Assembly (NCBI RefSeq): GCF_000020505.1
Contig: NC_011027.1
Location: forward strand, 790,001-854,000
Length of the DNA stretch: 64,000 bases
Direction: 5' to 3'
Source: Chlorobaculum parvum NCIB 8327
Lineage (GTDB): Bacteria; Bacteroidota; Chlorobiia; Chlorobiales; Chlorobiaceae
Part shown: one piece after another, positions 1-64,000 of the stretch
How the letters are laid out: each line of letters opens with the position of its first letter
Position numbering within the stretch: the stretch's first letter is position 1
Made by a program: the position numbers and the translations under genes
The notes under the pieces: model-generated
What the model was told of the DNA's origin: nothing
Database searches by the model: none
The model's input: the letters and a program-made list of their open reading frames with translations, nothing else

Positions 1-873
<873 letters not shown>

Positions 874-1018
874 TTATGAAGAAAAACGAAGATAAGAAAA
901 TCCGTCAACATCGTGAAGGCGCCCTTGTGTTTTTCAGCCTATATCGTTAGGTTCGGCCTCAGTTGATTATCTTACGTCATCATTTGCAGCATCAATCATT
1001 TGACAGAACCGTTTGCCT

Positions 1019-1797
1019 ATGACTCCCGACCTTCAGCTTGCGCTTGAACTGGCCGAAAAGGCCGGCAAACTGACGCTTGACTATTTTGGACGCAGGTCGC
1101 TTCAGGTCTTTTCCAAACGAGACGATACGCCGGTGACCGAGGCTGATCGAAATGCCGAGGAGCTGATCCGGCAGGGTATCTCGGCAAAGTTTCCTGATGA
1201 TGGCCTGTTCGGTGAGGAGTTCGACGAGCATCCGTCTGGCAACGGTCGGCGCTGGATCATCGATCCGATCGACGGTACCCGCTCCTTTATTCACGGCGTC
1301 CCGCTGTACGGCGTGATGATCGCGCTCGAAGTCGAAGGGGCAATGCAACTCGGCGTCATCAATTTCCCGGCTCTCGGCGAGCTTTACCAGGCCGAGCGGG
1401 GAGCGGGGCGTTCATGAACGGTTCGCCGGTGCAGGTTTCGGCTATCGCTGAGAATTCGGCTTCTACCGTGGTTTTCACCGAAAAGGAGTACCTGCTTGAC
1501 CCGCCGTCGAATCACCCTGTTGATCAGCTTCGCATCGACGCAGGTCTGGTGCGTGGATGGGGCGATTGCTACGGCCACATGTTGGTGGCGTCCGGTCGGG
1601 CCGAGGTGGCGGTGGACAAGATTATGAGCCCCTGGGACTGTGCAGCTGTCATCCCGATTGTCGAGGAGGCCGGGGGCTGTTGTTTCGATTACCGCGGCCG
1701 TCAGTCGATCATCGACGGCGAGGGTCTCGTGAGCGCCAACAACGCGATGGGCCGCAATCTTATTGCAGCCATCGGCAACGGGGAGCGTGACCGATGA
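1019..1797 (+). pseudogene. Inositol monophosphatase / histidinol-phosphatase family, split by a frameshift
   Basis: Two adjacent frames together encode one IMPase-family phosphatase of about 260 residues. The first part (ATG 1019 to TGA 1417) carries the metal-binding motifs GEEFDEH and WIIDPIDGTRSF. The second (from 1414) carries the C-terminal WDCAAVIPIVEEAGG motif. The frames join inside the sequence ERGAG(A)FMNG, and adding one base at the GGGG run at 1405-1408 restores a continuous protein. This is a one-base deletion, either a real mutation or an assembly error. The stop and the next ATG overlap as ATGA, so re-initiation could in principle make two fragments. Relatives dephosphorylate inositol phosphate, histidinol phosphate or PAP; the substrate cannot be told from sequence. 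Confidence 0.85.
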
Positions 1798-2300
1798 CGC
1801 TGGTGACGATTTTGCTTGCCGTGATTATTCTTCTGCTCGGCCTCATCATTTTTATGATGGTGACGGGGTGGCCCGGACGGCAGCGAGAAGAGATGGAACG
1901 GCTGGGCAACGGCTTGCGTCGCGAGATGGCCGAACAGCGTAGCGATAATCTTCAGCTCATGAAGGCTATCCGTATCGAGATCGAAGATGCTGTTCGCGAA
2001 TCGGTTGAGCGCGAAATGGCCGCTGCTGCGCCAAGAGGACGTTCGCGGAGAGGTGCACGAAAGAAGATGCAGGAGGTCGATTCCTGCCCTGTTCCCGATA
2101 TGGGTGGCGCAGAAGAGGCTGATAACGGCAGTTATGAATCGCCCTTACAGGCTATGCAGATCTCGCTTTTTTCGGAGAAACCCACGGTTGCACAAACCCC
2201 ATCAACCGTACAGACTGAGCCTGAAAAGCCCGCCGACCTTCAGCCTGAAGCTGAAACCATTCACATGGGCTACATCGATGACATTCCGGATGTCGAGTGA
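1794..2300 (+). CDS. Small membrane-anchored protein with acidic tail
   Basis: A 168-residue protein I do not recognise. Residues 3-26 form one strongly hydrophobic segment, followed by a charged, probably helical stretch (about 30-75) and a low-complexity Glu/Pro/Thr-rich tail ending in DDIPDVE. The layout suggests a single-pass inner-membrane protein with a cytoplasmic coiled segment. Its ATG overlaps the stop of the IMPase-like frame by four bases (ATGA), so it is likely translated with it. A bidirectional terminator follows at 2386-2424. Function unknown. Confidence 0.75.
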   Translation: MTLVTILLAVIILLLGLIIFMMVTGWPGRQREEMERLGNGLRREMAEQRSDNLQLMKAIRIEIEDAVRESVEREMAAAAPRGRSRRGARKKMQEVDSCPVPDMGGAEEADNGSYESPLQAMQISLFSEKPTVAQTPSTVQTEPEKPADLQPEAETIHMGYIDDIPDVE

Positions 2301-2385
2301 GCCGATGAAATGGTGTTGATCGTCGGGTTGATTTGTTGGAGCCGGCGATTGTCGTTACACAATCCCCATATTCGATGATATAAAT

Positions 2386-2424
2386 AAAAAGGGCGACCAG
2401 TTGGTCGCCCTTACAATTTCTTTT
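2386..2424. terminator. Bidirectional intrinsic terminator between the 168-residue gene and hemD
   Basis: The arms GGGCGACC (2391-2398) and GGTCGCCC (2403-2410) form a perfect stem. It is flanked by an A-run on the left and a T-rich stretch ending in eight T on the right, so it can serve the converging plus-strand gene and hemD. Confidence 0.85.
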
Positions 2425-2433
2425 TTTTGCAAC

Positions 2434-3174
2434 TCATTTCAGAGCTTCAGCTATTGCCTTGGCAAAGCTCGGGCCGTCAAAGTATTCGGGAATGATGTCC
2501 ACCTTGATGCCCATTTTTTCAAGCGCACCGGAAGTTGTGGTGCCGATGGCTGCAATCTGAACCGAGTCAGAGAGCTCTTTCGAGCCTATTGCTTCGAAGA
2601 AGTTTTTGGCCGTCGACGGACTGGTGAAGGAGAGGCAGTCGAGCTTGCCTTCAGCAAGCATATCCTTGACCCTCTGTGTGTCTTCAAGGGAGGGTGGCAG
2701 ATTTTCATAAACTGTCAGCTCGACGCAGGTTCCACCGAACTCTGCGATCAGTTCCGGAATGGTGCCAAGTGACAGGCTGCCGCGAACAAAGAGGAATGTT
2801 TGGCCTTTGATTTCAGCCGGATCAATGTCGGCCATAAGGTTGACCGCATCGGCGATTTTAGGCAGTGGCTCAATGCTGACGCCATGTTTTTCGAGATCCT
2901 GGCCCGTGGTTTTGCCTACAGCCCACACGCGCGTCTGTTGCAGGTTTTTCAACTCGTCAGGAGCTGTCTGCAAAAGATGTTTGAGGAAAAACTGGACGCT
3001 GTTGGGGCTGGTGAAAAAAATGCCCGCGAATTTGGTGAGGTCGGGTACGTTCCAGCCGGCAACCGGCCTGATCTCGATTGTCGGAAAGACAACCGTGCTC
3101 AGGCCGTACTGCTCAAGCTCCCTGACAAAAGGCGCTGCCTGATGTTTTGGGCGTGTAACGAGAACTGTTTTCAT
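2434..3174 (-). CDS. hemD: Uroporphyrinogen-III synthase
   Basis: Cyclises hydroxymethylbilane with inversion of ring D to give uroporphyrinogen III, the branch point to haem, corrinoids and chlorophylls. I place the start at the ATG at 3174 ([16 protein letters not shown]), giving 246 residues, the usual HemD length. The frame is open further upstream, but that part is the shadow of hemC. The protein shows the typical weakly conserved two-lobed pattern: an N-terminal TRPK segment, a middle [10 protein letters not shown] and a late [14 protein letters not shown] segment. The start codon overlaps the hemC stop (TGATG), so translation is coupled. Part of the hemA-hemC-hemD run. Confidence 0.93.
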
Positions 3175-4112
3175 CAGCAGGTTTTGCGGATGTCGGCAAG
3201 GATTTTTTCTGCGCCCATTGACAGCAGGATCTCTGCCAGCTCGATGCCAACGGCTTCTGCTTCTTCCGGGGTCTTGACCGCTTTGGTCACTTCGTTGCGA
3301 AGACCGGTTTTGCCATCCACCGAACCAACAAATGCAAGCAACTTCAGAGTGCCGTCGATGTACGAGCCGAACGATCCGATCGGGATCTGGCAACCACCCT
3401 GCAAATGCCTGAGCAGCGCACGTTCGGCGCGGCAGCACATTTCAGTGTTGTCATCGTTGAGCACGCGGACAATTTCTCTGGTCTCGGCATCATCCGTGCG
3501 GGTCTCGATACCGAGTGCGCCCTGTCCAACTGCCGGAAGCATGGTTTCGTGTGGCAGGATTTCGGTGATGCGGTCGCTGAATTCAAGACGATAGACGCCG
3601 GCATAAGCAAGCATCATTGCATCGAAATCACCTTCGTCGAACTTCTTGAAGCGGGTGTTGAGGTTGCCGCGGATGTCCATAATCTCCAGGTCAGGCCTCA
3701 GGCTCAGGAGCTGAGACATTCTGCGCAGGGAGCTGGTAGCCATTTTGGCGTTCTGCGGAAGGTCCATCAACCCCTTGCCGGACTTGGAAATGATGACGTC
3801 GCGGGTGTCTTCACGCTCGGTGAACGAGGTGATAACCAGGCCTTCCGGCGTACCGGTCGGAACGTCCTTCAGGCTGTGCACGGCCAGATCGATCTCACCG
3901 GCAAGCAGGTGTTTCTCGATATCCTTGGTGAACAGACCCATATCTCCGATTTTGGAGAGCGGAGAGTCGAGCAGCACGTCACCGGTCGTTTTGACCAGCT
4001 TGAGCGTGATGTTCATGTCGGGAAAGCGCTTGGAAAGTTCTGCTTTGGTGAACTCAGCCTGCCACAGAGCCAGCGGGCTGGAACGAGTGCCGATGATAAT
4101 CTCTTTTTTCAA
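3174..4112 (-). CDS. hemC: Hydroxymethylbilane synthase (porphobilinogen deaminase)
   Basis: Polymerises four porphobilinogen units into hydroxymethylbilane using a covalently bound dipyrromethane cofactor. The 312-residue length is normal. The N-terminus [15 protein letters not shown] is the family signature, the catalytic Asp is D83 in HSLKDVP, and the cofactor-bearing cysteine is C241 in [10 protein letters not shown]. Its stop overlaps the hemD start by one base, and hemA ends 18 bases upstream, so hemA-hemC-hemD is very likely one transcript. Soluble cytoplasmic enzyme. Confidence 0.97.
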
Positions 4113-4130
4113 TGCGAATACAGATTGATT

Positions 4131-5411
4131 TTATTGGAGTGACTGGTTTGGTTCTTCAAGATCGAAGATGTTCCTGACGAGGTTGACTTTGCTGGGGATG
4201 TTGTCGGCGGTATCGACCGGAGCCTTGAGCATCTTGATAGGATGATGCAGGATTTTTTTCAGGATCCTGTCGGTCAGGTGTTCCATGCGCTTCAACTCCT
4301 CTTCGCTCACCTTGTGGCGGTAGCGCTCGAGTTCTTTCTCCTTGATTTCGATGAACTTGGATTGCAGGTCAACGATGGTCGGACGTACCTTGAGGGTGTT
4401 GATCCACTGGCCGAAGCCGATCAGCTCTTCGTCGATAATGCTCTTGACCTTCGGAAGTTCGGCGCGGCGGCGTTCGAGGTTTTTGTCGATGATATGCTTG
4501 AGCGCGTCGATATCCTTGAGGAACATATTCTGCAGTGCGCCTACTTCGGGATCGACGTTTCTCGGCAGACCGAGATCGAGAATGATGACCGGTTTCAGGC
4601 GGCGTTTCGCCATGCTCTGCTGCATCTCGGCGGCATTGAGGATATACTCCTTGGTGCTGACTGCCGTGATGATGATGTCGAATTCGTGCAGATGTTCCTT
4701 GTAGCTTTCGTAAGGAAGTACGCGGTTGGTGCCCAGCTCTTCGGCAAGCGCCTCGGCCTTGGATTGCGTCCTGTTGGTGATGACGATGTTCCGGGCGTTC
4801 TTGGCGTACATGTGCTTTGCTGCCAGCTCTCCGGTTTCACCGGCGCCGATCAGCAGCACTTTCTTCATCGAGAGGTTCGAGAATATCTTCTGGGCAAGTT
4901 CGACAGCTGCATAGCTGACCGAAACGGCGCCCTCCATGAGTTTGGTGCGAGTCTTGACTTTTTTTGCGACGCTGAAAGCGGTGTGGCAAAGTCTTGTGAG
5001 CAGAATGCCGGCAGTTCCCACCTCCGCGGCGATGCGGTAGGCGTCCTTGACCTGACCGAGAATCTGGCCCTCGCCGAGCACCAGAGAGTCGATGGCGCTG
5101 GAAACCTCGAAGAGGTGACGGGCGGTGCCGCAGTAGAAGCGGTTGAAGAAGTGTTCGGGACGGACGGCGTTACGGGCGTCCTTGTATGAGATGATGTAAT
5201 CTTTGAGATAATCGCAGTTCACCTCGGGCATTCCCGGAACCACATAGAGTTCCGTACGGTTGCAGGTCGATACAACCATGGCTTCACTTGCCAGTCCGCT
5301 CGATACCAGGTCGGTGACGAACTCCTTGTTCTGAACCTCCGAAAGAGCGATCCTTTCACGGATTTCAATAGGTGCTGTCTTGTGGTTGACACCAACTGAA
5401 ATGATGTTCAT
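4131..5411 (-). CDS. hemA: Glutamyl-tRNA reductase
   Basis: Reduces glutamyl-tRNA(Glu) to glutamate-1-semialdehyde with NADPH, the committed step of the C5 route to tetrapyrroles. The 426-residue protein has the catalytic-domain start [18 protein letters not shown], the active-site cysteine C50 in [11 protein letters not shown], a nucleotide-binding loop [15 protein letters not shown] around residue 185, and a helical C-terminal dimerisation region. It is first in the hemA-hemC-hemD run. About 250 bases upstream separate it from the hemX-like gene and probably hold its promoter and leader; I recognise no riboswitch there. The glutamate-1-semialdehyde aminotransferase (hemL) is not in this window. 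Confidence 0.97.
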
Positions 5412-5664
5412 AGCAGGATTATTTTGTTAACCGTTCGTAAACCGTGCAAAAAGAGCCTGATCGGGGGTTTCCCGAAAGAGTGATAATATATCGTAAAGGG
5501 GTGAATTTTCAAATCGATGCCGCGGTTAAAAACACATTACGCGTATTCAGTGACGTATTCGATGATCCACACCTCGGTTGCTTTGCCAGTCGTTTCCTTA
5601 AAGTCCTGTGCTCCGAGCCGTCGAATAATGATTATGCCGCTTCCCGGTTCTCTTTCGGGCTTTG

Positions 5665-6510
5665 TTAAACCCCTCCTCCGTGGAAACTCGGCGTGATCAG
5701 GCTCATGATGAACAGGAATGCCGTGACCAGCACGAAGGTGGCGATCAGCAGTACCGCCATGTGCTTGATGTCCCAGCCGAACAGCGGCTTGATGAAGAGG
5801 CTGATGCCGTAAAGGAGCCAGATGACGACAATTGAAATAAGCCTCGGATCGAGCAGTTTGATCGCCTCCTGCGATGCGTGCTGTTCGAGCACGCCCGCCA
5901 CGATGGTGATCGTCAGGAAAAAGAAGCCGAAAGCCACGGCGTGCATGATCAGCAGTTCAAGTGCTTCGAGGTTGGGCAGTCGCTGGAAAAGCAGCCCGAA
6001 GCGGTTGAGACGTATCTGCCGGAACAGGATCAGGTAGAGGCCGCTGTACAGGCCAGCGATGGCCACTGAGCTGAAACCGAAGATTGCGGCGATCAGGTGA
6101 ACGCCGATGCGCAAGCCGCTGAATGCCGGCCCGGCATCGATCGATTTGGCGCTTAGAATCGAAGAGAGCAAGGCTGAACCGGCCGCGAAGGCAATCACGA
6201 AAAAGCCGGTCTTGTCGCTTTTGGTGGTCAGCTCGATGAACATGTAGGTGATCGTCAGGGTCAGCGCCACCATGCCCATGAGGTTGTAAGCGGAGTAGCT
6301 TAGACGGTATCCTTCAATTGAGGTGAGCAGGCCGATGTCGGCGATATGGGTGACGATCGTAAGAATCAGCGCTGGTTGCTTGAGTTTGCCGGCAAGGGGC
6401 AGCTCGCGGAAGAAGTGAAGCCCGTACAGCACGGTTGTGGCGATGTAGAGCACCGGCACGATCTGCGTGAGAGCAAAAAGCAGGCTGTTGTCAAGAAAAA
6501 TATTTGCCAT
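5665..6510 (-). CDS. CcsA/HemX-like cytochrome c assembly membrane protein
   Basis: An integral membrane protein of about 281 residues with eight or so predicted helices. The C-terminal part, with DPRLISIVVIWLLYGISLF and then a GWDIKHMAVLL segment, matches the end of the CcmC/CcsA/HemX family (haem handling in cytochrome c maturation, or the HemX protein that modulates HemA in Bacillus). The tryptophan-rich haem motif of true CcsA is not evident, so HemX is the better analogue. I start at the ATG at 6510; a TTG at 6522 is less likely. It lies upstream of and in the same direction as hemA, matching the hemX-hemA pairing in other bacteria. Its exact role is inferred. Confidence 0.8.
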   Translation of the reverse strand: MANIFLDNSLLFALTQIVPVLYIATTVLYGLHFFRELPLAGKLKQPALILTIVTHIADIGLLTSIEGYRLSYSAYNLMGMVALTLTITYMFIELTTKSDKTGFFVIAFAAGSALLSSILSAKSIDAGPAFSGLRIGVHLIAAIFGFSSVAIAGLYSGLYLILFRQIRLNRFGLLFQRLPNLEALELLIMHAVAFGFFFLTITIVAGVLEQHASQEAIKLLDPRLISIVVIWLLYGISLFIKPLFGWDIKHMAVLLIATFVLVTAFLFIMSLITPSFHGGGV

Positions 6511-6727
6511 AATCCGCAACAAAAGAGAATCTTTTTACATGGTACGAGGTTCTCGAAAGGGCCTGTACATTCTTTTCAGGCAAGCGCTTACGCTCATACC
6601 TCCGGTTCGTAACCGAAAACTGACGAGCAAGGCTTTTCATTCCCGCCCTGCAATATAATCAAAGGAAAAAGTGTATATTCGCCACGAGTGAACTCAAGTC
6701 TACAAATATACTTATTTATCGCCAAAG

Positions 6728-8572
6728 ATGAGCAGGAAACAGAATATTCGCAATATCGCCATTATCGCGCACGTTGACCACGGAAAGACGACCCTTGTCG
6801 ATTCGATTTTTCAGCAGACAGGTGCTTTCAGGGAAAACCAGCAGGTGGATGTCAGGGTGATGGACTCCAATCCCCAGGAGCGGGAGCGGGGCATTACCAT
6901 CTTCTCCAAAAACGCCGCCGCACAGCACAAGGGCTGCAAGATCAACATCGTCGACACTCCTGGTCACGCCGATTTCGGCGGCGAGGTCGAGCGCATCCTG
7001 AAGATGGTGGATGGCGTGCTCCTGCTTGTCGATGCCTTCGAAGGCCCGATGCCGCAGACCAAGTTTGTGCTTCGCAAGGCGCTCGAACTGCACCTGAAGC
7101 CGATCGTGGTTATCAACAAGATCGACCGCCCGCAGGCCGATCCGGAGAAGGTGCACGATCAGGTGCTCGACCTGTTCATCGCGCTTGGCGCCGACGAGGA
7201 CCAGCTCGATTTCCCCTACATCTTCGCTTCGGCCAAGAACGGCATTGCCAAATATGATATGGCGGATCCGGACGGCGACATGAGCCTTCTGCTCGACATG
7301 ATCGTCAAGGAGATTCCCGCCCCTGAAGCGGATGACGACGCCGGATTCCAGATGCTCGTCACCAGCCTCGACTACAATGACTATATCGGCAAGATCGCCA
7401 TCGGCCGCATCCAGCGCGGCAAGGTCGCGCCCGGCAACCAGCTCACGCTGGTGACGCAGGATGGTGTTGTCGGCAAGGGTACGGTCACCAAGCTCTTCCT
7501 CTTCGACCGCACGCAGCGCGTCGAGGCGACCGAAGCGACGGCGGGCGACATCGTCGCACTTGCCGGTATCGCGGCGGCCAACGTCGGCGAAACCCTCACC
7601 ACCCCCGACCAGCCCGAACCGCTCGAATCGTTCGAGATCAGCAAGCCGACCCTTTCGATGCTCTTTTCGGTGAACGATTCGCCGTTCGCCGGTCAGGAGG
7701 GCAAGGAGGTGACCAGCCGCAAGATTCGCGAGCGCCTGATGAAGGAGATCATGACCAACGTCGCGCTGAACGTTGAGGAGACCGACAGCGCCGACACCTT
7801 CCGGGTTTCGGGCCGCGGCGAGCTTCACCTCTCCGTGCTCATCGAGACGATGCGCCGCGAGGGCTACGAGCTCGCGATCTCCCGTCCTGAGGTGATTCTC
7901 CGCGAGGAGAACGGCGTGAAGATGGAGCCGGTCGAGCATGTTACCATCGACGTTCCGGAAGAGTACACCGGCGTGGTCATCGAGAAGATGGGGCGCAGGA
8001 AGGCTGAGATGACCCACATGGGAACCCTTCGCGGCGGCATGAACCGACTTGAGTTCGAAATTCCGACCCGAGGCCTGATCGGTTACAACCTTGAGTTCAC
8101 CACCGATACCAAAGGCGAGGGTATCATGTCGCACGTTTTCCACAACTACCAGCCTTTCAAGGGCAAGCTGCCGTCACGCGAAACCGGCGCGCTTGTCTCT
8201 GCCGAAACCGGCGTGGCCGTGGCCTATGCTCTTTCGAGCCTCGAAGATCGCGGCACTTTCTTCATCGGGCCGAACACGAAGGTCTACGAAGGTATGGTGG
8301 TTGGCGAGTCGACGCGTGACCTCGACATTACGATGAACATCTGCAAAACCAAGAAGCTCACCAACATGCGCGCTTCCGGTTCGGATGAGTCGATGAGGCT
8401 TACGCCGCCGCGCAAGTTGTCGCTCGAACAGGCACTCGAGTTCATCAACGACGACGAGCTGCTCGAAGTGACGCCGGAGAACATCCGCATTCGCAAGAAG
8501 ATTCTCAACGCCGACCAGCGCCAGAAGGCTGCCAAAAAAAGCCAAAGCAATGGTGTGAGGGGAGAATTTTGA
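6728..8572 (+). CDS. typA: Ribosome-associated translational GTPase TypA/BipA
   Basis: A 614-residue GTPase of the translation-factor superfamily that binds the 70S ribosome and helps ribosome assembly and stress adaptation. The G-domain motifs are AHVDHGKTT (G1), RGITI (G2), [12 protein letters not shown] (G3) and NKIDRP (G4). EF-G-like domains II, III and V and the BipA-specific C-terminal domain follow, and the length is normal. It is divergent from the hemX-like gene, with a 217-base shared upstream region. A clear intrinsic terminator follows at 8586-8616. Confidence 0.97.
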
Positions 8573-8585
8573 TACTTGATAATGA

Positions 8586-8616
8586 AAAAGGCTGCTCCGA
8601 GTGGGCAGCCTTTTTT
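8586..8616 (+). terminator. Intrinsic terminator of typA
   Basis: The stem GGCTGC (8590-8595) / GCAGCC (8605-8610) is followed directly by six T, 14 bases after the typA stop. Confidence 0.85.
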
Positions 8617-8627
8617 GTTGGGTGAGC

Positions 8628-8685
8628 AAAAAAAAAGATCAGTCGGATCAGTCGGATCAGTCAGATCGGACTGATCCGACTGATC
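8628..8685 (-). terminator. Intrinsic terminator of bchX built from tandem 9-mers
   Basis: Three partial copies of GATCAGTCG (from 8637) face a perfect 17-base inverted copy at 8669-8685. Two alternative registers of the long stem are possible (8637-8653 or 8646-8662 with 8669-8685). Read on the minus strand, the hairpin is followed by nine T (A-run at 8628-8636), so it terminates the bchFCX transcript. The repeat-built stem is unusual. Related GATC-containing text lies at 15977-16008. Confidence 0.8.
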
Positions 8686-8721
8686 TGAGAAAGGCCGGGG
8701 AGATTCTGTGGAACTTGTTGC

Positions 8722-9819
8722 TTACAACCCGAAAAAGAGTTTGCGCATCGCTTTGCGGGCGCTGGCGATGGTGGCTTGCACCTGTTCCTGGCCGACGCCT
8801 TTCAGTTCGGCGATCTGCTCGGGGGATTTGCCTTTGACTTCGAGGAGGGTGTAAATTTCGCGCTCCGCTTCCGGCAGTTGTTCGATGCATTCCAGCAGGC
8901 GCTGCTGTTCGCGGTTTTGGCCGCCGTTTCCTGCATCGGTGTCTCCGTTGCGTTTGAACAGTTCATCGGCGCTTGCCGCAACCGGCAGCTCGTCGCTGAC
9001 ATCGCCGAAGAGCTTGACGAAATCGGCAAAGCTGAGTCCGCTCGCATTGCACGGCGTGATGGCGTTGTTGAGGATCTCTTCGGCAAGCTTGCGGAACGGC
9101 GCGCCGATCTCTGGCAGGCGGACGGCGAAGTCGAAGCTGTCGTCCATGTCACGCGCTTCGAGGTTGTAGGGCACCTTCATCAGCACGTTGATGCCTGCTG
9201 CCTTTGCGTATTTCTCGGCCATGCCGCTGCCGTCGTCGCGGTTGACGATCATGCCGAGCAGGCGCGAGCGGCCGCCGATGGTGCGGAAGTAGTTGTTGGC
9301 CTGGCAGATGTTGTTCGAGGTGAAAATCGACTGCCGGTCGTTACTGGTCACCAGAATGACCTCCTCGCTGAGCGAGCGGGCGAGCGGAGTCGCGAAGCCG
9401 CCGCACACCACGTCGCCGAGGAAATCCATCAAAATGATGTCGATGTCCCACTCGAAGATGCCGAGCTTTTCAAGCACGTCGAAGCCGGAGATGATGCCGC
9501 GCCCGCCGCAGCCGCGCCCGACCTGCGGGCCGCCGAGTTCGATGCCGTAGATCGGCTGCGGAAAGTCCGGAATATCGCGTCGGAACACGATGTCGCTGAT
9601 CTGAACCTGTTCGTTCTTCGCGTTCTTTTCGGCGAAAACTTCAGTCACCGTGGGCAGTGACATGCCGCCAAAGAGCGAGGTCGTGGAGTCATGCTTCGGG
9701 TCGCAACCGAGCTGTAACACCCGCTTGTTCATCATGGCGAAGGTGGCGCTGAGGTTCGTCGTGGTGAAGCTCTTGCCGATGCCGCCTTTGCCGTAAATGG
9801 CGATGGTTTTTGGTGCCAT
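8722..9819 (-). CDS. bchX: Chlorophyllide reductase iron protein BchX with sigma-70 region-4-like C-terminal tail
   Basis: The NifH-like ATPase subunit of chlorophyllide a oxidoreductase. It passes electrons to BchYZ to reduce the B ring of chlorophyllide a. The ATG at 9819 gives 365 residues. The P-loop is GKGGIGKS (residues 10-17), and the [4Fe-4S] ligands at the dimer interface are C103 (GRGCGGRG) and C138 (DVVCGG). After the NifH fold and a linker rich in Gly/Asn/Asp, residues about 302-365 read like sigma factor region 4: LPEAEREIYTLLEVKGKSPEQ, then IAELKGVGQEQVQATI and SARKAMRKLF. That tail is absent from the purple-bacterial BchX I can recall. Starts 8 bases after bchC. BchY and BchZ are not nearby. 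Confidence 0.95.
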   Translation of the reverse strand: MAPKTIAIYGKGGIGKSFTTTNLSATFAMMNKRVLQLGCDPKHDSTTSLFGGMSLPTVTEVFAEKNAKNEQVQISDIVFRRDIPDFPQPIYGIELGGPQVGRGCGGRGIISGFDVLEKLGIFEWDIDIILMDFLGDVVCGGFATPLARSLSEEVILVTSNDRQSIFTSNNICQANNYFRTIGGRSRLLGMIVNRDDGSGMAEKYAKAAGINVLMKVPYNLEARDMDDSFDFAVRLPEIGAPFRKLAEEILNNAITPCNASGLSFADFVKLFGDVSDELPVAASADELFKRNGDTDAGNGGQNREQQRLLECIEQLPEAEREIYTLLEVKGKSPEQIAELKGVGQEQVQATIASARKAMRKLFFGL

Positions 9820-9827
9820 ACCCGTTC

Positions 9828-10847
9828 TCAGCGTCCCATGTTGCAGGTTGCCATGCCGCCGTCCTTTTCAGCTTCCGAGCCGTCCTGCCAGTGGATGATC
9901 ATCTTCAGGCAGTCGGGATCGTCGAAGGCCTGCATGTACGCTTCCATGAGGTTGTCCTCCAGCGAGCACTGGTGCGTGAAAATTTTCTCGGCGTTGATTT
10001 TGCCGTTCGCGATCAGGTCGCGCACGCGGCGCAGATCGCCCTTGGCCCACTGCCGGGCGGCGATGAACGAAAGCTCCTTGTTGAACGCCTGCGAGTAGTC
10101 GATGTTGATGCGCTGGTAGTAGCCACCGAAGATCACCTTGCCGTGGAACTTCACGAAGCGCAGCCCGGTGTCGATGGCGCTCATGATGCCGGTGCTGTCG
10201 ATGAGCACGTCGAATTCGTGCCCGGCCAGCGCCGCTGAAACGTCCTGCTTGTCGGGGTTGACCTTGATGTCCGCCGTCGAGATGTCGAGCCGGTTCTGGT
10301 GCGGTTCGGTGACCGCCACAAGACTCGCACCCATGTGCTTTGCCAGCTCGGCGGCAAGGATGCCCACCGCGCCCTGGCCCAGCACCAGCACCTTGCGATT
10401 TTTCACCTCTGCCAGATCGACGATGTGCAGCGCCGTCGCGCCGAGTGGCAGCGCAATGCCGCACTGCGGATTAGCGATGCCGTCGAGCACCGTCAGGCTC
10501 TCGACCGGGCAGACGATAAACTGCGACGCGCCGCCGAAAGCCGCGTTCACATCCTCGTAGCCGAACGAGCCGGCAACGTAGGCGAATTTGCCGATCAAGT
10601 CCTGATTGACGTGGTCGCCCGCCTCGACGATCCGCCCCACAGTTTCGTAACCGGGGATGAACGGAAAGATGAACGGCGGTGACGGAATCAGGCCGTTCAG
10701 GGCCATCTTCTCGGTGCCGGTGCTGATGGACGACCACCAGGTCTCGACCAGCACATCGGTCGACGAGATCGGCTTGAGCGTTACATCACGCAGCTCGATC
10801 TGCCGGACGCCGCTGAAGACGATCGCTTTGGATTTTTTCGCTTCCAT
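9828..10847 (-). CDS. bchC: Bacteriochlorophyllide a dehydrogenase (3-hydroxyethyl oxidising)
   Basis: Oxidises the C3 hydroxyethyl group of the bacteriochlorophyllide to acetyl using NAD, late in bacteriochlorophyll a synthesis. The 339-residue protein is a medium-chain dehydrogenase: a GroES-like N-terminal half with FIPGYETVGRIVEAG, and a Rossmann half with VLVLGQGAVGILAAELAKHMGA. Middle gene of bchF-bchC-bchX, 23 bases after bchF and 8 before bchX, so one operon. The order matches the successive hydration, oxidation and ring-reduction chemistry. Family and context agree. Confidence 0.95.
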   Translation of the reverse strand: MEAKKSKAIVFSGVRQIELRDVTLKPISSTDVLVETWWSSISTGTEKMALNGLIPSPPFIFPFIPGYETVGRIVEAGDHVNQDLIGKFAYVAGSFGYEDVNAAFGGASQFIVCPVESLTVLDGIANPQCGIALPLGATALHIVDLAEVKNRKVLVLGQGAVGILAAELAKHMGASLVAVTEPHQNRLDISTADIKVNPDKQDVSAALAGHEFDVLIDSTGIMSAIDTGLRFVKFHGKVIFGGYYQRINIDYSQAFNKELSFIAARQWAKGDLRRVRDLIANGKINAEKIFTHQCSLEDNLMEAYMQAFDDPDCLKMIIHWQDGSEAEKDGGMATCNMGR

Positions 10848-10870
10848 GCTTTTTGTCGAAAGGTTAAGGC

Positions 10871-11350
10871 TCAGGCTACCGAACCGCTGGCCTTGAGCTT
10901 CTTTTCGTTATGCTTTTCAAGCAGCAGGCGAATGACGAACTGCGCCGCGTTGATGAGATAGCTCAGGTAGGCAAGATAGGCAGTCAGAATGAGAATGTTT
11001 TCCGCCGGTTTGATCCAGAAGAACAGAACAAAATAGGCGAGGTGCACAATCATGGCAATCGCGCTGCCGAAATCCTCCCAAAAGAACTCGTGCGCGAAGG
11101 CGAATTTTCCGAACACCTCAAGCTCGAAAAAGCCGCCGGTCACGAAGATCAGCACGAGCATGAAGGTCTTGAGCGCCACGAAAAAGGTCACCCACCAGAA
11201 ATCGGTGATCCAGATGCCTTGCGAATAGAGGTACGTGACCGTCAGACCGGCAAGGAAGATGAGGAACTGGATCGGCGCAAGAATCGCCTGCACGGTCGTC
11301 CATTTGGACGCATTTCTTTTTTCAAGCTGTTCCGGTGTATAACGAGGCAT
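10871..11350 (-). CDS. bchF: 3-vinyl (bacterio)chlorophyllide hydratase
   Basis: Hydrates the 3-vinyl group to 3-hydroxyethyl. The 159-residue integral membrane protein has about four hydrophobic segments and the family start YTPEQLEKRNASKWTTVQAI, followed by QFLIFLAGLTVTYLY. Green sulfur bacteria carry two homologues, BchF and BchV (the latter tied to bacteriochlorophyll c methylated species). The operon with bchC and bchX favours BchF, although sequence alone does not fully exclude BchV. The promoter is probably in the 70 bases upstream, which are AT-richer (for example ACTATATTC read on the minus strand). Confidence 0.92.
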   Translation of the reverse strand: MPRYTPEQLEKRNASKWTTVQAILAPIQFLIFLAGLTVTYLYSQGIWITDFWWVTFFVALKTFMLVLIFVTGGFFELEVFGKFAFAHEFFWEDFGSAIAMIVHLAYFVLFFWIKPAENILILTAYLAYLSYLINAAQFVIRLLLEKHNEKKLKASGSVA

Positions 11351-11538
11351 GATGGATGATCGGTTCAGTTCGGTGGATTAAAAGGGCACGCGGTGCGCGT
11401 CGAAACGACGGAGAATATAGTAAAAGCGGGGGAAATAGTTGAGAGTTGATGGTTGAATGTCTGGGAGTTGGGGAAAGGCGCGTGCGGATGGTCTCGGGGT
11501 TTCGTAGGGTGTGGTTCGCTAAGCGTCTGTGCTTTTTC

Positions 11539-11582
11539 CTGTCATTGCGAGGAGCGTAGCGATGTGGCAATTCAAGTGATTT
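11539..11582. repeat. Dispersed intergenic repeat, CATTGCGAGGAGCG family, copy 1
   Basis: Contains TCATTGCGAGGAGCGTAG followed by CGATGTGGCAATTC. A second copy with the same core lies at 33808-33849, TCATTGCGAGGAGCGTCG then GACGTGGCGATTC. Both are intergenic and imperfectly palindromic at the ends (CATTGC / GCAAT-like). Confidence 0.7.
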
Positions 11583-11751
11583 GCTTGAAAATCAGACGTG
11601 ATCTTCGTACCTATAATCTGTAAGCCATGCCGTCGGGCTTATTTTGTACCCCTTTCGAGACGGTTTTAGATGATCGTTGATGTTACGTTTGCTATGATAG
11701 ATCATTGATGTGTCCAGAAGTGCTTGACTGTTGTTCGTGAGATGAGATTGG

Positions 11752-11836
11752 AACAATAACACGCTACTTTGTTGCGCTTATTCGTCCAATGAGGCATGTA
11801 AGGCGCAATAGAGTAGCGCAGATAACTAAGTTGGCT
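11752..11836. other. attC-like structured site 1 (left boundary of a putative gene cassette)
   Basis: An AAC (11752-11754) and a GTTGGCT (11830-11836) bracket an imperfect palindrome of about 18 pairs (11763-11780 with 11799-11817, one bulge). Integron attC sites have this order: RYYYAAC, structured palindrome, GTTRRRY, with 54-150 bases in total. The boxes fit the consensus only in their AAC/GTT cores. No integrase gene is visible. Inference from structure. Confidence 0.4.
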
Positions 11837-11877
11837 ACAAAGCTAAAGATGAATATAGAAATTAATAATATATAATT

Positions 11878-12723
11878 ATGAATGAAAAAGAAAATATCGC
11901 AACATGGTTTAAATGGGGATTAACCACAATCGTTGTAATTGCTATAATTATTAAGTTATTACTAGCTGATATTGATATCAGTAAGATTCAATTCAATTTC
12001 ACTGACCTCTTGTCTTTAATATTAGCTTTGTTTGCTGTATGGATATCAATTAATTTTTACCATAAAAACAATGAGACAAGCAATAAATTTTACAACAACA
12101 CATATACGTTTACAAAAGACATCTCAGAAACTTTGGGTCGAATTGAGGAAAGGTTTGGTGAAAAGCTGGAATCATTGAAAGAAGAAAACAAATCATTATC
12201 CGGTCGAATAGACAAGTATTATTCCAACTTTCCTAAGACTGAAAAGGATGTTGAAAAAGATGCTAAAAAAGAACAAGAGGTCCAGAATAAATTAGAAAAA
12301 GAATTGCAAGAGCAAAAAGAATTATTAGACGCATTTACAAAAAAGTATAAAGTTGCCGAACAAGATAAAAATAAATTTATCGAGCAACTTGATATTAAAA
12401 ATCAGGAAGTAAATAGATTGCAGAGAAAATTAAAATTATTTGAAATTTCAAACAGACAAATAAGCGAAGAAATTGATGACAAATATGATATTCCATCAAG
12501 AATAATTAAATATTTTACAAGGAACCTAATTGAAAATAAAGATTTAAGAGAAATATTTGAATCTCAGGATGTGAGAAGAATAATGGAGGAATTTAATGTT
12601 TCATGCAAAAGATTTTCTCCAGGGTTTGTTCGTGATTTGGAAAAATATGACATGATAGATGAAAGCCATAACTTAACTGATAAAGGACTATCTATTTTCC
12701 TTGATATTACAAATCGTATATAA
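11878..12723 (+). CDS. AT-rich membrane/coiled-coil protein with winged-helix-like C-terminus
   Basis: A 281-residue protein I do not recognise. Two hydrophobic segments (about residues 12-30 and 40-60) are followed by a long charged coiled coil (about 75-200, rich in Glu and Lys). The C-terminal 80 residues include RRIMEEFNVSCKRFSPGF and then LTDKGLSIFLDI, a pattern resembling a winged-helix domain. Codon use is strongly AT-biased, unlike the GC-rich genes on both sides, which suggests acquisition by transfer. It is alone on the plus strand between two hairpin-forming sites with exactly matching boundary words, suggesting a mobile cassette. Function unknown; an accessory or defence-related role is only a guess. 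Confidence 0.75.
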   Translation: MNEKENIATWFKWGLTTIVVIAIIIKLLLADIDISKIQFNFTDLLSLILALFAVWISINFYHKNNETSNKFYNNTYTFTKDISETLGRIEERFGEKLESLKEENKSLSGRIDKYYSNFPKTEKDVEKDAKKEQEVQNKLEKELQEQKELLDAFTKKYKVAEQDKNKFIEQLDIKNQEVNRLQRKLKLFEISNRQISEEIDDKYDIPSRIIKYFTRNLIENKDLREIFESQDVRRIMEEFNVSCKRFSPGFVRDLEKYDMIDESHNLTDKGLSIFLDITNRI

Positions 12724-12731
12724 AGCTCAGT

Positions 12732-12861
12732 AGCCAACAAAGTGTAAATGCCATAAGGGTTTCAGAGGTATGCGAAGGTCAGAAGTCCGCTTTAACTCTT
12801 CGTGTAAATTGATAGGGAGTCACCCGCAATCCCTTACGGCACTTACACTCAACCGTTATCG
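12732..12861. other. attC-like structured site 2 (right boundary of the putative cassette)
   Basis: AGCCAAC (12732-12738) and GTTATCG (12855-12861) bracket a 22-base inverted repeat, arms 12741-12762 and 12828-12849, matching at 19 positions. Two of the three mismatches become G-T wobbles on the bottom strand, the strand recombined in known attC sites. AGCCAAC is the exact reverse complement of GTTGGCT at the left boundary, as expected when a cassette's own R'' box and its left end belong to one circular attC. A large terminator-like hairpin is the alternative. Confidence 0.45.
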
Positions 12862-12971
12862 AAAAAAATCTTAAAAGTTAGCTATAGCGCAAACCTTAAA
12901 CGTCATAAGAGAGATGACTTCTGCATGTTTCTGAAAATGCACAGTTGCTCGTTTGTATGGCGTTGATTTCA

Positions 12972-14660
12972 TCAATTCTTCTTCACCTTCCAGTCATACA
13001 TATTTCCGAGCGTGTAGAGCAGGCTTAGCTTGACGTTCTGCACTCGCGGGCTGAATCCTTCCAGCTCATCGTAATAATACAGGAAGGTTCTCGGCTGCTC
13101 GTTGGCGAGAATCTGCTGGTAATCTTTCCAGAGCTTGAGTTGCTCGGCTTTGGGGAGCGGGCCGGTGAGTTTGGCGACGACGCGGTCGAGTTCGGCGTTC
13201 TGGAAGGCTGAGGAGTTGAAGGGTTTTTTCTCAAAATCCGAGCCCCAGATGACGAGCTGGAAGGGGAGCGTTTCGGCGGCGAGGCCAGACAGCGCGGCGT
13301 CGTAGCGGTACTCGTTCTGGTTCTTGTTGAACATGAGGGTTTCGTCGAACTTCAGCTTGCAGTCGATGCCGATTTCGCGGAGGTTCTGCTGGATGATCGT
13401 TGCCGCGTAGTTGCGCCTCGGGTTGCCGGTGGGCGCGGCGAGTTCGAATGAGAACTTCAACCCGTTTTTCTGCAAAATGCCGTCCGGCCCCGGCGTCCAG
13501 CCAGCCTCTTTGAGCAGGGCGAGCGCCTTATCGGGGTCATACGCGTAGGAGGGCAGCGATGTGTCGATGATCGAGGTGTAGGCGGGCGAGAGCGTGGTGT
13601 TGACGATGGTTGCGTGCTTCGGTCCCATGAAGCCGTCGATGATCGCCTGCCGGTCGATGGCGTAGGTCATGGCCTGCCGCACGCGGCGGTCGCCGAAAAA
13701 GCGATTCGGCTCGATCTTCTTGCCATTGCGCCACGCCGCGCCGTCGATGTTCAGCCAGACGACGCTATCAAAGTAGCGGTCGGCCACCGGGATGATCGCT
13801 ATTTCCGGGTTGCTTTTCGCCAGCTCCGCGGCGTCTTTCGGGTTGATGCCGCCCGCCGATACGAGCGCGTCGATCTGACCAGATTTGAGCATCGCGAGCC
13901 GCGTGGTGTACTCCGGCACCACCATGAATGTGAGCGTCGGCGAGGCTGCCGGATGGGGCAGCACCGAGGTCGGATTCGATTCGAGCACCAGCTTCGATTG
14001 CCGCTGCCACTCCTTGACCTTGAACGGGCCTGCACCCACGATTGGCAGGGTGGCGGCCTGCTGGCGGATCTGTTCCGGCTTGATGTCGCGGAAAAGGTGT
14101 TCGGCTACCGGCATCAGGTCGTTGAAGTGGTCGAGCACAATGCTTTCGGCCATCGGTTTGTTGAAGTGCAGCACCAGCGTTTTGTCGTCCGGAGTCTCGA
14201 CTGCTTTGTCGAAATCGACCGAGCCGTCAGGCTTGAGCAACAGGTCGTACAGGTAGTCCTGACGACTGCTTGCCACGTTCGGGTCGGCATACAGGCGGTA
14301 GGAAAAACTGAAGTCCTTCGAGGTGAGCGGCTTGCCATCCTCCCAGACCGCCTTTTCGTTCAGGTGGAACGTCACGTTTCGGCCATCCGGCGTAAACTCC
14401 CAGCTTTCGGCGGCTCCCGGTTCGTAATTGATCGTGCCATTCTTTTCGTCAAACGTAGGGCGGAAGAGCGTCGGATAGATCATCGTGCACAGCTCGCGGG
14501 AGAGCGAGAGCTGGATGAGCAGGGGATTGAGGTGGTCGAAATCGGCTGAGACGGCAACCACGATGGTGTTATTGCGCGACGTATCGGACGATTTGGAGCC
14601 GCATGCACCAAGCAGCGTCGCGAAGAGAAGGGTGAGGATGGTGAACAGCGATTTTCGCAT
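12972..14660 (-). CDS. ABC-type peptide/oligopeptide-binding lipoprotein (SBP family 5)
   Basis: A 562-residue extracytoplasmic solute-binding protein related to OppA/DppA. It begins with a lipoprotein signal peptide whose lipobox LLGAC places the lipidated cysteine at C20. The mature part has the family pattern: an N-terminal SADFDHLNPLLIQ region, ESWEFTPDGRNVTFHLNEKAVWEDGKP split around residue 85, and a C-terminal FNKNQNEYRYDAALSG lobe. It should bind a peptide or similar solute in the periplasm and deliver it to an ABC permease. No permease or ATPase gene is adjacent, so it works with components elsewhere. Located upstream of bchF and next to bshB1; ligand unknown. Confidence 0.9.
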   Translation of the reverse strand: MRKSLFTILTLLFATLLGACGSKSSDTSRNNTIVVAVSADFDHLNPLLIQLSLSRELCTMIYPTLFRPTFDEKNGTINYEPGAAESWEFTPDGRNVTFHLNEKAVWEDGKPLTSKDFSFSYRLYADPNVASSRQDYLYDLLLKPDGSVDFDKAVETPDDKTLVLHFNKPMAESIVLDHFNDLMPVAEHLFRDIKPEQIRQQAATLPIVGAGPFKVKEWQRQSKLVLESNPTSVLPHPAASPTLTFMVVPEYTTRLAMLKSGQIDALVSAGGINPKDAAELAKSNPEIAIIPVADRYFDSVVWLNIDGAAWRNGKKIEPNRFFGDRRVRQAMTYAIDRQAIIDGFMGPKHATIVNTTLSPAYTSIIDTSLPSYAYDPDKALALLKEAGWTPGPDGILQKNGLKFSFELAAPTGNPRRNYAATIIQQNLREIGIDCKLKFDETLMFNKNQNEYRYDAALSGLAAETLPFQLVIWGSDFEKKPFNSSAFQNAELDRVVAKLTGPLPKAEQLKLWKDYQQILANEQPRTFLYYYDELEGFSPRVQNVKLSLLYTLGNMYDWKVKKN

Positions 14661-14699
14661 GGTGTCGTCTCGGGTTATTTCGATTAAGCTGGCCTTTGT

Positions 14700-15446
14700 T
14701 CAGTTGCCGGGTTTGAACACTTCCGTGAAGCGGTCGATGCCGAGCACGCCGTGCAGCAGGAAGCCTTCGCCGTACATCACGCCGATCTGCTCGCCGAGGG
14801 AGCGGGCGCGCGCTTCAAGTCCTGGCAGGAACTCCTTGCGGTTGATCATCGTGACCGGCTGGTTGCTGTTCTCGTCACGCTGGAACTGCGAGCCGAACGC
14901 CAGCACGCCTTGCCGCGACCGCTCGAAGGTCGAGGAGACATCGACAATGATCTCCGGCTCGGTTTGCTTGAACTGGATATAGTACAGCAGGTGTTTCGGT
15001 CGATGTGCCTGTTGTGGGACGCCGTTCTCGACGGTTTCGATTTTGCGCAGACCCGCGTAGAAACAGGCGTCGCTGATCAGCCGCGAGGCTTTCATATGGT
15101 CGGGGTGGCGTTCGTCGGGCGGGTTGCTGAAAACCGTGTCGGGCCGGTATTTGCGGATGATTCGGATGAGTTCGTGCAGGTTCTCTTTGGTGTAGAACAG
15201 CTCCGAGTCGCCGAAGTCCAGCGCTTCACGAGCCACGTAGCCCATCTTTTCAGCCGCCAGCAGGGCCTCTTTCCGGCGGGTCTCTGGTGTGCCCGCCGTG
15301 CCCATCTCGCCCTTCGTGAGGTCGCAGACGGCTACGCGGCGGCCTTCGTCCATGATTTTCAGCAGCGTGGCTCCGCAGGCCAGCTCGACGTCGTCAGGGT
15401 GCGCTCCGAAAGCGAGGGCGTAAACAGGTTCGATGGGTGCGCTCAA
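14700..15446 (-). CDS. bshB1: Bacillithiol biosynthesis deacetylase BshB1 (PIG-L family)
   Basis: Removes the acetyl group from GlcNAc-malate in bacillithiol synthesis. The 248-residue protein has the PIG-L zinc motif GAHPDDVE (residues 14-21), the BshB1-like segment DLTKGEMGTAGTPETR and the second motif DERHPDHMKAS. Green sulfur bacteria are known to make N-methyl-bacillithiol as their main low-molecular-weight thiol, so this assignment fits the organism. BshA and BshC are not in the window. It is divergent from dut across about 75 bases. A generic PIG-L deacetylase is the only alternative. Confidence 0.9.
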   Translation of the reverse strand: MSAPIEPVYALAFGAHPDDVELACGATLLKIMDEGRRVAVCDLTKGEMGTAGTPETRRKEALLAAEKMGYVAREALDFGDSELFYTKENLHELIRIIRKYRPDTVFSNPPDERHPDHMKASRLISDACFYAGLRKIETVENGVPQQAHRPKHLLYYIQFKQTEPEIIVDVSSTFERSRQGVLAFGSQFQRDENSNQPVTMINRKEFLPGLEARARSLGEQIGVMYGEGFLLHGVLGIDRFTEVFKPGN

Positions 15447-15520
15447 GGTAGGGTTTGTTTATATTGCGGCTGAGTAACCATCAGGCCCTTCCGGGCTTCA
15501 AGCAACTTCAGCCATAGTCG

Positions 15521-15973
15521 ATGATCAAAGTAAAAATAGTTCGCCTGAAAGAAAAGGCAAGCCTGCCGGCTTATGCCACTGCTCACGCTGCGGGAATGGA
15601 TGTTTCCGCCTGCCTCGATGCTCCAGTCACCCTCGAACCCTCATCGTCCGCGCTTATTCCCACCGGCCTCGCCATCGAGCTGCCCGAGGGATACGAGGCG
15701 CAGCTTCGCCCGAGGAGCGGGCTGGCACTTCGCCACCTCATCTCGCTGCCCAATTCGCCTGCAACCATCGATGCTGATTATCGCGGCGAAGTCGGGGTTA
15801 TTCTCATCAATCACGGACGCGAGCCGTTTACGGTCAATCACGGCGACCGCATCGCGCAGATGGTCGTCTCAAAGGTTGATCGCGTCGCGTTCGAGGAGGT
15901 CGATTCACTGTCCGATACGGAGCGCGGGGAAGGGGGATTCGGTCACACCGGCGTGGCCTCGAAAGCCGAGTAA
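15521..15973 (+). CDS. dut: Deoxyuridine 5'-triphosphate nucleotidohydrolase
   Basis: Hydrolyses dUTP to dUMP and pyrophosphate, keeping uracil out of DNA and supplying dTMP synthesis. All five trimeric dUTPase motifs are visible in 150 residues: [15 protein letters not shown], the third motif with [23 protein letters not shown], and the C-terminal [10 protein letters not shown]. Normal length and start. Single gene, convergent with csmH across a 205-base gap that contains a structured segment and a terminator. Confidence 0.97.
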
Positions 15974-16041
15974 GCGATCCGGTTGATCTGACGGATCTGA
16001 CTGATCGGGTGCAACGATTTCTCTGTTGCCAATTCCCAGTA

Positions 16042-16110
16042 GGGGGGCGCGAACCACCCGCATAAGGTTACGCGGTCATGCTACCGTTGCCAGGCACACG
16101 CCATGCGCCC
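16042..16110. ncRNA. Structured intergenic segment, candidate small RNA
   Basis: The arms GGGCGC (16045-16050) and GCGCCC (16105-16110) can close a multi-branched fold enclosing an inner hairpin (CCGCAT / ACGCGG around 16058-16074) and a second, weaker one. It sits between convergent dut and csmH, directly before the hairpin at 16118-16152, and is unlike either gene. It lacks the GGAA-loop signature of signal recognition particle RNA. Strand and function are unknown. Confidence 0.3.
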
Positions 16111-16117
16111 TTGCAAT

Positions 16118-16152
16118 GCAAAAGGGCGAGGTTTTTAGCCCCGCCCTTTTGC
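16118..16152. terminator. Bidirectional terminator between dut and csmH
   Basis: A perfect 11-base inverted repeat, GCAAAAGGGCG (16118-16128) with CGCCCTTTTGC (16142-16152). The T-run lies within the arms on either strand, so it can serve both converging genes. Confidence 0.75.
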
Positions 16153-16178
16153 GATTGATCGCCTTTTGGTATGCAGCG

Positions 16179-16808
16179 TTACGCTTCCGGTTTCTTTTCC
16201 GGAGCTGGTGCCGTTGCCGGTTTCGTCTCTCCCGCCGGAGCTGGAGCCGGAGCTTTGGGCGCTGAATGTGTTACCGGAATTTCCCTGGCCTGCTTCCGGG
16301 GTTCGTCGCTGCTTCCGGAGCCCATCATGAACGGGGGCTGCATTCCCTGCGAAAAGACCATGCCGGTAAGCTGGTTGATGCCTGCGCTGACGTTGTCGAA
16401 CAGATCCTTGACCTGGTTGGAGTTGACCGTCGAGTTCAGGTTGGAAATCATGCCTGCCCAGAACTTGCCCAGCTCGTTGAACGAGTTCTGGAGCTGCTCG
16501 GAGTTCAGGGTGCTGGTGACGCCCTCGATGAGCTGGCCCGAGACCGAATTGACATTGTCGATAATGCCTTTGACCTGATCGGAGTTGATGGTCGTGTTAA
16601 CGCCTTCCATAATCTGGCCGGTGGCCGAGCTGACCGTGTTGATCATGCCCTGAACCGACTCGATGGTCGAATCGATCAGAATGCCCATGTTGCCGATCAA
16701 ATGAGCCATGTCGCCGTTGCCGGCATTGGTCTCCTGTGGTTGAACCGCCGGTTTGGGCGCTCCGGGAGCAGCTCCTGCGGCGGGTTTGCTGGTTTCTTCG
16801 TTAGCCAT
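16179..16808 (-). CDS. csmH: Chlorosome envelope protein, CsmH-type, with three 27-residue repeats
   Basis: A 209-residue protein of the chlorosome envelope. It begins with an Ala/Pro-rich segment (1-30) and ends with a Pro/Ala/Lys-rich tail (about 180-209). Between them is an amphipathic helical core with exact 27-residue periodicity: NSDQVK at 75, NSEQLQ at 102 and NSNQVK at 129, each followed by a hydrophobic/Asn pattern. A degenerate earlier unit starts near residue 48. No cysteine cluster or transmembrane helix. I call CsmH from length, composition and position near crtQ and the bch operon; the CsmH match is from memory of the family, so the exact name is less certain than the chlorosome assignment. 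Confidence 0.72.
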   Translation of the reverse strand: MANEETSKPAAGAAPGAPKPAVQPQETNAGNGDMAHLIGNMGILIDSTIESVQGMINTVSSATGQIMEGVNTTINSDQVKGIIDNVNSVSGQLIEGVTSTLNSEQLQNSFNELGKFWAGMISNLNSTVNSNQVKDLFDNVSAGINQLTGMVFSQGMQPPFMMGSGSSDEPRKQAREIPVTHSAPKAPAPAPAGETKPATAPAPEKKPEA

Positions 16809-16978
16809 GATAGATGATGTTTGAAGAGTGTGATATAAAGGGTTTTTCCTGATGAAGCACGTAGCTTCCGGTTGGACGTTATATGGTGTAAATATAGTTA
16901 TAAATAATCTAAAAAACGCGTCGTTACAGGTGTTGAACTGAGCTGGAAAAGATAGAAATGCGGGCGAGGAGGAGGCTC

Positions 16979-17674
16979 TTAACTGACTGAATTCCGGTAA
17001 AATTCCCGGATGTCGTCCTGGCTGAATCCGAGAGCGTACATCAGGTGGATGGTGCCGAAAATGGCTTGCAGCCGAACGGTGCCGTTGGCATGATATTTTC
17101 TGGCCGAGGTGGTGACTGTGGAGTCGAGAATGTGGAATTCGGTTTGACGCTGAATCCGCTCGATGATGTCGATGTCCTCCATAATCTGCATCCGCTCGTC
17201 GAAACCGCCGATCCGCTCGAACAGCTCCCGCGTGATGAACAGCGACTGGTCGCCGCCCCGGCAGATGGTGAGGGGGAATTGCGTGAACCAGCCGTAGAGC
17301 TGCATGAGCCAGTCGGGATCGTCAAAAGTCATCCGGAAGCATCCGGCTTCGAAGCCGCGTTCGACCGCCGACAGGATGTCGTTGCAGAACGATGGCGGCG
17401 GAACGGTGTCGGCGTGCAGGAAGTAGAGAATCGAGCCTTTTGCAAGTTTTGCCCCAGTGTTCATCTGGATGGCGCGTCCCTTTTCCGAGTGGCAGACGGT
17501 GACCGGAAAGGCGCTGGCGAGTTCGGCGGTGCGGTCGTCTCCCGAGACGCTGACGATGATTTCGGTGTCGCTTCGTCCAGCCGTCAACCCGAGCAGCATT
17601 TCAAGCGTTTTGGCAATGGTCGCCTCTTCGTTCCAGGCCGGTATGATGATGCTCAGCTTTGTTTCGGAGTCCAT
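16979..17674 (-). CDS. Family 2 glycosyltransferase (TIGR04283-type)
   Basis: A GT-A fold transferase of 231 residues, started at the ATG at 17674 (MDSETKLSIIIPAWNEEATI). It shows the nucleotide-sugar-binding N-terminus, the metal-site variant FLHADTVPP and the acceptor-site GGFDERMQIMEDIDI. It overlaps the upstream DUF2064 gene by 22 bases. This GT2 plus DUF2064 pair recurs in many bacteria and probably acts on one small glycoconjugate or lipid, but the sugar and acceptor are unknown. Confidence 0.85.
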   Translation of the reverse strand: MDSETKLSIIIPAWNEEATIAKTLEMLLGLTAGRSDTEIIVSVSGDDRTAELASAFPVTVCHSEKGRAIQMNTGAKLAKGSILYFLHADTVPPPSFCNDILSAVERGFEAGCFRMTFDDPDWLMQLYGWFTQFPLTICRGGDQSLFITRELFERIGGFDERMQIMEDIDIIERIQRQTEFHILDSTVTTSARKYHANGTVRLQAIFGTIHLMYALGFSQDDIREFYRNSVS

Positions 17675-18270
17675 AAGCTGCTGGCTTTGAGGTCGTCGAT
17701 GGTGTCGATGTCCGAGAGCGCCGGGAGCAGGTCGCACGATTTGCCATGCTCGCGCACAATGCGCTGCGAATCGTTCAGCACGGATGAGGTGCTCCATATC
17801 CTGCCGAGGAACAACTCCGGAAATGGACGCTTCAGCGCGACAAGGTAGAAACCGCCGTCGCGTGCCGGGCCGAGCACGACATCGCTCGTTTCGAGCTTCG
17901 TGAACGCGAGATCGAGAATGAACGGGCTGAGTTCCGGGCAGTCGGTGCCGATCAGCGCGATGCGGCTGAAGCCGAGCGAAAAGCCTTTCACAAAAGCGCG
18001 GTGCATCCGTTCGCCGAGGTCGCTGCCTTGCTGGAGCCATGCTTCCGTGTCGGGGGCAAGCAAGAGGTCAGTGTTGGGGATGAAGTCCGAGTAGGCGATG
18101 GCTTTCGATGCGTCGATGCCTGTTGTCGCCTGCTTGGTTAACTCCCGAAGCTGCTCATAGATTCTCAGTGCTTCGGCGTCACCGATTGACGCGGCAAGTC
18201 GTGTTTTGACCCATCCGGCGACAGGGTTTTTTGAAAAGACGATCAGCAGTTTGTCATTTCGGCTTTTCAT
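17653..18270 (-). CDS. DUF2064 nucleotidyltransferase-like protein (TIGR04282 family)
   Basis: A 205-residue protein related to CofC and other GT-A nucleotidyltransferases. Key segments are the N-terminal LLIVFSKNPVAGWVKTRL, which resembles the nucleotide-binding loop, GTDCPELSP in the middle, and LGPARDGGFYLVAL, the family signature. It overlaps the start of the GT2 gene by 22 bases, so the two are co-translated and likely act together. Substrate not predictable from sequence. Confidence 0.85.
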   Translation of the reverse strand: MKSRNDKLLIVFSKNPVAGWVKTRLAASIGDAEALRIYEQLRELTKQATTGIDASKAIAYSDFIPNTDLLLAPDTEAWLQQGSDLGERMHRAFVKGFSLGFSRIALIGTDCPELSPFILDLAFTKLETSDVVLGPARDGGFYLVALKRPFPELFLGRIWSTSSVLNDSQRIVREHGKSCDLLPALSDIDTIDDLKASSLWTPKQS

Positions 18271-18303
18271 GCGAGGCTCTCCGGGAGGTTGTCGATTTCG
18301 GTT

Positions 18304-18392
18304 GTAGGGGCGAACCTATGTGTTCGCCCCGCCTTCAAGGCACATCGCGACACCATCGCATGGGAAGGGCAGACACGCAGGTCTGCCCCTAC
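18304..18392. repeat. Dispersed palindromic repeat, GTAGGGG...CCCCTAC family, copy 1
   Basis: The left unit begins GTAGGGGCGAAC (18304) and closes with GTTCGCCCC. The right unit, GGGCAGACACGCAGGTCTGC, ends CCCCTAC (18392). Each unit is itself a hairpin, and the outer words GTAGGGG and CCCCTAC are inverted. A second element of the same design lies at 25376-25456. Confidence 0.75.
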
Positions 18393-18437
18393 AGAATGTG
18401 GTTGTAAAACACCTGCCCGCCCCTACGGGAATCTCTC

Positions 18438-19799
18438 TCAGCCGCCCATCCGCTGGTGTAGCTTTTCTGCTACCTGCCGTCCGCTGAGCGCTGCGCCCTC
18501 CATCGAGGCGAGGTAGTGCTGGTCGGTGTAGTCCCCAGCGAGGAAAAAGTTGCGGATCGGGCTGACCTGATCTGGGCGGTACTGATCGACGTCTGGCACA
18601 GCCTTGTACACCGACTGCGGAATCTTGACGATGGTCGATTTCAGCAGCTTCGCATCGCGCGATTTCGGGAAGCGGTCGTGAATCTCCTTCATCACCATCT
18701 CCGTGATGACCTCGTTCGGCAGGTCGAGCAGCTGGTGCGCCGGGGCGAGCACGAGGCTCATCACGCTGCCGCCGGTCGCCGAGCCCATGCCCGCCTGGAA
18801 GTCCTCCGGGCAGGTGATCGAGACGTCGGCGAAGGTGGCGAAGGTGGTGCCCTGCGAGAACATCAGGTTGTCGGTATCGGTGATCTTTTTGTCGAACCAG
18901 AGTTGGCAGTTGGCCACCGGGCTGCCGACGAACTGGTGCAGGTTCCGGAAGTAGTCGTGCTCCAGCCACTCGTTCGGCACGATCTTCTTGACGCTGTGCA
19001 CTGGCAGGGCAGAGATGTAAGCGTCGGCCTCGACGGTGTGGCCGTCGCGCAGCACGGCGTGCTTGATGGTCTTGTCATCATTCAGCTCGAAGCGCGACAG
19101 GCGAGCATCGATGAAGATGCGGCCACCCTTGCTCTGGATGTACTGGCGCATCGGTTCGATCATCGAGTCACCGGGGTTCTTGCGGAAGAAGGCAAACTTG
19201 GTGGCGGCGTAGTCGGTGCCGAAGTACTTGAAGATGGTGATCATCGGGCGGGCGCTGATGACGTTCGGCTCGATGAAGTTCATCGCCAGAGCGATCGCCC
19301 GCCAGAGCTTCTGGAGCGAGTGCTCCGATGCGCCGTGCAGGTGGTGCCACTCGGAGTAGGTCATGTGATCCTGGCTGCGGAAGTACTCCTCGTTGCCGGC
19401 CAGCGCGGGCCAAAGCCCTTTGATGAGCGAAATCTTGTCCCACATGGTGAGGAAGTCCGCCTGAAGTCCGCCGACCACTTCGGCCCACGGGCTGGGCAGG
19501 TTGGCCTTTTTGAAGAACGACTGCTTGCCGTCCGACTCGGCGTAGATCAGCGAATGATCTTTCCAGAGATAGTTATCGCCCGTGCCGATCTTGTCCAGAT
19601 ACTTCTGAAGCTGGGTGTAACCGCCGAAGACGATATGCAGTCCGGACTCGATCGAGTCGCCGTCACTGTCTTTCCAGACCGATACTTTTCCGCCGAGAAC
19701 CTTGCGTTTTTCATACAGTTCGACGGTATGGCCGCGATCGACCAGTTCGATGGCCGCGCTGAGACCGGCGACACCGGCTCCGAATATGGCTACTTTCAA
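18438..19799 (-). CDS. crtQ: Zeta-carotene desaturase, CrtQ-type (plant/cyanobacterial class)
   Basis: An FAD-dependent desaturase of 453 residues that introduces double bases into zeta-carotene on the way to lycopene. The N-terminus VAIFGAGVAGLSAAIEL is the dinucleotide-binding fold, followed by LYEKRKVLGGKVSVW. The C-terminus has the FAD motif NFFLAGDYTDQHYLASMEGA. Green sulfur bacteria use the CrtP/CrtQ/CrtH route instead of CrtI. CrtP is the close paralogue, so the Q assignment rests on overall resemblance and on separation from crtP. Upstream, a short acidic gene lies at 20014-20259. Confidence 0.88.
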   Translation of the reverse strand: MKVAIFGAGVAGLSAAIELVDRGHTVELYEKRKVLGGKVSVWKDSDGDSIESGLHIVFGGYTQLQKYLDKIGTGDNYLWKDHSLIYAESDGKQSFFKKANLPSPWAEVVGGLQADFLTMWDKISLIKGLWPALAGNEEYFRSQDHMTYSEWHHLHGASEHSLQKLWRAIALAMNFIEPNVISARPMITIFKYFGTDYAATKFAFFRKNPGDSMIEPMRQYIQSKGGRIFIDARLSRFELNDDKTIKHAVLRDGHTVEADAYISALPVHSVKKIVPNEWLEHDYFRNLHQFVGSPVANCQLWFDKKITDTDNLMFSQGTTFATFADVSITCPEDFQAGMGSATGGSVMSLVLAPAHQLLDLPNEVITEMVMKEIHDRFPKSRDAKLLKSTIVKIPQSVYKAVPDVDQYRPDQVSPIRNFFLAGDYTDQHYLASMEGAALSGRQVAEKLHQRMGG

Positions 19800-20013
19800 C
19801 GTTGCTTTGGCTTGGTGTTGGAAATGCTGAAAGGCATCATGAAACCCCGGCCATGCGACCAGATTGTTGCGTTTTACTCAACAAACCGGCATGATCGGCA
19901 CGTTTTTCTGATGTCCTGATAACAATGATTGCGGGGAATATAACGATTTGCCGCCGTATCTCGAAAGTACCTTTGCATTGTCGTTGCCGGATGTATTGGG
20001 TGTTGAGAGCCGG

Positions 20014-20259
20014 TTACTCTTTCTTTTCGGGCTCGTTTTCCGGTTGCTCACCCTTTTGCGGCTCTTCGGGCTGCATTTTTTTCAGGAACAGCTCGACGTC
20101 GTTGAGAAAACGGAAGCCGAGGTTGAGTGACTCCTTTACCACAAAACGCACATCGTGCGAAGCAGGGCCGTGCTGTCGCACCGGCTGCGGAATAGAGCGT
20201 TCGGATGAACCCTGTGGCTCATCGGAATCTTCGGAGAATTTTCTGGACACTTCCTTCAT
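20014..20259 (-). CDS. Small acidic hypothetical protein
   Basis: An 81-residue frame starting at the ATG at 20259 (MKEVSRKFSEDSDEPQGSS) and ending in a Glu/Pro/Lys-rich tail. The central part, HDVRFVVKESLNLGFRFLND, could form a helix. No motif recognised. It fills most of the gap between crtQ and the Lrp gene and has no better alternative frame. Weak call. Confidence 0.45.
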   Translation of the reverse strand: MKEVSRKFSEDSDEPQGSSERSIPQPVRQHGPASHDVRFVVKESLNLGFRFLNDVELFLKKMQPEEPQKGEQPENEPEKKE

Positions 20260-20443
20260 GACGGTAACTCAAAAAACTTCTGAATCGGTAAGACTTGCCT
20301 GGCTTTATTCCGTGTCGCGAAAGGCGGAGCGCTCTGCCAGCAGCCGGAATAAGCGTTTGAGAGGCATAGATTATTAACTTACATTCTTGTTTGCAAATAC
20401 CAACATCGCCATCACGCCCTTTTCCTCGTTTTTGACTCCGTAT

Positions 20444-20458
20444 CCTAAATTATTTAGG
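20444..20458. promoter_or_regulatory. Perfect palindrome upstream of the Lrp-family gene, candidate operator
   Basis: CCTAAATTATTTAGG is a perfect 7-1-7 inverted repeat 90 bases before the regulator's ATG, in an AT-rich stretch. Lrp/AsnC proteins commonly bind such AT-rich palindromes near their own genes, so autoregulation is plausible but not shown. Confidence 0.4.
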
Positions 20459-20548
20459 GAAAGTGCTGGTCAAATCCGCCTTTATTAAGAATAGGCTTGT
20501 TTATTTCTTAGATTTCATTAATTTCCTACAAAATCGAAGATTCTGCTT

Positions 20549-21073
20549 ATGTCCGGACACCTCGACCTTATCGATCTGAAAATCATCGAATCACTCGGTG
20601 GTAACGGCAGAGTGCGGCTCAGCGAGCTTGCTGAAATCGTTGGATTGTCGATTCCATCGGTCAGCGAGCGGCTCGACAAATTGCAGAAGAACGGTATCAT
20701 CAAAGGGTTTACGACGGAGGTCGACGAGCGCAGGCTCGGTTTCGATATTCAGGCGTTTGTGCGGGTGCGGGTTGATTCCTCGAAGCACTACAAGTCCTTC
20801 ATGGAGCATGTCATGAAGGAGGAGGAGATCATGGAGTGCTACTCGGTGACCGGCGAGGGATCGCATATCATGAAGGTGATGACGCACAATACCGCATCGC
20901 TCGAACAGTTCCTGTCGCGCATCCAGAGCTGGCCGGGAGTGCTGGGCACCAATACGAGCTTCGTTCTGTCGCAGCTGAAAAAGAACAACTGCATCAGCGC
21001 GGATATCGTGAAGAAGAACCTGCAGGACAGGCAGGTGCTGCTCACCTTCGATGAAAAGAAATCAAGAAAATAG
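20549..21073 (+). CDS. Lrp/AsnC-family transcriptional regulator
   Basis: A 174-residue regulator with the standard two-part layout: an N-terminal helix-turn-helix (LDLIDLKIIESLGGNGRVRL, then SELAEIVGLSIPSVSERLDK) and a C-terminal ligand-binding RAM domain (about residues 70-150, with VTGEGSHIMKVMTHN). It lies 51 bases upstream of the type III glutamine synthetase gene in the same direction, so nitrogen or amino-acid control of that gene is likely. A palindrome upstream (20444-20458) may be its own operator. Confidence 0.92.
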   Translation: MSGHLDLIDLKIIESLGGNGRVRLSELAEIVGLSIPSVSERLDKLQKNGIIKGFTTEVDERRLGFDIQAFVRVRVDSSKHYKSFMEHVMKEEEIMECYSVTGEGSHIMKVMTHNTASLEQFLSRIQSWPGVLGTNTSFVLSQLKKNNCISADIVKKNLQDRQVLLTFDEKKSRK

Positions 21074-21124
21074 TATCAGTTCGTGTTCATCTATCATGTT
21101 TAAAAACAAGTAAAGGAGGAACTC

Positions 21125-23269
<2,145 letters not shown>

Positions 23270-23294
23270 GAGCCGGAACGAAAGCACAAGTAAA

Positions 23295-23322
23295 AAGAGC
23301 CCCGAAATGTCGGGGCTCTTTT
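23295..23322 (+). terminator. Intrinsic terminator of glnN
   Basis: AAGAGCCCCGA and TCGGGGCTCTT form a strong stem followed by T-rich sequence, 26 bases after the glnN stop. It can also act toward yjbQ on the other strand. Confidence 0.85.
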
Positions 23323-23372
23323 GTTTTGCGGCAAGGAGAAAAAGGTGAACTTGGCGGATGGAATAGGGAAGA

Positions 23373-23789
23373 CTATTCTCCGATGATTTTGATGAGCACG
23401 CGCTTTCTTCTTCGTCCATCGAATTCGCCGTAGAAGATCTGCTCCCAGGGGCCGAAATGCAGTCGCCCTTCGGTAACGGCTACCACCACTTCGCGGCCCA
23501 TGATCTGGCGCTTGTGGTGCGCGTCGCCGTTGTCCTCGCCAGTACGGTTGTGGCGGTAGCGCGACGGATCGTGCGGCGCCAGCTCTTCGAGCCACTGCTT
23601 GTAGTCGGCGTGCAGGCCCGGTTCGTCGTCGTTGATGAACACCGAGGCCGAGATGTGCATGGCGTTGACCAGGCAAAGCCCTTCCCGGATGCCGCTTTCG
23701 CCGAGTGCGCGTTCGACGTCGCGGGTGATGTTGACGAAATCCATTCTGGTCGGGACTTCCATCCAGAGTTCCTTGTAATACGATTTCAT
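23373..23789 (-). CDS. yjbQ: YjbQ/UPF0047 family protein
   Basis: A 138-residue protein of the widespread YjbQ family, some members of which have weak thiamine-phosphate synthase activity. I start at the ATG at 23789 ([12 protein letters not shown]); a longer open frame is not credible. Conserved features are [19 protein letters not shown], the acidic [11 protein letters not shown] and the C-terminal [20 protein letters not shown] with the family's conserved His/Glu residues. Single gene between converging glnN and a divergent membrane protein. Biological role uncertain. Confidence 0.88.
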
Positions 23790-23961
23790 GCGTTGACAGG
23801 TCTGTGGTTGATCGGGATATTTGTATTTAGAACATCTCCTGAAAAGGTGTATTTTTTGACCTTTGAATAATAAGAAACTTGGGCAGCTCTCAATAGCGTG
23901 ATGATTCCGGTCTGCCGGGTCAATCCGTTTTCTGCGTTGCTCTTCAGACGGCTTTCCGCTC

Positions 23962-24477
23962 ATGACCGACCTTTTCCAGTACCCGATGTCCTTTCCCGGC
24001 TGGTGGCTCGATAACTACTACTACGTTACCTGGTTTCTGAGTATGCTGTTTCTGGGCGGCGGCTGGGCCCTTTTTTACCGCTACGGCAAGTTCAGTTACG
24101 GCGTTGATTTCGGATGTCTCTGGAAAACCACGCTGATGATTCTCATCACCACGATTGCTCTCGGCGTGCCGCAATATTACAACACCCGTTTCAGCGCCGA
24201 GCATGGCCGTGACGGTGATTCGGTGACGTTGACTCCGGATCGCATTGAATACGTCTCGCGCAAAGGTGAAAAGAAGATGTTCCTGTACAAGGACATCGTT
24301 TCGATTTACCAGGAGCAGATCACCTACAATCCTCCGCCGCAGGTGTTCATTGTGGCCAACAATGCCGGTCTGCGCGATTCGATCACCGTCACCGACGGCA
24401 AGGACGGCCTGCCGGATGCTGGCAAGATGCTCTCAGAGCTGTCGAAGCGAAGCGGCGTGACCGTCAAGAGGCCGTAA
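23962..24477 (+). CDS. Membrane protein with C-terminal beta-rich domain, function unknown
   Basis: A 171-residue protein with two hydrophobic segments near residues 20-40 and 50-70, followed by a soluble part that looks beta-rich ([20 protein letters not shown], then [13 protein letters not shown]). The soluble part resembles a small PH-like fold seen after membrane segments in other hypothetical proteins, but I do not recognise the family. It lies 24 bases upstream of coaX and is likely co-transcribed. Confidence 0.75.
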
Positions 24478-24501
24478 TCCTGCTGTTTCCGGGAAACTTC
24501 C

Positions 24502-25308
24502 ATGCAGAGTTCCAGAAGCGTTTCGACTGAGGCGTTCGTGCGGCTGGTCGTTGATATCGGCAACACCACCACGACGCTGGCCGTGTTCACCGGAGAGACT
24601 GAGCCGTCGGTCGAATCGGTTCAGAGCACGCTGTTCGGTGAGCCGAAAGCGGTTGCCGAGCTGTTTCTCTCGCTGGCTCATCGGCACGGTACGCCTCAGG
24701 CTGTTGCGGTGTGCAGCGTAGTGCCAGCCGCGGCAGCCTCCTGCTCGGCGCAACTCGAATCGCTTTTTTCTGTGCCCGTGGTGACGATCGCTGCCTCGCT
24801 TCGCCTGCCGTTCCAGCTTGATTATGCAACTCCGCACACCTTTGGCGCGGATCGTATCGCGCTGTGCGCCTGGAGCCGACATCTGTTCGGCGACTGCCCG
24901 GTGATCGCGGTCGATATCGGTACAGCGATTACCTTCGATGTGCTCGATGCTGAGGGAAACTATCGTGGCGGGTTGATTATGCCGGGGATCGATATGATGG
25001 CCGGAGCGCTCAATTCGAGAACCGCGCAGCTTCCGCTGGTCGACATCGACAAGCCGGAAAGCCTGCTTGGTCGATCCACCATCGAGTGTATCAGAAACGG
25101 CATTTTCTGGGGAGCGGTCAGACAGATTGCCGGGCTGATCGACGCCATCGGGGCAGAGCTGCCGGGCGAGTCAAAAGCTGCTCCAGCCGAAGTGCTTGTT
25201 ACCGGCGGCAACAGCCGGATTATCGCTCCTGAGATCGCTTCAATTACCCACCTCGACGAGCTTGCCGTGCTTCGCGGAATCGACCTGCTGCTACGACTGA
25301 ACTCATGA
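24502..25308 (+). CDS. coaX: Type III pantothenate kinase
   Basis: Phosphorylates pantothenate, the first step of coenzyme A synthesis. It is an ASKHA-fold kinase of 268 residues, with the phosphate loop LVVDIGNTTTTLAVF, the pantothenate-binding GADRIALCAW region and the second phosphate motif AVDIGTAITFDVLD. The first 12 residues before the phosphate loop are unusually long, so the true start may be a little further in. Follows the membrane gene at 23962-24477. Confidence 0.93.
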   Translation: MQSSRSVSTEAFVRLVVDIGNTTTTLAVFTGETEPSVESVQSTLFGEPKAVAELFLSLAHRHGTPQAVAVCSVVPAAAASCSAQLESLFSVPVVTIAASLRLPFQLDYATPHTFGADRIALCAWSRHLFGDCPVIAVDIGTAITFDVLDAEGNYRGGLIMPGIDMMAGALNSRTAQLPLVDIDKPESLLGRSTIECIRNGIFWGAVRQIAGLIDAIGAELPGESKAAPAEVLVTGGNSRIIAPEIASITHLDELAVLRGIDLLLRLNS

Positions 25309-25375
25309 GCTTGTTCAGAGGACAAGCAGGGGCTGTTTTTTTCTCCTTCAAAATCGCATCAAATGCAGGAAGATC

Positions 25376-25456
25376 GTAGGGGCAACCCTTGCGGTTGCCC
25401 CGTTCGGGAATACCTGTCAACATCCCAATGAGGGCAACCGCAAGGGTTGCCCCTAC
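25376..25456. repeat. Dispersed palindromic repeat, GTAGGGG...CCCCTAC family, copy 2
   Basis: A perfect 25-base inverted repeat (25376-25400 with 25432-25456) and a 31-base spacer. Each arm is itself a hairpin (GGGGCAAC ... GTTGCCCC). The outer words GTAGGGG/CCCCTAC match the element at 18304-18392, but the inner stem bases differ while still pairing. It separates convergent coaX and aroB. Confidence 0.8.
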
Positions 25457-25475
25457 AAAGCATCCGCCTTGAGTC

Positions 25476-26579
25476 CTATCTCTTCTCCGAGAACCAGCGC
25501 TGGGCGTCATCAATCGCATGAAGCACGTCAGCTTTCGGTACTTCGCGGTCGTGCAGGAAGGCGTGGCCGATGCGGTCGAGCAGGACGAAGCGCAACTGCT
25601 TGTCGATCTTCTTTTTGTCGGAGTGCATGGCGTCGAACAGCTCCTCCAGGTCGAGCGAGATGAATCGCTTGTTGACGAGGTTTCGCGGGAAGCGGAAGCG
25701 GGCGATGAGCGCGAGCCCTTCGTTGAGTTCCGCCTCAGCCAAAAATCCAAGTCGATACGAGAGGTAGAGCGCGCAGGCCATGCCGATGGTGACCGCCTCG
25801 CCGTGGCGCAGGTTGCGGTACTCGGCCATCTTTTCAAGCCCATGCGCGAAGGTGTGCCCGAAGTTGAGCGTTGCCCGCAGGCCGCTGGTTTCGCGGAAAT
25901 CTTTCTCCACCACATCGGCCTTGGTGAAGGCGCTGCGGCTGACAGCGTCGGAAATCCACGGCTCTTCAAGTCTCGTTACCTCATCCCAGTGCTCGGCGAG
26001 CATGTCGAAAAACTTCCGGTCGGCGATGAAGCCGTACTTGACCACCTCGGCCATACCGCCGAAGATTTCGCGCGCAGGCAGCGTCCGGAGAAATGCCGGG
26101 TCGATCAGCACCAACGCGGGCATGTGGAAGTAGCCGATGAGGTTCTTGCCGAGCGGGTGGTTGATGGCCACCTTGCCGCCGATGGAGCTGTCGGTCATGG
26201 CAAGCAGCGTGGTTGGCAACTGTACCACCGGAATGCCGCGGTAGTAGCTCGCCGCGATGTAGCCGCCGAGATCACCGACCACGCCGCCGCCGACGCAGAG
26301 CAGGTTCCAGCTCCGGTCGACGTCAGTCTCGATCATCTGTCCGTAGAGTTTCCATGCGGTCGAGACGCTTTTGGAGGTCTCGCGCGCAGGCACGACCAGC
26401 TCGACGGTGCGGAACCCCTGGCGCTGCATCGATGCGATGATCTTATCGCCGTAGAGCTTCCGGGTGTTCTCGTCGAACAGCACCACGCTTTTTTTGCCGA
26501 GTCCACGGGTTTCGTACAGCTCTCCGATCGAGTCGATGACGGGGGTTCTGACGATAATATGACTGGCCGCACTTTCCAT
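25476..26579 (-). CDS. aroB: 3-dehydroquinate synthase
   Basis: Converts DAHP to 3-dehydroquinate in the shikimate pathway, using NAD and a divalent metal. The 367-residue protein carries the NAD-binding stretch LCVGGGVVGDLGGYIAA, the substrate/metal segments PTTLLAMTDSSIGGKVAINHP and KNLIGYFHMP, and the metal-ligand helix RHGEAVTIGMACA following NFGHTFAHGLE. Normal length. It starts 18 bases after the aroK stop on the same strand, so aroK-aroB form an operon of consecutive shikimate genes. Confidence 0.96.
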   Translation of the reverse strand: MESAASHIIVRTPVIDSIGELYETRGLGKKSVVLFDENTRKLYGDKIIASMQRQGFRTVELVVPARETSKSVSTAWKLYGQMIETDVDRSWNLLCVGGGVVGDLGGYIAASYYRGIPVVQLPTTLLAMTDSSIGGKVAINHPLGKNLIGYFHMPALVLIDPAFLRTLPAREIFGGMAEVVKYGFIADRKFFDMLAEHWDEVTRLEEPWISDAVSRSAFTKADVVEKDFRETSGLRATLNFGHTFAHGLEKMAEYRNLRHGEAVTIGMACALYLSYRLGFLAEAELNEGLALIARFRFPRNLVNKRFISLDLEELFDAMHSDKKKIDKQLRFVLLDRIGHAFLHDREVPKADVLHAIDDAQRWFSEKR

Positions 26580-26597
26580 GATGCTTATCTCTCCTTG

Positions 26598-27161
26598 TTA
26601 GCTGTCCCGCTCAACGCGGCGGATATGTCTTTCGATTTTTCTTGTCATCTCTTCGACCGTGCTGCCGATTTTCTTTGAATCGGTCACGATGATCAGATCG
26701 GCTTTCTGGTAACGGGGCTCCCGTTTTTCGAGAATCTCGCTGATTCGCTGCTCCACCTGTTCCCGCGAAAGCTTCTCACCGTTCGGGCCTTTTAAAAGCG
26801 GTCGATCGGTTTTATGCTGAAGTCTGAGCGAGAGAATTTCCGGGCTCGATTTCATGTAGACCAGCGTGCCGGTGCGCCTGATCAGCTCGAAGCAGCGGTC
26901 GTTTTCAAGCACGCCGCCGCCAAGCGATACCACCATCTCTTTCTGACTGCCAATACGTTCGAGCGTCCGAAGTTCCAGCTCCCGGAATGCGGCCTCGCCA
27001 TCCTCGGCGAAGATGCGGTTGATGCTCTTTCCGGCGGCAAGCTCGATTTCACGGTCGAGGTCGATGAACTCGAAGCCGAGCGAGTTGGCCAGGAGCGGGC
27101 CGATGGTCGATTTGCCTGAACCGCTGAAGCCGGTCAGAAATATGAGTGAGTGGTGTTTCAT
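26598..27161 (-). CDS. aroK: Shikimate kinase
   Basis: Phosphorylates shikimate at the 3-hydroxyl. The ATG at 27161 gives 187 residues (MKHHSLIFLTGFSGSGKSTI). Visible features are the Walker A loop GFSGSGKST, the shikimate-binding DLDREIE and the Gly-rich VSLGGGVLEN, plus the lid region with RPLLKGPNG. Upstream partner of aroB with an 18-base gap. Divergent from the glutamine amidotransferase at 27311. Confidence 0.95.
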   Translation of the reverse strand: MKHHSLIFLTGFSGSGKSTIGPLLANSLGFEFIDLDREIELAAGKSINRIFAEDGEAAFRELELRTLERIGSQKEMVVSLGGGVLENDRCFELIRRTGTLVYMKSSPEILSLRLQHKTDRPLLKGPNGEKLSREQVEQRISEILEKREPRYQKADLIIVTDSKKIGSTVEEMTRKIERHIRRVERDS

Positions 27162-27310
27162 CCTGTTATTCTGCGGGCGACGGCGTCCCACTGTTGATTT
27201 GCGGCCAATATACGAAAAAACGGAGCGATAACCGGCGAGGTGCGATTGTTTCAGCCGCTGAAAGATGATAGCTTTGGGGCAGAAATTTCGATCACTGGAC
27301 ATTATGGTCT

Positions 27311-28030
27311 ATGAAAAGTCTGTATATCATCAAGGCCGGGAGCACCTTTGCCACCGAGGTGGCGCGGCTCGGCGATTTCGAAGAGTGGGTGCGGCGCGGA
27401 CTGGGCGACGTGGCGTGTCCGGTTGCGGTGGTGAACGCTGAGGGCGGCGAGGCGTTGCCAGCGCCGGAGCTGTGCGCCGGGGCGGTCGTGACCGGCTCGC
27501 ACGCCATGGTGACCGACAATTTGCCGTGGAGCCTCGGCATCGAGCGGTGGATTCGCGAGCTGATCGCCGTCCGTGTGCCTTTCCTCGGCATCTGCTACGG
27601 CCACCAGCTTCTCGGACGGGCGGCTGGCGGCGAGGTGGGCTACCATCCGCGAGGTCGGGAGGTCGGCACGGTCTCCATCGAACTGACGCCTGAAGGCCAG
27701 CGCGATTCGCTTTTCGAAGCCATTCCGGCGCGGTTCGTAGCGCACGCGACTCATGCGCAGAGCGTGTTGCGGCTGCCGGAGGGCGCTGTCCATCTCGCTT
27801 TCAACGGCTTCGAATCGCATCACGCCTTCCAGGTCGGTGAATCGGCTTGGGGTGTGCAGTTCCATCCGGAGTACACGCGGGAGATCATGCAGACCTATGT
27901 GCGCGATGAGATCGCTGGCCTTGAAGCGGTTGGCGAAGATGCCGGAGCGTTACGCGAGGTTGTGTCGGACGCGCCGTTCGCCGGGCGGGTGCTTACAAAT
28001 TTTGCCAGCTTTGTTTTCCGGACTCTTTGA
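27311..28030 (+). CDS. Class I glutamine amidotransferase (GMP synthase-like)
   Basis: A 239-residue stand-alone class I amidotransferase. The nucleophile is C95 in FLGICYGHQLLG, and the His-Glu pair is in WGVQFHPEYTREIM. Such free-standing domains release ammonia from glutamine for an unknown partner, or hydrolyse gamma-glutamyl compounds. No synthetase is next to it. The last 38 bases overlap the 3' end of recD2 on the opposite strand. Confidence 0.9.
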   Translation: MKSLYIIKAGSTFATEVARLGDFEEWVRRGLGDVACPVAVVNAEGGEALPAPELCAGAVVTGSHAMVTDNLPWSLGIERWIRELIAVRVPFLGICYGHQLLGRAAGGEVGYHPRGREVGTVSIELTPEGQRDSLFEAIPARFVAHATHAQSVLRLPEGAVHLAFNGFESHHAFQVGESAWGVQFHPEYTREIMQTYVRDEIAGLEAVGEDAGALREVVSDAPFAGRVLTNFASFVFRTL

Positions 28031-30194
28031 GCCGTTGCACGAGGCCGGTCAGGCGGCGTTTCGATTTACAGTTCCTGATCGCCCGGTCAAGCGCCTTCGG
28101 TTCGGCAACGATGACCACGAGCTTGCGTCCCCGCGTGACGGCCGTATAGGCAAGGTTGCGTTCGAGCAGGGGGTAGTGCTGCATGGAGAGCGGAATGACC
28201 ACTGCCGGGTATTCTGAGCCCTGGCTTTTGTGGATGCTGATGGCATAGGCGAGCGACAGTTCGTCGAGGTCGCTGAAGTCGTACTCGACGTGGTGATGGT
28301 CGAAGAGCGCCGTCAGCGTCTCCGCATCGGTGTCGATCTGTTCGATCAGGCCAATGTCGCCGTTGAAGACCTCTTTGTCGTAGTTGTTGACTGTCTGAAT
28401 CACTTTGTCACCCGGCGCGAAGGTGCTGCCGAAGCGGGTCACTTTCGGCTCGGCGGTCGGGTTGAGGCGCGCCTGCAGCTCGGCGTTCAGGGCCTGTACG
28501 CCGATGCCGCCCTTGTTCATCGGTGTCAGCACCTGCACGTCACGCACCGGGTCTAGATCGAAGCGTTTCGGGATGCGCTCCGTGACGAGCTGCATCACCT
28601 TGTCGTGAATCGCCTCCGGGGAACTTGCCGGAACGATGTAGAAATCGGAAAGCTCCTCGCCCTCGTCGGTCAGCGGCATTTCGCCCTGGTTGATGCGGTG
28701 GGCGTTGACGACGATCATCGATTCGGCGGCTTGCCGGAAGATTTCGGTCAGGCAGACGGTGGGGATGACCTCCGAGGCGATCAGGTCGGCGAGCACCGCG
28801 CCGGGGCCAACCGATGGCAACTGATCGACGTCGCCGACGAAGACCACCGCCGCGCGGTCGGGAATCGCCGCCACGAGCTTCTGCATCAGCACGACGTCCA
28901 CCATCGAGGTTTCGTCAACCACCACGAACGAAACGTCGAGCGGATTGCCGCGTCCTCGTTTGAAATCGAAAATCTGCGGATCGAATTCGAGCAGGCGATG
29001 GATGGTTTTGGCCTCGATACCGGTCGATTCGGTGAGCCGCTTGGCTGCCCGGCCGGTCGGAGCGCAGAGCGCCACGGAGACCTTTTCGCGCTGAAGCACC
29101 GAGAGGATCGCCTTGAGGATGGTGGTCTTGCCGACGCCCGGCCCGCCGGTGATGATCGATACTTTGCTGGCCAGCACGAGTGTCACCGCGCTGCGTTGCG
29201 AAGGGGAGAGCTCAAGGCCGGTCTGCTCCTCGATCCACGGCAGCACATCGTGCGGATCAAGCGGCTCCCACGGCAGGGGGCCACGCTTCAGTCGGTGCAG
29301 CGCCGAGGCGACGCCCGTTTCGGCGCGGTGCAGCGATTCGAGAAAGATGCACGGCACTTCGTCGATCGTTTCACCTACGATTCGGCGGGTCAGCTTTTCG
29401 TTCGTCACGGCTTCGGCAACGAGCGGGCGGTCGATTTCGAGCAGGCGTGAGGCTTCGCCGATGAGCGTCTCTTCCGGAACGGCGCAGTGGCCGTCGCTCG
29501 ACATCTGGCCGAGCACATGGGTGATGCCCGCTTCGGCCCGCATGAGCGAGTTCCGTTCGACGCCAAGGCTCGCAGCGATGGTGTCGGCCGTCTGGAAGCC
29601 GATGCCTTCGATGTCGAGCGAGAGGCGGTAGGGATTTTCCGTGATGGTGGCGATGGCCCCTTCGCGGTAGCGGCGGTAGATTTTCCAGGCCCTTGCTGCG
29701 CCGACGCCGTGCTCCTGCAGAAAGAGCATGATGTCCCGTATGGCTCTCTGCTCAGTCCACGATTCGATCACCATGTCGAGCCGCTTGCGTCCGATGCCTG
29801 GCACTTCGAGTAGTCGCTCCGGTTCGTTTTCGATCACATCGAACACCGCGTCGCCAAACTGCTCGATCAGCTTTTTTGCGTAATAGTTGCCAAGTCCCTT
29901 CACCTGCCCCGATGCGAGGTAGCGCTCCTTGCCTTCGAGCGTGGTGGGCTGTACGGGGGTTATTTTCGTCGCCTTGAACTGCAAGCCGTGCGTGCGGTCG
30001 TTCTGCCACGTGCCAACGCACTCCATGAACTCGCCCACGGCAGGCGAGGCAGCGAGGCCGACCACCGCCACCGGCTCGCGCTGCCCGGCAACCCGCAGGC
30101 GCAGCACCGTGAAGCCAGATTCCTCGCTGTGAAACGTTACCCGCTCGACGGAACCCGAGAGGCGCTCTTCATGGGTGTCGGCGGGTGTTGTCAT
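27993..30194 (-). CDS. recD2: ATP-dependent 5'-3' DNA helicase RecD2
   Basis: A RecD-like SF1B helicase of 733 residues not associated with RecBC. The N-terminal part contains the helix-hairpin-helix repeats typical of RecD2 (VKGLGNYYAKKLIEQFGDA, then LLEVPGIGRKRLDMVI). Helicase motifs are IITGGPGVGKTTI (I), VVDETSMVD (II) and the C-terminal SLAYAISIHKSQGSEYPAVV (motif V region). RecD2 in other bacteria acts in DNA repair and replication-fork rescue. Tail-to-tail overlap of 38 bases with the amidotransferase gene. Confidence 0.95.
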   Translation of the reverse strand: MTTPADTHEERLSGSVERVTFHSEESGFTVLRLRVAGQREPVAVVGLAASPAVGEFMECVGTWQNDRTHGLQFKATKITPVQPTTLEGKERYLASGQVKGLGNYYAKKLIEQFGDAVFDVIENEPERLLEVPGIGRKRLDMVIESWTEQRAIRDIMLFLQEHGVGAARAWKIYRRYREGAIATITENPYRLSLDIEGIGFQTADTIAASLGVERNSLMRAEAGITHVLGQMSSDGHCAVPEETLIGEASRLLEIDRPLVAEAVTNEKLTRRIVGETIDEVPCIFLESLHRAETGVASALHRLKRGPLPWEPLDPHDVLPWIEEQTGLELSPSQRSAVTLVLASKVSIITGGPGVGKTTILKAILSVLQREKVSVALCAPTGRAAKRLTESTGIEAKTIHRLLEFDPQIFDFKRGRGNPLDVSFVVVDETSMVDVVLMQKLVAAIPDRAAVVFVGDVDQLPSVGPGAVLADLIASEVIPTVCLTEIFRQAAESMIVVNAHRINQGEMPLTDEGEELSDFYIVPASSPEAIHDKVMQLVTERIPKRFDLDPVRDVQVLTPMNKGGIGVQALNAELQARLNPTAEPKVTRFGSTFAPGDKVIQTVNNYDKEVFNGDIGLIEQIDTDAETLTALFDHHHVEYDFSDLDELSLAYAISIHKSQGSEYPAVVIPLSMQHYPLLERNLAYTAVTRGRKLVVIVAEPKALDRAIRNCKSKRRLTGLVQRLKESGKQSWQNL

Positions 30195-30248
30195 TGGTTG
30201 TGCAGTGGACTTTGTGGACGAAGTGGACGACCGGCAGGGCAGAGTGCT

Positions 30249-31157
30249 TTACGGAGTTCCGGCGGCGAGTTTCTGGAGCGCCTGAAGTGTGCGGTCGCAC
30301 TCGGCTTCGGCCTTGCGTTTGTTGCCGAGCGAAAGTGCTGCGCTCGTCTGGTTCGTGTTGAGCGTTGAAAGACGAACGATTTCGGTGTTCAGCCGCATGA
30401 ACTCGCTGAACTCGGTCTTTGCCTCCCTGATGTAAGGCTTGCTCTTTTTGCCCGTCATCGTATTGAGTTTGTTCAGCGCAGTCTCAATGCTCTTTTGTTC
30501 AGCCTGCATCGTTTCTTCGATGCTCTTCTTTGCTTTCTCATCAGCGGCGTTTACATGGTGCGTCTGAAGGATGACAAGATTGCGGATGGCCAGCTTGGCA
30601 TCTTCAGCGGTCTTTTCCATCTGCGCTTTGCGCCACTCAGGCTTGACCCTCGCGGTCAACTTGTCGAGGTTGCCGTCGATCTTGCGCATCAGCTCTTCGC
30701 CGATCGTTGATGAAAGGTTGAGAGCCTTGAGGTTTGTGTTCTCCGTGGCGGTTTCGAGCAGCGTTGCGTCAATCGCGCTGACCGTTGCCCACGATTTGCT
30801 GAATTTGTCGACCAGCTCTTTCTCCTTGCCGGAGCCGTCTTTGGCAACCATCGATTCGAGCGTTTTCAGGTCGCGATTGACCTCACGCGCAGCGGCGCTT
30901 GACTGTTCGGCATAGGTGCGTGACTCCTCGTCGGTCGTGGCCAGAACGGCACTTTTCTCCTTCTCGACCGAGCGCACAAGATTGACTCGCATTTCGGCCA
31001 GCAGCGCCTGCTTTTGCATCGAGGCACTGCCGCCACTCATGAACGAAGCGCTCTGGAGCCAGAACGAAAGCAGCAGCGTGACAAGCGCTGTGGCTACCAG
31101 ACTTGCCGCCCATGCCAAACCGATGCTTTTGCCAGCTTCTTTTTCGTCTCTGTTCAT
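30249..31157 (-). CDS. Membrane-anchored four-helix-bundle sensor-like protein without output domain
   Basis: A 302-residue protein with one N-terminal membrane segment (about residues 12-34) and a long, all-helical, Lys/Glu-rich extracytoplasmic part. The pattern, including LRSTLNTNQTSAALS-like text near the end and paired helices, resembles the ligand-binding four-helix bundle of chemoreceptors, but there is no second membrane span, HAMP or signalling domain. It may be a periplasmic sensor subunit or a structural protein. Divergent from the HD gene at 31315. The chemoreceptor resemblance is my inference. Confidence 0.65.
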   Translation of the reverse strand: MNRDEKEAGKSIGLAWAASLVATALVTLLLSFWLQSASFMSGGSASMQKQALLAEMRVNLVRSVEKEKSAVLATTDEESRTYAEQSSAAAREVNRDLKTLESMVAKDGSGKEKELVDKFSKSWATVSAIDATLLETATENTNLKALNLSSTIGEELMRKIDGNLDKLTARVKPEWRKAQMEKTAEDAKLAIRNLVILQTHHVNAADEKAKKSIEETMQAEQKSIETALNKLNTMTGKKSKPYIREAKTEFSEFMRLNTEIVRLSTLNTNQTSAALSLGNKRKAEAECDRTLQALQKLAAGTP

Positions 31158-31314
31158 GATGTGGGTGTCTCCTCAGGGTTAATCGTGTCGTTGTTTCGGC
31201 TTAATCCGCACAATATACAAAAGGGCCGATACGTTTTTTCAGCAAAAGGTGAACCCTCGTCGGGCGAATTTCGTTAAACTGAAAAGAGTTAACCGATAAC
31301 AAACGGGCAGTATC

Positions 31315-31857
31315 ATGAAAGCTGATAATGAACAGGTATCGATGGCCGATGCTCTGATCGATCCCTGGTTGAGCGTGATCGGGCGAGATTTTGAGGGGTA
31401 CCGAAACCATTGCCGGAGAGTGTTTCTTTTCGGTTGCGCGTTAGCTGGAAAAGATGGCGACAATCAGCAGAAAATAGCCATTGCGGCAGCTTATCACGAC
31501 CTCGGAATCTGGACGGACGGCACGTTCGACTATCTGGGCCCCTCAAAGCGGCTCGCGCGCGCCTATCTCGAATCGATCGGCAAGACCGACTGGGCGGATG
31601 AAATCGAAGCCATGATCGAAAACCACCACAAGCTCGGCCCGTGGAGCTGCAACCCCGCATGGCTTGTCGAACCCTTCCGCCAGGCTGACTGGATCGACGT
31701 CACCTTTGGCGCACGCAACTTCGGCCTTCCGCGTCGCTACATCCTCGAAATCCAGGGCCGCTATCCCAATGCCGGCTACCATCCAGCCCTCGCCCGCCTG
31801 ACCTTCGAGCGGATGAAAACGCATCCGAAAGATCCTCTGCCGATGTTCAAGTGGTAA
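31315..31857 (+). CDS. HD-domain-type protein
   Basis: A 180-residue protein with an HD-like metal site: an N-terminal His in YRNHCRRVFLFG, the HD pair in AAAYHDLGIWTD and a later ENHHKLGPW. This order (H...HD...H) is that of HD-superfamily phosphohydrolases acting on nucleotides or phosphate esters. Substrate unknown. The peptidoglycan-active gene begins 49 bases downstream on the same strand and may be co-transcribed. Confidence 0.8.
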   Translation: MKADNEQVSMADALIDPWLSVIGRDFEGYRNHCRRVFLFGCALAGKDGDNQQKIAIAAAYHDLGIWTDGTFDYLGPSKRLARAYLESIGKTDWADEIEAMIENHHKLGPWSCNPAWLVEPFRQADWIDVTFGARNFGLPRRYILEIQGRYPNAGYHPALARLTFERMKTHPKDPLPMFKW

Positions 31858-31906
31858 TTTGGATCATGCTATCTCCTCAAGAACTACAAATCCAAAGGAG
31901 CGAATC

Positions 31907-33757
31907 ATGTTTATCCTGAAAGAAGAAGATTTGCTGCGCTTGTGGCAGATCAACCAGTTTGATATTCCCAAAGATCAGTGGGTTTTCTTTGGATTGCGTG
32001 GCTGCCTTCCGGTTGACGATCAGGATCACTCCTTTGCGCGGGAGCATCGGCTTGAGGTCGTCACTCCCGACTATGTTCATCCGCGATGCACGATCGGCCA
32101 GTGGGCTCCGGGCAAGGGCTTTGCGGTGTTTCCGGGTAGTACGGTTCCGCATCGCAAGCATGTGGAGAGCTCCATCAGCAAAAATGGGCAGGGTACTAAC
32201 CAGCTGCTCACCGGTTGCTACAAGGACTACCGGAAAGGGGTGCATAAAGCAGGCCAATCGACCGGGCATCAGGCGTTTCGGCAGGATCACAAGCTTCCGG
32301 TTCGCCGCACGGCCGATGATGTCGATTATGACGCGGACGATCGCGTCGAGTTCGGCCAGCCGTTCGATAACCTTCACGCCGGCTGGTGTATGAGCGTCGA
32401 ATCAGACCTTTACGCGAGTGCCGGTTGCCAGGTGCTGGTGGGATTTCCGCAATGCGAAAAACGCGGGAACAATCCGGACACCGGCCCCTGGAAAGCTTTC
32501 AAGGAGAATGCCTACGCAATCGACCAGCGCAGTTTTCATTACGTCCTCCTGACCGGGTGGGAAGCGCAGCGGGTGGCCACTTCCCAAAGGGCGATGTCGC
32601 CTCGGCTGCGGTTCGGTTCGCAAGGGGAGCTTGTTCACGTCATTCAGCAGAAGCTCAGTGCGCGGGGTTTTTACGAAGGTAAAATCGATAGCGACTTCGG
32701 CCTTCGAACGCTTCAGGCTCTGCTCGACTTCCAGACCGCCGAATTTGGCCCGAGCGAAGACGACGGCATCGTCGGCCCGCAGACGGCCTCCGCGCTTGCC
32801 ATCGACTGGCCCGACACCCTTTCCGGCATCTATGTTGTCGCCCCGGCAGCGCCGACAACAACGCCTGCCGGATTTTTCCGGTTTGAAGGAAACAACGCAG
32901 TCGCGCCAGACAACACGGTGTTTGCCAGGAAGTTTCGCAAGGGCGTGTACCATTACGGCAAGACGACCATCCGGGATTTTGTCCGTCAAAACCGGACGGC
33001 GTTTTCAGACGTTTCGACCTCTCTGTTGAACATCATGGACGCCGTGTCGGAGAACGAAGGCAAGCTGGAGGCGATCAATACGTGGGACAACGCCTTTCTG
33101 ACTTTCGGCACTTTTCAGTGGACTGTCGGCACAGGCGCGGGCAGCGGAGAGCTTCCAGCCTTGCTCGCGCGGCTCAAGCAGGATGACGCAGATGTCTTTG
33201 AGCGCTACTTCGGCCAGTTTGGCCTTGATGTGACGGGGGTTCGTGCCGGAGCGCCCGAGAATCCGGGTATCACGCCTACCGGTTACTGCTCGCTCGATGG
33301 TGAAAAAATTTCCAGTTCGGCAGCAAAGGAGAAGTTGCGCACGCTTGAGTGGGCTTACCGTTTCTGGCTTGCCGGTCACGACGACGTTGTCCGCGCTGCT
33401 GAAATCCGGCAAGCGATGGATCGCATCCATATCTTCTACAATAGCCCCCGCCACCAAATCAACGGACGTCCGGTTTGCGATTACGTTTCGTCAGAATACG
33501 GCGTTGCCCTGCTTCTCGACCAGCATATCAACCGTCCCGGCCATGTGCCAAAGACGATCGCAGAAGCCGTGACGAAAGTCGGTGGCAGCAAAGACCCTGC
33601 AACCTGGAGTGACGACGACGAACGAAGGGTTCTCGACGAATACATCGACCTGCGCTCTCACACCAGTATGACCGATTCCGACAAGCGGGCGCAGAGAATC
33701 GCCAACGCAGTCGAAACCGGCATCATTTTGGACAAGCGAGGTTCGTTTGTTGTGTAG
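31907..33757 (+). CDS. Multidomain peptidoglycan-active protein (PG_binding_1 plus putative catalytic domains)
   Basis: A 616-residue protein, started at the ATG at 31907 behind AAAGGAGC. Three parts are visible. The N-terminal third ends in HAG (H157) ... SAGC (C174), a His/Cys arrangement like that of L,D-transpeptidase or related cysteine peptidases. Residues about 235-303 are a peptidoglycan-binding type 1 domain (GSQGELVHVIQQKLSARGF, then DFGLRTLQALLDFQ). The C-terminal half has VSENEGKLEAINTWDNAF (E382, E384) and LTFGTFQWTVGTG, resembling a lysozyme-like fold. No signal peptide is present, so export would need lysis or a specialised route. Only the binding domain is firmly recognised. 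Confidence 0.75.
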   Translation: MFILKEEDLLRLWQINQFDIPKDQWVFFGLRGCLPVDDQDHSFAREHRLEVVTPDYVHPRCTIGQWAPGKGFAVFPGSTVPHRKHVESSISKNGQGTNQLLTGCYKDYRKGVHKAGQSTGHQAFRQDHKLPVRRTADDVDYDADDRVEFGQPFDNLHAGWCMSVESDLYASAGCQVLVGFPQCEKRGNNPDTGPWKAFKENAYAIDQRSFHYVLLTGWEAQRVATSQRAMSPRLRFGSQGELVHVIQQKLSARGFYEGKIDSDFGLRTLQALLDFQTAEFGPSEDDGIVGPQTASALAIDWPDTLSGIYVVAPAAPTTTPAGFFRFEGNNAVAPDNTVFARKFRKGVYHYGKTTIRDFVRQNRTAFSDVSTSLLNIMDAVSENEGKLEAINTWDNAFLTFGTFQWTVGTGAGSGELPALLARLKQDDADVFERYFGQFGLDVTGVRAGAPENPGITPTGYCSLDGEKISSSAAKEKLRTLEWAYRFWLAGHDDVVRAAEIRQAMDRIHIFYNSPRHQINGRPVCDYVSSEYGVALLLDQHINRPGHVPKTIAEAVTKVGGSKDPATWSDDDERRVLDEYIDLRSHTSMTDSDKRAQRIANAVETGIILDKRGSFVV

Positions 33758-33777
33758 ACGGAGTTAGTATTTTACAG

Positions 33778-33807
33778 GTAGCGCTACCACGTATCGGTAG
33801 CGCTTTT
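33778..33807 (+). terminator. Intrinsic terminator after the peptidoglycan-active gene
   Basis: GGTAGCGCTACC ... GGTAGCGC followed by five T, 22 bases after the stop. The loop is ACGTATC. Confidence 0.75.
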
Positions 33808-33849
33808 TGTCATTGCGAGGAGCGTCGTGACGTGGCGATTCAGTGATTG
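33808..33849. repeat. Dispersed intergenic repeat, CATTGCGAGGAGCG family, copy 2
   Basis: Same core as the copy at 11539-11582 (TCATTGCGAGGAGCGTCG, then GACGTGGCGATTCAGTG). It abuts the terminator of the preceding gene. Confidence 0.7.
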
Positions 33850-33931
33850 ATTAACTGCGGATTTCAGACCTATTTTGAACAGGTTAGCCTGTTATGTTGA
33901 TCTCAAGACCAAGTTGATAGGAGGCAAAAGA

Positions 33932-34213
33932 ATGAGAATCAGTCAAATATTTGTAAGTCTTTCCTGGATACCGTTGGCGTTGTTTGCATGGGCGTATTGG
34001 CAGATATCGCATCTTGATGGCTGGAGTGCCTGGGCTGCCGGGTCAGTCTTTCTGCCCATCGTTTGGATCAGTATGCTCATGGGGTTAACTGGTGCAATTC
34101 TGTGGTTTCGTGAATGGCGTGGTAAGCGTCACACTTTGCCAATAGCAGCAGCGACTCTCTTGGCTGGTTCTGTTGCTATTTTCTTCTTGGTCAAGAGCGT
34201 TATTATTGGATAA
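33932..34213 (+). CDS. Small three-helix membrane protein
   Basis: A 93-residue, very hydrophobic protein with about three membrane segments (residues 5-25, 33-55 and 68-90). It starts at the ATG at 33932 behind TAGGAGGC. No family recognised. Confidence 0.65.
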   Translation: MRISQIFVSLSWIPLALFAWAYWQISHLDGWSAWAAGSVFLPIVWISMLMGLTGAILWFREWRGKRHTLPIAAATLLAGSVAIFFLVKSVIIG

Positions 34214-34364
34214 TTAGTATGAATACTTCAGTCATTGATGACTGCGTCGTAAGAGGAACTGAAAAAGGTGACGGCTGAGGTTCGAAAAATTATCGGTAGA
34301 GTAAATGATTTTTTTTCGATGGAGAGTAAGTTTAACCTAAATCCTATTTCTTAGGTGTGCTTAG

Positions 34365-35186
34365 ATGGTGAAAAAAAAGAAATATATCCATAGAATCCTT
34401 TTTTTGCAGCCTGCTCAACAGCTGGTTACTTGGATATTTTCAACTTCAATTATTTGTGCTATTGTGATTGTCTTAGATCTTGGCGGTATAATTAAGGTAA
34501 AGATTCAAACATCAGTATTTGTAGAGTTTGCCTCGTTGATTGCAGGTATAAGCGGTACGGTAGGTGCAATAATGGTTGGTTTTATTATTTCTAAGCTTCA
34601 GTCGATTGAGTCTGGTCGACAGTTATGGTACATAGAACTCAAGCATGAGTTAAAAGAGATGAGAGATGTTCTACATAGTTTAGTATATGAATATTTTCAA
34701 TTATGTGAGCCTTTAGATAAATGTATTCAATATCTTGAGAACTTAAACATTCGTACAGACCTTTTTGCGGTAAAATTAGATTGGGATACTATCCAAAAGC
34801 CATCCCGTCTTGCTTTTGGTGATGCCGATATTGATGTGAAGAATAAAAATGTCTATTCATTAATTCAGTCTATAGTTCATGTTGAAGAATATATTGATGA
34901 ATTGAGAATTAGCTGGGTTGCATCAAATGTGGTAGGGTCACTTTTAAGAGATTGTAGTAATAAATTATTTGCATTGCTGTTGCTTTCTTTGGGCTTCATG
35001 GCGTTTTTTGCGATTTCAGATGCTGAATATAGCTTTAATTCTTATTTGTTTTTGGTATTTATAGTGGCATTTTTGATGTATATTGGTATCGTGCTTGTTG
35101 AGATAATTATACATACTAATGATTTTGTGAGGAATGTTAATTCTTCAAATAACGGTAAAATGGATGATTTGGAGTTGCGAGATTGA
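34365..35186 (+). CDS. AT-rich four-helix membrane protein, function unknown
   Basis: A 273-residue protein with two N-terminal membrane segments (about 20-40 and 52-75), a central soluble helical region (about 80-200) and two C-terminal segments (about 205-225 and 232-255), so both soluble ends likely face the cytoplasm. Codon use is AT-rich, in contrast to rimO and tgt next to it, suggesting recent acquisition. I do not recognise the family; the layout resembles putative membrane proteins of accessory regions. Confidence 0.7.
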   Translation: MVKKKKYIHRILFLQPAQQLVTWIFSTSIICAIVIVLDLGGIIKVKIQTSVFVEFASLIAGISGTVGAIMVGFIISKLQSIESGRQLWYIELKHELKEMRDVLHSLVYEYFQLCEPLDKCIQYLENLNIRTDLFAVKLDWDTIQKPSRLAFGDADIDVKNKNVYSLIQSIVHVEEYIDELRISWVASNVVGSLLRDCSNKLFALLLLSLGFMAFFAISDAEYSFNSYLFLVFIVAFLMYIGIVLVEIIIHTNDFVRNVNSSNNGKMDDLELRD

Positions 35187-35232
35187 TATACAAAATGCTG
35201 TAGTTTTCATTAAAACGCATTACAATATTTAG

Positions 35233-36546
35233 TTAGCTGCATTCTGAACCCACCCTCCCAAACAACTCATACGCGGTCGAGTCTTCGACCGTCACCTGTC
35301 GGAATTCTCCTTCTTCCACAGCTTCATCGCCAATCTCGATAATTACGTCGTTATCGACTTCGGGGGCGTCGTATTCGGTTCTTCCGTAGGCAACGTTATC
35401 CTCGATTCGGTCGATGAGGACGGTGAGCGTTTGGCCTTCAAGCTTTCGGTTGAGGCTGGCGGCTATGCTTTCTTGCAGTTCCATCAGTTCGCCGACCCGC
35501 TCTTCCTTCTCTTTGTCGCTGATCGTATCCTCAAGCGCGTAGGCGGGGGCGTGCTCTTCGTGGCGGTAGGGGAAGCAGCCGAGGCGGTCGAAGCGGGCCT
35601 GGCGCACGAAGTCGAGCAGCTCGTCGAACTCTTCGCGGGTTTCGCTGGGGTAGCCGGCGATCATGGTGGTGCGGAGGCGGATGTCGGGGTTCTTCTGGCG
35701 AATGGCGTCGATCAACTCTTCCGTGCCTTTGCGCCCGATGCCGCGCTGCATCGATTTCAGGATGCGGTCGTTGATGTGCTGCAACGGCATGTCGAGGTAG
35801 TTGCAGACGTTACGGCGCTGGCGCATGGTATCGATTACCTCCAGCGGGAAGTTGAGCGGGTAGGCGTAGAGGAGGCGGATCCAGTCGAAGCCCATGTCGG
35901 AGAGGCGCAGCGTGAGGTCGTTGAGCGCCGGTTTGCCGTAGAGGTCGTAGCCATAGACGCTGATGTCCTGCGCGATGAGGTTCAGCTCGCGGACGCCCTG
36001 CTCCTGGAGCAGCGCGGCTTCGCGGAGGAGCTGCTCGATGGGCTGGCTGACGTAGGGGCCGCGGATTTTCGGGATGGAGCAGAAGGAGCAGCGGCGGTTG
36101 CACCCCTCGCTGATTTTCAGGAAGGCGTAGTGCGGTGGCGTGAGCAGTTCGCGCCGGTCGTACAGCTCCTCGCAGTAGTGCGCGCCAATGGCCGCGAGCA
36201 CGTCGGGGAGCTGGCGGGTGCCGAACCATCCGTCAACCTCCGGCATCTCCTCGCTCAGCTCCTTGCGGTAGAGTTCGACGAGGCAACCCATCACGTACAC
36301 CTCGCGCACGATGCCCTCCTCCTTTTTGCCGATGGCGGCGAGCATTTCGTCGATCGACTCCTTTTTGGCGTCCTCGATGAAGCCACAGGTGTTGATGAGG
36401 ATGATGCTTGCCTCGTCAACGTCGTCGGTGAAGGTCAGTCCCGAAGCGACCGCCTGCGCGGTGAGCCGTTCGCTATCGACGGTGTTTTTCGAGCAGCCGA
36501 GGCTGAGCAGGAAGATCGCCGGTTTCCGTTCGTTACTTGTTGCCAT
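35233..36546 (-). CDS. rimO: Ribosomal protein S12 methylthiotransferase
   Basis: A radical-SAM enzyme that methylthiolates an aspartate of ribosomal protein S12. Its 437 residues contain the N-terminal MTTase domain with three cluster cysteines (LSLGCSKNTVDSE, LINTCGFIEDAK and VMGCLVELY), the radical-SAM motif ISEGCNRRCSFCSIPKIRG (CxxxCxxC) and a C-terminal TRAM domain. The sequence SLGCSKN separates RimO from the tRNA enzyme MiaB. Its start overlaps the end of tgt by 14 bases, so tgt-rimO form one translation-modification operon. Confidence 0.95.
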   Translation of the reverse strand: MATSNERKPAIFLLSLGCSKNTVDSERLTAQAVASGLTFTDDVDEASIILINTCGFIEDAKKESIDEMLAAIGKKEEGIVREVYVMGCLVELYRKELSEEMPEVDGWFGTRQLPDVLAAIGAHYCEELYDRRELLTPPHYAFLKISEGCNRRCSFCSIPKIRGPYVSQPIEQLLREAALLQEQGVRELNLIAQDISVYGYDLYGKPALNDLTLRLSDMGFDWIRLLYAYPLNFPLEVIDTMRQRRNVCNYLDMPLQHINDRILKSMQRGIGRKGTEELIDAIRQKNPDIRLRTTMIAGYPSETREEFDELLDFVRQARFDRLGCFPYRHEEHAPAYALEDTISDKEKEERVGELMELQESIAASLNRKLEGQTLTVLIDRIEDNVAYGRTEYDAPEVDNDVIIEIGDEAVEEGEFRQVTVEDSTAYELFGRVGSECS

Positions 36547-37666
36547 TGCGGTTGAACTCCATGAGGAATGACTCTTTCCAGTCGGTGAAGTCGCCTGCCG
36601 CGATGTGCTCGCGCGCCGTTCTGGTGAGCCAGAGGTAGAACGAGAGGTTCTGCATCGTGCAGAGCTTCAGGCCGAGAATTTCGCCGACGTTGAGCAGGTG
36701 GCGGATGTAGGCCCGGCTGTAGTTGCGGCAGACGTGGTTGTCGAACCCTTCGTCAATCGGGCGGAAGTCGTCGGCGTATTTTGCCGAGCGCAGGTTGAGT
36801 GTCCCCTTGCGGGTATAGACGCGCCCGTTGCGCCCCTCGCGCGTCGGGATGACGCAGTCGAACATGTCGACGCCCCGCTCGATGGCGTTGAGGATGTTCG
36901 AGGGCGTGCCGACGCCCATCAGGTAGCGTGGCTTCGATTCGGGCAGAATCGTGTGCGACAGCTCCAGCATCCGGTACATCTCCTCGGCCGGTTCGCCAAC
37001 CGCCATGCCGCCGACCGCGTAGCCATCGAAATCCATCCCGATCAGCTCACGGCTGGAGTGCGCCCGCAAATCGTCAAACGTGCCGCCTTGGGTTATGCCG
37101 AACTGGAATTGCTCGTGGCCGTAGTGAGGGCGGGTCGAGAGGAAGTGCTTGCGCGCCCGCTCGGCCCAGCGCAGCGTCAGCTCTCCGGACTTCTGCACAT
37201 ACTCGCGCTCGGCGGGCCACGGCGGGCACTCGTCGAGCGGCATCATGATGTCGCTCCCGATAATACGCTGCGTATCGACCACGTTCTCTGGCGTAAAATG
37301 GAGTTTCGAACCGTCGAGGTGCGACTTGAACATTACCCCCTCCTCGCTGATCTTGCGCAGGTCGGTGAGCGAATAGACCTGGTAGCCGCCGCTGTCGGTC
37401 AACAGTGGGCCGTCCCAGTTCATGAAACGGTGCACGCCTCCAGCCTTGAAGAGGATGTCGTTGCCGGGTTTCAGATAGAGGTGGTAGGTGTTGGCCAGAA
37501 TGATCTTAGCGTCGAGCGCTTTCAGCTCGTCCGGCTCGACTGATTTGACGCTCGCCCGCGTGCCGACTGGCATGAAGATTGGCGTCGGAATGTCGCCATG
37601 CGCGGTCGAGAGCACGCCGCAACGCGCAGCCGAGCTGCTGTCCTTGGCTGTGACGGAAAACTTCAT
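36533..37666 (-). CDS. tgt: tRNA-guanine transglycosylase lacking the usual zinc ligands
   Basis: Exchanges guanine 34 of tRNAs with GUN anticodons for preQ1 (queuosine pathway). The ATG at 37666 gives 377 residues. The catalytic and substrate segments are present: LLTDSGGYQVYSL, FGITQGGTFDDLRAHSS, GYAVGGMAVGE and YLMGVGTPSNILNAI, plus the active-site aspartate in DMFDCVIPTREGRNG. In the C-terminal zinc site, where the common form reads CDCYTCRNYSRAYL and NTIHNL, this protein has FDNHVCRNYSRAYI and CTMQNL: only one of three cysteines is kept and the histidine is glutamine. The fold is probably retained without zinc. Overlaps rimO. Confidence 0.94.
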   Translation of the reverse strand: MKFSVTAKDSSSAARCGVLSTAHGDIPTPIFMPVGTRASVKSVEPDELKALDAKIILANTYHLYLKPGNDILFKAGGVHRFMNWDGPLLTDSGGYQVYSLTDLRKISEEGVMFKSHLDGSKLHFTPENVVDTQRIIGSDIMMPLDECPPWPAEREYVQKSGELTLRWAERARKHFLSTRPHYGHEQFQFGITQGGTFDDLRAHSSRELIGMDFDGYAVGGMAVGEPAEEMYRMLELSHTILPESKPRYLMGVGTPSNILNAIERGVDMFDCVIPTREGRNGRVYTRKGTLNLRSAKYADDFRPIDEGFDNHVCRNYSRAYIRHLLNVGEILGLKLCTMQNLSFYLWLTRTAREHIAAGDFTDWKESFLMEFNRNGNK

Positions 37667-38064
37667 AGTGCTGGGCAGGTGACGAAAATAGGATATAGGC
37701 AATACAACAGTTGCCTATTGAAACCGCATCGTCCAAGCAAGGCCCGGCCCCAAGTGTTTCCGGAGGCGCAATGGCCATGCCTCAGAGGTTGATGAACGAT
37801 GAAAGAAAGTAGGGAACAGAGAGCAGAAAAAAAAGCAAGTCAATTTAATGCGCCTGATATGAGTCTTCTTCTTATAAGGATACCTGTGGGAAAAATAGTT
37901 ATGAAGAAAAAAAATATATTATAAATTGAAATATTACTGCAATAGTGCTGCTTTTTTATGTATTTCAGTATATAAAAAGGCGGCTTGTCTGGTTGTCGAA
38001 TAGTGGTGATGTCTGTACTCTTTAGTCTTTTCCATAACCAGTATTCTCAAAAAATCCTCTTTTC
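37667..38064. other. Intergenic region between tgt and the hybrid kinase
   Basis: No gene. It holds an 8-base inverted repeat (ATAGGCAA 37695-37702, TTGCCTAT 37711-37718) in the tgt leader, and an AT-rich stretch (37880-37980) that probably contains the promoter of the kinase. The hairpin does not match a preQ1 riboswitch by eye. Confidence 0.5.
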
Positions 38065-40518
38065 ATGCAAGAAAATCGCACAAGCGGATCTCATGGATTG
38101 GCAGATCATGAGGTTTCCGGTATGGTGGAGGGCAAAAGTATGACGGATATGTTGCCCCAGTCGATGTACCTCATTGATGCTGAAGGGCATATGGTTAGAT
38201 GGAGCCCTTTGTTTCGTGATCGGATTGCTGGTCTTTCTGATCAATCGATGGAGTCTATCAATTTTATTGATCTGATTCATCCTGAAGACCGAGAACTGGT
38301 GCGGCAGCGAATGCGCAATATCCTGAATCGGGGTGTGGAAGAAAGTGTTGAGGTCAGGGTGCTCTTCAAGGGAGGGCCAACATACCGGTGGTTTGTTCTT
38401 ATGGCCAACCGTTACGAGTGCGATGGAGCCGTTTTCATCACCGGTACTGGCGTCGATATAACGAGACTCAAAAAAGCGGAAAAGGCTTTGATGGTGAGCG
38501 AGCAGCGTTTTCGCTCAATTTTAGAGCAGGCTGATTATCCTGTGTTTATTGCTGATATAGAAGGTTTGATCAAATACGTTTCGCCTGCATTTGAAGAGGT
38601 TTCCGGCTATGCTTCATCAGAATGTCTCAACAGATCGTTCACGAAATTTTTTGAAGAGACTGATGGGGGGAATTCTGGTGTGATGTTGATGCTTGATGAT
38701 GTGATTTCCAATTCTGAGGATATACGAAAGTGTGAATGTACAATGCGCAAAAGGGATGGGTCGGTATTTCCTGTTGAGATCAGACTGCATAAGTATAGTG
38801 ATCATCGTGTTGAGGGTGCCATTGGGGTCTTATACGATTTGACTCAGCGCAAACGGTTCGATCTATTGACTGAATTTCGTTTCGATCTGCTCAGACGCGC
38901 TGAAGATGCCTCGATCGAGGAGATTTTGCAAGGGGCGCTCGACGAGGCAGAGCAGCTTACTGACAGTTCGCTTGGGTTCATTTACTTTCTCTCTGATGAT
39001 TCAAATGGTTTGCCGAAGTATATTTGGTCGACCAAGGTTCGCGATGAGATGAGTGCCATGGGCGGCAATGGAGAACATCCGTCATTCAATTCCATGCCCT
39101 TTCTTAAGGAGGCCATTGAGAAACGCCGTGCAATTATCGTCAATGAGCCATCTCTTTCCCTCGATTTAGAGTTTTCTTCTTTTCAGCCAGATGTTAAAAA
39201 TCGCCTTGTCGTGCCTGTTATCGATGGAGGGGAGGTGGTGGCCGTGTGCCTGGTTGGTAACAAACCGTTTCCATACGTTGATAATGACGCCCAGTGGGTG
39301 AGTACTCTGGCTAATATGGTTTGGGATATCGTTACCCGAAAAATGAACGAGCAGTCTGAGAATCGGATTCAGTCTATTTTGTTGCAGATTCAGAAAATGG
39401 AGTTGATCGGTCAGCTTGCTGGTGGTATAGCTCACGATTTTAACAATATGCTCGGTGTCATTATGGGTAATACCGAGTTGGCGATGTGCAACGATGGTCT
39501 GGATCCTTCCGTTGAAGAGAATCTTGCCGAGATTTATCGGGCGGCGGAGCGTTCAGCCGAGATGACCAGTCAATTGTTGGCGTTTGCCCGCAAGCAGACT
39601 GCCGTGCCCAGTGTTTTTGAGGTCGATCAGGCGATTGGAGATTCTCTTGCCATTTTGCAGAGAGTGGTTGGTAAGAAGATCGGGTTTGATTGGCATCCGT
39701 CAGGCGCCGGGTGCAAGGTGCGTGTCGACCCGTCACAGTTCGACCAGATTCTCATGAATCTTTGTCTGAATGCAAGTGATGCTATGGGCGGTGAGGGAAC
39801 TATCGTCATTAAGGCTAAACGGTTAAAAGTCGATCATACTCTGGAACATCCGGGAGGGATAAGAGAGCCCGGTGAGTATGTTCAGATTTCGGTTAGTGAC
39901 TCCGGACAGGGAATTCCCGAAGAGCACCAGTTGCATATTTTCGAGCCATTTTTTACTACGAAAGTTCTCGGTAAGGGAACCGGTCTGGGGCTTTCTTCGA
40001 TCTATGGTATCGTCAAACAGAATCGGGGATTTGTTGATTTTGAGAGCGAGAAGGGGAATGGGACAACTTTCCATATCTACCTGCCTCTCTACAGAGAAAA
40101 AACAAACGGGTTAGGGATTGACAGGCAGAACTCTTCAAGTCCATCGAATCATACCACTATTCTCGTGGTTGAAGACGAACCTGAGATTCTCAGTCTTTGT
40201 AAGATGATGCTTCAAAAGTCCGGTTTTACGGTATTAACTGCAGCATTTCCTAAAGATGCGATCATGATTGCTGAAGAGTTCAGTGGCAAGATTGATCTGC
40301 TGTTGACCGATGTCATTATGCCGGAAATGAATGGTGTCGAGCTTGCCTCGAAACTTTCGACGATCAGCCCCGGCTTCAGGGTTCTCTTTATGTCGGGTTA
40401 TTCGGCAGATATTATCGCGGACAAGGGTATGCCGCACAATTCGTTCAATCTGCTCCGCAAACCTTTTACCATCAAGACGTTGATCGAAAAGGTGAACGCT
40501 GTTCTTGAGGCAAAGTGA
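38065..40518 (+). CDS. Hybrid sensor histidine kinase: PAS-PAS-GAF-HisKA-HATPase-REC
   Basis: An 817-residue cytoplasmic kinase with no membrane segment. Order: PAS (about 30-140), PAS (about 145-270, ending [13 protein letters not shown]), GAF-like (about 285-430), HisKA with H457 in [13 protein letters not shown], HATPase (N-box [14 protein letters not shown]-boxes [11 protein letters not shown] and [11 protein letters not shown]), and a C-terminal receiver with D749 in [13 protein letters not shown] phosphorelay through the fused receiver is implied, with no downstream partner gene. Base use is more AT-rich than the neighbours. Signal unknown; the PAS/GAF content suggests redox or a small ligand. 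Confidence 0.92.
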
Positions 40519-40532
40519 GATTTTATGCCTGC

Positions 40533-41387
40533 TCAGGTGTTGTGCTGGCGTATCTCGCCAGGGGTCAGTTCAAGCGCGCTGACTCGGACTGAAACGCTCA
40601 TCTTTTCCGATGAGGCGCCTTTGTAGGTGCCTCGAACGGGGGGAACGTCGCCGTAATCCCTTCCGCTGCCGATCTTGATGTAGCGATCATCGACCACCAG
40701 CGTTTTGTGCGTCGGATCGAATCCCACCCATCCCTTTTCTTTTCCGCACCAGATTTCGCACCAGGCGTGGCTGGCTTCATCCTGTCCGTCAGGCGTGCTT
40801 CCTCCGCCGTAGAGATAACCGCTCACGTAGCGTGCCGGCAGCCCGAGATGGCGGCAGACGGCAAGCATGAGGTGCGCGAAGTCCTGGCAGACGCCCCGAC
40901 CGAGCGCCATGACAACCGCGCTGGTGCTGTGCACGTCGGTGACGCCCGGTTCGTACAAAAAGGTGTCGTTGATGTGTCGGCAGATCTCCATCGCTTTCAG
41001 CCAAGGATCCGTGATCGGTTTGAACTGCGCGGCCAGCGCCAGAATAGCTGGATCGTAATGGACGTAACGGCTTTCCGAGAGCAGGTCAAGCAGCATGATC
41101 TCATCCTCTTCGTGCGGCCCGCTGGCCGGGTGGTTCAGGGTTTCGATGATCGAGGTGGCCATGATGTGCACCTGTTTGTGGCTTTGCAGGATGTTAAAAT
41201 GGTGCACGTTGTTTCCGTAGAAGTCGGTGTAATTGAAAACCGTCGCGGAAGGGTTGACCTGAAGGCTGAAACTTGCGCATCGTTGCGCACCGGTGCCGCT
41301 TCTCGGATGCAGACGCACTTCGGTGGCGGTTTCGTAAATCGGCTCTTCGTACTCGAAAAGCGTTGAATGTTCAACTTTGAGGATCAT
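40533..41387 (-). CDS. Transglutaminase-like cysteine peptidase (with N-terminal Bact_transglu_N)
   Basis: A 284-residue protein with the bacterial transglutaminase N-terminal domain (VEHSTLFEYEEPIYETATEV) and a catalytic papain-like triad: Cys in GRGVCQDFAHLML, His in DEASHAWCEIWC and Asp in WVGFDPTHKTL. Last gene of a three-gene set with the alpha-E and circularly permuted ATP-grasp genes. In other bacteria the same set is predicted to build or attach a peptide tag, or to process an amide-linked product. Cytoplasmic, no signal peptide. Confidence 0.9.
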   Translation of the reverse strand: MILKVEHSTLFEYEEPIYETATEVRLHPRSGTGAQRCASFSLQVNPSATVFNYTDFYGNNVHHFNILQSHKQVHIMATSIIETLNHPASGPHEEDEIMLLDLLSESRYVHYDPAILALAAQFKPITDPWLKAMEICRHINDTFLYEPGVTDVHSTSAVVMALGRGVCQDFAHLMLAVCRHLGLPARYVSGYLYGGGSTPDGQDEASHAWCEIWCGKEKGWVGFDPTHKTLVVDDRYIKIGSGRDYGDVPPVRGTYKGASSEKMSVSVRVSALELTPGEIRQHNT

Positions 41388-41420
41388 GCGCGGTAGAGAT
41401 TGATGATGGCGATTCGTCGC

Positions 41421-42491
41421 TTACTGTTGTTGCTGCTGCTGCGATTGGCTCCAGTTGGCCCTGCCGCCGCCGAGGCCGGTAAAGGGGAGGGCTTCGGTAA
41501 CGTCGTGCGGTTCGATTTTCGGCGTGTGGTAAGCGAAGTAGAGCAGGTGAAGTTGTTCGCCTACTTTGATCAGCCCCTGCTCGACCTCTTCGAGAAAATG
41601 GTGTACCCCTTTGCGCAGGATATCGTCAACCGTGGTGTAGGTCATTTCTGCCTCCATCTTGCCGATCAGCCGATCGACGTTGTTGGCGTACCGGTGCGAC
41701 GAGCTGCCTGAAATTCTCCACAGCGCCTCCTGTGCGGCACAGATCGAATAGGTGATGCTGCGCGGAAAGGTGCGGTCCAGAATCAGGAAGTCCAGAATGT
41801 TATCTGGAGTGATTTTCGACAGATAGATTTTTCGGAACGCTTCGAGGGCGCTACAGCTTTTCAGCACGGCCATCCACTGAATGATGTCGATCGAATTTCT
41901 GACGATGGCTACATGGTGCTCATGTCCGTGCGTGAGCATGTGGTATTTGACGTCGATCAGGCGTGCCGAGTTGTCGGCGCGTTCGAGGTACTTGCCGATC
42001 TGCACGAAATCCCACCCCTCGTTGTGGGAAAAGGTGTTGTCGGTAATGCCCTGAAAGAGGTGCGAGGCGTTCTTGATTTCTTTGTAGAAAGGGTATGGGT
42101 CGTTGTGCACCTGCTGTGGCGAGGCGCTTTGCAGGAAGTGGTACAGGTTGTTGAGCTGCTCCCACATCTCGCTTGAAATGCTCTCGATCACACTCCGGGC
42201 GTTTTCGCGAGCCATGCTGATCGAGGAGAGAATCGAGTTGGTGTTCTGGCGGTTGAAGACCAGGTAATCGGTTACCGACTGCGCGTCGTACTCCTCGTAA
42301 AGCGTGCCGAAATGGCCGGGGTCCGACATAACCATGATCAACGGTTTCCAGTAGTTCGGATGATCGAGCGTGGTAATGCTGTTCAGGTCGAGCAGCAGGT
42401 TGAAATTGACGTCGAGGAACCGGGCGGTATTTTCCGCGCGTTCGAAGTAGCGGCTCATCCAGAACAGCGATTCGGCGACACGACTCAGCAT
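41421..42491 (-). CDS. Alpha-E domain protein (DUF403)
   Basis: A 356-residue, all-helical protein of the alpha-E family, beginning MLSRVAESLFWMSRYFERAE, the family signature. It is almost always paired with circularly permuted ATP-grasp and transglutaminase genes and is thought to be their partner or substrate carrier. The C-terminus ends in a run of glutamines (SQSQQQQQQ), a short-repeat tract that may vary in length. Lies 20 bases after the ATP-grasp stop and 33 before the transglutaminase. Confidence 0.9.
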   Translation of the reverse strand: MLSRVAESLFWMSRYFERAENTARFLDVNFNLLLDLNSITTLDHPNYWKPLIMVMSDPGHFGTLYEEYDAQSVTDYLVFNRQNTNSILSSISMARENARSVIESISSEMWEQLNNLYHFLQSASPQQVHNDPYPFYKEIKNASHLFQGITDNTFSHNEGWDFVQIGKYLERADNSARLIDVKYHMLTHGHEHHVAIVRNSIDIIQWMAVLKSCSALEAFRKIYLSKITPDNILDFLILDRTFPRSITYSICAAQEALWRISGSSSHRYANNVDRLIGKMEAEMTYTTVDDILRKGVHHFLEEVEQGLIKVGEQLHLLYFAYHTPKIEPHDVTEALPFTGLGGGRANWSQSQQQQQQ

Positions 42492-42511
42492 GAAATTCGT
42501 TCGTTAAAGGT

Positions 42512-43960
<1,449 letters not shown>

Positions 43961-44139
43961 GACCGGCGGGTAAGGTTTAAACAACTCTGAGCGGCGATTG
44001 CCCACCTTAAATAAATAGAGTTAATCCGGGATATTTCCTAAATAAAATAGCGCCTTGCACCGGCGTAAATGCAGGCGCGCGCTCTTTTTCCGGAGCGCGG
44101 TTGTGGGAGAATGCGGGATGGTGGATCGGTAGATCGAAC

Positions 44140-44820
44140 TCAGTGCGCGGTCAGGGTATAGCTGCTGCTTCGGCCTTCCGTGACCAGGCGCAGCATCCCT
44201 GAGCGGACCAGCGAAACCAGAATACGCCGCGCTTCGCGCATGGGGATGCAGGCGTTCTCAGCGAACTCGTCAGCCGTGATGCGTTCGTGGTCGCTCAGGT
44301 AGTCGAGCAGTCGTTTTTCCCGATCGGTGAACGACAGCCTGACCGGTTCTTTCGACGAGAGCATGAGCGCGATCTGGTCTTCGTTGACCGCCTTGTTGTG
44401 GCTGCCATCGCGCATGAACACCCGGCGCTCGACGGTTCTTTTGCCGGTGTCGCGCCGGATGAGGCGCTCGATATGGAAGTGCGGCCGTTCGGGGCTTTCA
44501 GGAATATCGATGAGCAACACCATGCGGCGCTTGAATTCTTCAATACGAACGTTGAGGCGCGGTTTCGGTTCAACGTGGTATCTCAAGGCTTCGTCGATCA
44601 CCGCCAGCATCTCTTTCTCGCTCTGGATGCCCACGATTCTCCGATCATCGTCAACCCCGATCAGAATGGTGCCCCCCGACGTGTTGGCAAATGAAACGAT
44701 TGAGCGGGCGATTTTGGGGGCGGAGTGAATAAGGCGCTTGAATTCGATGGTTGGCCCCTCTCCCTTTTCTACAAGGTCGAGCAGACTGCGTCCTGAGGCG
44801 TTCTTTCTGAAGAAGGTCAT
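44140..44820 (-). CDS. AlbA_2 (schlafen-type) domain protein with C-terminal winged helix
   Basis: A 226-residue protein. The N-terminal half is an AlbA_2 domain: GPTIEFKRLIHSAPKIARSI, then SFANTSGGTILIGVDDDRRI. The C-terminal 70 residues (FTDREKRLLDYLSDHERITA, then REARRILVSLVRSGMLRLV) form a winged-helix DNA-binding domain. Such proteins are usually predicted transcriptional regulators. It lies 135 bases upstream of the ATP-grasp trio on the same strand and might control it, though a link is only positional. Confidence 0.85.
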   Translation of the reverse strand: MTFFRKNASGRSLLDLVEKGEGPTIEFKRLIHSAPKIARSIVSFANTSGGTILIGVDDDRRIVGIQSEKEMLAVIDEALRYHVEPKPRLNVRIEEFKRRMVLLIDIPESPERPHFHIERLIRRDTGKRTVERRVFMRDGSHNKAVNEDQIALMLSSKEPVRLSFTDREKRLLDYLSDHERITADEFAENACIPMREARRILVSLVRSGMLRLVTEGRSSSYTLTAH

Positions 44821-45047
44821 GAGGCGTCTCCATTGTGGTTAATGGGGGCCAACACGGTTCGCAGAACTTCAGTTACGAACCTTTTGCGGGCAATCTCCGG
44901 ATCGGGCCGTCAAGGCGGCGGAGCAACTCCGAAGAAGTGCTTTTTATACCATACGCAGTCAAAAAGGTAAATGCAAGCCCATTCATACTCTTGTGACAAA
45001 CCTTCCAGGCGAAAAAAGGATGGGTGGAGTTGGTGCTGTGGCAGGGT

Positions 45048-46937
45048 TTACCCCGCTTTCTGTTCGGCCTGATCGCCGGTATTCTCGCCGATCAGGTTCA
45101 TCTGCTTGCGGTAGTAGGAAAAGGCTTCGTCCTGCTTGAGAATGCCGAGCAGCTTGCCCGTACCGCTTGCCACGACCGGCAGGGTGGAGTATTCGGAAAT
45201 CTCAAAGATCTTGAGCGCTTCATCGAGCTTGGAGGTGTCGTAAAGCATGGTGACGTTCTTTTTGACCAGATCGTCGGCAATCATGCCCGCAAAGCCCCCC
45301 TCCTTGAGCACGATGCTCATCTCGTCAAGTCCGATGATGCCGATGAATACCCCGTCGGGCGTCGTGATGAAGAAGTGGGAGTCGCGTGTGTTGTGGAAAG
45401 CATCGATAATGGTTTCGACCCTTGTGACATCGAAGAACTTCACGAATTTGCGCTGCATGACATCCAGCACGCTGATGTTGCCCGCAATGGTCAGGGCGAT
45501 GCCGAAGCCGACGCGCACATTCTCTTTTTCCAGCACGTAGGTCTCCATCGTGTAGGGGTAGGCCAGTCGGGCTACGAGCGCCGAGGTGACCGCCGCGAAC
45601 ATGATGGGGAGCACAATTTCATACTGGCCGGTGACTTCGAACAGAATCAGGATGACGGTGAGCGGAGCGCGCATGATGCCTGCCGTGACGGCGCCCATGC
45701 CGACCAGCGCGTATGCGCCCGATGCAGCGGTGATGTTCGGGAACAGGTCGTTGACCAGCTTGCCGAACATGCTGCCGAGCATCGCGCCCATTTTCATGGT
45801 CGGGGCGAACATACCACCCGAACCGCCGGAGCCGATCGTGAATGCTGCGGTGACCGGTTTGAGCAGGTAGACGGCAATCATATTCTGCCACGTCTCGGTG
45901 CCGGTCAGGGCGCGATCGATCGTCTCATAGCTGAAGCCGTACAGCTCAGGTACCCACATGCTTACCAGACCACACAACAGGCCACCGACAGCGGGCATAG
46001 CCCATAGCGGAATGCGGAACCGCTTCTCCATTTTCTGTAAATACTCCTCGACTGTGTAAAAGGTCCGGATAAAAAGAACCGCTGACAGACCGGCCAGTAC
46101 GCCGAGGATGAAGTAGAAGACCAGCTCGGTATCGGAAACGAGACTGTAGGTCGGTACCTGAAAGGTTTGATAGTTTCCGAGATGGCTACGCGACACCACC
46201 GTGCCGACCACCGAGGCCACCACGATGGGGCTGAACGTTCTGACGCTGAAGTCTCCGAGAATCACCTCCACGGCGAACATGACGCCGCCGATCGGGGCAT
46301 TGAACACCGCAGCAAGACCTGCCGCCGCGCCGCAACCGAGCAGCGTCCTGGTTCTGCCCGGAGAAAACTTAAGCAACTGCGCCACGGTCGAGCCAACCGA
46401 CGCGCCCACCTGCGCGATTGGCGCTTCCCGTCCACCGCTGCCACCGGTTCCGATGCTGACGACCGAGGTGATGGTTTTGTGAAACCAGTTTCTCATCGGA
46501 ATCTTGCCGTTTTTCTGGGCCACAGCCTTGATGACCGAAGGCAAGCCGTGCTCAGGCTTTGACTTCGCAACAAAAGCATTGTAAAGCCCGACAACCAAGC
46601 CGCCCAGAGCAGGGATGAGCGGAAGCAGAATAATGCGCAGATAATTATTGAAATTCGGCAGGCCCAGCGCGGTGGTACCGTAAAAGAGGTACGAGCTGAT
46701 GATTTTGATGGCATCGTGGAAAATGACGGCCAGATAACCGGTGACCACGCCCACGAAGATGGCCACGAGCAGAAAGGGAAGATCCTGATTGAGGTTGAGC
46801 TGGGCAAGAAACGAGGCCCACGTCATGCGGAAGAATTGCTGCGACGTTCCCTTGAAGTATCGGCTCTTTCGAAGGATAAGATAGGATAATGCAATAAAAC
46901 GCCGTCTGAGACGGCTGTTTCGAAAACGCCCCTTCAT
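45048..46937 (-). CDS. ClC-family chloride channel/transporter with C-terminal CBS domains
   Basis: A 629-residue membrane protein with 10-12 helices. The ion-path motifs are GTGGSGGREAPIAQVGASVG (the gating Glu is in GREAP), GCGAAAGLAAVFNAPIGGVM and GSGGSGGMFAPTMKMGAMLG. Two CBS domains occupy about residues 480-610 (for example SEYSTLPVVASGTGKLLGIL), suggesting control by adenine nucleotides. Keeping the gating glutamate is compatible with a chloride/proton exchanger. The start is likely further in than 46937, since the first 35 residues are basic and not conserved in the family. Confidence 0.9.
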   Translation of the reverse strand: MKGRFRNSRLRRRFIALSYLILRKSRYFKGTSQQFFRMTWASFLAQLNLNQDLPFLLVAIFVGVVTGYLAVIFHDAIKIISSYLFYGTTALGLPNFNNYLRIILLPLIPALGGLVVGLYNAFVAKSKPEHGLPSVIKAVAQKNGKIPMRNWFHKTITSVVSIGTGGSGGREAPIAQVGASVGSTVAQLLKFSPGRTRTLLGCGAAAGLAAVFNAPIGGVMFAVEVILGDFSVRTFSPIVVASVVGTVVSRSHLGNYQTFQVPTYSLVSDTELVFYFILGVLAGLSAVLFIRTFYTVEEYLQKMEKRFRIPLWAMPAVGGLLCGLVSMWVPELYGFSYETIDRALTGTETWQNMIAVYLLKPVTAAFTIGSGGSGGMFAPTMKMGAMLGSMFGKLVNDLFPNITAASGAYALVGMGAVTAGIMRAPLTVILILFEVTGQYEIVLPIMFAAVTSALVARLAYPYTMETYVLEKENVRVGFGIALTIAGNISVLDVMQRKFVKFFDVTRVETIIDAFHNTRDSHFFITTPDGVFIGIIGLDEMSIVLKEGGFAGMIADDLVKKNVTMLYDTSKLDEALKIFEISEYSTLPVVASGTGKLLGILKQDEAFSYYRKQMNLIGENTGDQAEQKAG

Positions 46938-47190
46938 GGAATCGAATTACTGTAATTAGCAGTCATAGCAATATCGGAATGTATTGGTTCTGGGTGTGGA
47001 TACCAAAAAGAGCCCCCATTTATTTGTTCTGAACGCAGAAGTTCTGACTGTCAGCGTTGTCGGCGCGGGATGAAACGAGATGCGGGCGTTTGAATTGCGT
47101 CTCGAAAATCTTCCTCGATGAACGACCAAAAATGAGGGAACTGACGTCATACAAGGTGAAGAACAACGCATATTCAAGAAAATCGAAACT
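46938..47190. other. Intergenic region between the ClC gene and the Imm-like gene
   Basis: No credible gene. A minus-strand frame at 46956-47258 has no conserved features. Contains the shared upstream region of two divergent genes. Confidence 0.4.
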
Positions 47191-47484
47191 ATGGAACAAG
47201 AAATACTCCGCACCTGGGTCTGGTCAACCTCATCCTCCATTCCATTCATCCTGCTCAATGTTTTTGGCTGGGCTTTCTATTTCGTGCCCTCCCTCATCGC
47301 CTGGTCGCGCAAGCATCGCAGCCTTCCCGCCATTATCGCCCTGAACACCCTGCTTGGCTGGACTGGCCTCGGCTGGATCGGAGCCTTCGTCTGGTCACTC
47401 TCCTGGCCGGGCGGCGATCACTCTCACCCGTCAAAAACCTCGGAACCACAGGTGAACGAACCCGACCGACAGTCTTGGTCATGA
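47191..47484 (+). CDS. Superinfection-immunity-like small membrane protein
   Basis: A 97-residue protein with two membrane segments. The stretch VPSLIAWSRKHRSLPAIIA, then LNTLLGWTGLGWIGAFVWSL, matches the Imm/superinfection-immunity family, first known from phage T4, which blocks DNA entry by a second phage. Such small proteins are common in bacterial chromosomes and the phage-defence role is not established here. It sits in a short accessory patch with a truncated 2TM gene and a frameshifted gene. Confidence 0.8.
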   Translation: MEQEILRTWVWSTSSSIPFILLNVFGWAFYFVPSLIAWSRKHRSLPAIIALNTLLGWTGLGWIGAFVWSLSWPGGDHSHPSKTSEPQVNEPDRQSWS

Positions 47485-47523
47485 AAGGTTGACCCGGCAA
47501 TAACCCACCTGCGATTCTTCTCG

Positions 47524-47589
47524 GAGCAGGAGGCTGTATCAGATTTTTAGTATCATTCTTTATTGAAAGTCTGGAAAAGCCTCCTGCTC
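47524..47589. repeat. 12-base perfect inverted repeat in the accessory patch
   Basis: GAGCAGGAGGCT (47524-47535) and AGCCTCCTGCTC (47578-47589) enclose a 42-base AT-rich spacer, and the right arm is followed by a T-run. It may be a terminator for the Imm-like gene or a remnant of a mobile element. Confidence 0.5.
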
Positions 47590-47605
47590 GCATTTTTTAC
47601 CCGCC

Positions 47606-47806
47606 TTGATTCATCGAACGTTCCGGCTGATTGTTATCAATTTGAGGAATTCGCCTGAATATTTATGGTTCATCTGGCCGTCGGTGGGATGGGGGATTGG
47701 ATTGTTCTTTCACGGCATGGGCGTGTTTGTGTTTACCGGAAAATCGGCGATCAGGGAGCGGATGATTGAAAAGGAGATAGAGAGTGACTTGTCCAAAAAG
47801 CAATGA
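47606..47806 (+). pseudogene. 2TM-domain protein fragment
   Basis: A 66-residue frame from a TTG, matching only the second half of the 2TM domain (PEYLWFIWPSVGWGIGLFFH). The first half (normally a HLxxYxxVN helix) is not found upstream in any frame, so this is probably a truncated gene. The C-terminal part is charged (RERMIEKEIESDLSKKQ) as in full relatives. Confidence 0.5.
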
Positions 47807-47873
47807 TTCTTTTTTCTCTTTTTTAGGCGTACGTTTTGTATAATCTTACAGTCAAAATGTAAAATTGTAAAAC

Positions 47874-48598
47874 ATGGAATTTCTTGAATTTCTGAATGAA
47901 AATGCGGGAGCATTTAGTGTTATTTTTACTGCGGTTGTTACTTTGGCGACAATATCATATGCAATACTTACGTATTGGCTCGTAAAAGAGACAGCTTTAA
48001 TGCGACAAGTCCAAACTGAACCAAAGATAGAAATTACAGTGCGTTCTCATGAGGTGAATATTAATATTATGAGACTTCATGTGCGTAATATTGGGCTTGG
48101 ACCAGCTTTGAGTGTTAAGTTTACCCCAAAAGTATTAAGTGGAGGTGATACTGCATCGCAAATGATTGAGGAGTTAACGAGGGTTAATTTTTTTAAGTTG
48201 GTTTGGTATATATTAGCCCTGGACAAGAATTTGTTTCTGGCGATACAAATATGGTCAGGAATTATCAGGAAAAAATGAAGGCTGTTATCGGATTTGATGT
48301 TGTGTGTGAAAGTGCTACAAAAAAAAGCTATAAAGAGACTCTGATAATTGATATGTCCGAACATAAGGGTACTTGTAGGATAGGAGGGGATCCACCACTT
48401 TATACTATTGCGCAGAGTCTTGAAAGAATTCAAAAAGATTTTGATCATATTTTAAGTGGCTTTAAAAAACTGAAAGTTGATATCTTTTCTTCGGGAGATC
48501 GTGCTCTGGCAGAGGCTGAAAAGAGAGAGTATGAAAAACAAGAGTTGGAAAAAATATCGGGAAAGAAAATTGAGGATGATGAGATTTCTGTGGAATAA
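47874..48598 (+). pseudogene. AT-rich membrane-anchored protein, split by a frameshift
   Basis: Two frames together make one protein of about 240 residues. The first (47874-48278) has one membrane segment (SVIFTAVVTLATISYAILTY) and a beta-rich domain with QTEPKIEITVRS. The second (in frame from 48203, ending 48598) continues YISPGQEFVSGDTNMVRNYQ and ends in a charged coil. Adding one G at 48200-48201 (TTGG to TTGGG) joins them as KLGLVYISPGQEF, a run typical of this hypothetical family. The break is a deletion or a sequence error. Function unknown; AT-rich and probably acquired. Confidence 0.6.
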
Positions 48599-48627
48599 TT
48601 CATTCGGCAACTTTCGGGAAGAAAACT

Positions 48628-48655
48628 TGATTCTTCACTTCGTTCAGAATGACAA
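48628..48655. repeat. Short dispersed repeat (GATTCTTCACTTCGTTCAGAAT type)
   Basis: Contains TTCTTCACTTCGTTCAGAAT followed by GACAA, an imperfect palindrome (GATTCT / AGAAT). It is a short repeat word that I recall from intergenic DNA of many bacteria. One copy in the window. Confidence 0.45.
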
Positions 48656-48664
48656 CCAAAACCA

Positions 48665-48702
48665 AAAAGCCCCGGAGTTGATGAAGCTCCGGGGCTTTTG
48701 CA
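48665..48702. terminator. Terminator downstream of lysS (bidirectional)
   Basis: AAAAGCCCCGGAG and CTCCGGGGCTTTT form a strong stem with A and T runs on each side, 24 bases after the lysS stop. Confidence 0.85.
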
Positions 48703-48725
48703 TTTCACTCTCGTCAATCCGTCCG

Positions 48726-50261
48726 TCACTCCGGCTTCATGTGGGGGAAGAAGATGACGTCGCGGATGGAGTCTTCGCCGGTGAGGAGCATGACCATGCG
48801 GTCGATGCCGATACCGAGGCCGGCGCAGGGTGGCATTCCGTATTCCAGCGCGCGGAGGAAGTCCTCGTCCACGATCATCGCTTCGTCGTCGCCGCGCTGG
48901 CGGAGGCGGGCCTGCTCTTCGAGGCGTTCGCGCTGGATGACCGGGTCGTTCAGCTCGGAGAAGCTGTTGCACACCTCCTTGCCGCCGACGATCAGCTCGA
49001 AGCGCTCGACGAGGCCGGGTTCGGAGCGGTGCTTTTTGGCGAGTGGCGACATCTCCTCCGGGTAGTCGGTGATGAAGGTCGGCTGGATGAGCTTCGGCTC
49101 GACGAACTCGCCGAAGATTTCATCGATGATCTTGCCGCTGCTGATCTTGGGGTCGAGTTCGAGTCCCAAATCTTTCGCAATGTCGCGGAGCTGCGCTTCC
49201 GATTTGTCGCGAATCTCCATGCCGGTGTACTCTTTGATCGAGTCGGCGATGGTGAGGCGGCGGAACGGCGGCTTGAGGTTGATTTCGTTGCCGAGGAACA
49301 TGGTCGAATCCTTGCCGTTCACTTCCACGCACGCTTTGTGCAGTAAATCTTCGACCAGCTCCATCATCCAGACGTAATCCTTGTAGGCGACGTAGAGCTC
49401 GACCTGAGTGAATTCGGGGTTGTGGAAGCGGTCGATGCCCTCGTTGCGGAAGTCCTTGGCGAACTCGTACACGCCGTCAAAGCCGCCAACGATAAGGCGC
49501 TTGAGGTAGAGCTCGTTGGCGATGCGCAGGTAGAGCTGCATGTCGAGCGCGTTGTGGTGCGTCGTGAAGGGACGCGCCGCTGCGCCGCCGTAGATCGGTT
49601 GGAGGATCGGCGTTTCCACTTCAAGCCAGCCGTTCGAGGCGAAGTAGTTGCGCATCAGGGCGACGATCTTCGTCCGCTTGATGAAGGTGTCGCGCACTTC
49701 CGGGTTGACGATCAGATCGACATAGCGCTGGCGGTAGCGCAGCTCGCGGTCGGCGAAGGCGTCGTAAACCACTTTTTCGCCGTCAACCTCTTTCTCCTTG
49801 GCAATGGGAATCGGGCGGAGCGATTTCGAGAGCAGCTCGAATTCTTTGGCGTGCACCGAAATTTCGCCGGTCTTCGTCCGGAAGCTGAAGCCCTTGACGC
49901 CGACGATGTCGCCGATGTCGAGCAGTTTGAAGGTGTTGTACGAATCGACGCCGACCTCATCGCGCTTGAGGTAGATCTGGATGCGTCCAACGGAGTCCTG
50001 AATGTGGAAGAACGACGCCTTGCCCATCTTGCGGATCGCCATGATGCGACCGGCGACCGAGACATCCTCCGGATTCTCTTCGTCGAAGCGCTCGATAATG
50101 CCTTTCGAGGTGGCTGTGACGTCGAATTTATAGGGATAGGGTTCGATGCCCGATTCGGCGAGGTGCGCGCGCTCTTCGAAGCGGCGCTTCATCTGGTCGT
50201 TGAGCGAAACTGCGGGTGAGGGATCGTTCTGCTGGTTTTTCTTTTCTGGTGCGTTGGACAT
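48726..50261 (-). CDS. lysS: Lysyl-tRNA synthetase, class II
   Basis: Charges tRNA(Lys). It has 511 residues with an N-terminal OB-fold anticodon-binding domain ([20 protein letters not shown]) and a class II catalytic domain: motif 2 region [18 protein letters not shown] and motif 3 [15 protein letters not shown]. The first 25 residues ([19 protein letters not shown]) are a flexible extension. It starts 41 bases after the crtB stop on the same strand, so crtB and lysS may share a transcript. A terminator follows. Confidence 0.97.
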
Positions 50262-50302
50262 GCTGATGGTCTGAAGTGGTAAAAAAAGTTGCGAAGGTGC
50301 AG

Positions 50303-51235
50303 TCAGGCCGAGATCATGGTTTTGATCCAGATCGACGGCAGGGTGCTCAGTTTCTGGTACAGCGAGCGGTAGGCGCGTCGGGTGAAGACGTCGTAGTCGT
50401 TCTCTTCGATGGCCTTGAGGATGTCGCTGTAGTTGCGGCTGCTGATACCGACGGCCAGGCGGCTGTTCCTTTCGAGCATCGGAATGCCGCGGTCGGCGGA
50501 GGCGTAGTAGTTGCGCGCTCGCTCGATCTGGAACTTCATCAGCGCGACGAACTTGTCGTTCATCGTGCGGCTCATGAACTCCTCGCGGCTGTAGTTGAAG
50601 CGACGCAAATCTTCGAGCGGCAAATAGATACGGTTGCGGTCAATGTCTTCGCCGATGTCGCGCAGGATGTTGGTGAGCTGCATGGCGATGCCGAGGTCGA
50701 TGGCGTGCTGGAGGGCGGCTTTATCTTTATAGCCGAAGATTTCGACCGTCATCAGCCCGACCACCGAGGCGACCTTGTAGCAGTAGACGTACAGCTCGTC
50801 GAAGGTCTCGAAGGTCTGGAAATCGATGTCCATCGCCACGCCGTCGATCAGGTCGAGCGGCAGTTCGATGGGAATCCTGTAGTGGCGCAACGTGTCCTGC
50901 CACGCCATCAAAATCGGGTCGTTGCTCGGCTTGCCGTCGTAGCAGGCGCGGAGGCGCGTCTTCCAATCCTCAATCGAATCGTTGAGCTCCTCGCGCGTCA
51001 ACTGGCCGTTGCTCAGCTTGTCCTCGGCCAGATCGACCAGATCATCCACCGTGCGCAACAGGGCGTACATGGCGAAGATCGGATTCTGCTGGCGTTTGGG
51101 CAGAAACTTCGTGGCGAGGTAGAAGGTTTTGGCGTGGTGCTTGGCGATCTGGCGGCAGTAGTCGTAGGCGTTCGGGAGCGACAGTGGTTGGCCTGCGTCG
51201 TGAAGTACTGTCTGTCCGTTGTAGCTGTAGTTCAT
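50303..51235 (-). CDS. crtB: Phytoene synthase
   Basis: Joins two geranylgeranyl-diphosphates to phytoene, the entry to carotenoid synthesis. The 310-residue protein has two Asp-rich motifs: [16 protein letters not shown] (first) and [19 protein letters not shown] (second), plus the family tracts [12 protein letters not shown] and [12 protein letters not shown]. Length is normal. Its product feeds the crtP/crtQ desaturases; crtQ is at 18438-19799. Transcribed toward lysS and divergent from hflX. Confidence 0.96.
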
Positions 51236-51459
51236 AAAACGTTCATCGATTTTGCCTGTCCAGATACCGCAACTTGCCTGTCGGGCATCATCGCCGATAC
51301 GCTCCTTCGGTCATGTTTTTGTGTGCCGGAGAAGCGAAAATATGTAACTTTCTGTGGCCGGAATACGTTGTCATAACGTGACGGCAAAATAACCTAAAGG
51401 CTTTAATATAGCAAGAGCGCAGGAGGTGTCCGTCTTCGCATGGTGCGAGCCTCCGTAGT

Positions 51460-52812
51460 GTGAATTACTATTACGAGAAGATCCATTTGATACCCATTCC
51501 ATCCGCTGAACCGAGAGAGCGTGCTGTACTTGTCGGCATTACCTCCTCGCCCGATATTCCGAGACATCTTGTCGAAGAGTACCTCGACGAACTGGCTTTT
51601 CTTGCCGATACGGCGGGAGCCGACGTCGTCAGTACCATCATTCAGGAAAAGAAGCAGCTCGATACAGCCACCTGTATCGGCAGCGGCAAAGCTGAAGAAC
51701 TGGCCGCGCTGGTCGAGACGGAGTCGATCGACATCGTCATTTTCGACGACGACCTCACGCCGGTGCAGGTGCGCAACCTCGAACGCATCCTCAAGTGCAA
51801 GGTGATCGACCGAACGGGTCTCATCCTGCAAATATTTGCCCTCCGAGCCAAATCCGCGCAGGCCCGCACGCAGGTGGAGCTGGCGCAGCTTGAATATCTC
51901 CTGCCACGGCTTTCCGGCGCGTGGACGCACCTCTCAAAGCAGAAGGGCGGCATCGGCACCAAAGGTCCTGGCGAAACGCAGATCGAGACCGACCGGCGAC
52001 TGGTGCGCAATCGCATCGCTTCGCTCAAAAAGAAACTCCGCGCCGTCTCGCTTCAGCACGACACCCAGACCCGTGGTCGCACCACCGTGCCGCGCGTGGC
52101 GCTGGTAGGCTACACCAACGCGGGCAAATCGACGCTCATGAACGCGCTCTGCCCGGAAGCGGAGGCCTACGCCGAGAACCGCCTGTTCGCGACGCTCGAC
52201 ACCAAAACCCGGCGGCTCGAACTCAGGATCAACAAGCTCGTGCTGCTCTCCGACACGGTCGGCTTCATCCGCAAGCTGCCGCATACGCTGGTCGAGAGTT
52301 TCAAATCCACGCTTGACGAGGTGTTGCAGGCCGACTTTCTCCTGCACGTCATCGACGTGAGCCATCCGGCTTTCGAGGAGCACATGCAGGTGGTGCGCGA
52401 GACGCTCAAGGAGATCGGAGTCAAGCACGACCACATCATCGAGGTGTTCAACAAGATCGACGCGCTCGAAGACCCGGCGGTGCTGACCGGCCTGCGCGGC
52501 AAGTATCCCGACGCGGTGTTCATCTCCGCCGCGCGCGGACTGAACCTCACGGTGCTGAAGGAAACTATCGCCAACTACGTCGCCCGCGACTACAAGCAGC
52601 GCAAGGTGCGCACGCACGTCTCGAACTACAAGCTGATCGGCTACCTCTACGACCACGCCGAGGTGATCGACAAAAAGCACGTCGATGAGGATGTGCTGCT
52701 CACCATCCGCGTGCACCGCAACAACCTCAAACAGATCGACGCCATGCTCAAGGCGTCCGCATTGAAAAACCATGCCGCTGCAAATTTTCAACACCACGAA
52801 ACGCACGATTGA
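51460..52812 (+). CDS. hflX: Ribosome-associated GTPase HflX
   Basis: A 450-residue translational GTPase that splits stalled ribosomes. The N-terminal HflX domain includes ERAVLVGITSSPD and the Gly-rich KGGIGTKGPGETQIETDRR. The G domain has GYTNAGKST (P-loop), SDTVGFIRKLPH and NKIDALEDP. The GTG at 51460 is the best start. Its last 41 bases overlap the start of ybeY in another frame, so the two are translationally linked. Confidence 0.96.
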   Translation: MNYYYEKIHLIPIPSAEPRERAVLVGITSSPDIPRHLVEEYLDELAFLADTAGADVVSTIIQEKKQLDTATCIGSGKAEELAALVETESIDIVIFDDDLTPVQVRNLERILKCKVIDRTGLILQIFALRAKSAQARTQVELAQLEYLLPRLSGAWTHLSKQKGGIGTKGPGETQIETDRRLVRNRIASLKKKLRAVSLQHDTQTRGRTTVPRVALVGYTNAGKSTLMNALCPEAEAYAENRLFATLDTKTRRLELRINKLVLLSDTVGFIRKLPHTLVESFKSTLDEVLQADFLLHVIDVSHPAFEEHMQVVRETLKEIGVKHDHIIEVFNKIDALEDPAVLTGLRGKYPDAVFISAARGLNLTVLKETIANYVARDYKQRKVRTHVSNYKLIGYLYDHAEVIDKKHVDEDVLLTIRVHRNNLKQIDAMLKASALKNHAAANFQHHETHD

Positions 52813-53197
52813 CGAAGCGCTCCTCGCCGAAGCCATCCAACTGGTGATCGGCGAAGAGGGTGGCAAGGTCGGTTCCATCGAAGCTATCTACTGCGGCAAT
52901 AAAATGATCCGTCGCATCAACCGCGACTTTCTCAACCACGACTACGCCACCGACACCATCACCTTCGGCTACAACGAAGGCGGGGAGGTGGAAGGGGAGT
53001 TTTACATCTCCCTCGACGTCATTGAGTCCAACGCTCGCCGCTTTGGCGTCATGTTTGAGGATGAATTGCTTCGCGTCACCATCCACTCCGCTCTGCACCT
53101 CATGGGCTACGACGACGAAACCCCCGAGCTTCGAATCGCAATGAGTCGCCGGGAGGATTTGTATCTGGACCGAATTCGCGGAGCATCGAATCATTGA
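52772..53197 (+). CDS. ybeY: Endoribonuclease YbeY
   Basis: A metallo-endoribonuclease of 141 residues involved in 16S rRNA maturation and ribosome quality control. The conserved middle part is INRDFLNHDYATDTITFGYN, and the metal site is TIHSALHLMGYDDETPE. The two His of HxxxH are kept, but the third ligand (His in E. coli) is Asp, as in Bacteroidota-type members. It overlaps hflX by 41 bases. Confidence 0.93.
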   Translation: MPLQIFNTTKRTIDEALLAEAIQLVIGEEGGKVGSIEAIYCGNKMIRRINRDFLNHDYATDTITFGYNEGGEVEGEFYISLDVIESNARRFGVMFEDELLRVTIHSALHLMGYDDETPELRIAMSRREDLYLDRIRGASNH

Positions 53198-53445
53198 CGG
53201 TAATCCGTTCATCCAAATCCAGATCGAAATCGTTATCGAATGTCGTCGTTTTAATCCTTTCATTCCTGTCATACGATTTTGCGGTCAGGTAGCTCGCCAT
53301 GACACACGATGTTTGCATCAGAGATCGAATTTTTTCATTAAATTCCCCTCATAACACCCCTTGCATCGAAGTACTTTTCTGCCGTCACGCTGTTTGGTGA
53401 TGGCTATGCACGGGCATGGCATTCAAACGATCAATCACTACACCA

Positions 53446-54147
53446 ATGAATCTCATCATTAACGACAAAACAGCTCAGGCGACCGTCGGCGAAACCGTCG
53501 GCAAGGCTGCCAGGCTGAATCATGCCCATGTGGGTTATGTTTGTGGCGGCCACGGCCTTTGCCAGGCTTGCTACGTTACCGTTCAGGAGGGCGCAGACTG
53601 CCTCGGCCCGCTGACCGATGTCGAAAAAGCGTTCCTTTCTCCGCGCCAGATCGCTGCCGGTGGTCGCATGGCCTGCCAGGCTACGCTTGCCAAAGAGGGT
53701 ACGGTGAAGGTGCTGTCCCGTCCGGAAGAGGTGCGCCGCATGGTGTTCAGCAACCCGTTCCAGCTTATTGGATATGCCGCTGATATGGGCAAAGACACCG
53801 CGCAGCAGATCGTGCCGGGCGTCCAGAACTTCATTGGCCGCATACAGCGTGGTGAGATGGGCGGCAAGGAAGCGCTTGGCGATCTGATGGAGTCCGTGCA
53901 GGGCGCTGCAGGTCTGGTTGTCGAAACCGTTCAGCAGCTTCCGCAGAACCTTCCCATCCCGTTCAAGGATCAGATCATGGACGTGATCGGCAAACTGCCG
54001 CAGCTTCCGGTTTCGCTTTCGCAGATCCAGTTGCCGATTTCACTGCCGCAGCTTCCGTTCCAGCTTCCTTTCCTGCCAGCCAAGAAGGAATCGACTGAAG
54101 CGCTTGAAAAGGTGACGATCACTGTTCAGCCGAAGCCTAAAGCCTGA
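53446..54147 (+). CDS. csmI: Chlorosome envelope [2Fe-2S] protein CsmI
   Basis: A 233-residue chlorosome envelope protein of the CsmI/J/X group, started at the ATG at 53446 (MNLIINDKTAQATV). The N-terminus is an adrenodoxin-like ferredoxin with cluster ligands C33, C39, C42 and C77 (VCGGHGLCQAC, and MACQAT). The rest is a Pro/Leu-rich envelope part with repeated LPQLPFQLPF-like text and a conserved C-terminal VTITVQPKPKA. By family knowledge it takes part in redox control of energy transfer in the chlorosome. Sequence agrees best with CsmI rather than CsmJ or CsmX. A terminator follows at 54174-54206. Confidence 0.93.
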   Translation: MNLIINDKTAQATVGETVGKAARLNHAHVGYVCGGHGLCQACYVTVQEGADCLGPLTDVEKAFLSPRQIAAGGRMACQATLAKEGTVKVLSRPEEVRRMVFSNPFQLIGYAADMGKDTAQQIVPGVQNFIGRIQRGEMGGKEALGDLMESVQGAAGLVVETVQQLPQNLPIPFKDQIMDVIGKLPQLPVSLSQIQLPISLPQLPFQLPFLPAKKESTEALEKVTITVQPKPKA

Positions 54148-54173
54148 CCGTATTTACGGTTACATTCTTTTTT

Positions 54174-54206
54174 ACTCCCCCGGTGATGAGCCGGGGGAGT
54201 TTGTTT
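54174..54206 (+). terminator. Intrinsic terminator of csmI
   Basis: ACTCCCCC and GGGGGAGT form a strong stem followed by TTTGTTTT, 27 bases after the csmI stop. Confidence 0.85.
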
Positions 54207-54279
54207 TGTAGTGAAAAACCGCTGCCGCTCAGCGTCCGATAACCAGTTAATCATCGAAAAAACACAAGGAGGCCCGTAG

Positions 54280-54498
54280 ATGGATGTGAATACCGGTAAC
54301 AACAGGAATGTGGTCGTGACCGACATCAAAATGCCGTTCGGTTCCATGGTGATTTTTCTGGTCAAGCTGGCTCTCGCAAGCATTCCAGCGCTTCTGATTA
54401 TTTGGGCTGTGATGTTTGCTTTTGTTGCGATTCTGATGCTTCTGTTTGGCGGCATGGAGATATTTTCCGACCTGTTCCGGCAGTTTTCCAGTTATTGA
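54280..54498 (+). CDS. Small single-gene membrane protein
   Basis: A 72-residue protein with two hydrophobic segments (about residues 22-42 and 44-60) and a short polar N-terminus (MDVNTGNNRNVVVTD). An AAGGAGG site precedes the ATG. No family recognised. It lies between csmI and the aminotransferase and may relate to either. Confidence 0.7.
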   Translation: MDVNTGNNRNVVVTDIKMPFGSMVIFLVKLALASIPALLIIWAVMFAFVAILMLLFGGMEIFSDLFRQFSSY

Positions 54499-54546
54499 TG
54501 TGCGGGTCGGCCAGCTTGTTTTTTCACCCTTGAACGTATCCATCTC

Positions 54547-55710
54547 ATGAGCCTGAACCTTGCCGATCGCTGCGATCTGGTGATGCAGTCCGATATCCGT
54601 ACCATGTCGCTCGAGTGCGCCCGGATCGGGGGCATCAACCTTTCGCAGGGAATCTGCGATACGCCGGTGCCGCCGGAAGTGCTGCGTGGAGCGGCCGATG
54701 CCGTCATGCAGGGGCCCAACATCTACACCCATTACGCTGGTTTGCACGAGCTTCGCCAGGCAATCGCTGATAAGCAACGGCGATTCAGCGGCATGGAACT
54801 CGACCCTGAGCGCGAAGTCGTGATTTCGGCTGGCGCGACCGGTGCGATGTACTGCGCGTTTCAGACCCTGCTCAATCGCGGTGACGAGGTGCTGGTGTTC
54901 GAGCCGTTTTATGGGTACCACGTTTCGACGCTTCGAGCGGTCGAGGCCGTGCCGGTGTTCGTGCCGCTCGATCCGCCTCACTGGTCGTTTGCGCTCGAAG
55001 CGCTCGAAGCAGCGGTGACACCGAACACCAAAGCTATTCTGATCAACACCCCCGCCAACCCCTCCGGCAAGGTCTTCTCGCGCGAGGAGCTTTCGCTTCT
55101 GGCGGAGTTTGCCATTCGTCACGATCTGTTTGTGCTGACCGACGAGATGTACGAACATTTCGTCTTTGACGGACGTGCGCATGTCTCGATGGCCACCTTG
55201 CCCGGCATGAGAGAACGGACGATTACCGTGTCAGGCCTCTCCAAAACCTTCAGCATCACGGGCTGGCGCATCGGCTACGCCATGTGCGATGCGCGCTGGG
55301 CCGGCGCGATTGGCTACTTCAACGATCTTTGCTACGTCTGCGCGCCGTCGCCGCTTCAGGCTGGCGTCACCCTCGGGCTTCGCAGCCTCGACGATAGCTA
55401 TTACCACGGGCTTTCAGCCGAGTATGAAGCCAAGCGCAACCGCTTCTGCGCGGCGCTTTCCGAGGCCGGTCTCGATCCGTTCATCCCCGAAGGAGCTTAC
55501 TACGTGCTTGCAAACACGGACGGCTTGCCGGGCGAAACGGCCCGGGAGCGGGCGATGCATATTCTCCATCATACCGGTGTCGCATCGGTACCCGGTTCGG
55601 CGTTTTTTCACGGCACAGGTGGTGAGAATCTTGTCCGCTTCTGCTTCGCCAAAGAGCAGTCGGTGCTGGACGAGGCTTGTGAAAAACTGCAAAAACTTCG
55701 AACGCTCTGA
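54547..55710 (+). CDS. Pyridoxal-phosphate aminotransferase, class I/II
   Basis: A fold-type I aminotransferase of 387 residues, resembling aspartate and aromatic/kynurenine aminotransferases. Visible features: INLSQGICDTPVPPEVLRGA near the N-terminus, the segment YTHYAGLHELRQAIADK, the NTPANPSGKVFSREEL motif and the PLP lysine in SGLSKTFSITGWRIGY. Amino donor unknown. Followed after 133 bases by the CPXCG gene. Confidence 0.9.
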   Translation: MSLNLADRCDLVMQSDIRTMSLECARIGGINLSQGICDTPVPPEVLRGAADAVMQGPNIYTHYAGLHELRQAIADKQRRFSGMELDPEREVVISAGATGAMYCAFQTLLNRGDEVLVFEPFYGYHVSTLRAVEAVPVFVPLDPPHWSFALEALEAAVTPNTKAILINTPANPSGKVFSREELSLLAEFAIRHDLFVLTDEMYEHFVFDGRAHVSMATLPGMRERTITVSGLSKTFSITGWRIGYAMCDARWAGAIGYFNDLCYVCAPSPLQAGVTLGLRSLDDSYYHGLSAEYEAKRNRFCAALSEAGLDPFIPEGAYYVLANTDGLPGETARERAMHILHHTGVASVPGSAFFHGTGGENLVRFCFAKEQSVLDEACEKLQKLRTL

Positions 55711-55843
55711 ACCATTTTTCAAGCGGTTGCGAAACCTCTCCGAGGCAGCGGTTGTTTTACACAAAGAAGCAGGGCCGTGGCCTCTGGTAGAGCACGCAGC
55801 CCTGCCGATTGAATTTTGTAACACATGGAAGAGCGAGGCAGTT

Positions 55844-56035
55844 ATGGAGTATGAACAGAGCGTTACCGTGCAGTGTCCCTACTGCGGCCAGAGTTTTGAG
55901 GTGCTTGTCGAATGTTCGGTCGAGCATCAGGAGTATATCGAGGATTGTGAAATCTGCTGCCGTCCGGTAAGCCTTGTGATCGATGTCGCCGAGGATGGCA
56001 CCGTGACCGCAATGACCCAGGGAGAGGATGTCTGA
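55844..56035 (+). CDS. CPXCG motif-containing cysteine-rich protein
   Basis: A 63-residue small zinc-ribbon-like protein. The ATG at 55844 gives MEYEQSVTVQCPYCGQSFEV, and a second cysteine pair lies in DCEICCRPVSL, so four cysteines probably bind one metal. Matches the conserved CPXCG protein family. Its last 8 bases overlap the start of the hybrid kinase gene (56028), implying coupled expression. Confidence 0.85.
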   Translation: MEYEQSVTVQCPYCGQSFEVLVECSVEHQEYIEDCEICCRPVSLVIDVAEDGTVTAMTQGEDV

Positions 56036-58796
56036 CCAGCCTTTCGAAAATTCCCGAGAGCAGGAGTTGCTAAGCCTTCGCCGTGAGCTTGAAGAGGCCA
56101 AGCAGCTCAACGAAAAGCTTCAGGACGAACTGGTCGAGCAGCGCAGCTTCATGGATGCGCTGCTCGAAGCCACTCCGGATCTTTTAGTTCTGAAAGACGC
56201 GAACTTCCGTTACCGTAGCGTCAACCAGGCGTTCTGCCGTTTTCTTGGCATGAGGGCAGATGAGATTATCGGCAAAAATGATGAGGAGCTGCTCTCTCCT
56301 GAGGATGCGGTTTTGTGCGCCGGTCAGGATGCTGAAGTCCTGAAAACCCGGCAGCATCTGGAAAAAGACAGGGTAATTGCCGGCCCGAAAGGCCGGGTCT
56401 GGTTCCGGGTGAAGAAGACCCCGGTGTTCGATGCTTCCGGTCAGGTCACGGCCATTCTGTGCATGGCAAGGGATATCAGTCGCAGAAAAAAGGCTGAGCT
56501 CGAGTTCGACAGACTGTTCAATCTCACGCCGGATATGGTGTGTATCGCCTCCTCCAACGGGCACTTCACCAAAATCAACAAGGCATGGCAGAAAACGCTC
56601 GGTTATTCCGAACAGGAGCTTCTTTCCACGCCATTCCTCAAACTGATTCATCCCGACGATATCAAGGTCACCTGGGCTGAAATTGAAAAAATACTGGATG
56701 GTCAGCGTTCGCTGAATTTTGTGAATCGTTACCGGGCCAGCGACGGCTCGTATCGATGGTTTGAATGGAATAGCACGCCGCTTGAAGAAGGGGTGATTTA
56801 TGCTGTTACGAGAGACATTACCGAGCGAATCGAGCAGGAGAAGCAGACCCGTCTCTGGGCCGATGCATTCAGGCTTTGTGCTCACGGCATCGCCATAGGG
56901 TTGCCGCAGACCAACCAGGTGCTTGCCTGCAACGAGGCGTTTGCTCGCCTGTGTGGTCGGCCGGTCAGTGAGATCGAGGGGGTCAGGATTGCGAGTCTCT
57001 ATGTTCCTGAAGATCGTGAAACGGTAATGAACAATATCAGAACCGTTGACCGTACGGGATTTATCAGTTACCAGGCGAGAATGCAACGGCCGGATGGCAG
57101 CGCTTTTCCCGCGCAGATGGATGTGGTCAGCGTCCGGGGAGATGACGGGCAGCTTATGTACAGGGTTGCCACCGTGCAGGATATTACCGGACGGCTCAAA
57201 TCGCAATCGGCCCTGCGCGAAAGCGAGGAGCGGTTCCGTTCGGTAGTGGAGTCGGCGCCGGACGCCATCTTCATTCAGACCAGCGAGTGTTTCAGTTATC
57301 TGAACAACCGCGCGCTCACTCTGTTCGGAGCCTCGACTCCTGATGAGCTGCTCGGGCGCAAGGTTCTTGACATGATTCATCCCGATTGCCGCGAGCTGGT
57401 CGATACCAGAATGCGCAGGCTCAACGAGCTTCGCCAGTCTGCTCCTGCGATCGAAGAGCGGCTTTTGCGTCTGGATGGTTCTACCGTTGAGGTCGAGGCC
57501 TCCGCCGTGCCGTTTACCTTTTCCGGTAAGCCTGGAGCGCTGGTTTTCCTCCGTGACATCAGGCGCCGGAAAAAAGCTGAAAAGGAGCGTGCCGAGCTTG
57601 AACAGCAGCTCTATCAGTCGCAGAAAATCGAATCGATCGGTCGGCTTGCCGGTGGCATCGCGCATGATCTGAACAATCTCCTGACCCCGATTCTCGGCTA
57701 CTCCGAGATGCTGTTGAAGCGCATCCGTGAACCCGAAAAGAGCAAGCAGTATGTCGAAGTCATCCATCACGCCGCCCTCAAATCTCGTGAACTTGTCCGG
57801 CAGCTTCTGGCCTTCAGCAGCCGCCAGTCGCTTGAGTTCAGAACCGTTGATCTGAACGAAGTGATCCGGGACTTCGAGCAGCTTTTGCGGCGAACCATCC
57901 GGGCCGACATCGACATTCGCTACCATCTGCATGAGCAACCGCTTCCCATGCGCGGGGATGCCAGCCAGCTCGAACAGATCATCATGAACCTTGCCGTTAA
58001 CGCCGAAGATGCCATGCCGGCGGGGGGCGAACTGATTATGGAGTCCTCGCTGCTGGTGATCAAAAAAGGGGAGGAGAAATATTTCGAAGGTCTGGCCGCA
58101 GGCTCCTATGCCTTGCTGACGGTTCGTGATACCGGAGAGGGGATGGATCAAAAGACGCTGAGTCATCTGTTCGAGCCTTTTTATACCACCAAGCCCAAGG
58201 GCAAAGGCACCGGGTTGGGACTCTCGACCGTTTATGGCATTGTTCGCCAGCATGGTGGCATTATCCAGGTTGGCAGCGAGCGTGGTGAGGGTACGTGTTT
58301 CAAGATCTTATTGCCAATTCAGCACAGTGATGTTCAGGAAATTCCTGCTGCTGAAGAGTTCGTGAATCATGTGGACGGCGGCGCCAAAGTGCTGGTTGTC
58401 GAAGATGACGAGCTGGTACGAAAGTTTGTTGTCCAGACTCTTGATGAAGCCGGTTTTACCATTCGGGAAGCCGAAGGCGGGGAAGAGGCGCTTGCACTGA
58501 TTGTGAAGGATGGATTTATTCCGGATTTGCTTCTGACCGATCTGGTCATGCGAGGCATGAATGGACGCGTTCTGTATGAAAAAATTCAGGAGATTATTCC
58601 GTCGATCAGGGTGATTTACATGTCCGGGTATGCCAAAGACATCATTTCAAGTCAAGGCATCATGAATGAGGGGCTGACTTTTCTGCAGAAGCCGTTCGCG
58701 GTGCCAGTCCTGCTGGATAAAGTCAGGTACGTGCTCGAGAACGGAAATGGAGCAGCGAAAAAGCAGGAAAGAAAAAAGCTGAAACCGAAGCTGTAA
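56028..58796 (+). CDS. Hybrid sensor histidine kinase with four PAS domains and a receiver
   Basis: A 922-residue cytoplasmic kinase. After an N-terminal coiled segment (residues 8-40) come four PAS domains (about 42-150, 155-265, 275-395 and 400-520), then HisKA with H546 in [14 protein letters not shown], a HATPase (MNLAVNAEDAMPAGG, RDTGEGMDQKT and [13 protein letters not shown]) and a receiver with D838 in LLTDLVMRGMNG. The final lysine-rich KKQERKKLKPKL is encoded over the 3' end of rnpB. It shares its kinase-plus-receiver plan with the protein at 38065-40518 but has a different sensing region. Overlaps the CPXCG gene by 8 bases. Confidence 0.92.
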   Translation: MSDQPFENSREQELLSLRRELEEAKQLNEKLQDELVEQRSFMDALLEATPDLLVLKDANFRYRSVNQAFCRFLGMRADEIIGKNDEELLSPEDAVLCAGQDAEVLKTRQHLEKDRVIAGPKGRVWFRVKKTPVFDASGQVTAILCMARDISRRKKAELEFDRLFNLTPDMVCIASSNGHFTKINKAWQKTLGYSEQELLSTPFLKLIHPDDIKVTWAEIEKILDGQRSLNFVNRYRASDGSYRWFEWNSTPLEEGVIYAVTRDITERIEQEKQTRLWADAFRLCAHGIAIGLPQTNQVLACNEAFARLCGRPVSEIEGVRIASLYVPEDRETVMNNIRTVDRTGFISYQARMQRPDGSAFPAQMDVVSVRGDDGQLMYRVATVQDITGRLKSQSALRESEERFRSVVESAPDAIFIQTSECFSYLNNRALTLFGASTPDELLGRKVLDMIHPDCRELVDTRMRRLNELRQSAPAIEERLLRLDGSTVEVEASAVPFTFSGKPGALVFLRDIRRRKKAEKERAELEQQLYQSQKIESIGRLAGGIAHDLNNLLTPILGYSEMLLKRIREPEKSKQYVEVIHHAALKSRELVRQLLAFSSRQSLEFRTVDLNEVIRDFEQLLRRTIRADIDIRYHLHEQPLPMRGDASQLEQIIMNLAVNAEDAMPAGGELIMESSLLVIKKGEEKYFEGLAAGSYALLTVRDTGEGMDQKTLSHLFEPFYTTKPKGKGTGLGLSTVYGIVRQHGGIIQVGSERGEGTCFKILLPIQHSDVQEIPAAEEFVNHVDGGAKVLVVEDDELVRKFVVQTLDEAGFTIREAEGGEEALALIVKDGFIPDLLLTDLVMRGMNGRVLYEKIQEIIPSIRVIYMSGYAKDIISSQGIMNEGLTFLQKPFAVPVLLDKVRYVLENGNGAAKKQERKKLKPKL

Positions 58797-59169
58797 GCCG
58801 AATTCTGTGAATCATCATCGAGTGATGAAGCTGCAGTCATTTATCTGATGCGGCCTACCCGGAAACGTTGGGCGGGCAACCCTTCTTTCCTTGCGGAAAA
58901 AGCTTCCATATTTGGCCTTGCTTCGGGGAGGTTTTCATAGCGTACGGCATTGCTGACGCACCTGGTGGTCTCTTACACCGCCTTTTCACCCTTACTCCGG
59001 CCGGAGCCGGGGCGGTTTGCTTTCTGTTGCACTCTCTGTGACAGACGGTTTGCACCGCTGCCCCCGGCCTTGAACCAGGTTCTCGACCGGCACCCTGCCC
59101 TGTGAAGTTCGGACTTTCCTCTGCACAGCGTCAAGCCATACAGCGACTGCACACTTGCGGTTTCAGCTT
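58772..59169 (-). ncRNA. rnpB: RNase P RNA (type A), rnpB
   Basis: The catalytic RNA of RNase P, which removes tRNA 5' leaders. Read on the minus strand it has the conserved GAGGAAAGTCCG near the 5' side (about 59117-59128) and the 3' sequence AGAATTCGGCTTACAG (around 58790-58808). The ends pair as P1: AGCTGAAACCG near 59168 with CGGTTTCAGCT near 58778, followed by a T-run at about 58772-58777. The predicted length of about 395 bases fits type A. The 3' end overlaps the coding end of the kinase gene on the other strand by about 20 bases. Confidence 0.95.
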
Positions 59170-59203
59170 TAAAGATGAACAGTGCTCCCCATGCGGGGAG
59201 TGA

Positions 59204-59248
59204 AAAAAGAGAACAGCCGAACAGAGTTATTCCGTTCGGCCGTTCTGA
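59204..59248 (-). terminator. Intrinsic terminator of the zinc-ribbon gene
   Basis: AGAACAGCCGAAC (59210-59222) and GTTCGGCCGTTCT (59234-59246) form a long stem. On the minus strand it is followed by six T. A further small hairpin (GCTCCCC / GGGGAG, 59184-59200) lies between it and rnpB. Confidence 0.8.
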
Positions 59249-59257
59249 CAAAAAATA

Positions 59258-60070
59258 TTACTTGCTGTCTTCGTTGGCAGCCTCGTCGAACAGGCGCTCG
59301 TGAACCACGATGCGGCCACACGATTCGCAAACGTAAAAACCGCCCTGCACGATCAGGGTGTGGCGGTTGGTCGGAACCCTGGTGTTGCAGCCAGAGCAGG
59401 CTTGGCGATCCAGCTTGACCACAGCGTTTTGCAGCGTACCGCTTTTGAGGTGGTCGTATTTATCGAGCAGGCGCTTGGCTTCCTTGGTTACGACGGCTCG
59501 CTGTTTATCAAGGCTTTCCCTGAGTTGAGCAACCTCTTCGGCTGTTTCGACCTCGATGCTCTCCAGCTCCTCTTTTTTGAGTTTGACCTGCTCGCTCAGA
59601 TCCGACATCTGCTGCTGAAGCACATCGTCAGGCATCATCTCTTCGGAAATCTCGTCGTAACGGTTCTCGGCAATCAGTTCGCGACCTTTGTTCTGCAGTT
59701 CTGTTGCATGGTGCTCGGCCTGCGAAATGTCCTGAAGCTGGATTTCGCACTGCGCGATCTCTTTTTCTTCGTATTCGATCTGCTTTGACAGCGCATCATA
59801 CTCCTTGTTGTTGCGCGCCTGAGTCTGCTTATCCTTGAACGATTTGATTTTTTCCTTGCAGTCGTTAATGAGCCCGTTCAGCCGCTCACGGAGTTTCAGA
59901 TGATCTTCGGTGATTTTTTTGCGAGCCTCGATCTGGCGAATCGTGAAGGCCAAATCCTCTTCGAGCGCAGAAATCTCTTCCGGAAGGCCTTTCTGCAGGC
60001 TCATGATCTCCTCGATCTGATTGTCGATGTGCTGAAGGCGAACGATGAGATTGATTTTAGTATGATCCAC
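59258..60070 (-). CDS. Coiled-coil protein with C-terminal C4 zinc ribbon
   Basis: A 270-residue protein. Residues 1-190 are a long coiled coil (IDNQIEEIMSLQKGLPEEIS, then NKEYDALSKQIEYEEKEIAQ). The last 60 residues form a C4 zinc ribbon (ACSGCNTRVPTN, then YVCESCGRIV) with four cysteines. This is the CdsZ/DUF-type family found in many bacteria, thought to bind nucleic acids or act in translation-linked processes; no enzyme activity is visible. It lies downstream of the rpmG-tRNA pair on the same strand, behind a terminator. Confidence 0.88.
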   Translation of the reverse strand: MDHTKINLIVRLQHIDNQIEEIMSLQKGLPEEISALEEDLAFTIRQIEARKKITEDHLKLRERLNGLINDCKEKIKSFKDKQTQARNNKEYDALSKQIEYEEKEIAQCEIQLQDISQAEHHATELQNKGRELIAENRYDEISEEMMPDDVLQQQMSDLSEQVKLKKEELESIEVETAEEVAQLRESLDKQRAVVTKEAKRLLDKYDHLKSGTLQNAVVKLDRQACSGCNTRVPTNRHTLIVQGGFYVCESCGRIVVHERLFDEAANEDSK

Positions 60071-60100
60071 TACTGCACCGGTTTAGATTGTAAAAAAAGG

Positions 60101-60130
60101 AAAAAAAAAGCACCTCCATCGAAGGTGCTT
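60101..60130 (-). terminator. Intrinsic terminator after tRNA-Leu
   Basis: AAGCACCT (60108-60115) and AGGTGCTT (60123-60130) form a stem; on the minus strand it runs into nine T (60101-60109). It ends the rpmG-tRNA-Leu transcript. Confidence 0.85.
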
Positions 60131-60221
60131 ACCCCAGTATTTCAAATTAGTTCTCTGTAACAGGAGACGTCGTGATATTCTTAACCCTGATCCTCTTGCA
60201 CATGTAACTTTTGCAGGTAGT

Positions 60222-60306
60222 TGGTGCCCGAAAGGAGATTCGAACTCCTACACCTCTCGGCGCTCGCCCCTGAAACGAGTGCGTCTACCAATTCCGCCAT
60301 TCGGGC
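60222..60306 (-). tRNA. tRNA-Leu (anticodon CAG)
   Basis: An 85-base tRNA including an encoded CCA. The acceptor stem is GCCCGA / TCGGGC. The D-arm reads GGCGGAATTGGTAGACGC, the anticodon loop TTCAGGG gives anticodon CAG, and a long variable arm (GCGCCGAGAGGTGT region) and the T-arm GAGTTCGAATCTC follow. The long variable arm confirms the leucine class. It is flanked by rpmG upstream and a terminator downstream. Confidence 0.95.
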
Positions 60307-60366
60307 ATTGCAAATTGTCAAAAAGCCTTACTTGGAAAGATAAGTTCTTTTCGACGATTATGCTAA

Positions 60367-60549
60367 TTACTTGATCTCTTTGTGCTCGGTGTGCCTCTTG
60401 AGATTCGGATTGTACTTCTTGAGTATGAGTCGCTCCGTGGTGTTCTTTTTGTTCTTGGTCGTGGTGTATCTTGAGACCGGTTTGCCTTCCTTTTTAGCTT
60501 CGGTGCACTCAAGCGTCACAATGATCCTGTTCTCTTTTCCTTTTGCCAT
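60367..60549 (-). CDS. rpmG: Ribosomal protein L33
   Basis: A 60-residue basic protein of the 50S subunit: [20 protein letters not shown] and then [20 protein letters not shown]. The zinc-binding CxxC pairs of the cysteine form are absent, so this is the zinc-independent type. Upstream of tRNA-Leu by about 60 bases and likely co-transcribed with it. Confidence 0.96.
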
Positions 60550-60656
60550 CAGTAGCGTCGATCAGTTGATTATTAAATGAGCAACGAATATACACCTTGG
60601 ACTCCTATTATGCAAGGTCTGCTGTTTTTTTGTTTCAGGAATGAAGAAAGGCTATT

Positions 60657-61952
60657 ATGTTCCTTCTAATCGCCAATGAACCATCAAATTACCAGCGCAT
60701 CGTGCTCGACAGTCACTTTTTTTCATACTCCGACGGAACCCTTTCATGTGAATCTCTAAAGCTTGACGAACTTGCCCGGCAGTACGGCACGCCACTGTTC
60801 GTGACCAGCCGCCAGAGCCTGATCAGCCAGTACCGGGCCTTCGAGGAGGCATTTGCCGCTCTTCCGCATTTCACCTGTTATTCAGTCAAGGCTAACTTCA
60901 ATCTTGAGGTTATCCGCACGCTTGCTGCCGAAGGTTGCGGATGCGACGTCAATTCCGGAGGTGAACTCTATCGTGCACTGAAAGCCGGCGTACCTGCCGA
61001 GAAAATCATCATGGCTGGAGTTGGTAAAACCGAGGAGGAGATCGAGTATGGCCTGAACTCGGGCGTGATGATGATCAAGGCCGAGTCGACTGCCGAGCTC
61101 AAGGCGATCAATCGTGTGGCTGCTCGCCTTGGCAAGGTCGCACAGGTCGGCGTCAGGGTTACTCCCAACGTGACCGCCGAGACCCATCCCTACATCACCA
61201 CGGGCGACAGTAAGGAGAAGTTCGGCATCGACGAGGCCGGGCTGGCCGAGGTGTTCGACTTGTTTAAAGCATTAACGAACCTTGAGCTTCACGGTCTCGA
61301 CATGCACATCGGCTCGCAGATTTTCGATCCGGAGTACTACGTGGCCGCCACGCAGAAGCTGCTCGAGGTGCTTGAATCGGCGCGTCATCTTGGCTTCGAT
61401 ATCAAATGGCTCGATCTCGGTGGAGGTTTCCCGGCAACCTACGATCCGCAGAAACCAGCTACGCCGATCACCAAGTTTGCCGAAAAGCTTATTCCGATGC
61501 TCGACGACAAAGGCGTGACGGTTATTTTCGAGCCGGGCCGGTTCATTGCCGCCAACTCGTCGGTGCTGGTCACCAAAATTCTCTATCGCAAGAAAAACCA
61601 TGCGGGCAAAGAGTTCTTCATTGTCGATGCCGGTATGACCGAACTGATCCGCCCTGCGCTCTATCAGTCGCACCACGAAGTGCTCACGGTCAAGCAGCAC
61701 GACAAGAGCGTTGTGGCTGACGTGGTAGGGCCGGTTTGCGAATCAAGCGACTTCTTCGTCCGCCACCGCACTATCGGCGATGCTCCTGAAGGTGAATTGC
61801 TCGCCGTACTCTCTTCCGGAGCTTATGGCGCAGTCATGGGCACCAACTACAATGGTCGCCGTCGTCCCGCAGAAGTAATGGTTGACGGCAGCGAAGCCAA
61901 GCTGATTCGCCGCCGTGAAACCTACGAGCAGCTCGTGCAGAACGAAATTTAA
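60657..61952 (+). CDS. lysA: Diaminopimelate decarboxylase
   Basis: Converts meso-diaminopimelate to lysine, the last step of lysine synthesis. A PLP fold-type III enzyme of up to 431 residues. Motifs include the PLP lysine in YSVKANFNLEV, CGCDVNSGGELYRAL, the HIGSQIFDP segment, the phosphate-binding EPGRFIAANS and the substrate cysteine in PVCESSDFF. The ATG at 60657 has a modest ribosome site (AGAAAGG); a GTG 14 codons further in (60699 region, LDSHFFSY) would give about 417 residues, closer to relatives. A hairpin follows at 61967-62011. Confidence 0.94.
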   Translation: MFLLIANEPSNYQRIVLDSHFFSYSDGTLSCESLKLDELARQYGTPLFVTSRQSLISQYRAFEEAFAALPHFTCYSVKANFNLEVIRTLAAEGCGCDVNSGGELYRALKAGVPAEKIIMAGVGKTEEEIEYGLNSGVMMIKAESTAELKAINRVAARLGKVAQVGVRVTPNVTAETHPYITTGDSKEKFGIDEAGLAEVFDLFKALTNLELHGLDMHIGSQIFDPEYYVAATQKLLEVLESARHLGFDIKWLDLGGGFPATYDPQKPATPITKFAEKLIPMLDDKGVTVIFEPGRFIAANSSVLVTKILYRKKNHAGKEFFIVDAGMTELIRPALYQSHHEVLTVKQHDKSVVADVVGPVCESSDFFVRHRTIGDAPEGELLAVLSSGAYGAVMGTNYNGRRRPAEVMVDGSEAKLIRRRETYEQLVQNEI

Positions 61953-61966
61953 GAGCATGGACTAAT

Positions 61967-62011
61967 ACGGACGAAGTGGATTGGAATGTTCTCCTGATCC
62001 GCTTCGTCCGT
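61967..62011 (+). terminator. Hairpin after lysA, candidate terminator
   Basis: ACGGACGAAGTGGAT (61967-61981) and ATCCGCTTCGTCCGT (61997-62011) form a 15-base stem with one G-T pair. No long T-run follows, so termination is uncertain. The word GGACGAAGTGGA also occurs near 30213, so this may be part of a dispersed repeat. Confidence 0.5.
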
Positions 62012-62145
62012 TGATGAGCCGAGCCTCCACGCTATACTTCGCCCTTTTACCTCCGGAATTCCCTATCTTTTTTTATAGATACTCGCGCCTGTTCTGATGT
62101 TGATTTCAGAATAGCAGCGCTTGTTTTGTTATCAAACAAAGAACC

Positions 62146-63267
62146 ATGCAGCAAGCTGAAAAGATGAGATATATCGCGCGAACGGTTATTTCGATGTGCT
62201 TGTTTTTTGCGCTTATCCTGTCGAACAGTGTACTGCTTGCTCGATCCGATCCTGAATTTTCGACGCGCGCATTGGCTGATACGGTTGGATTTGCGCATAA
62301 GGCCAGGCAAATGGATTCAGTCATGGTGCGAATCGATAGACTGTATCATGACGATCTTGCTCGTACGCAGCAGCCAGTGGGAACCGTGTGGCGGGCGGCG
62401 ATCTGTCCGCATGACGATTACACCTACGCGAGCTGGCTCTATCCGGCGGTGTTGAGAAATATCAAGGCAAAAACAGTCATCATTTTCGGCGTGGCTCACA
62501 AAGCGTGGCGCTACAATCTCGAAAACTGGCTCGTTTTCGACAGCTTCAGCTCATGGCGCGGTCCGTACGGACCGGTCACGGTGTCGCCGCTGCGGGAAGA
62601 AATCATCAAGCAGTTGCCTGCCGATATGGCCATCGTGCACGATCCGATGCAGAGCGAGGAATATTCCGTGGAGGCGATGATTCCGTTTCTGCAATACCAG
62701 AAAAGGGATGTTGAAGTCATCAGCATTCTGGTGCCGTACATGGATTTCGAGCGGATGCAAACCATCAGCAAGCATTTGGCCAAGGCACTGTTTATCGTGA
62801 TGAGCCAGAAGAATTTGCGCTGGGGAGAGGATGTTGCCATCCTGATTTCGTCCGACGCCGTGCATTATGGCGATGAAGATTGGGGCGGATACAATTATGC
62901 CTATTACGGAACCGGCAGCAAAGCGAATGCGCTGGCAGAAGCTTATGATCGGGAAATAATCAGCACCTGTTTTGACTCGGAATTGACCGAAAAGAAAGTT
63001 GCCAGATTTTATGCCTACACGACCAAGCCGGATAATTTCAAGGAATACAAATGGAGCTGGTGCGGAAACTATGCTATTTCCGTTGCTCTGTTGACGTCCC
63101 GGGATTTGCAGAAGCTGGAAAAAAGCGCTCCGTTAAAAGGCGTGCCGATTGCTTATGCTACGAGCATCAGCCAGCCGCATTTGAAAGTCGATGATCTGGG
63201 AATGGGTGAGACGGCGATTGCTATGCAGAGGCATTGGGTGGGTTATCCGGCGATTGGGTTTAAATAA
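62146..63267 (+). CDS. Secreted Memo/AmmeMemoRadiSam-B-like protein
   Basis: A 373-residue protein with an N-terminal signal-like hydrophobic segment (residues about 14-32) and a Memo-type domain. Conserved points are CPHDDYTYA, where the family has a His/Asp metal or active site, FGVAHKAWR, EEYSVEAMIPFLQY and ISSDAVHYG, matching SSDLSHYG in relatives. Memo-family proteins bind iron or copper and are related to extradiol dioxygenases. Cytosolic members accompany radical-SAM and AMMECR1 genes; here those are not adjacent, and a signal peptide suggests an extracytoplasmic role. Function unknown. Confidence 0.85.
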   Translation: MQQAEKMRYIARTVISMCLFFALILSNSVLLARSDPEFSTRALADTVGFAHKARQMDSVMVRIDRLYHDDLARTQQPVGTVWRAAICPHDDYTYASWLYPAVLRNIKAKTVIIFGVAHKAWRYNLENWLVFDSFSSWRGPYGPVTVSPLREEIIKQLPADMAIVHDPMQSEEYSVEAMIPFLQYQKRDVEVISILVPYMDFERMQTISKHLAKALFIVMSQKNLRWGEDVAILISSDAVHYGDEDWGGYNYAYYGTGSKANALAEAYDREIISTCFDSELTEKKVARFYAYTTKPDNFKEYKWSWCGNYAISVALLTSRDLQKLEKSAPLKGVPIAYATSISQPHLKVDDLGMGETAIAMQRHWVGYPAIGFK

Positions 63268-63370
63268 TTAAATAGAAACGAAGGCATTGAAATATGGTGT
63301 TGTGAGATGTATTTTATCCTTAAAAAAAAAGAGTTTTATTTTTCCAGAAAAACCTTTCTAAAGTAATGTT

Positions 63371-64000
63371 ATGTCAGATATAATTAAGGTTCGTGTGGAA
63401 CAACAGATTAATGAAATTGCAGATGAGGTTTCTGCAATTATAGCTGTTGTGAGGCCAATACTTTATGGATTATTACATGCTTTAAAGCGTGAGGTAGTTG
63501 AGGAGGTTAATGGTTATGCTAATGTGAAGCTTTTTATGCTTCCGCGATTGTACCGGCCGGGTGATGGTGATTGTGGTATATGTTTCGAATATGCGGTGCA
63601 TGATGCCATTCGCCGAGGTGATGCGCCGATTCTTGAAAAGGTGAATGATAGTATGCGGAAATATTGTCGTGTTCCGGGTAATCAGACATCTTCGATATTA
63701 TTTGGGGCTGAAAAGTCTGGAGCGATCCAATTGCTTGAGACTGCGGAAAATTTGCTGACAGACGAGTCTCGATTATTAACAGGGGCTCAGGCTCAACCAA
63801 TTAAATTGCGTAGGTATATAAATATGTTGGCAGCTGCATTTAGAAAACCAACAACACGTCCTTCACTTCCTTATAGTATTAGTGGCTTGTGGAAGGCTGA
63901 TTTGTTTTTAGGCATGAGCGACTCGGATAGGTGGGTTGGGACAACGGTAAAAATAAACCCAAGACATCTTGAGGGGGCAAAAGGATTGCGTATTGCAATT
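63371..64000 (+). CDS. AT-rich protein, 3' end cut by window; possible restriction/defence enzyme
   Basis: An open frame starts at the ATG at 63371 and runs 210 codons to the window end. The first 40 residues (MSDIIKVRVEQQINEIADEV) look helical. The visible C-terminal part reads SLPYSISGLWKADLFLGMSD, then WVGTTVKINPRHLEGAKGLR. The order Asp (KADLFLG) followed by a V-x-K strand (GTTVKI) could fit a PD-(D/E)xK nuclease core and recalls restriction-related hypothetical proteins. That is a resemblance by eye only. Base use is AT-rich compared with neighbours, suggesting acquisition. Confidence 0.6.
   Translation, partial: MSDIIKVRVEQQINEIADEVSAIIAVVRPILYGLLHALKREVVEEVNGYANVKLFMLPRLYRPGDGDCGICFEYAVHDAIRRGDAPILEKVNDSMRKYCRVPGNQTSSILFGAEKSGAIQLLETAENLLTDESRLLTGAQAQPIKLRRYINMLAAAFRKPTTRPSLPYSISGLWKADLFLGMSDSDRWVGTTVKINPRHLEGAKGLRIAI

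Follow-up and report, generated by a model that had tools for sequence, protein, structure and literature searches.

The closest described systems to the locus analysed here are the integrons, including the superintegrons of Vibrio. They combine the tyrosine recombinase IntI and an adjacent insertion site, attI, with arrays of attC sites. Their cassettes are co-oriented and mostly carry a single gene, the 3' sites are palindromic with AAC and GTT boxes and recombine at G|TT, and the ends of each cassette are complementary. Published definitions treat an additional domain as the mark of IntI (PMC9668308, PMC8138268). The I2 domain of IntI is regarded as an adaptation to folded single-stranded sites (PMC4792948) and is held to be the step that enabled integron integrases to use folded single-stranded attC (Escudero et al., as cited). 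Two other described systems are relevant, namely the CALIN elements, which are defined by an IntI-type attC model, and the XerA, XerC and XerD recombinases.

We analysed a stretch of 64,000 nucleotides (the window), positions 790001-854000 of the 2,289,249-bp genome of Chlorobaculum parvum NCIB 8327 (G000:C1). It very probably holds a lone copy of the platform and one cassette of a widespread integron-like system of Bacteroidota and Chlorobi. Like integrons, this system has a tyrosine recombinase encoded beside a putative insertion site, co-oriented and mostly single-gene cassettes, palindromic 3' sites with AAC and GTT boxes, exchange at G|TT (here deduced from sequence), complementary cassette ends, and long chromosomal arrays together with one plasmid-borne array. 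Unlike them, it has a new recombinase without the I2 insertion and with an extra N-terminal domain, encoded upstream of the array and in the same orientation. Its leader is palindromic, the R' box reads GTTR rather than GTTRRRY, and the stem of the site has a conserved A/C opposition. The window and a second locus of the genome resemble CALIN in having sites and cassettes and no functional recombinase, but the sites belong with a different recombinase. A literature search, with preprints and most subscription journals outside it, found no description, for either Bacteroidota or Chlorobi, of integron-like arrays served by a recombinase other than IntI, and relative to that literature the system is apparently undescribed. 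Some of the enzymes carry the NCBI label 'site-specific tyrosine recombinase/integron integrase', which stems from a model that also covers XerA, so that the link may have been suspected.

Limits of the cassette

The cassette covers window positions 11831-12855 on the + strand (1,025 bp), starts with TTGGCTAC and ends in ...CAACCG. It contains one gene, at 11878-12723 (+), which encodes a protein of 281 amino acids and is AT-rich within a window of approximately 56% GC. The initial annotation had placed this gene between two palindromes and had proposed that the exactly complementary words at its ends mark one circularisable cassette. Both palindromes are present, and GTTGGCTAC at 11830-11838 is the exact 9-nt reverse complement of GTAGCCAAC at 12730-12738, each word occurring a single time within the 64 kb. 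The putative left recombination point, G|TT at 11830/11831 (+), is placed where 17 leader copies cease to be conserved, immediately after their GTT, and the cassette blocks common to unrelated arrays also have their first base exactly at GTT. The putative right point, G|TT at 12855/12856 (+), comes from comparison with the second locus of the genome (L016) and with the loci L055 and L056; the sequence 3' of it, TTATcgAAAAAA, resembles the ends of other arrays (TTATAAAAAAT).

The cassette is flanked by a conserved small gene (10871-11350, - strand) and by a gene for a peptide-binding protein (12972-14660, - strand). Presence or absence in relatives had been suggested as a check of mobility, and its outcome agrees with an inserted unit: the flanking genes are neighbours in G003, the closest relative, where the 308 bp between them contain neither the cassette gene nor the sites, and a search of 60 genomes, from genus to phylum, found no relative of the cassette gene. 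The interval between the flanking genes is a variable spot across the genus. At window positions 11544-11571 there is a REP-like repeat, ATTGCGAGGAGCG...GGCAAT, of a kind met at the same interval in other genomes of the genus. Elsewhere in the window, at 34365-35186, a second AT-rich orphan gene for a membrane protein (273 amino acids) lies in a stretch of 37% GC, without a leader or attC-like sites.

The leader

The initial annotation had taken both palindromes for attC-like sites, a reading that stands for the right one (see below) and fails for the left one. The left palindrome, at 11752-11832 (+), consists of CGCTACTTTGTTGCGCTTA...TAAGGCGCAATAGAGTAGCG, a spacer and a terminal GTT, followed by the cassette, and holds an attI-like position. 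A second copy, 87% identical, is found in the same genome at G000:C1:310651, and copies occur in 25 of 86 Chlorobiaceae genomes. When the 17 copies are aligned, they agree through ...CAAGTT and diverge at once, each locus being different after the GTT. At other loci the leader is found ~45 bp downstream of a recombinase gene, past its stop codon in L055, L056 and L058. In G016 and G006 it starts about 20 bp past the stop of an intact tyrosine recombinase of 382 amino acids, with the GTT ~100 bp past the stop, while in G020 the recombinase upstream of the leader is frameshifted. We interpret the left palindrome as the conserved leader of an array, different in kind from the right attC-like site, and cassettes would begin at its terminal G|TT. 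The leader copy of the window stands alone, with no recombinase gene in cis at the locus; the earlier statement that no integrase lies nearby was thus correct, and the whole genome yielded no IntI over the cut-off.

The attC-like site

The right site of the cassette, at 12730-12863 (+), comprises GTAGCCAAC, the stem AGTGTAA.TGCC.TAAGGG / CCCTTA.GGCA.TTACACT, and GTTATCG. A covariance-model search for attC had been proposed as a check. The model R2, built without any sequence of this genome, recovered 12730-12863 at 45 bits (E=1.1e-7) as the sole match in the window up to E=10, and the left palindrome did not match. An earlier model, R1, which included the window site, gave that site 62 bits and returned just two sites over the whole 2.29-Mb genome. 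An Rfam search of the cassette region gave no meaningful match; RF02837, guessed to be an attC family, is unrelated. It could be argued that the palindromes are chance structures or intergenic repeats around an immobile acquired gene, in an intergenic region that varies across the genus and has the REP-like repeat nearby at 11544. This explanation is already contradicted by the independent covariance-model match, the repeated leader, the exact complement of the ends and the second copy in the genome, and we give it practically no weight.

The attC-like sites fold as imperfect hairpins that are conserved in structure and not in sequence, as IntI-type attC sites do. In an alignment of 43 sites, AAC and GTT are invariant, although the full IntI-type boxes, RYYYAAC (R'') and GTTRRRY (R'), are not reproduced: GTTRRRY fits in only 5 of 82 cassettes, the consensus being GTTR. 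Stem covariation reaches 0.704 against 0.172 in shuffled alignments (0/500) and at most 0.119 with slid partners, and 259 cells of the alignment have changed on both sides of the stem. The stem was partly read from the same alignment, which biases the percentage of paired positions in its favour, whereas the double changes are independent. Outside one column there are almost no G-T pairs, a sign that the pairing occurs at the level of DNA rather than RNA. At one position of the stem A (41/41) faces C (38/41), which gives a mismatch on the top strand and, on the bottom strand, a G-T wobble.

Regarding the strands, the initial annotation had held that site 2, the right one, pairs better on the bottom strand, as in true attC sites. 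In single-stranded DNA folding this is so for site 2 (-20.3 kcal/mol, z -3.7, against -18.3 kcal/mol, z -2.8, for the top strand), but it does not extend to a general rule: site 1 folds better on the top strand (-14.5 against -13.3 kcal/mol), and the bottom strand is the better one in only 27 of 44 diverse attC-like sites, with a small gap between the two.

The recombinase family

The recombinase that accompanies the sites has an Xer/IntI-like catalytic domain and an extra N-terminal domain. Against the IntI model TIGR02249 it scores 196 bits (cut-off 265), with profile positions 180-238 unmatched, and an alignment with canonical IntI from the same phylum has 42 columns that IntI alone fills and the new family lacks. 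The best NCBIfam match is NF040815 (XerA_Arch), at 217 bits with a cut-off of 220. For the AF2 model of the Flavobacterium luteum enzyme (pLDDT 82) the best structure is XerA (5hxy), followed by IntI (2a3v). The N-terminal ~60-100 residues matched no Pfam family. A quick tree, to be read with caution on account of its long branches, recovers the new family, IntI and XerC/D each as one clade (supports 95, 100 and 100). The missing I2 insertion and the placement outside the IntI clade indicate, on sequence grounds, that the recombinase of this system is not IntI and forms a clade of its own; the initial suggestion of a lone integron cassette or remnant array does not hold in the sense of an IntI integron. 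The likeness to XerA, XerC and XerD lies in the catalytic domain, but the new family sits at a cassette array and not at dif, carries the extra N-terminal domain and is separate from the XerC/D of the same phylum. Neighbours of the new family in the tree include other Xer-like recombinases from Bacteroidota (L230-L232, L236-L239), and these lack the I2 insertion as well.

Canonical IntI is itself present over the cut-off in 13 of 61 genomes, two of them of the genus (G006 and G012), and it might be proposed that the window cassette is a CALIN remnant, derived from a classical integron and mobilised by the IntI of some relatives. The cassette plan and the GTT and AAC boxes are those of integrons, and in G038 an IntI gene is near four R2-type sites. 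However, in every intact case seen the leader is downstream of a non-IntI recombinase, the loci around 11 other canonical IntI genes contain no R2 match, and GTTRRRY is as rare as stated above. We consider this origin quite improbable. In several Chlorobiaceae (G006, G012, G026, G027, G032 and G035) canonical IntI genes exceed the cut-off, often close to the end of a contig. The new recombinase type also occurs in the family, and G006 and G035 have both enzymes. The four R2-type sites of G038 (L025, G038:C1:1203835-1206510) are a few kb from the IntI gene, and that genome also has a relative of the new recombinase.

A different question is whether the same system uses double-stranded, Xer-like sites with two strand exchanges, the palindrome serving instead in, for example, the termination of transcription or recognition as a cruciform. 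The recombinase lacks the I2 domain, IntI's adaptation to folded single-stranded sites (PMC4792948), its closest solved structure is XerA, and folding shows little strand asymmetry. The sites, on the other hand, are unalike in sequence and keep their pairing by double changes, as expected for recognition of structure, and the A opposite C makes the top and bottom hairpins differ. We regard double-stranded exchange as the less likely form, though one with a fair probability. We lean towards the view that this is a separate lineage of integrons, common in Bacteroidota and Chlorobi and at times of superintegron size, whose integrase never had or has replaced I2 and yet moves cassettes with structured attC-like sites, representing either a state that precedes I2 or an independent solution. 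A living cassette system that joins structured sites with a recombinase without I2 makes the role of I2 in the use of folded sites testable.

Distribution of the system in Bacteroidota and Chlorobi

The order of elements is recurrent: recombinase, promoter motif, palindromic leader, and co-oriented cassettes with attC-like sites of ~130 bp. With a threshold of E<=1e-40, the recombinase family was detected in 98 of 296 Bacteroidota genomes (in the GTDB sense), and the 80 named recombinase loci include Flavobacterium, Pedobacter, Algoriphagus, Pelobium and Ignavibacteria. In 67 of 79 loci a palindromic leader ends in a GTT that lies downstream of the gene, at most 230 bp past the recombinase stop (median 99 bp). 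The usual Bacteroidetes promoter motif, TANNTTTG, is present between recombinase and leader at 41 of 65 loci compared (3.9 expected), ~90 bp ahead of the GTT, and is likely the cassette promoter. One locus, L192, places the new recombinase and leader on a contig binned as Betaproteobacteria, from a metagenome-assembled genome labelled Azoarcus; this is probably a binning error or a transfer.

The complementarity of cassette ends is not confined to the window. In 26 of 39 loci the nine bases that begin with the leader GTT recur downstream, no more than 5 kb away, as their exact reverse complement; among control words this was so for 18 of 390. Following each cassette from its start to the complement and on to the next GTT led through up to 11 consecutive cassettes (Flavobacterium terrisoli, L156, and Pelobium, L191). 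The sites extracted in this way, 82 from 25 loci, mostly measure 130-140 nt. By R2, a 40-kb stretch of G141 contains approximately 25 sites and a 78-kb stretch of G237 approximately 30, nearly all oriented as the recombinase, and a Chryseobacterium plasmid has both recombinase and sites. Cassettes carry a single gene or, in some cases, several, in a common orientation; of 81 cassettes, 74 have their longest ORF in that orientation, and the mean GC is 33%. Arrays of co-oriented, mostly single-ORF cassettes, 11 or more in number, are thus a feature shared with IntI-type integrons. The two different end hairpins of both copies in the C. parvum genome could also suggest another kind of element, for instance a non-autonomous IS200/IS605-like transposon with subterminal hairpins, but elsewhere a single leader heads as many as about 30 cassettes that all have a site of their own, and the linked enzyme belongs to the Xer/IntI superfamily of tyrosine recombinases, which leaves such an element very improbable.

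In a scan restricted to Bacteroidota genomes, R2 sites are present in 146 of 296, the C. parvum genome yielding only its two real sites. They occur in 85 of the 98 genomes with the recombinase and in 61 of the 198 without it at the above threshold (odds ratio 14.7, p 9e-21, uncorrected for phylogeny); the other 13 recombinase-bearing genomes have no sites. Surveys that define integrons by the IntI-specific domain (PMC9668308) would miss a large gene-capture system in a very abundant phylum, with sites in about half of these species genomes.

Cassette exchange and the second platform

Comparison of arrays suggests that cassettes are exchanged as units. Over 1057 bp, the first cassette of L121 shares 99.9% identity with a cassette later in the array of L204. 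The left edge of this block falls exactly on a GTT and its right edge on the next GTTA, while the 80-bp flanks are 22% identical and the recombinase genes 64.7%. A second pair, from L204 and L191, is 93.8% identical with the same boundaries. The boundaries of both pairs match the prediction of exchange at G|TT, and from a near-identical cassette in two unrelated arrays, cut exactly at the GTTs, we infer that cassettes move. In the mechanism we propose, the recombinase would cut G|TT of the leader and G|TT of the (probably folded) attC-like 3' site and join both. Cassettes would excise in circular form, with full complementarity between the two ends brought together (here GTAGCCAAC...GTTGGCTAC), the first bases of the attC-like site being the reverse complement of the start of the same cassette. 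The circles would then enter behind the leader and be read from the leader promoter.

The second platform of the C. parvum genome, with leader, cassette region and site, is located at G000:C1:310651-315154 (L016 10651-15154), downstream of aroA. Its recombinase is a relic that keeps only the first ~57 and the last ~46 nt of the gene; internally deleted relics are also found in G003 and others. As this deleted relic is all that was found of a recombinase in the genome, both cassettes are probably fixed, and the window cassette would be stranded unless a recombinase arrives from outside.

Cassette genes

The proteins encoded by cassettes of the system are mostly without a known match, and some match restriction-modification, GmrSD-like, MerT and other proteins. 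Restriction-modification and other defence-like genes are among the cargo. The AT-rich second region of C. parvum (~4.4 kb) encodes a 5-hmdU DNA kinase domain, a thymidylate synthase, DUF1599, a ThsB-like TIR, Nmad2 and one more gene, and is closed by a site resembling the right site of the window. It looks like a defence cluster linked to nucleotide modification.

The protein of the window cassette has two transmembrane helices predicted by hydropathy (about residues 10-30 and 43-60), a long coiled coil and a small C-terminal helical domain, and its AF2 model is all helical and of low confidence. Pfam gave no match over the cut-off, a fold search with the low-confidence model as query returned nothing, and weak Pfam and PADLOC matches below the cut-off were rejected as chance matches of the coiled coil. 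No relative was found in a phage collection. A membrane-anchored accessory role, perhaps in defence, may be guessed from the company and plan of the protein, and we hold this guess to be doubtful. Among 394 genomes there is one partial relative (G262), and the only other is in Photobacterium. The latter, full-length and on a plasmid of Photobacterium sp. GJ3 (L206 2839-4570), lies one gene upstream of a stretch that, judged by eye, resembles a Vibrio-type attC, and relatives of the cassette protein may also travel in classical integrons.
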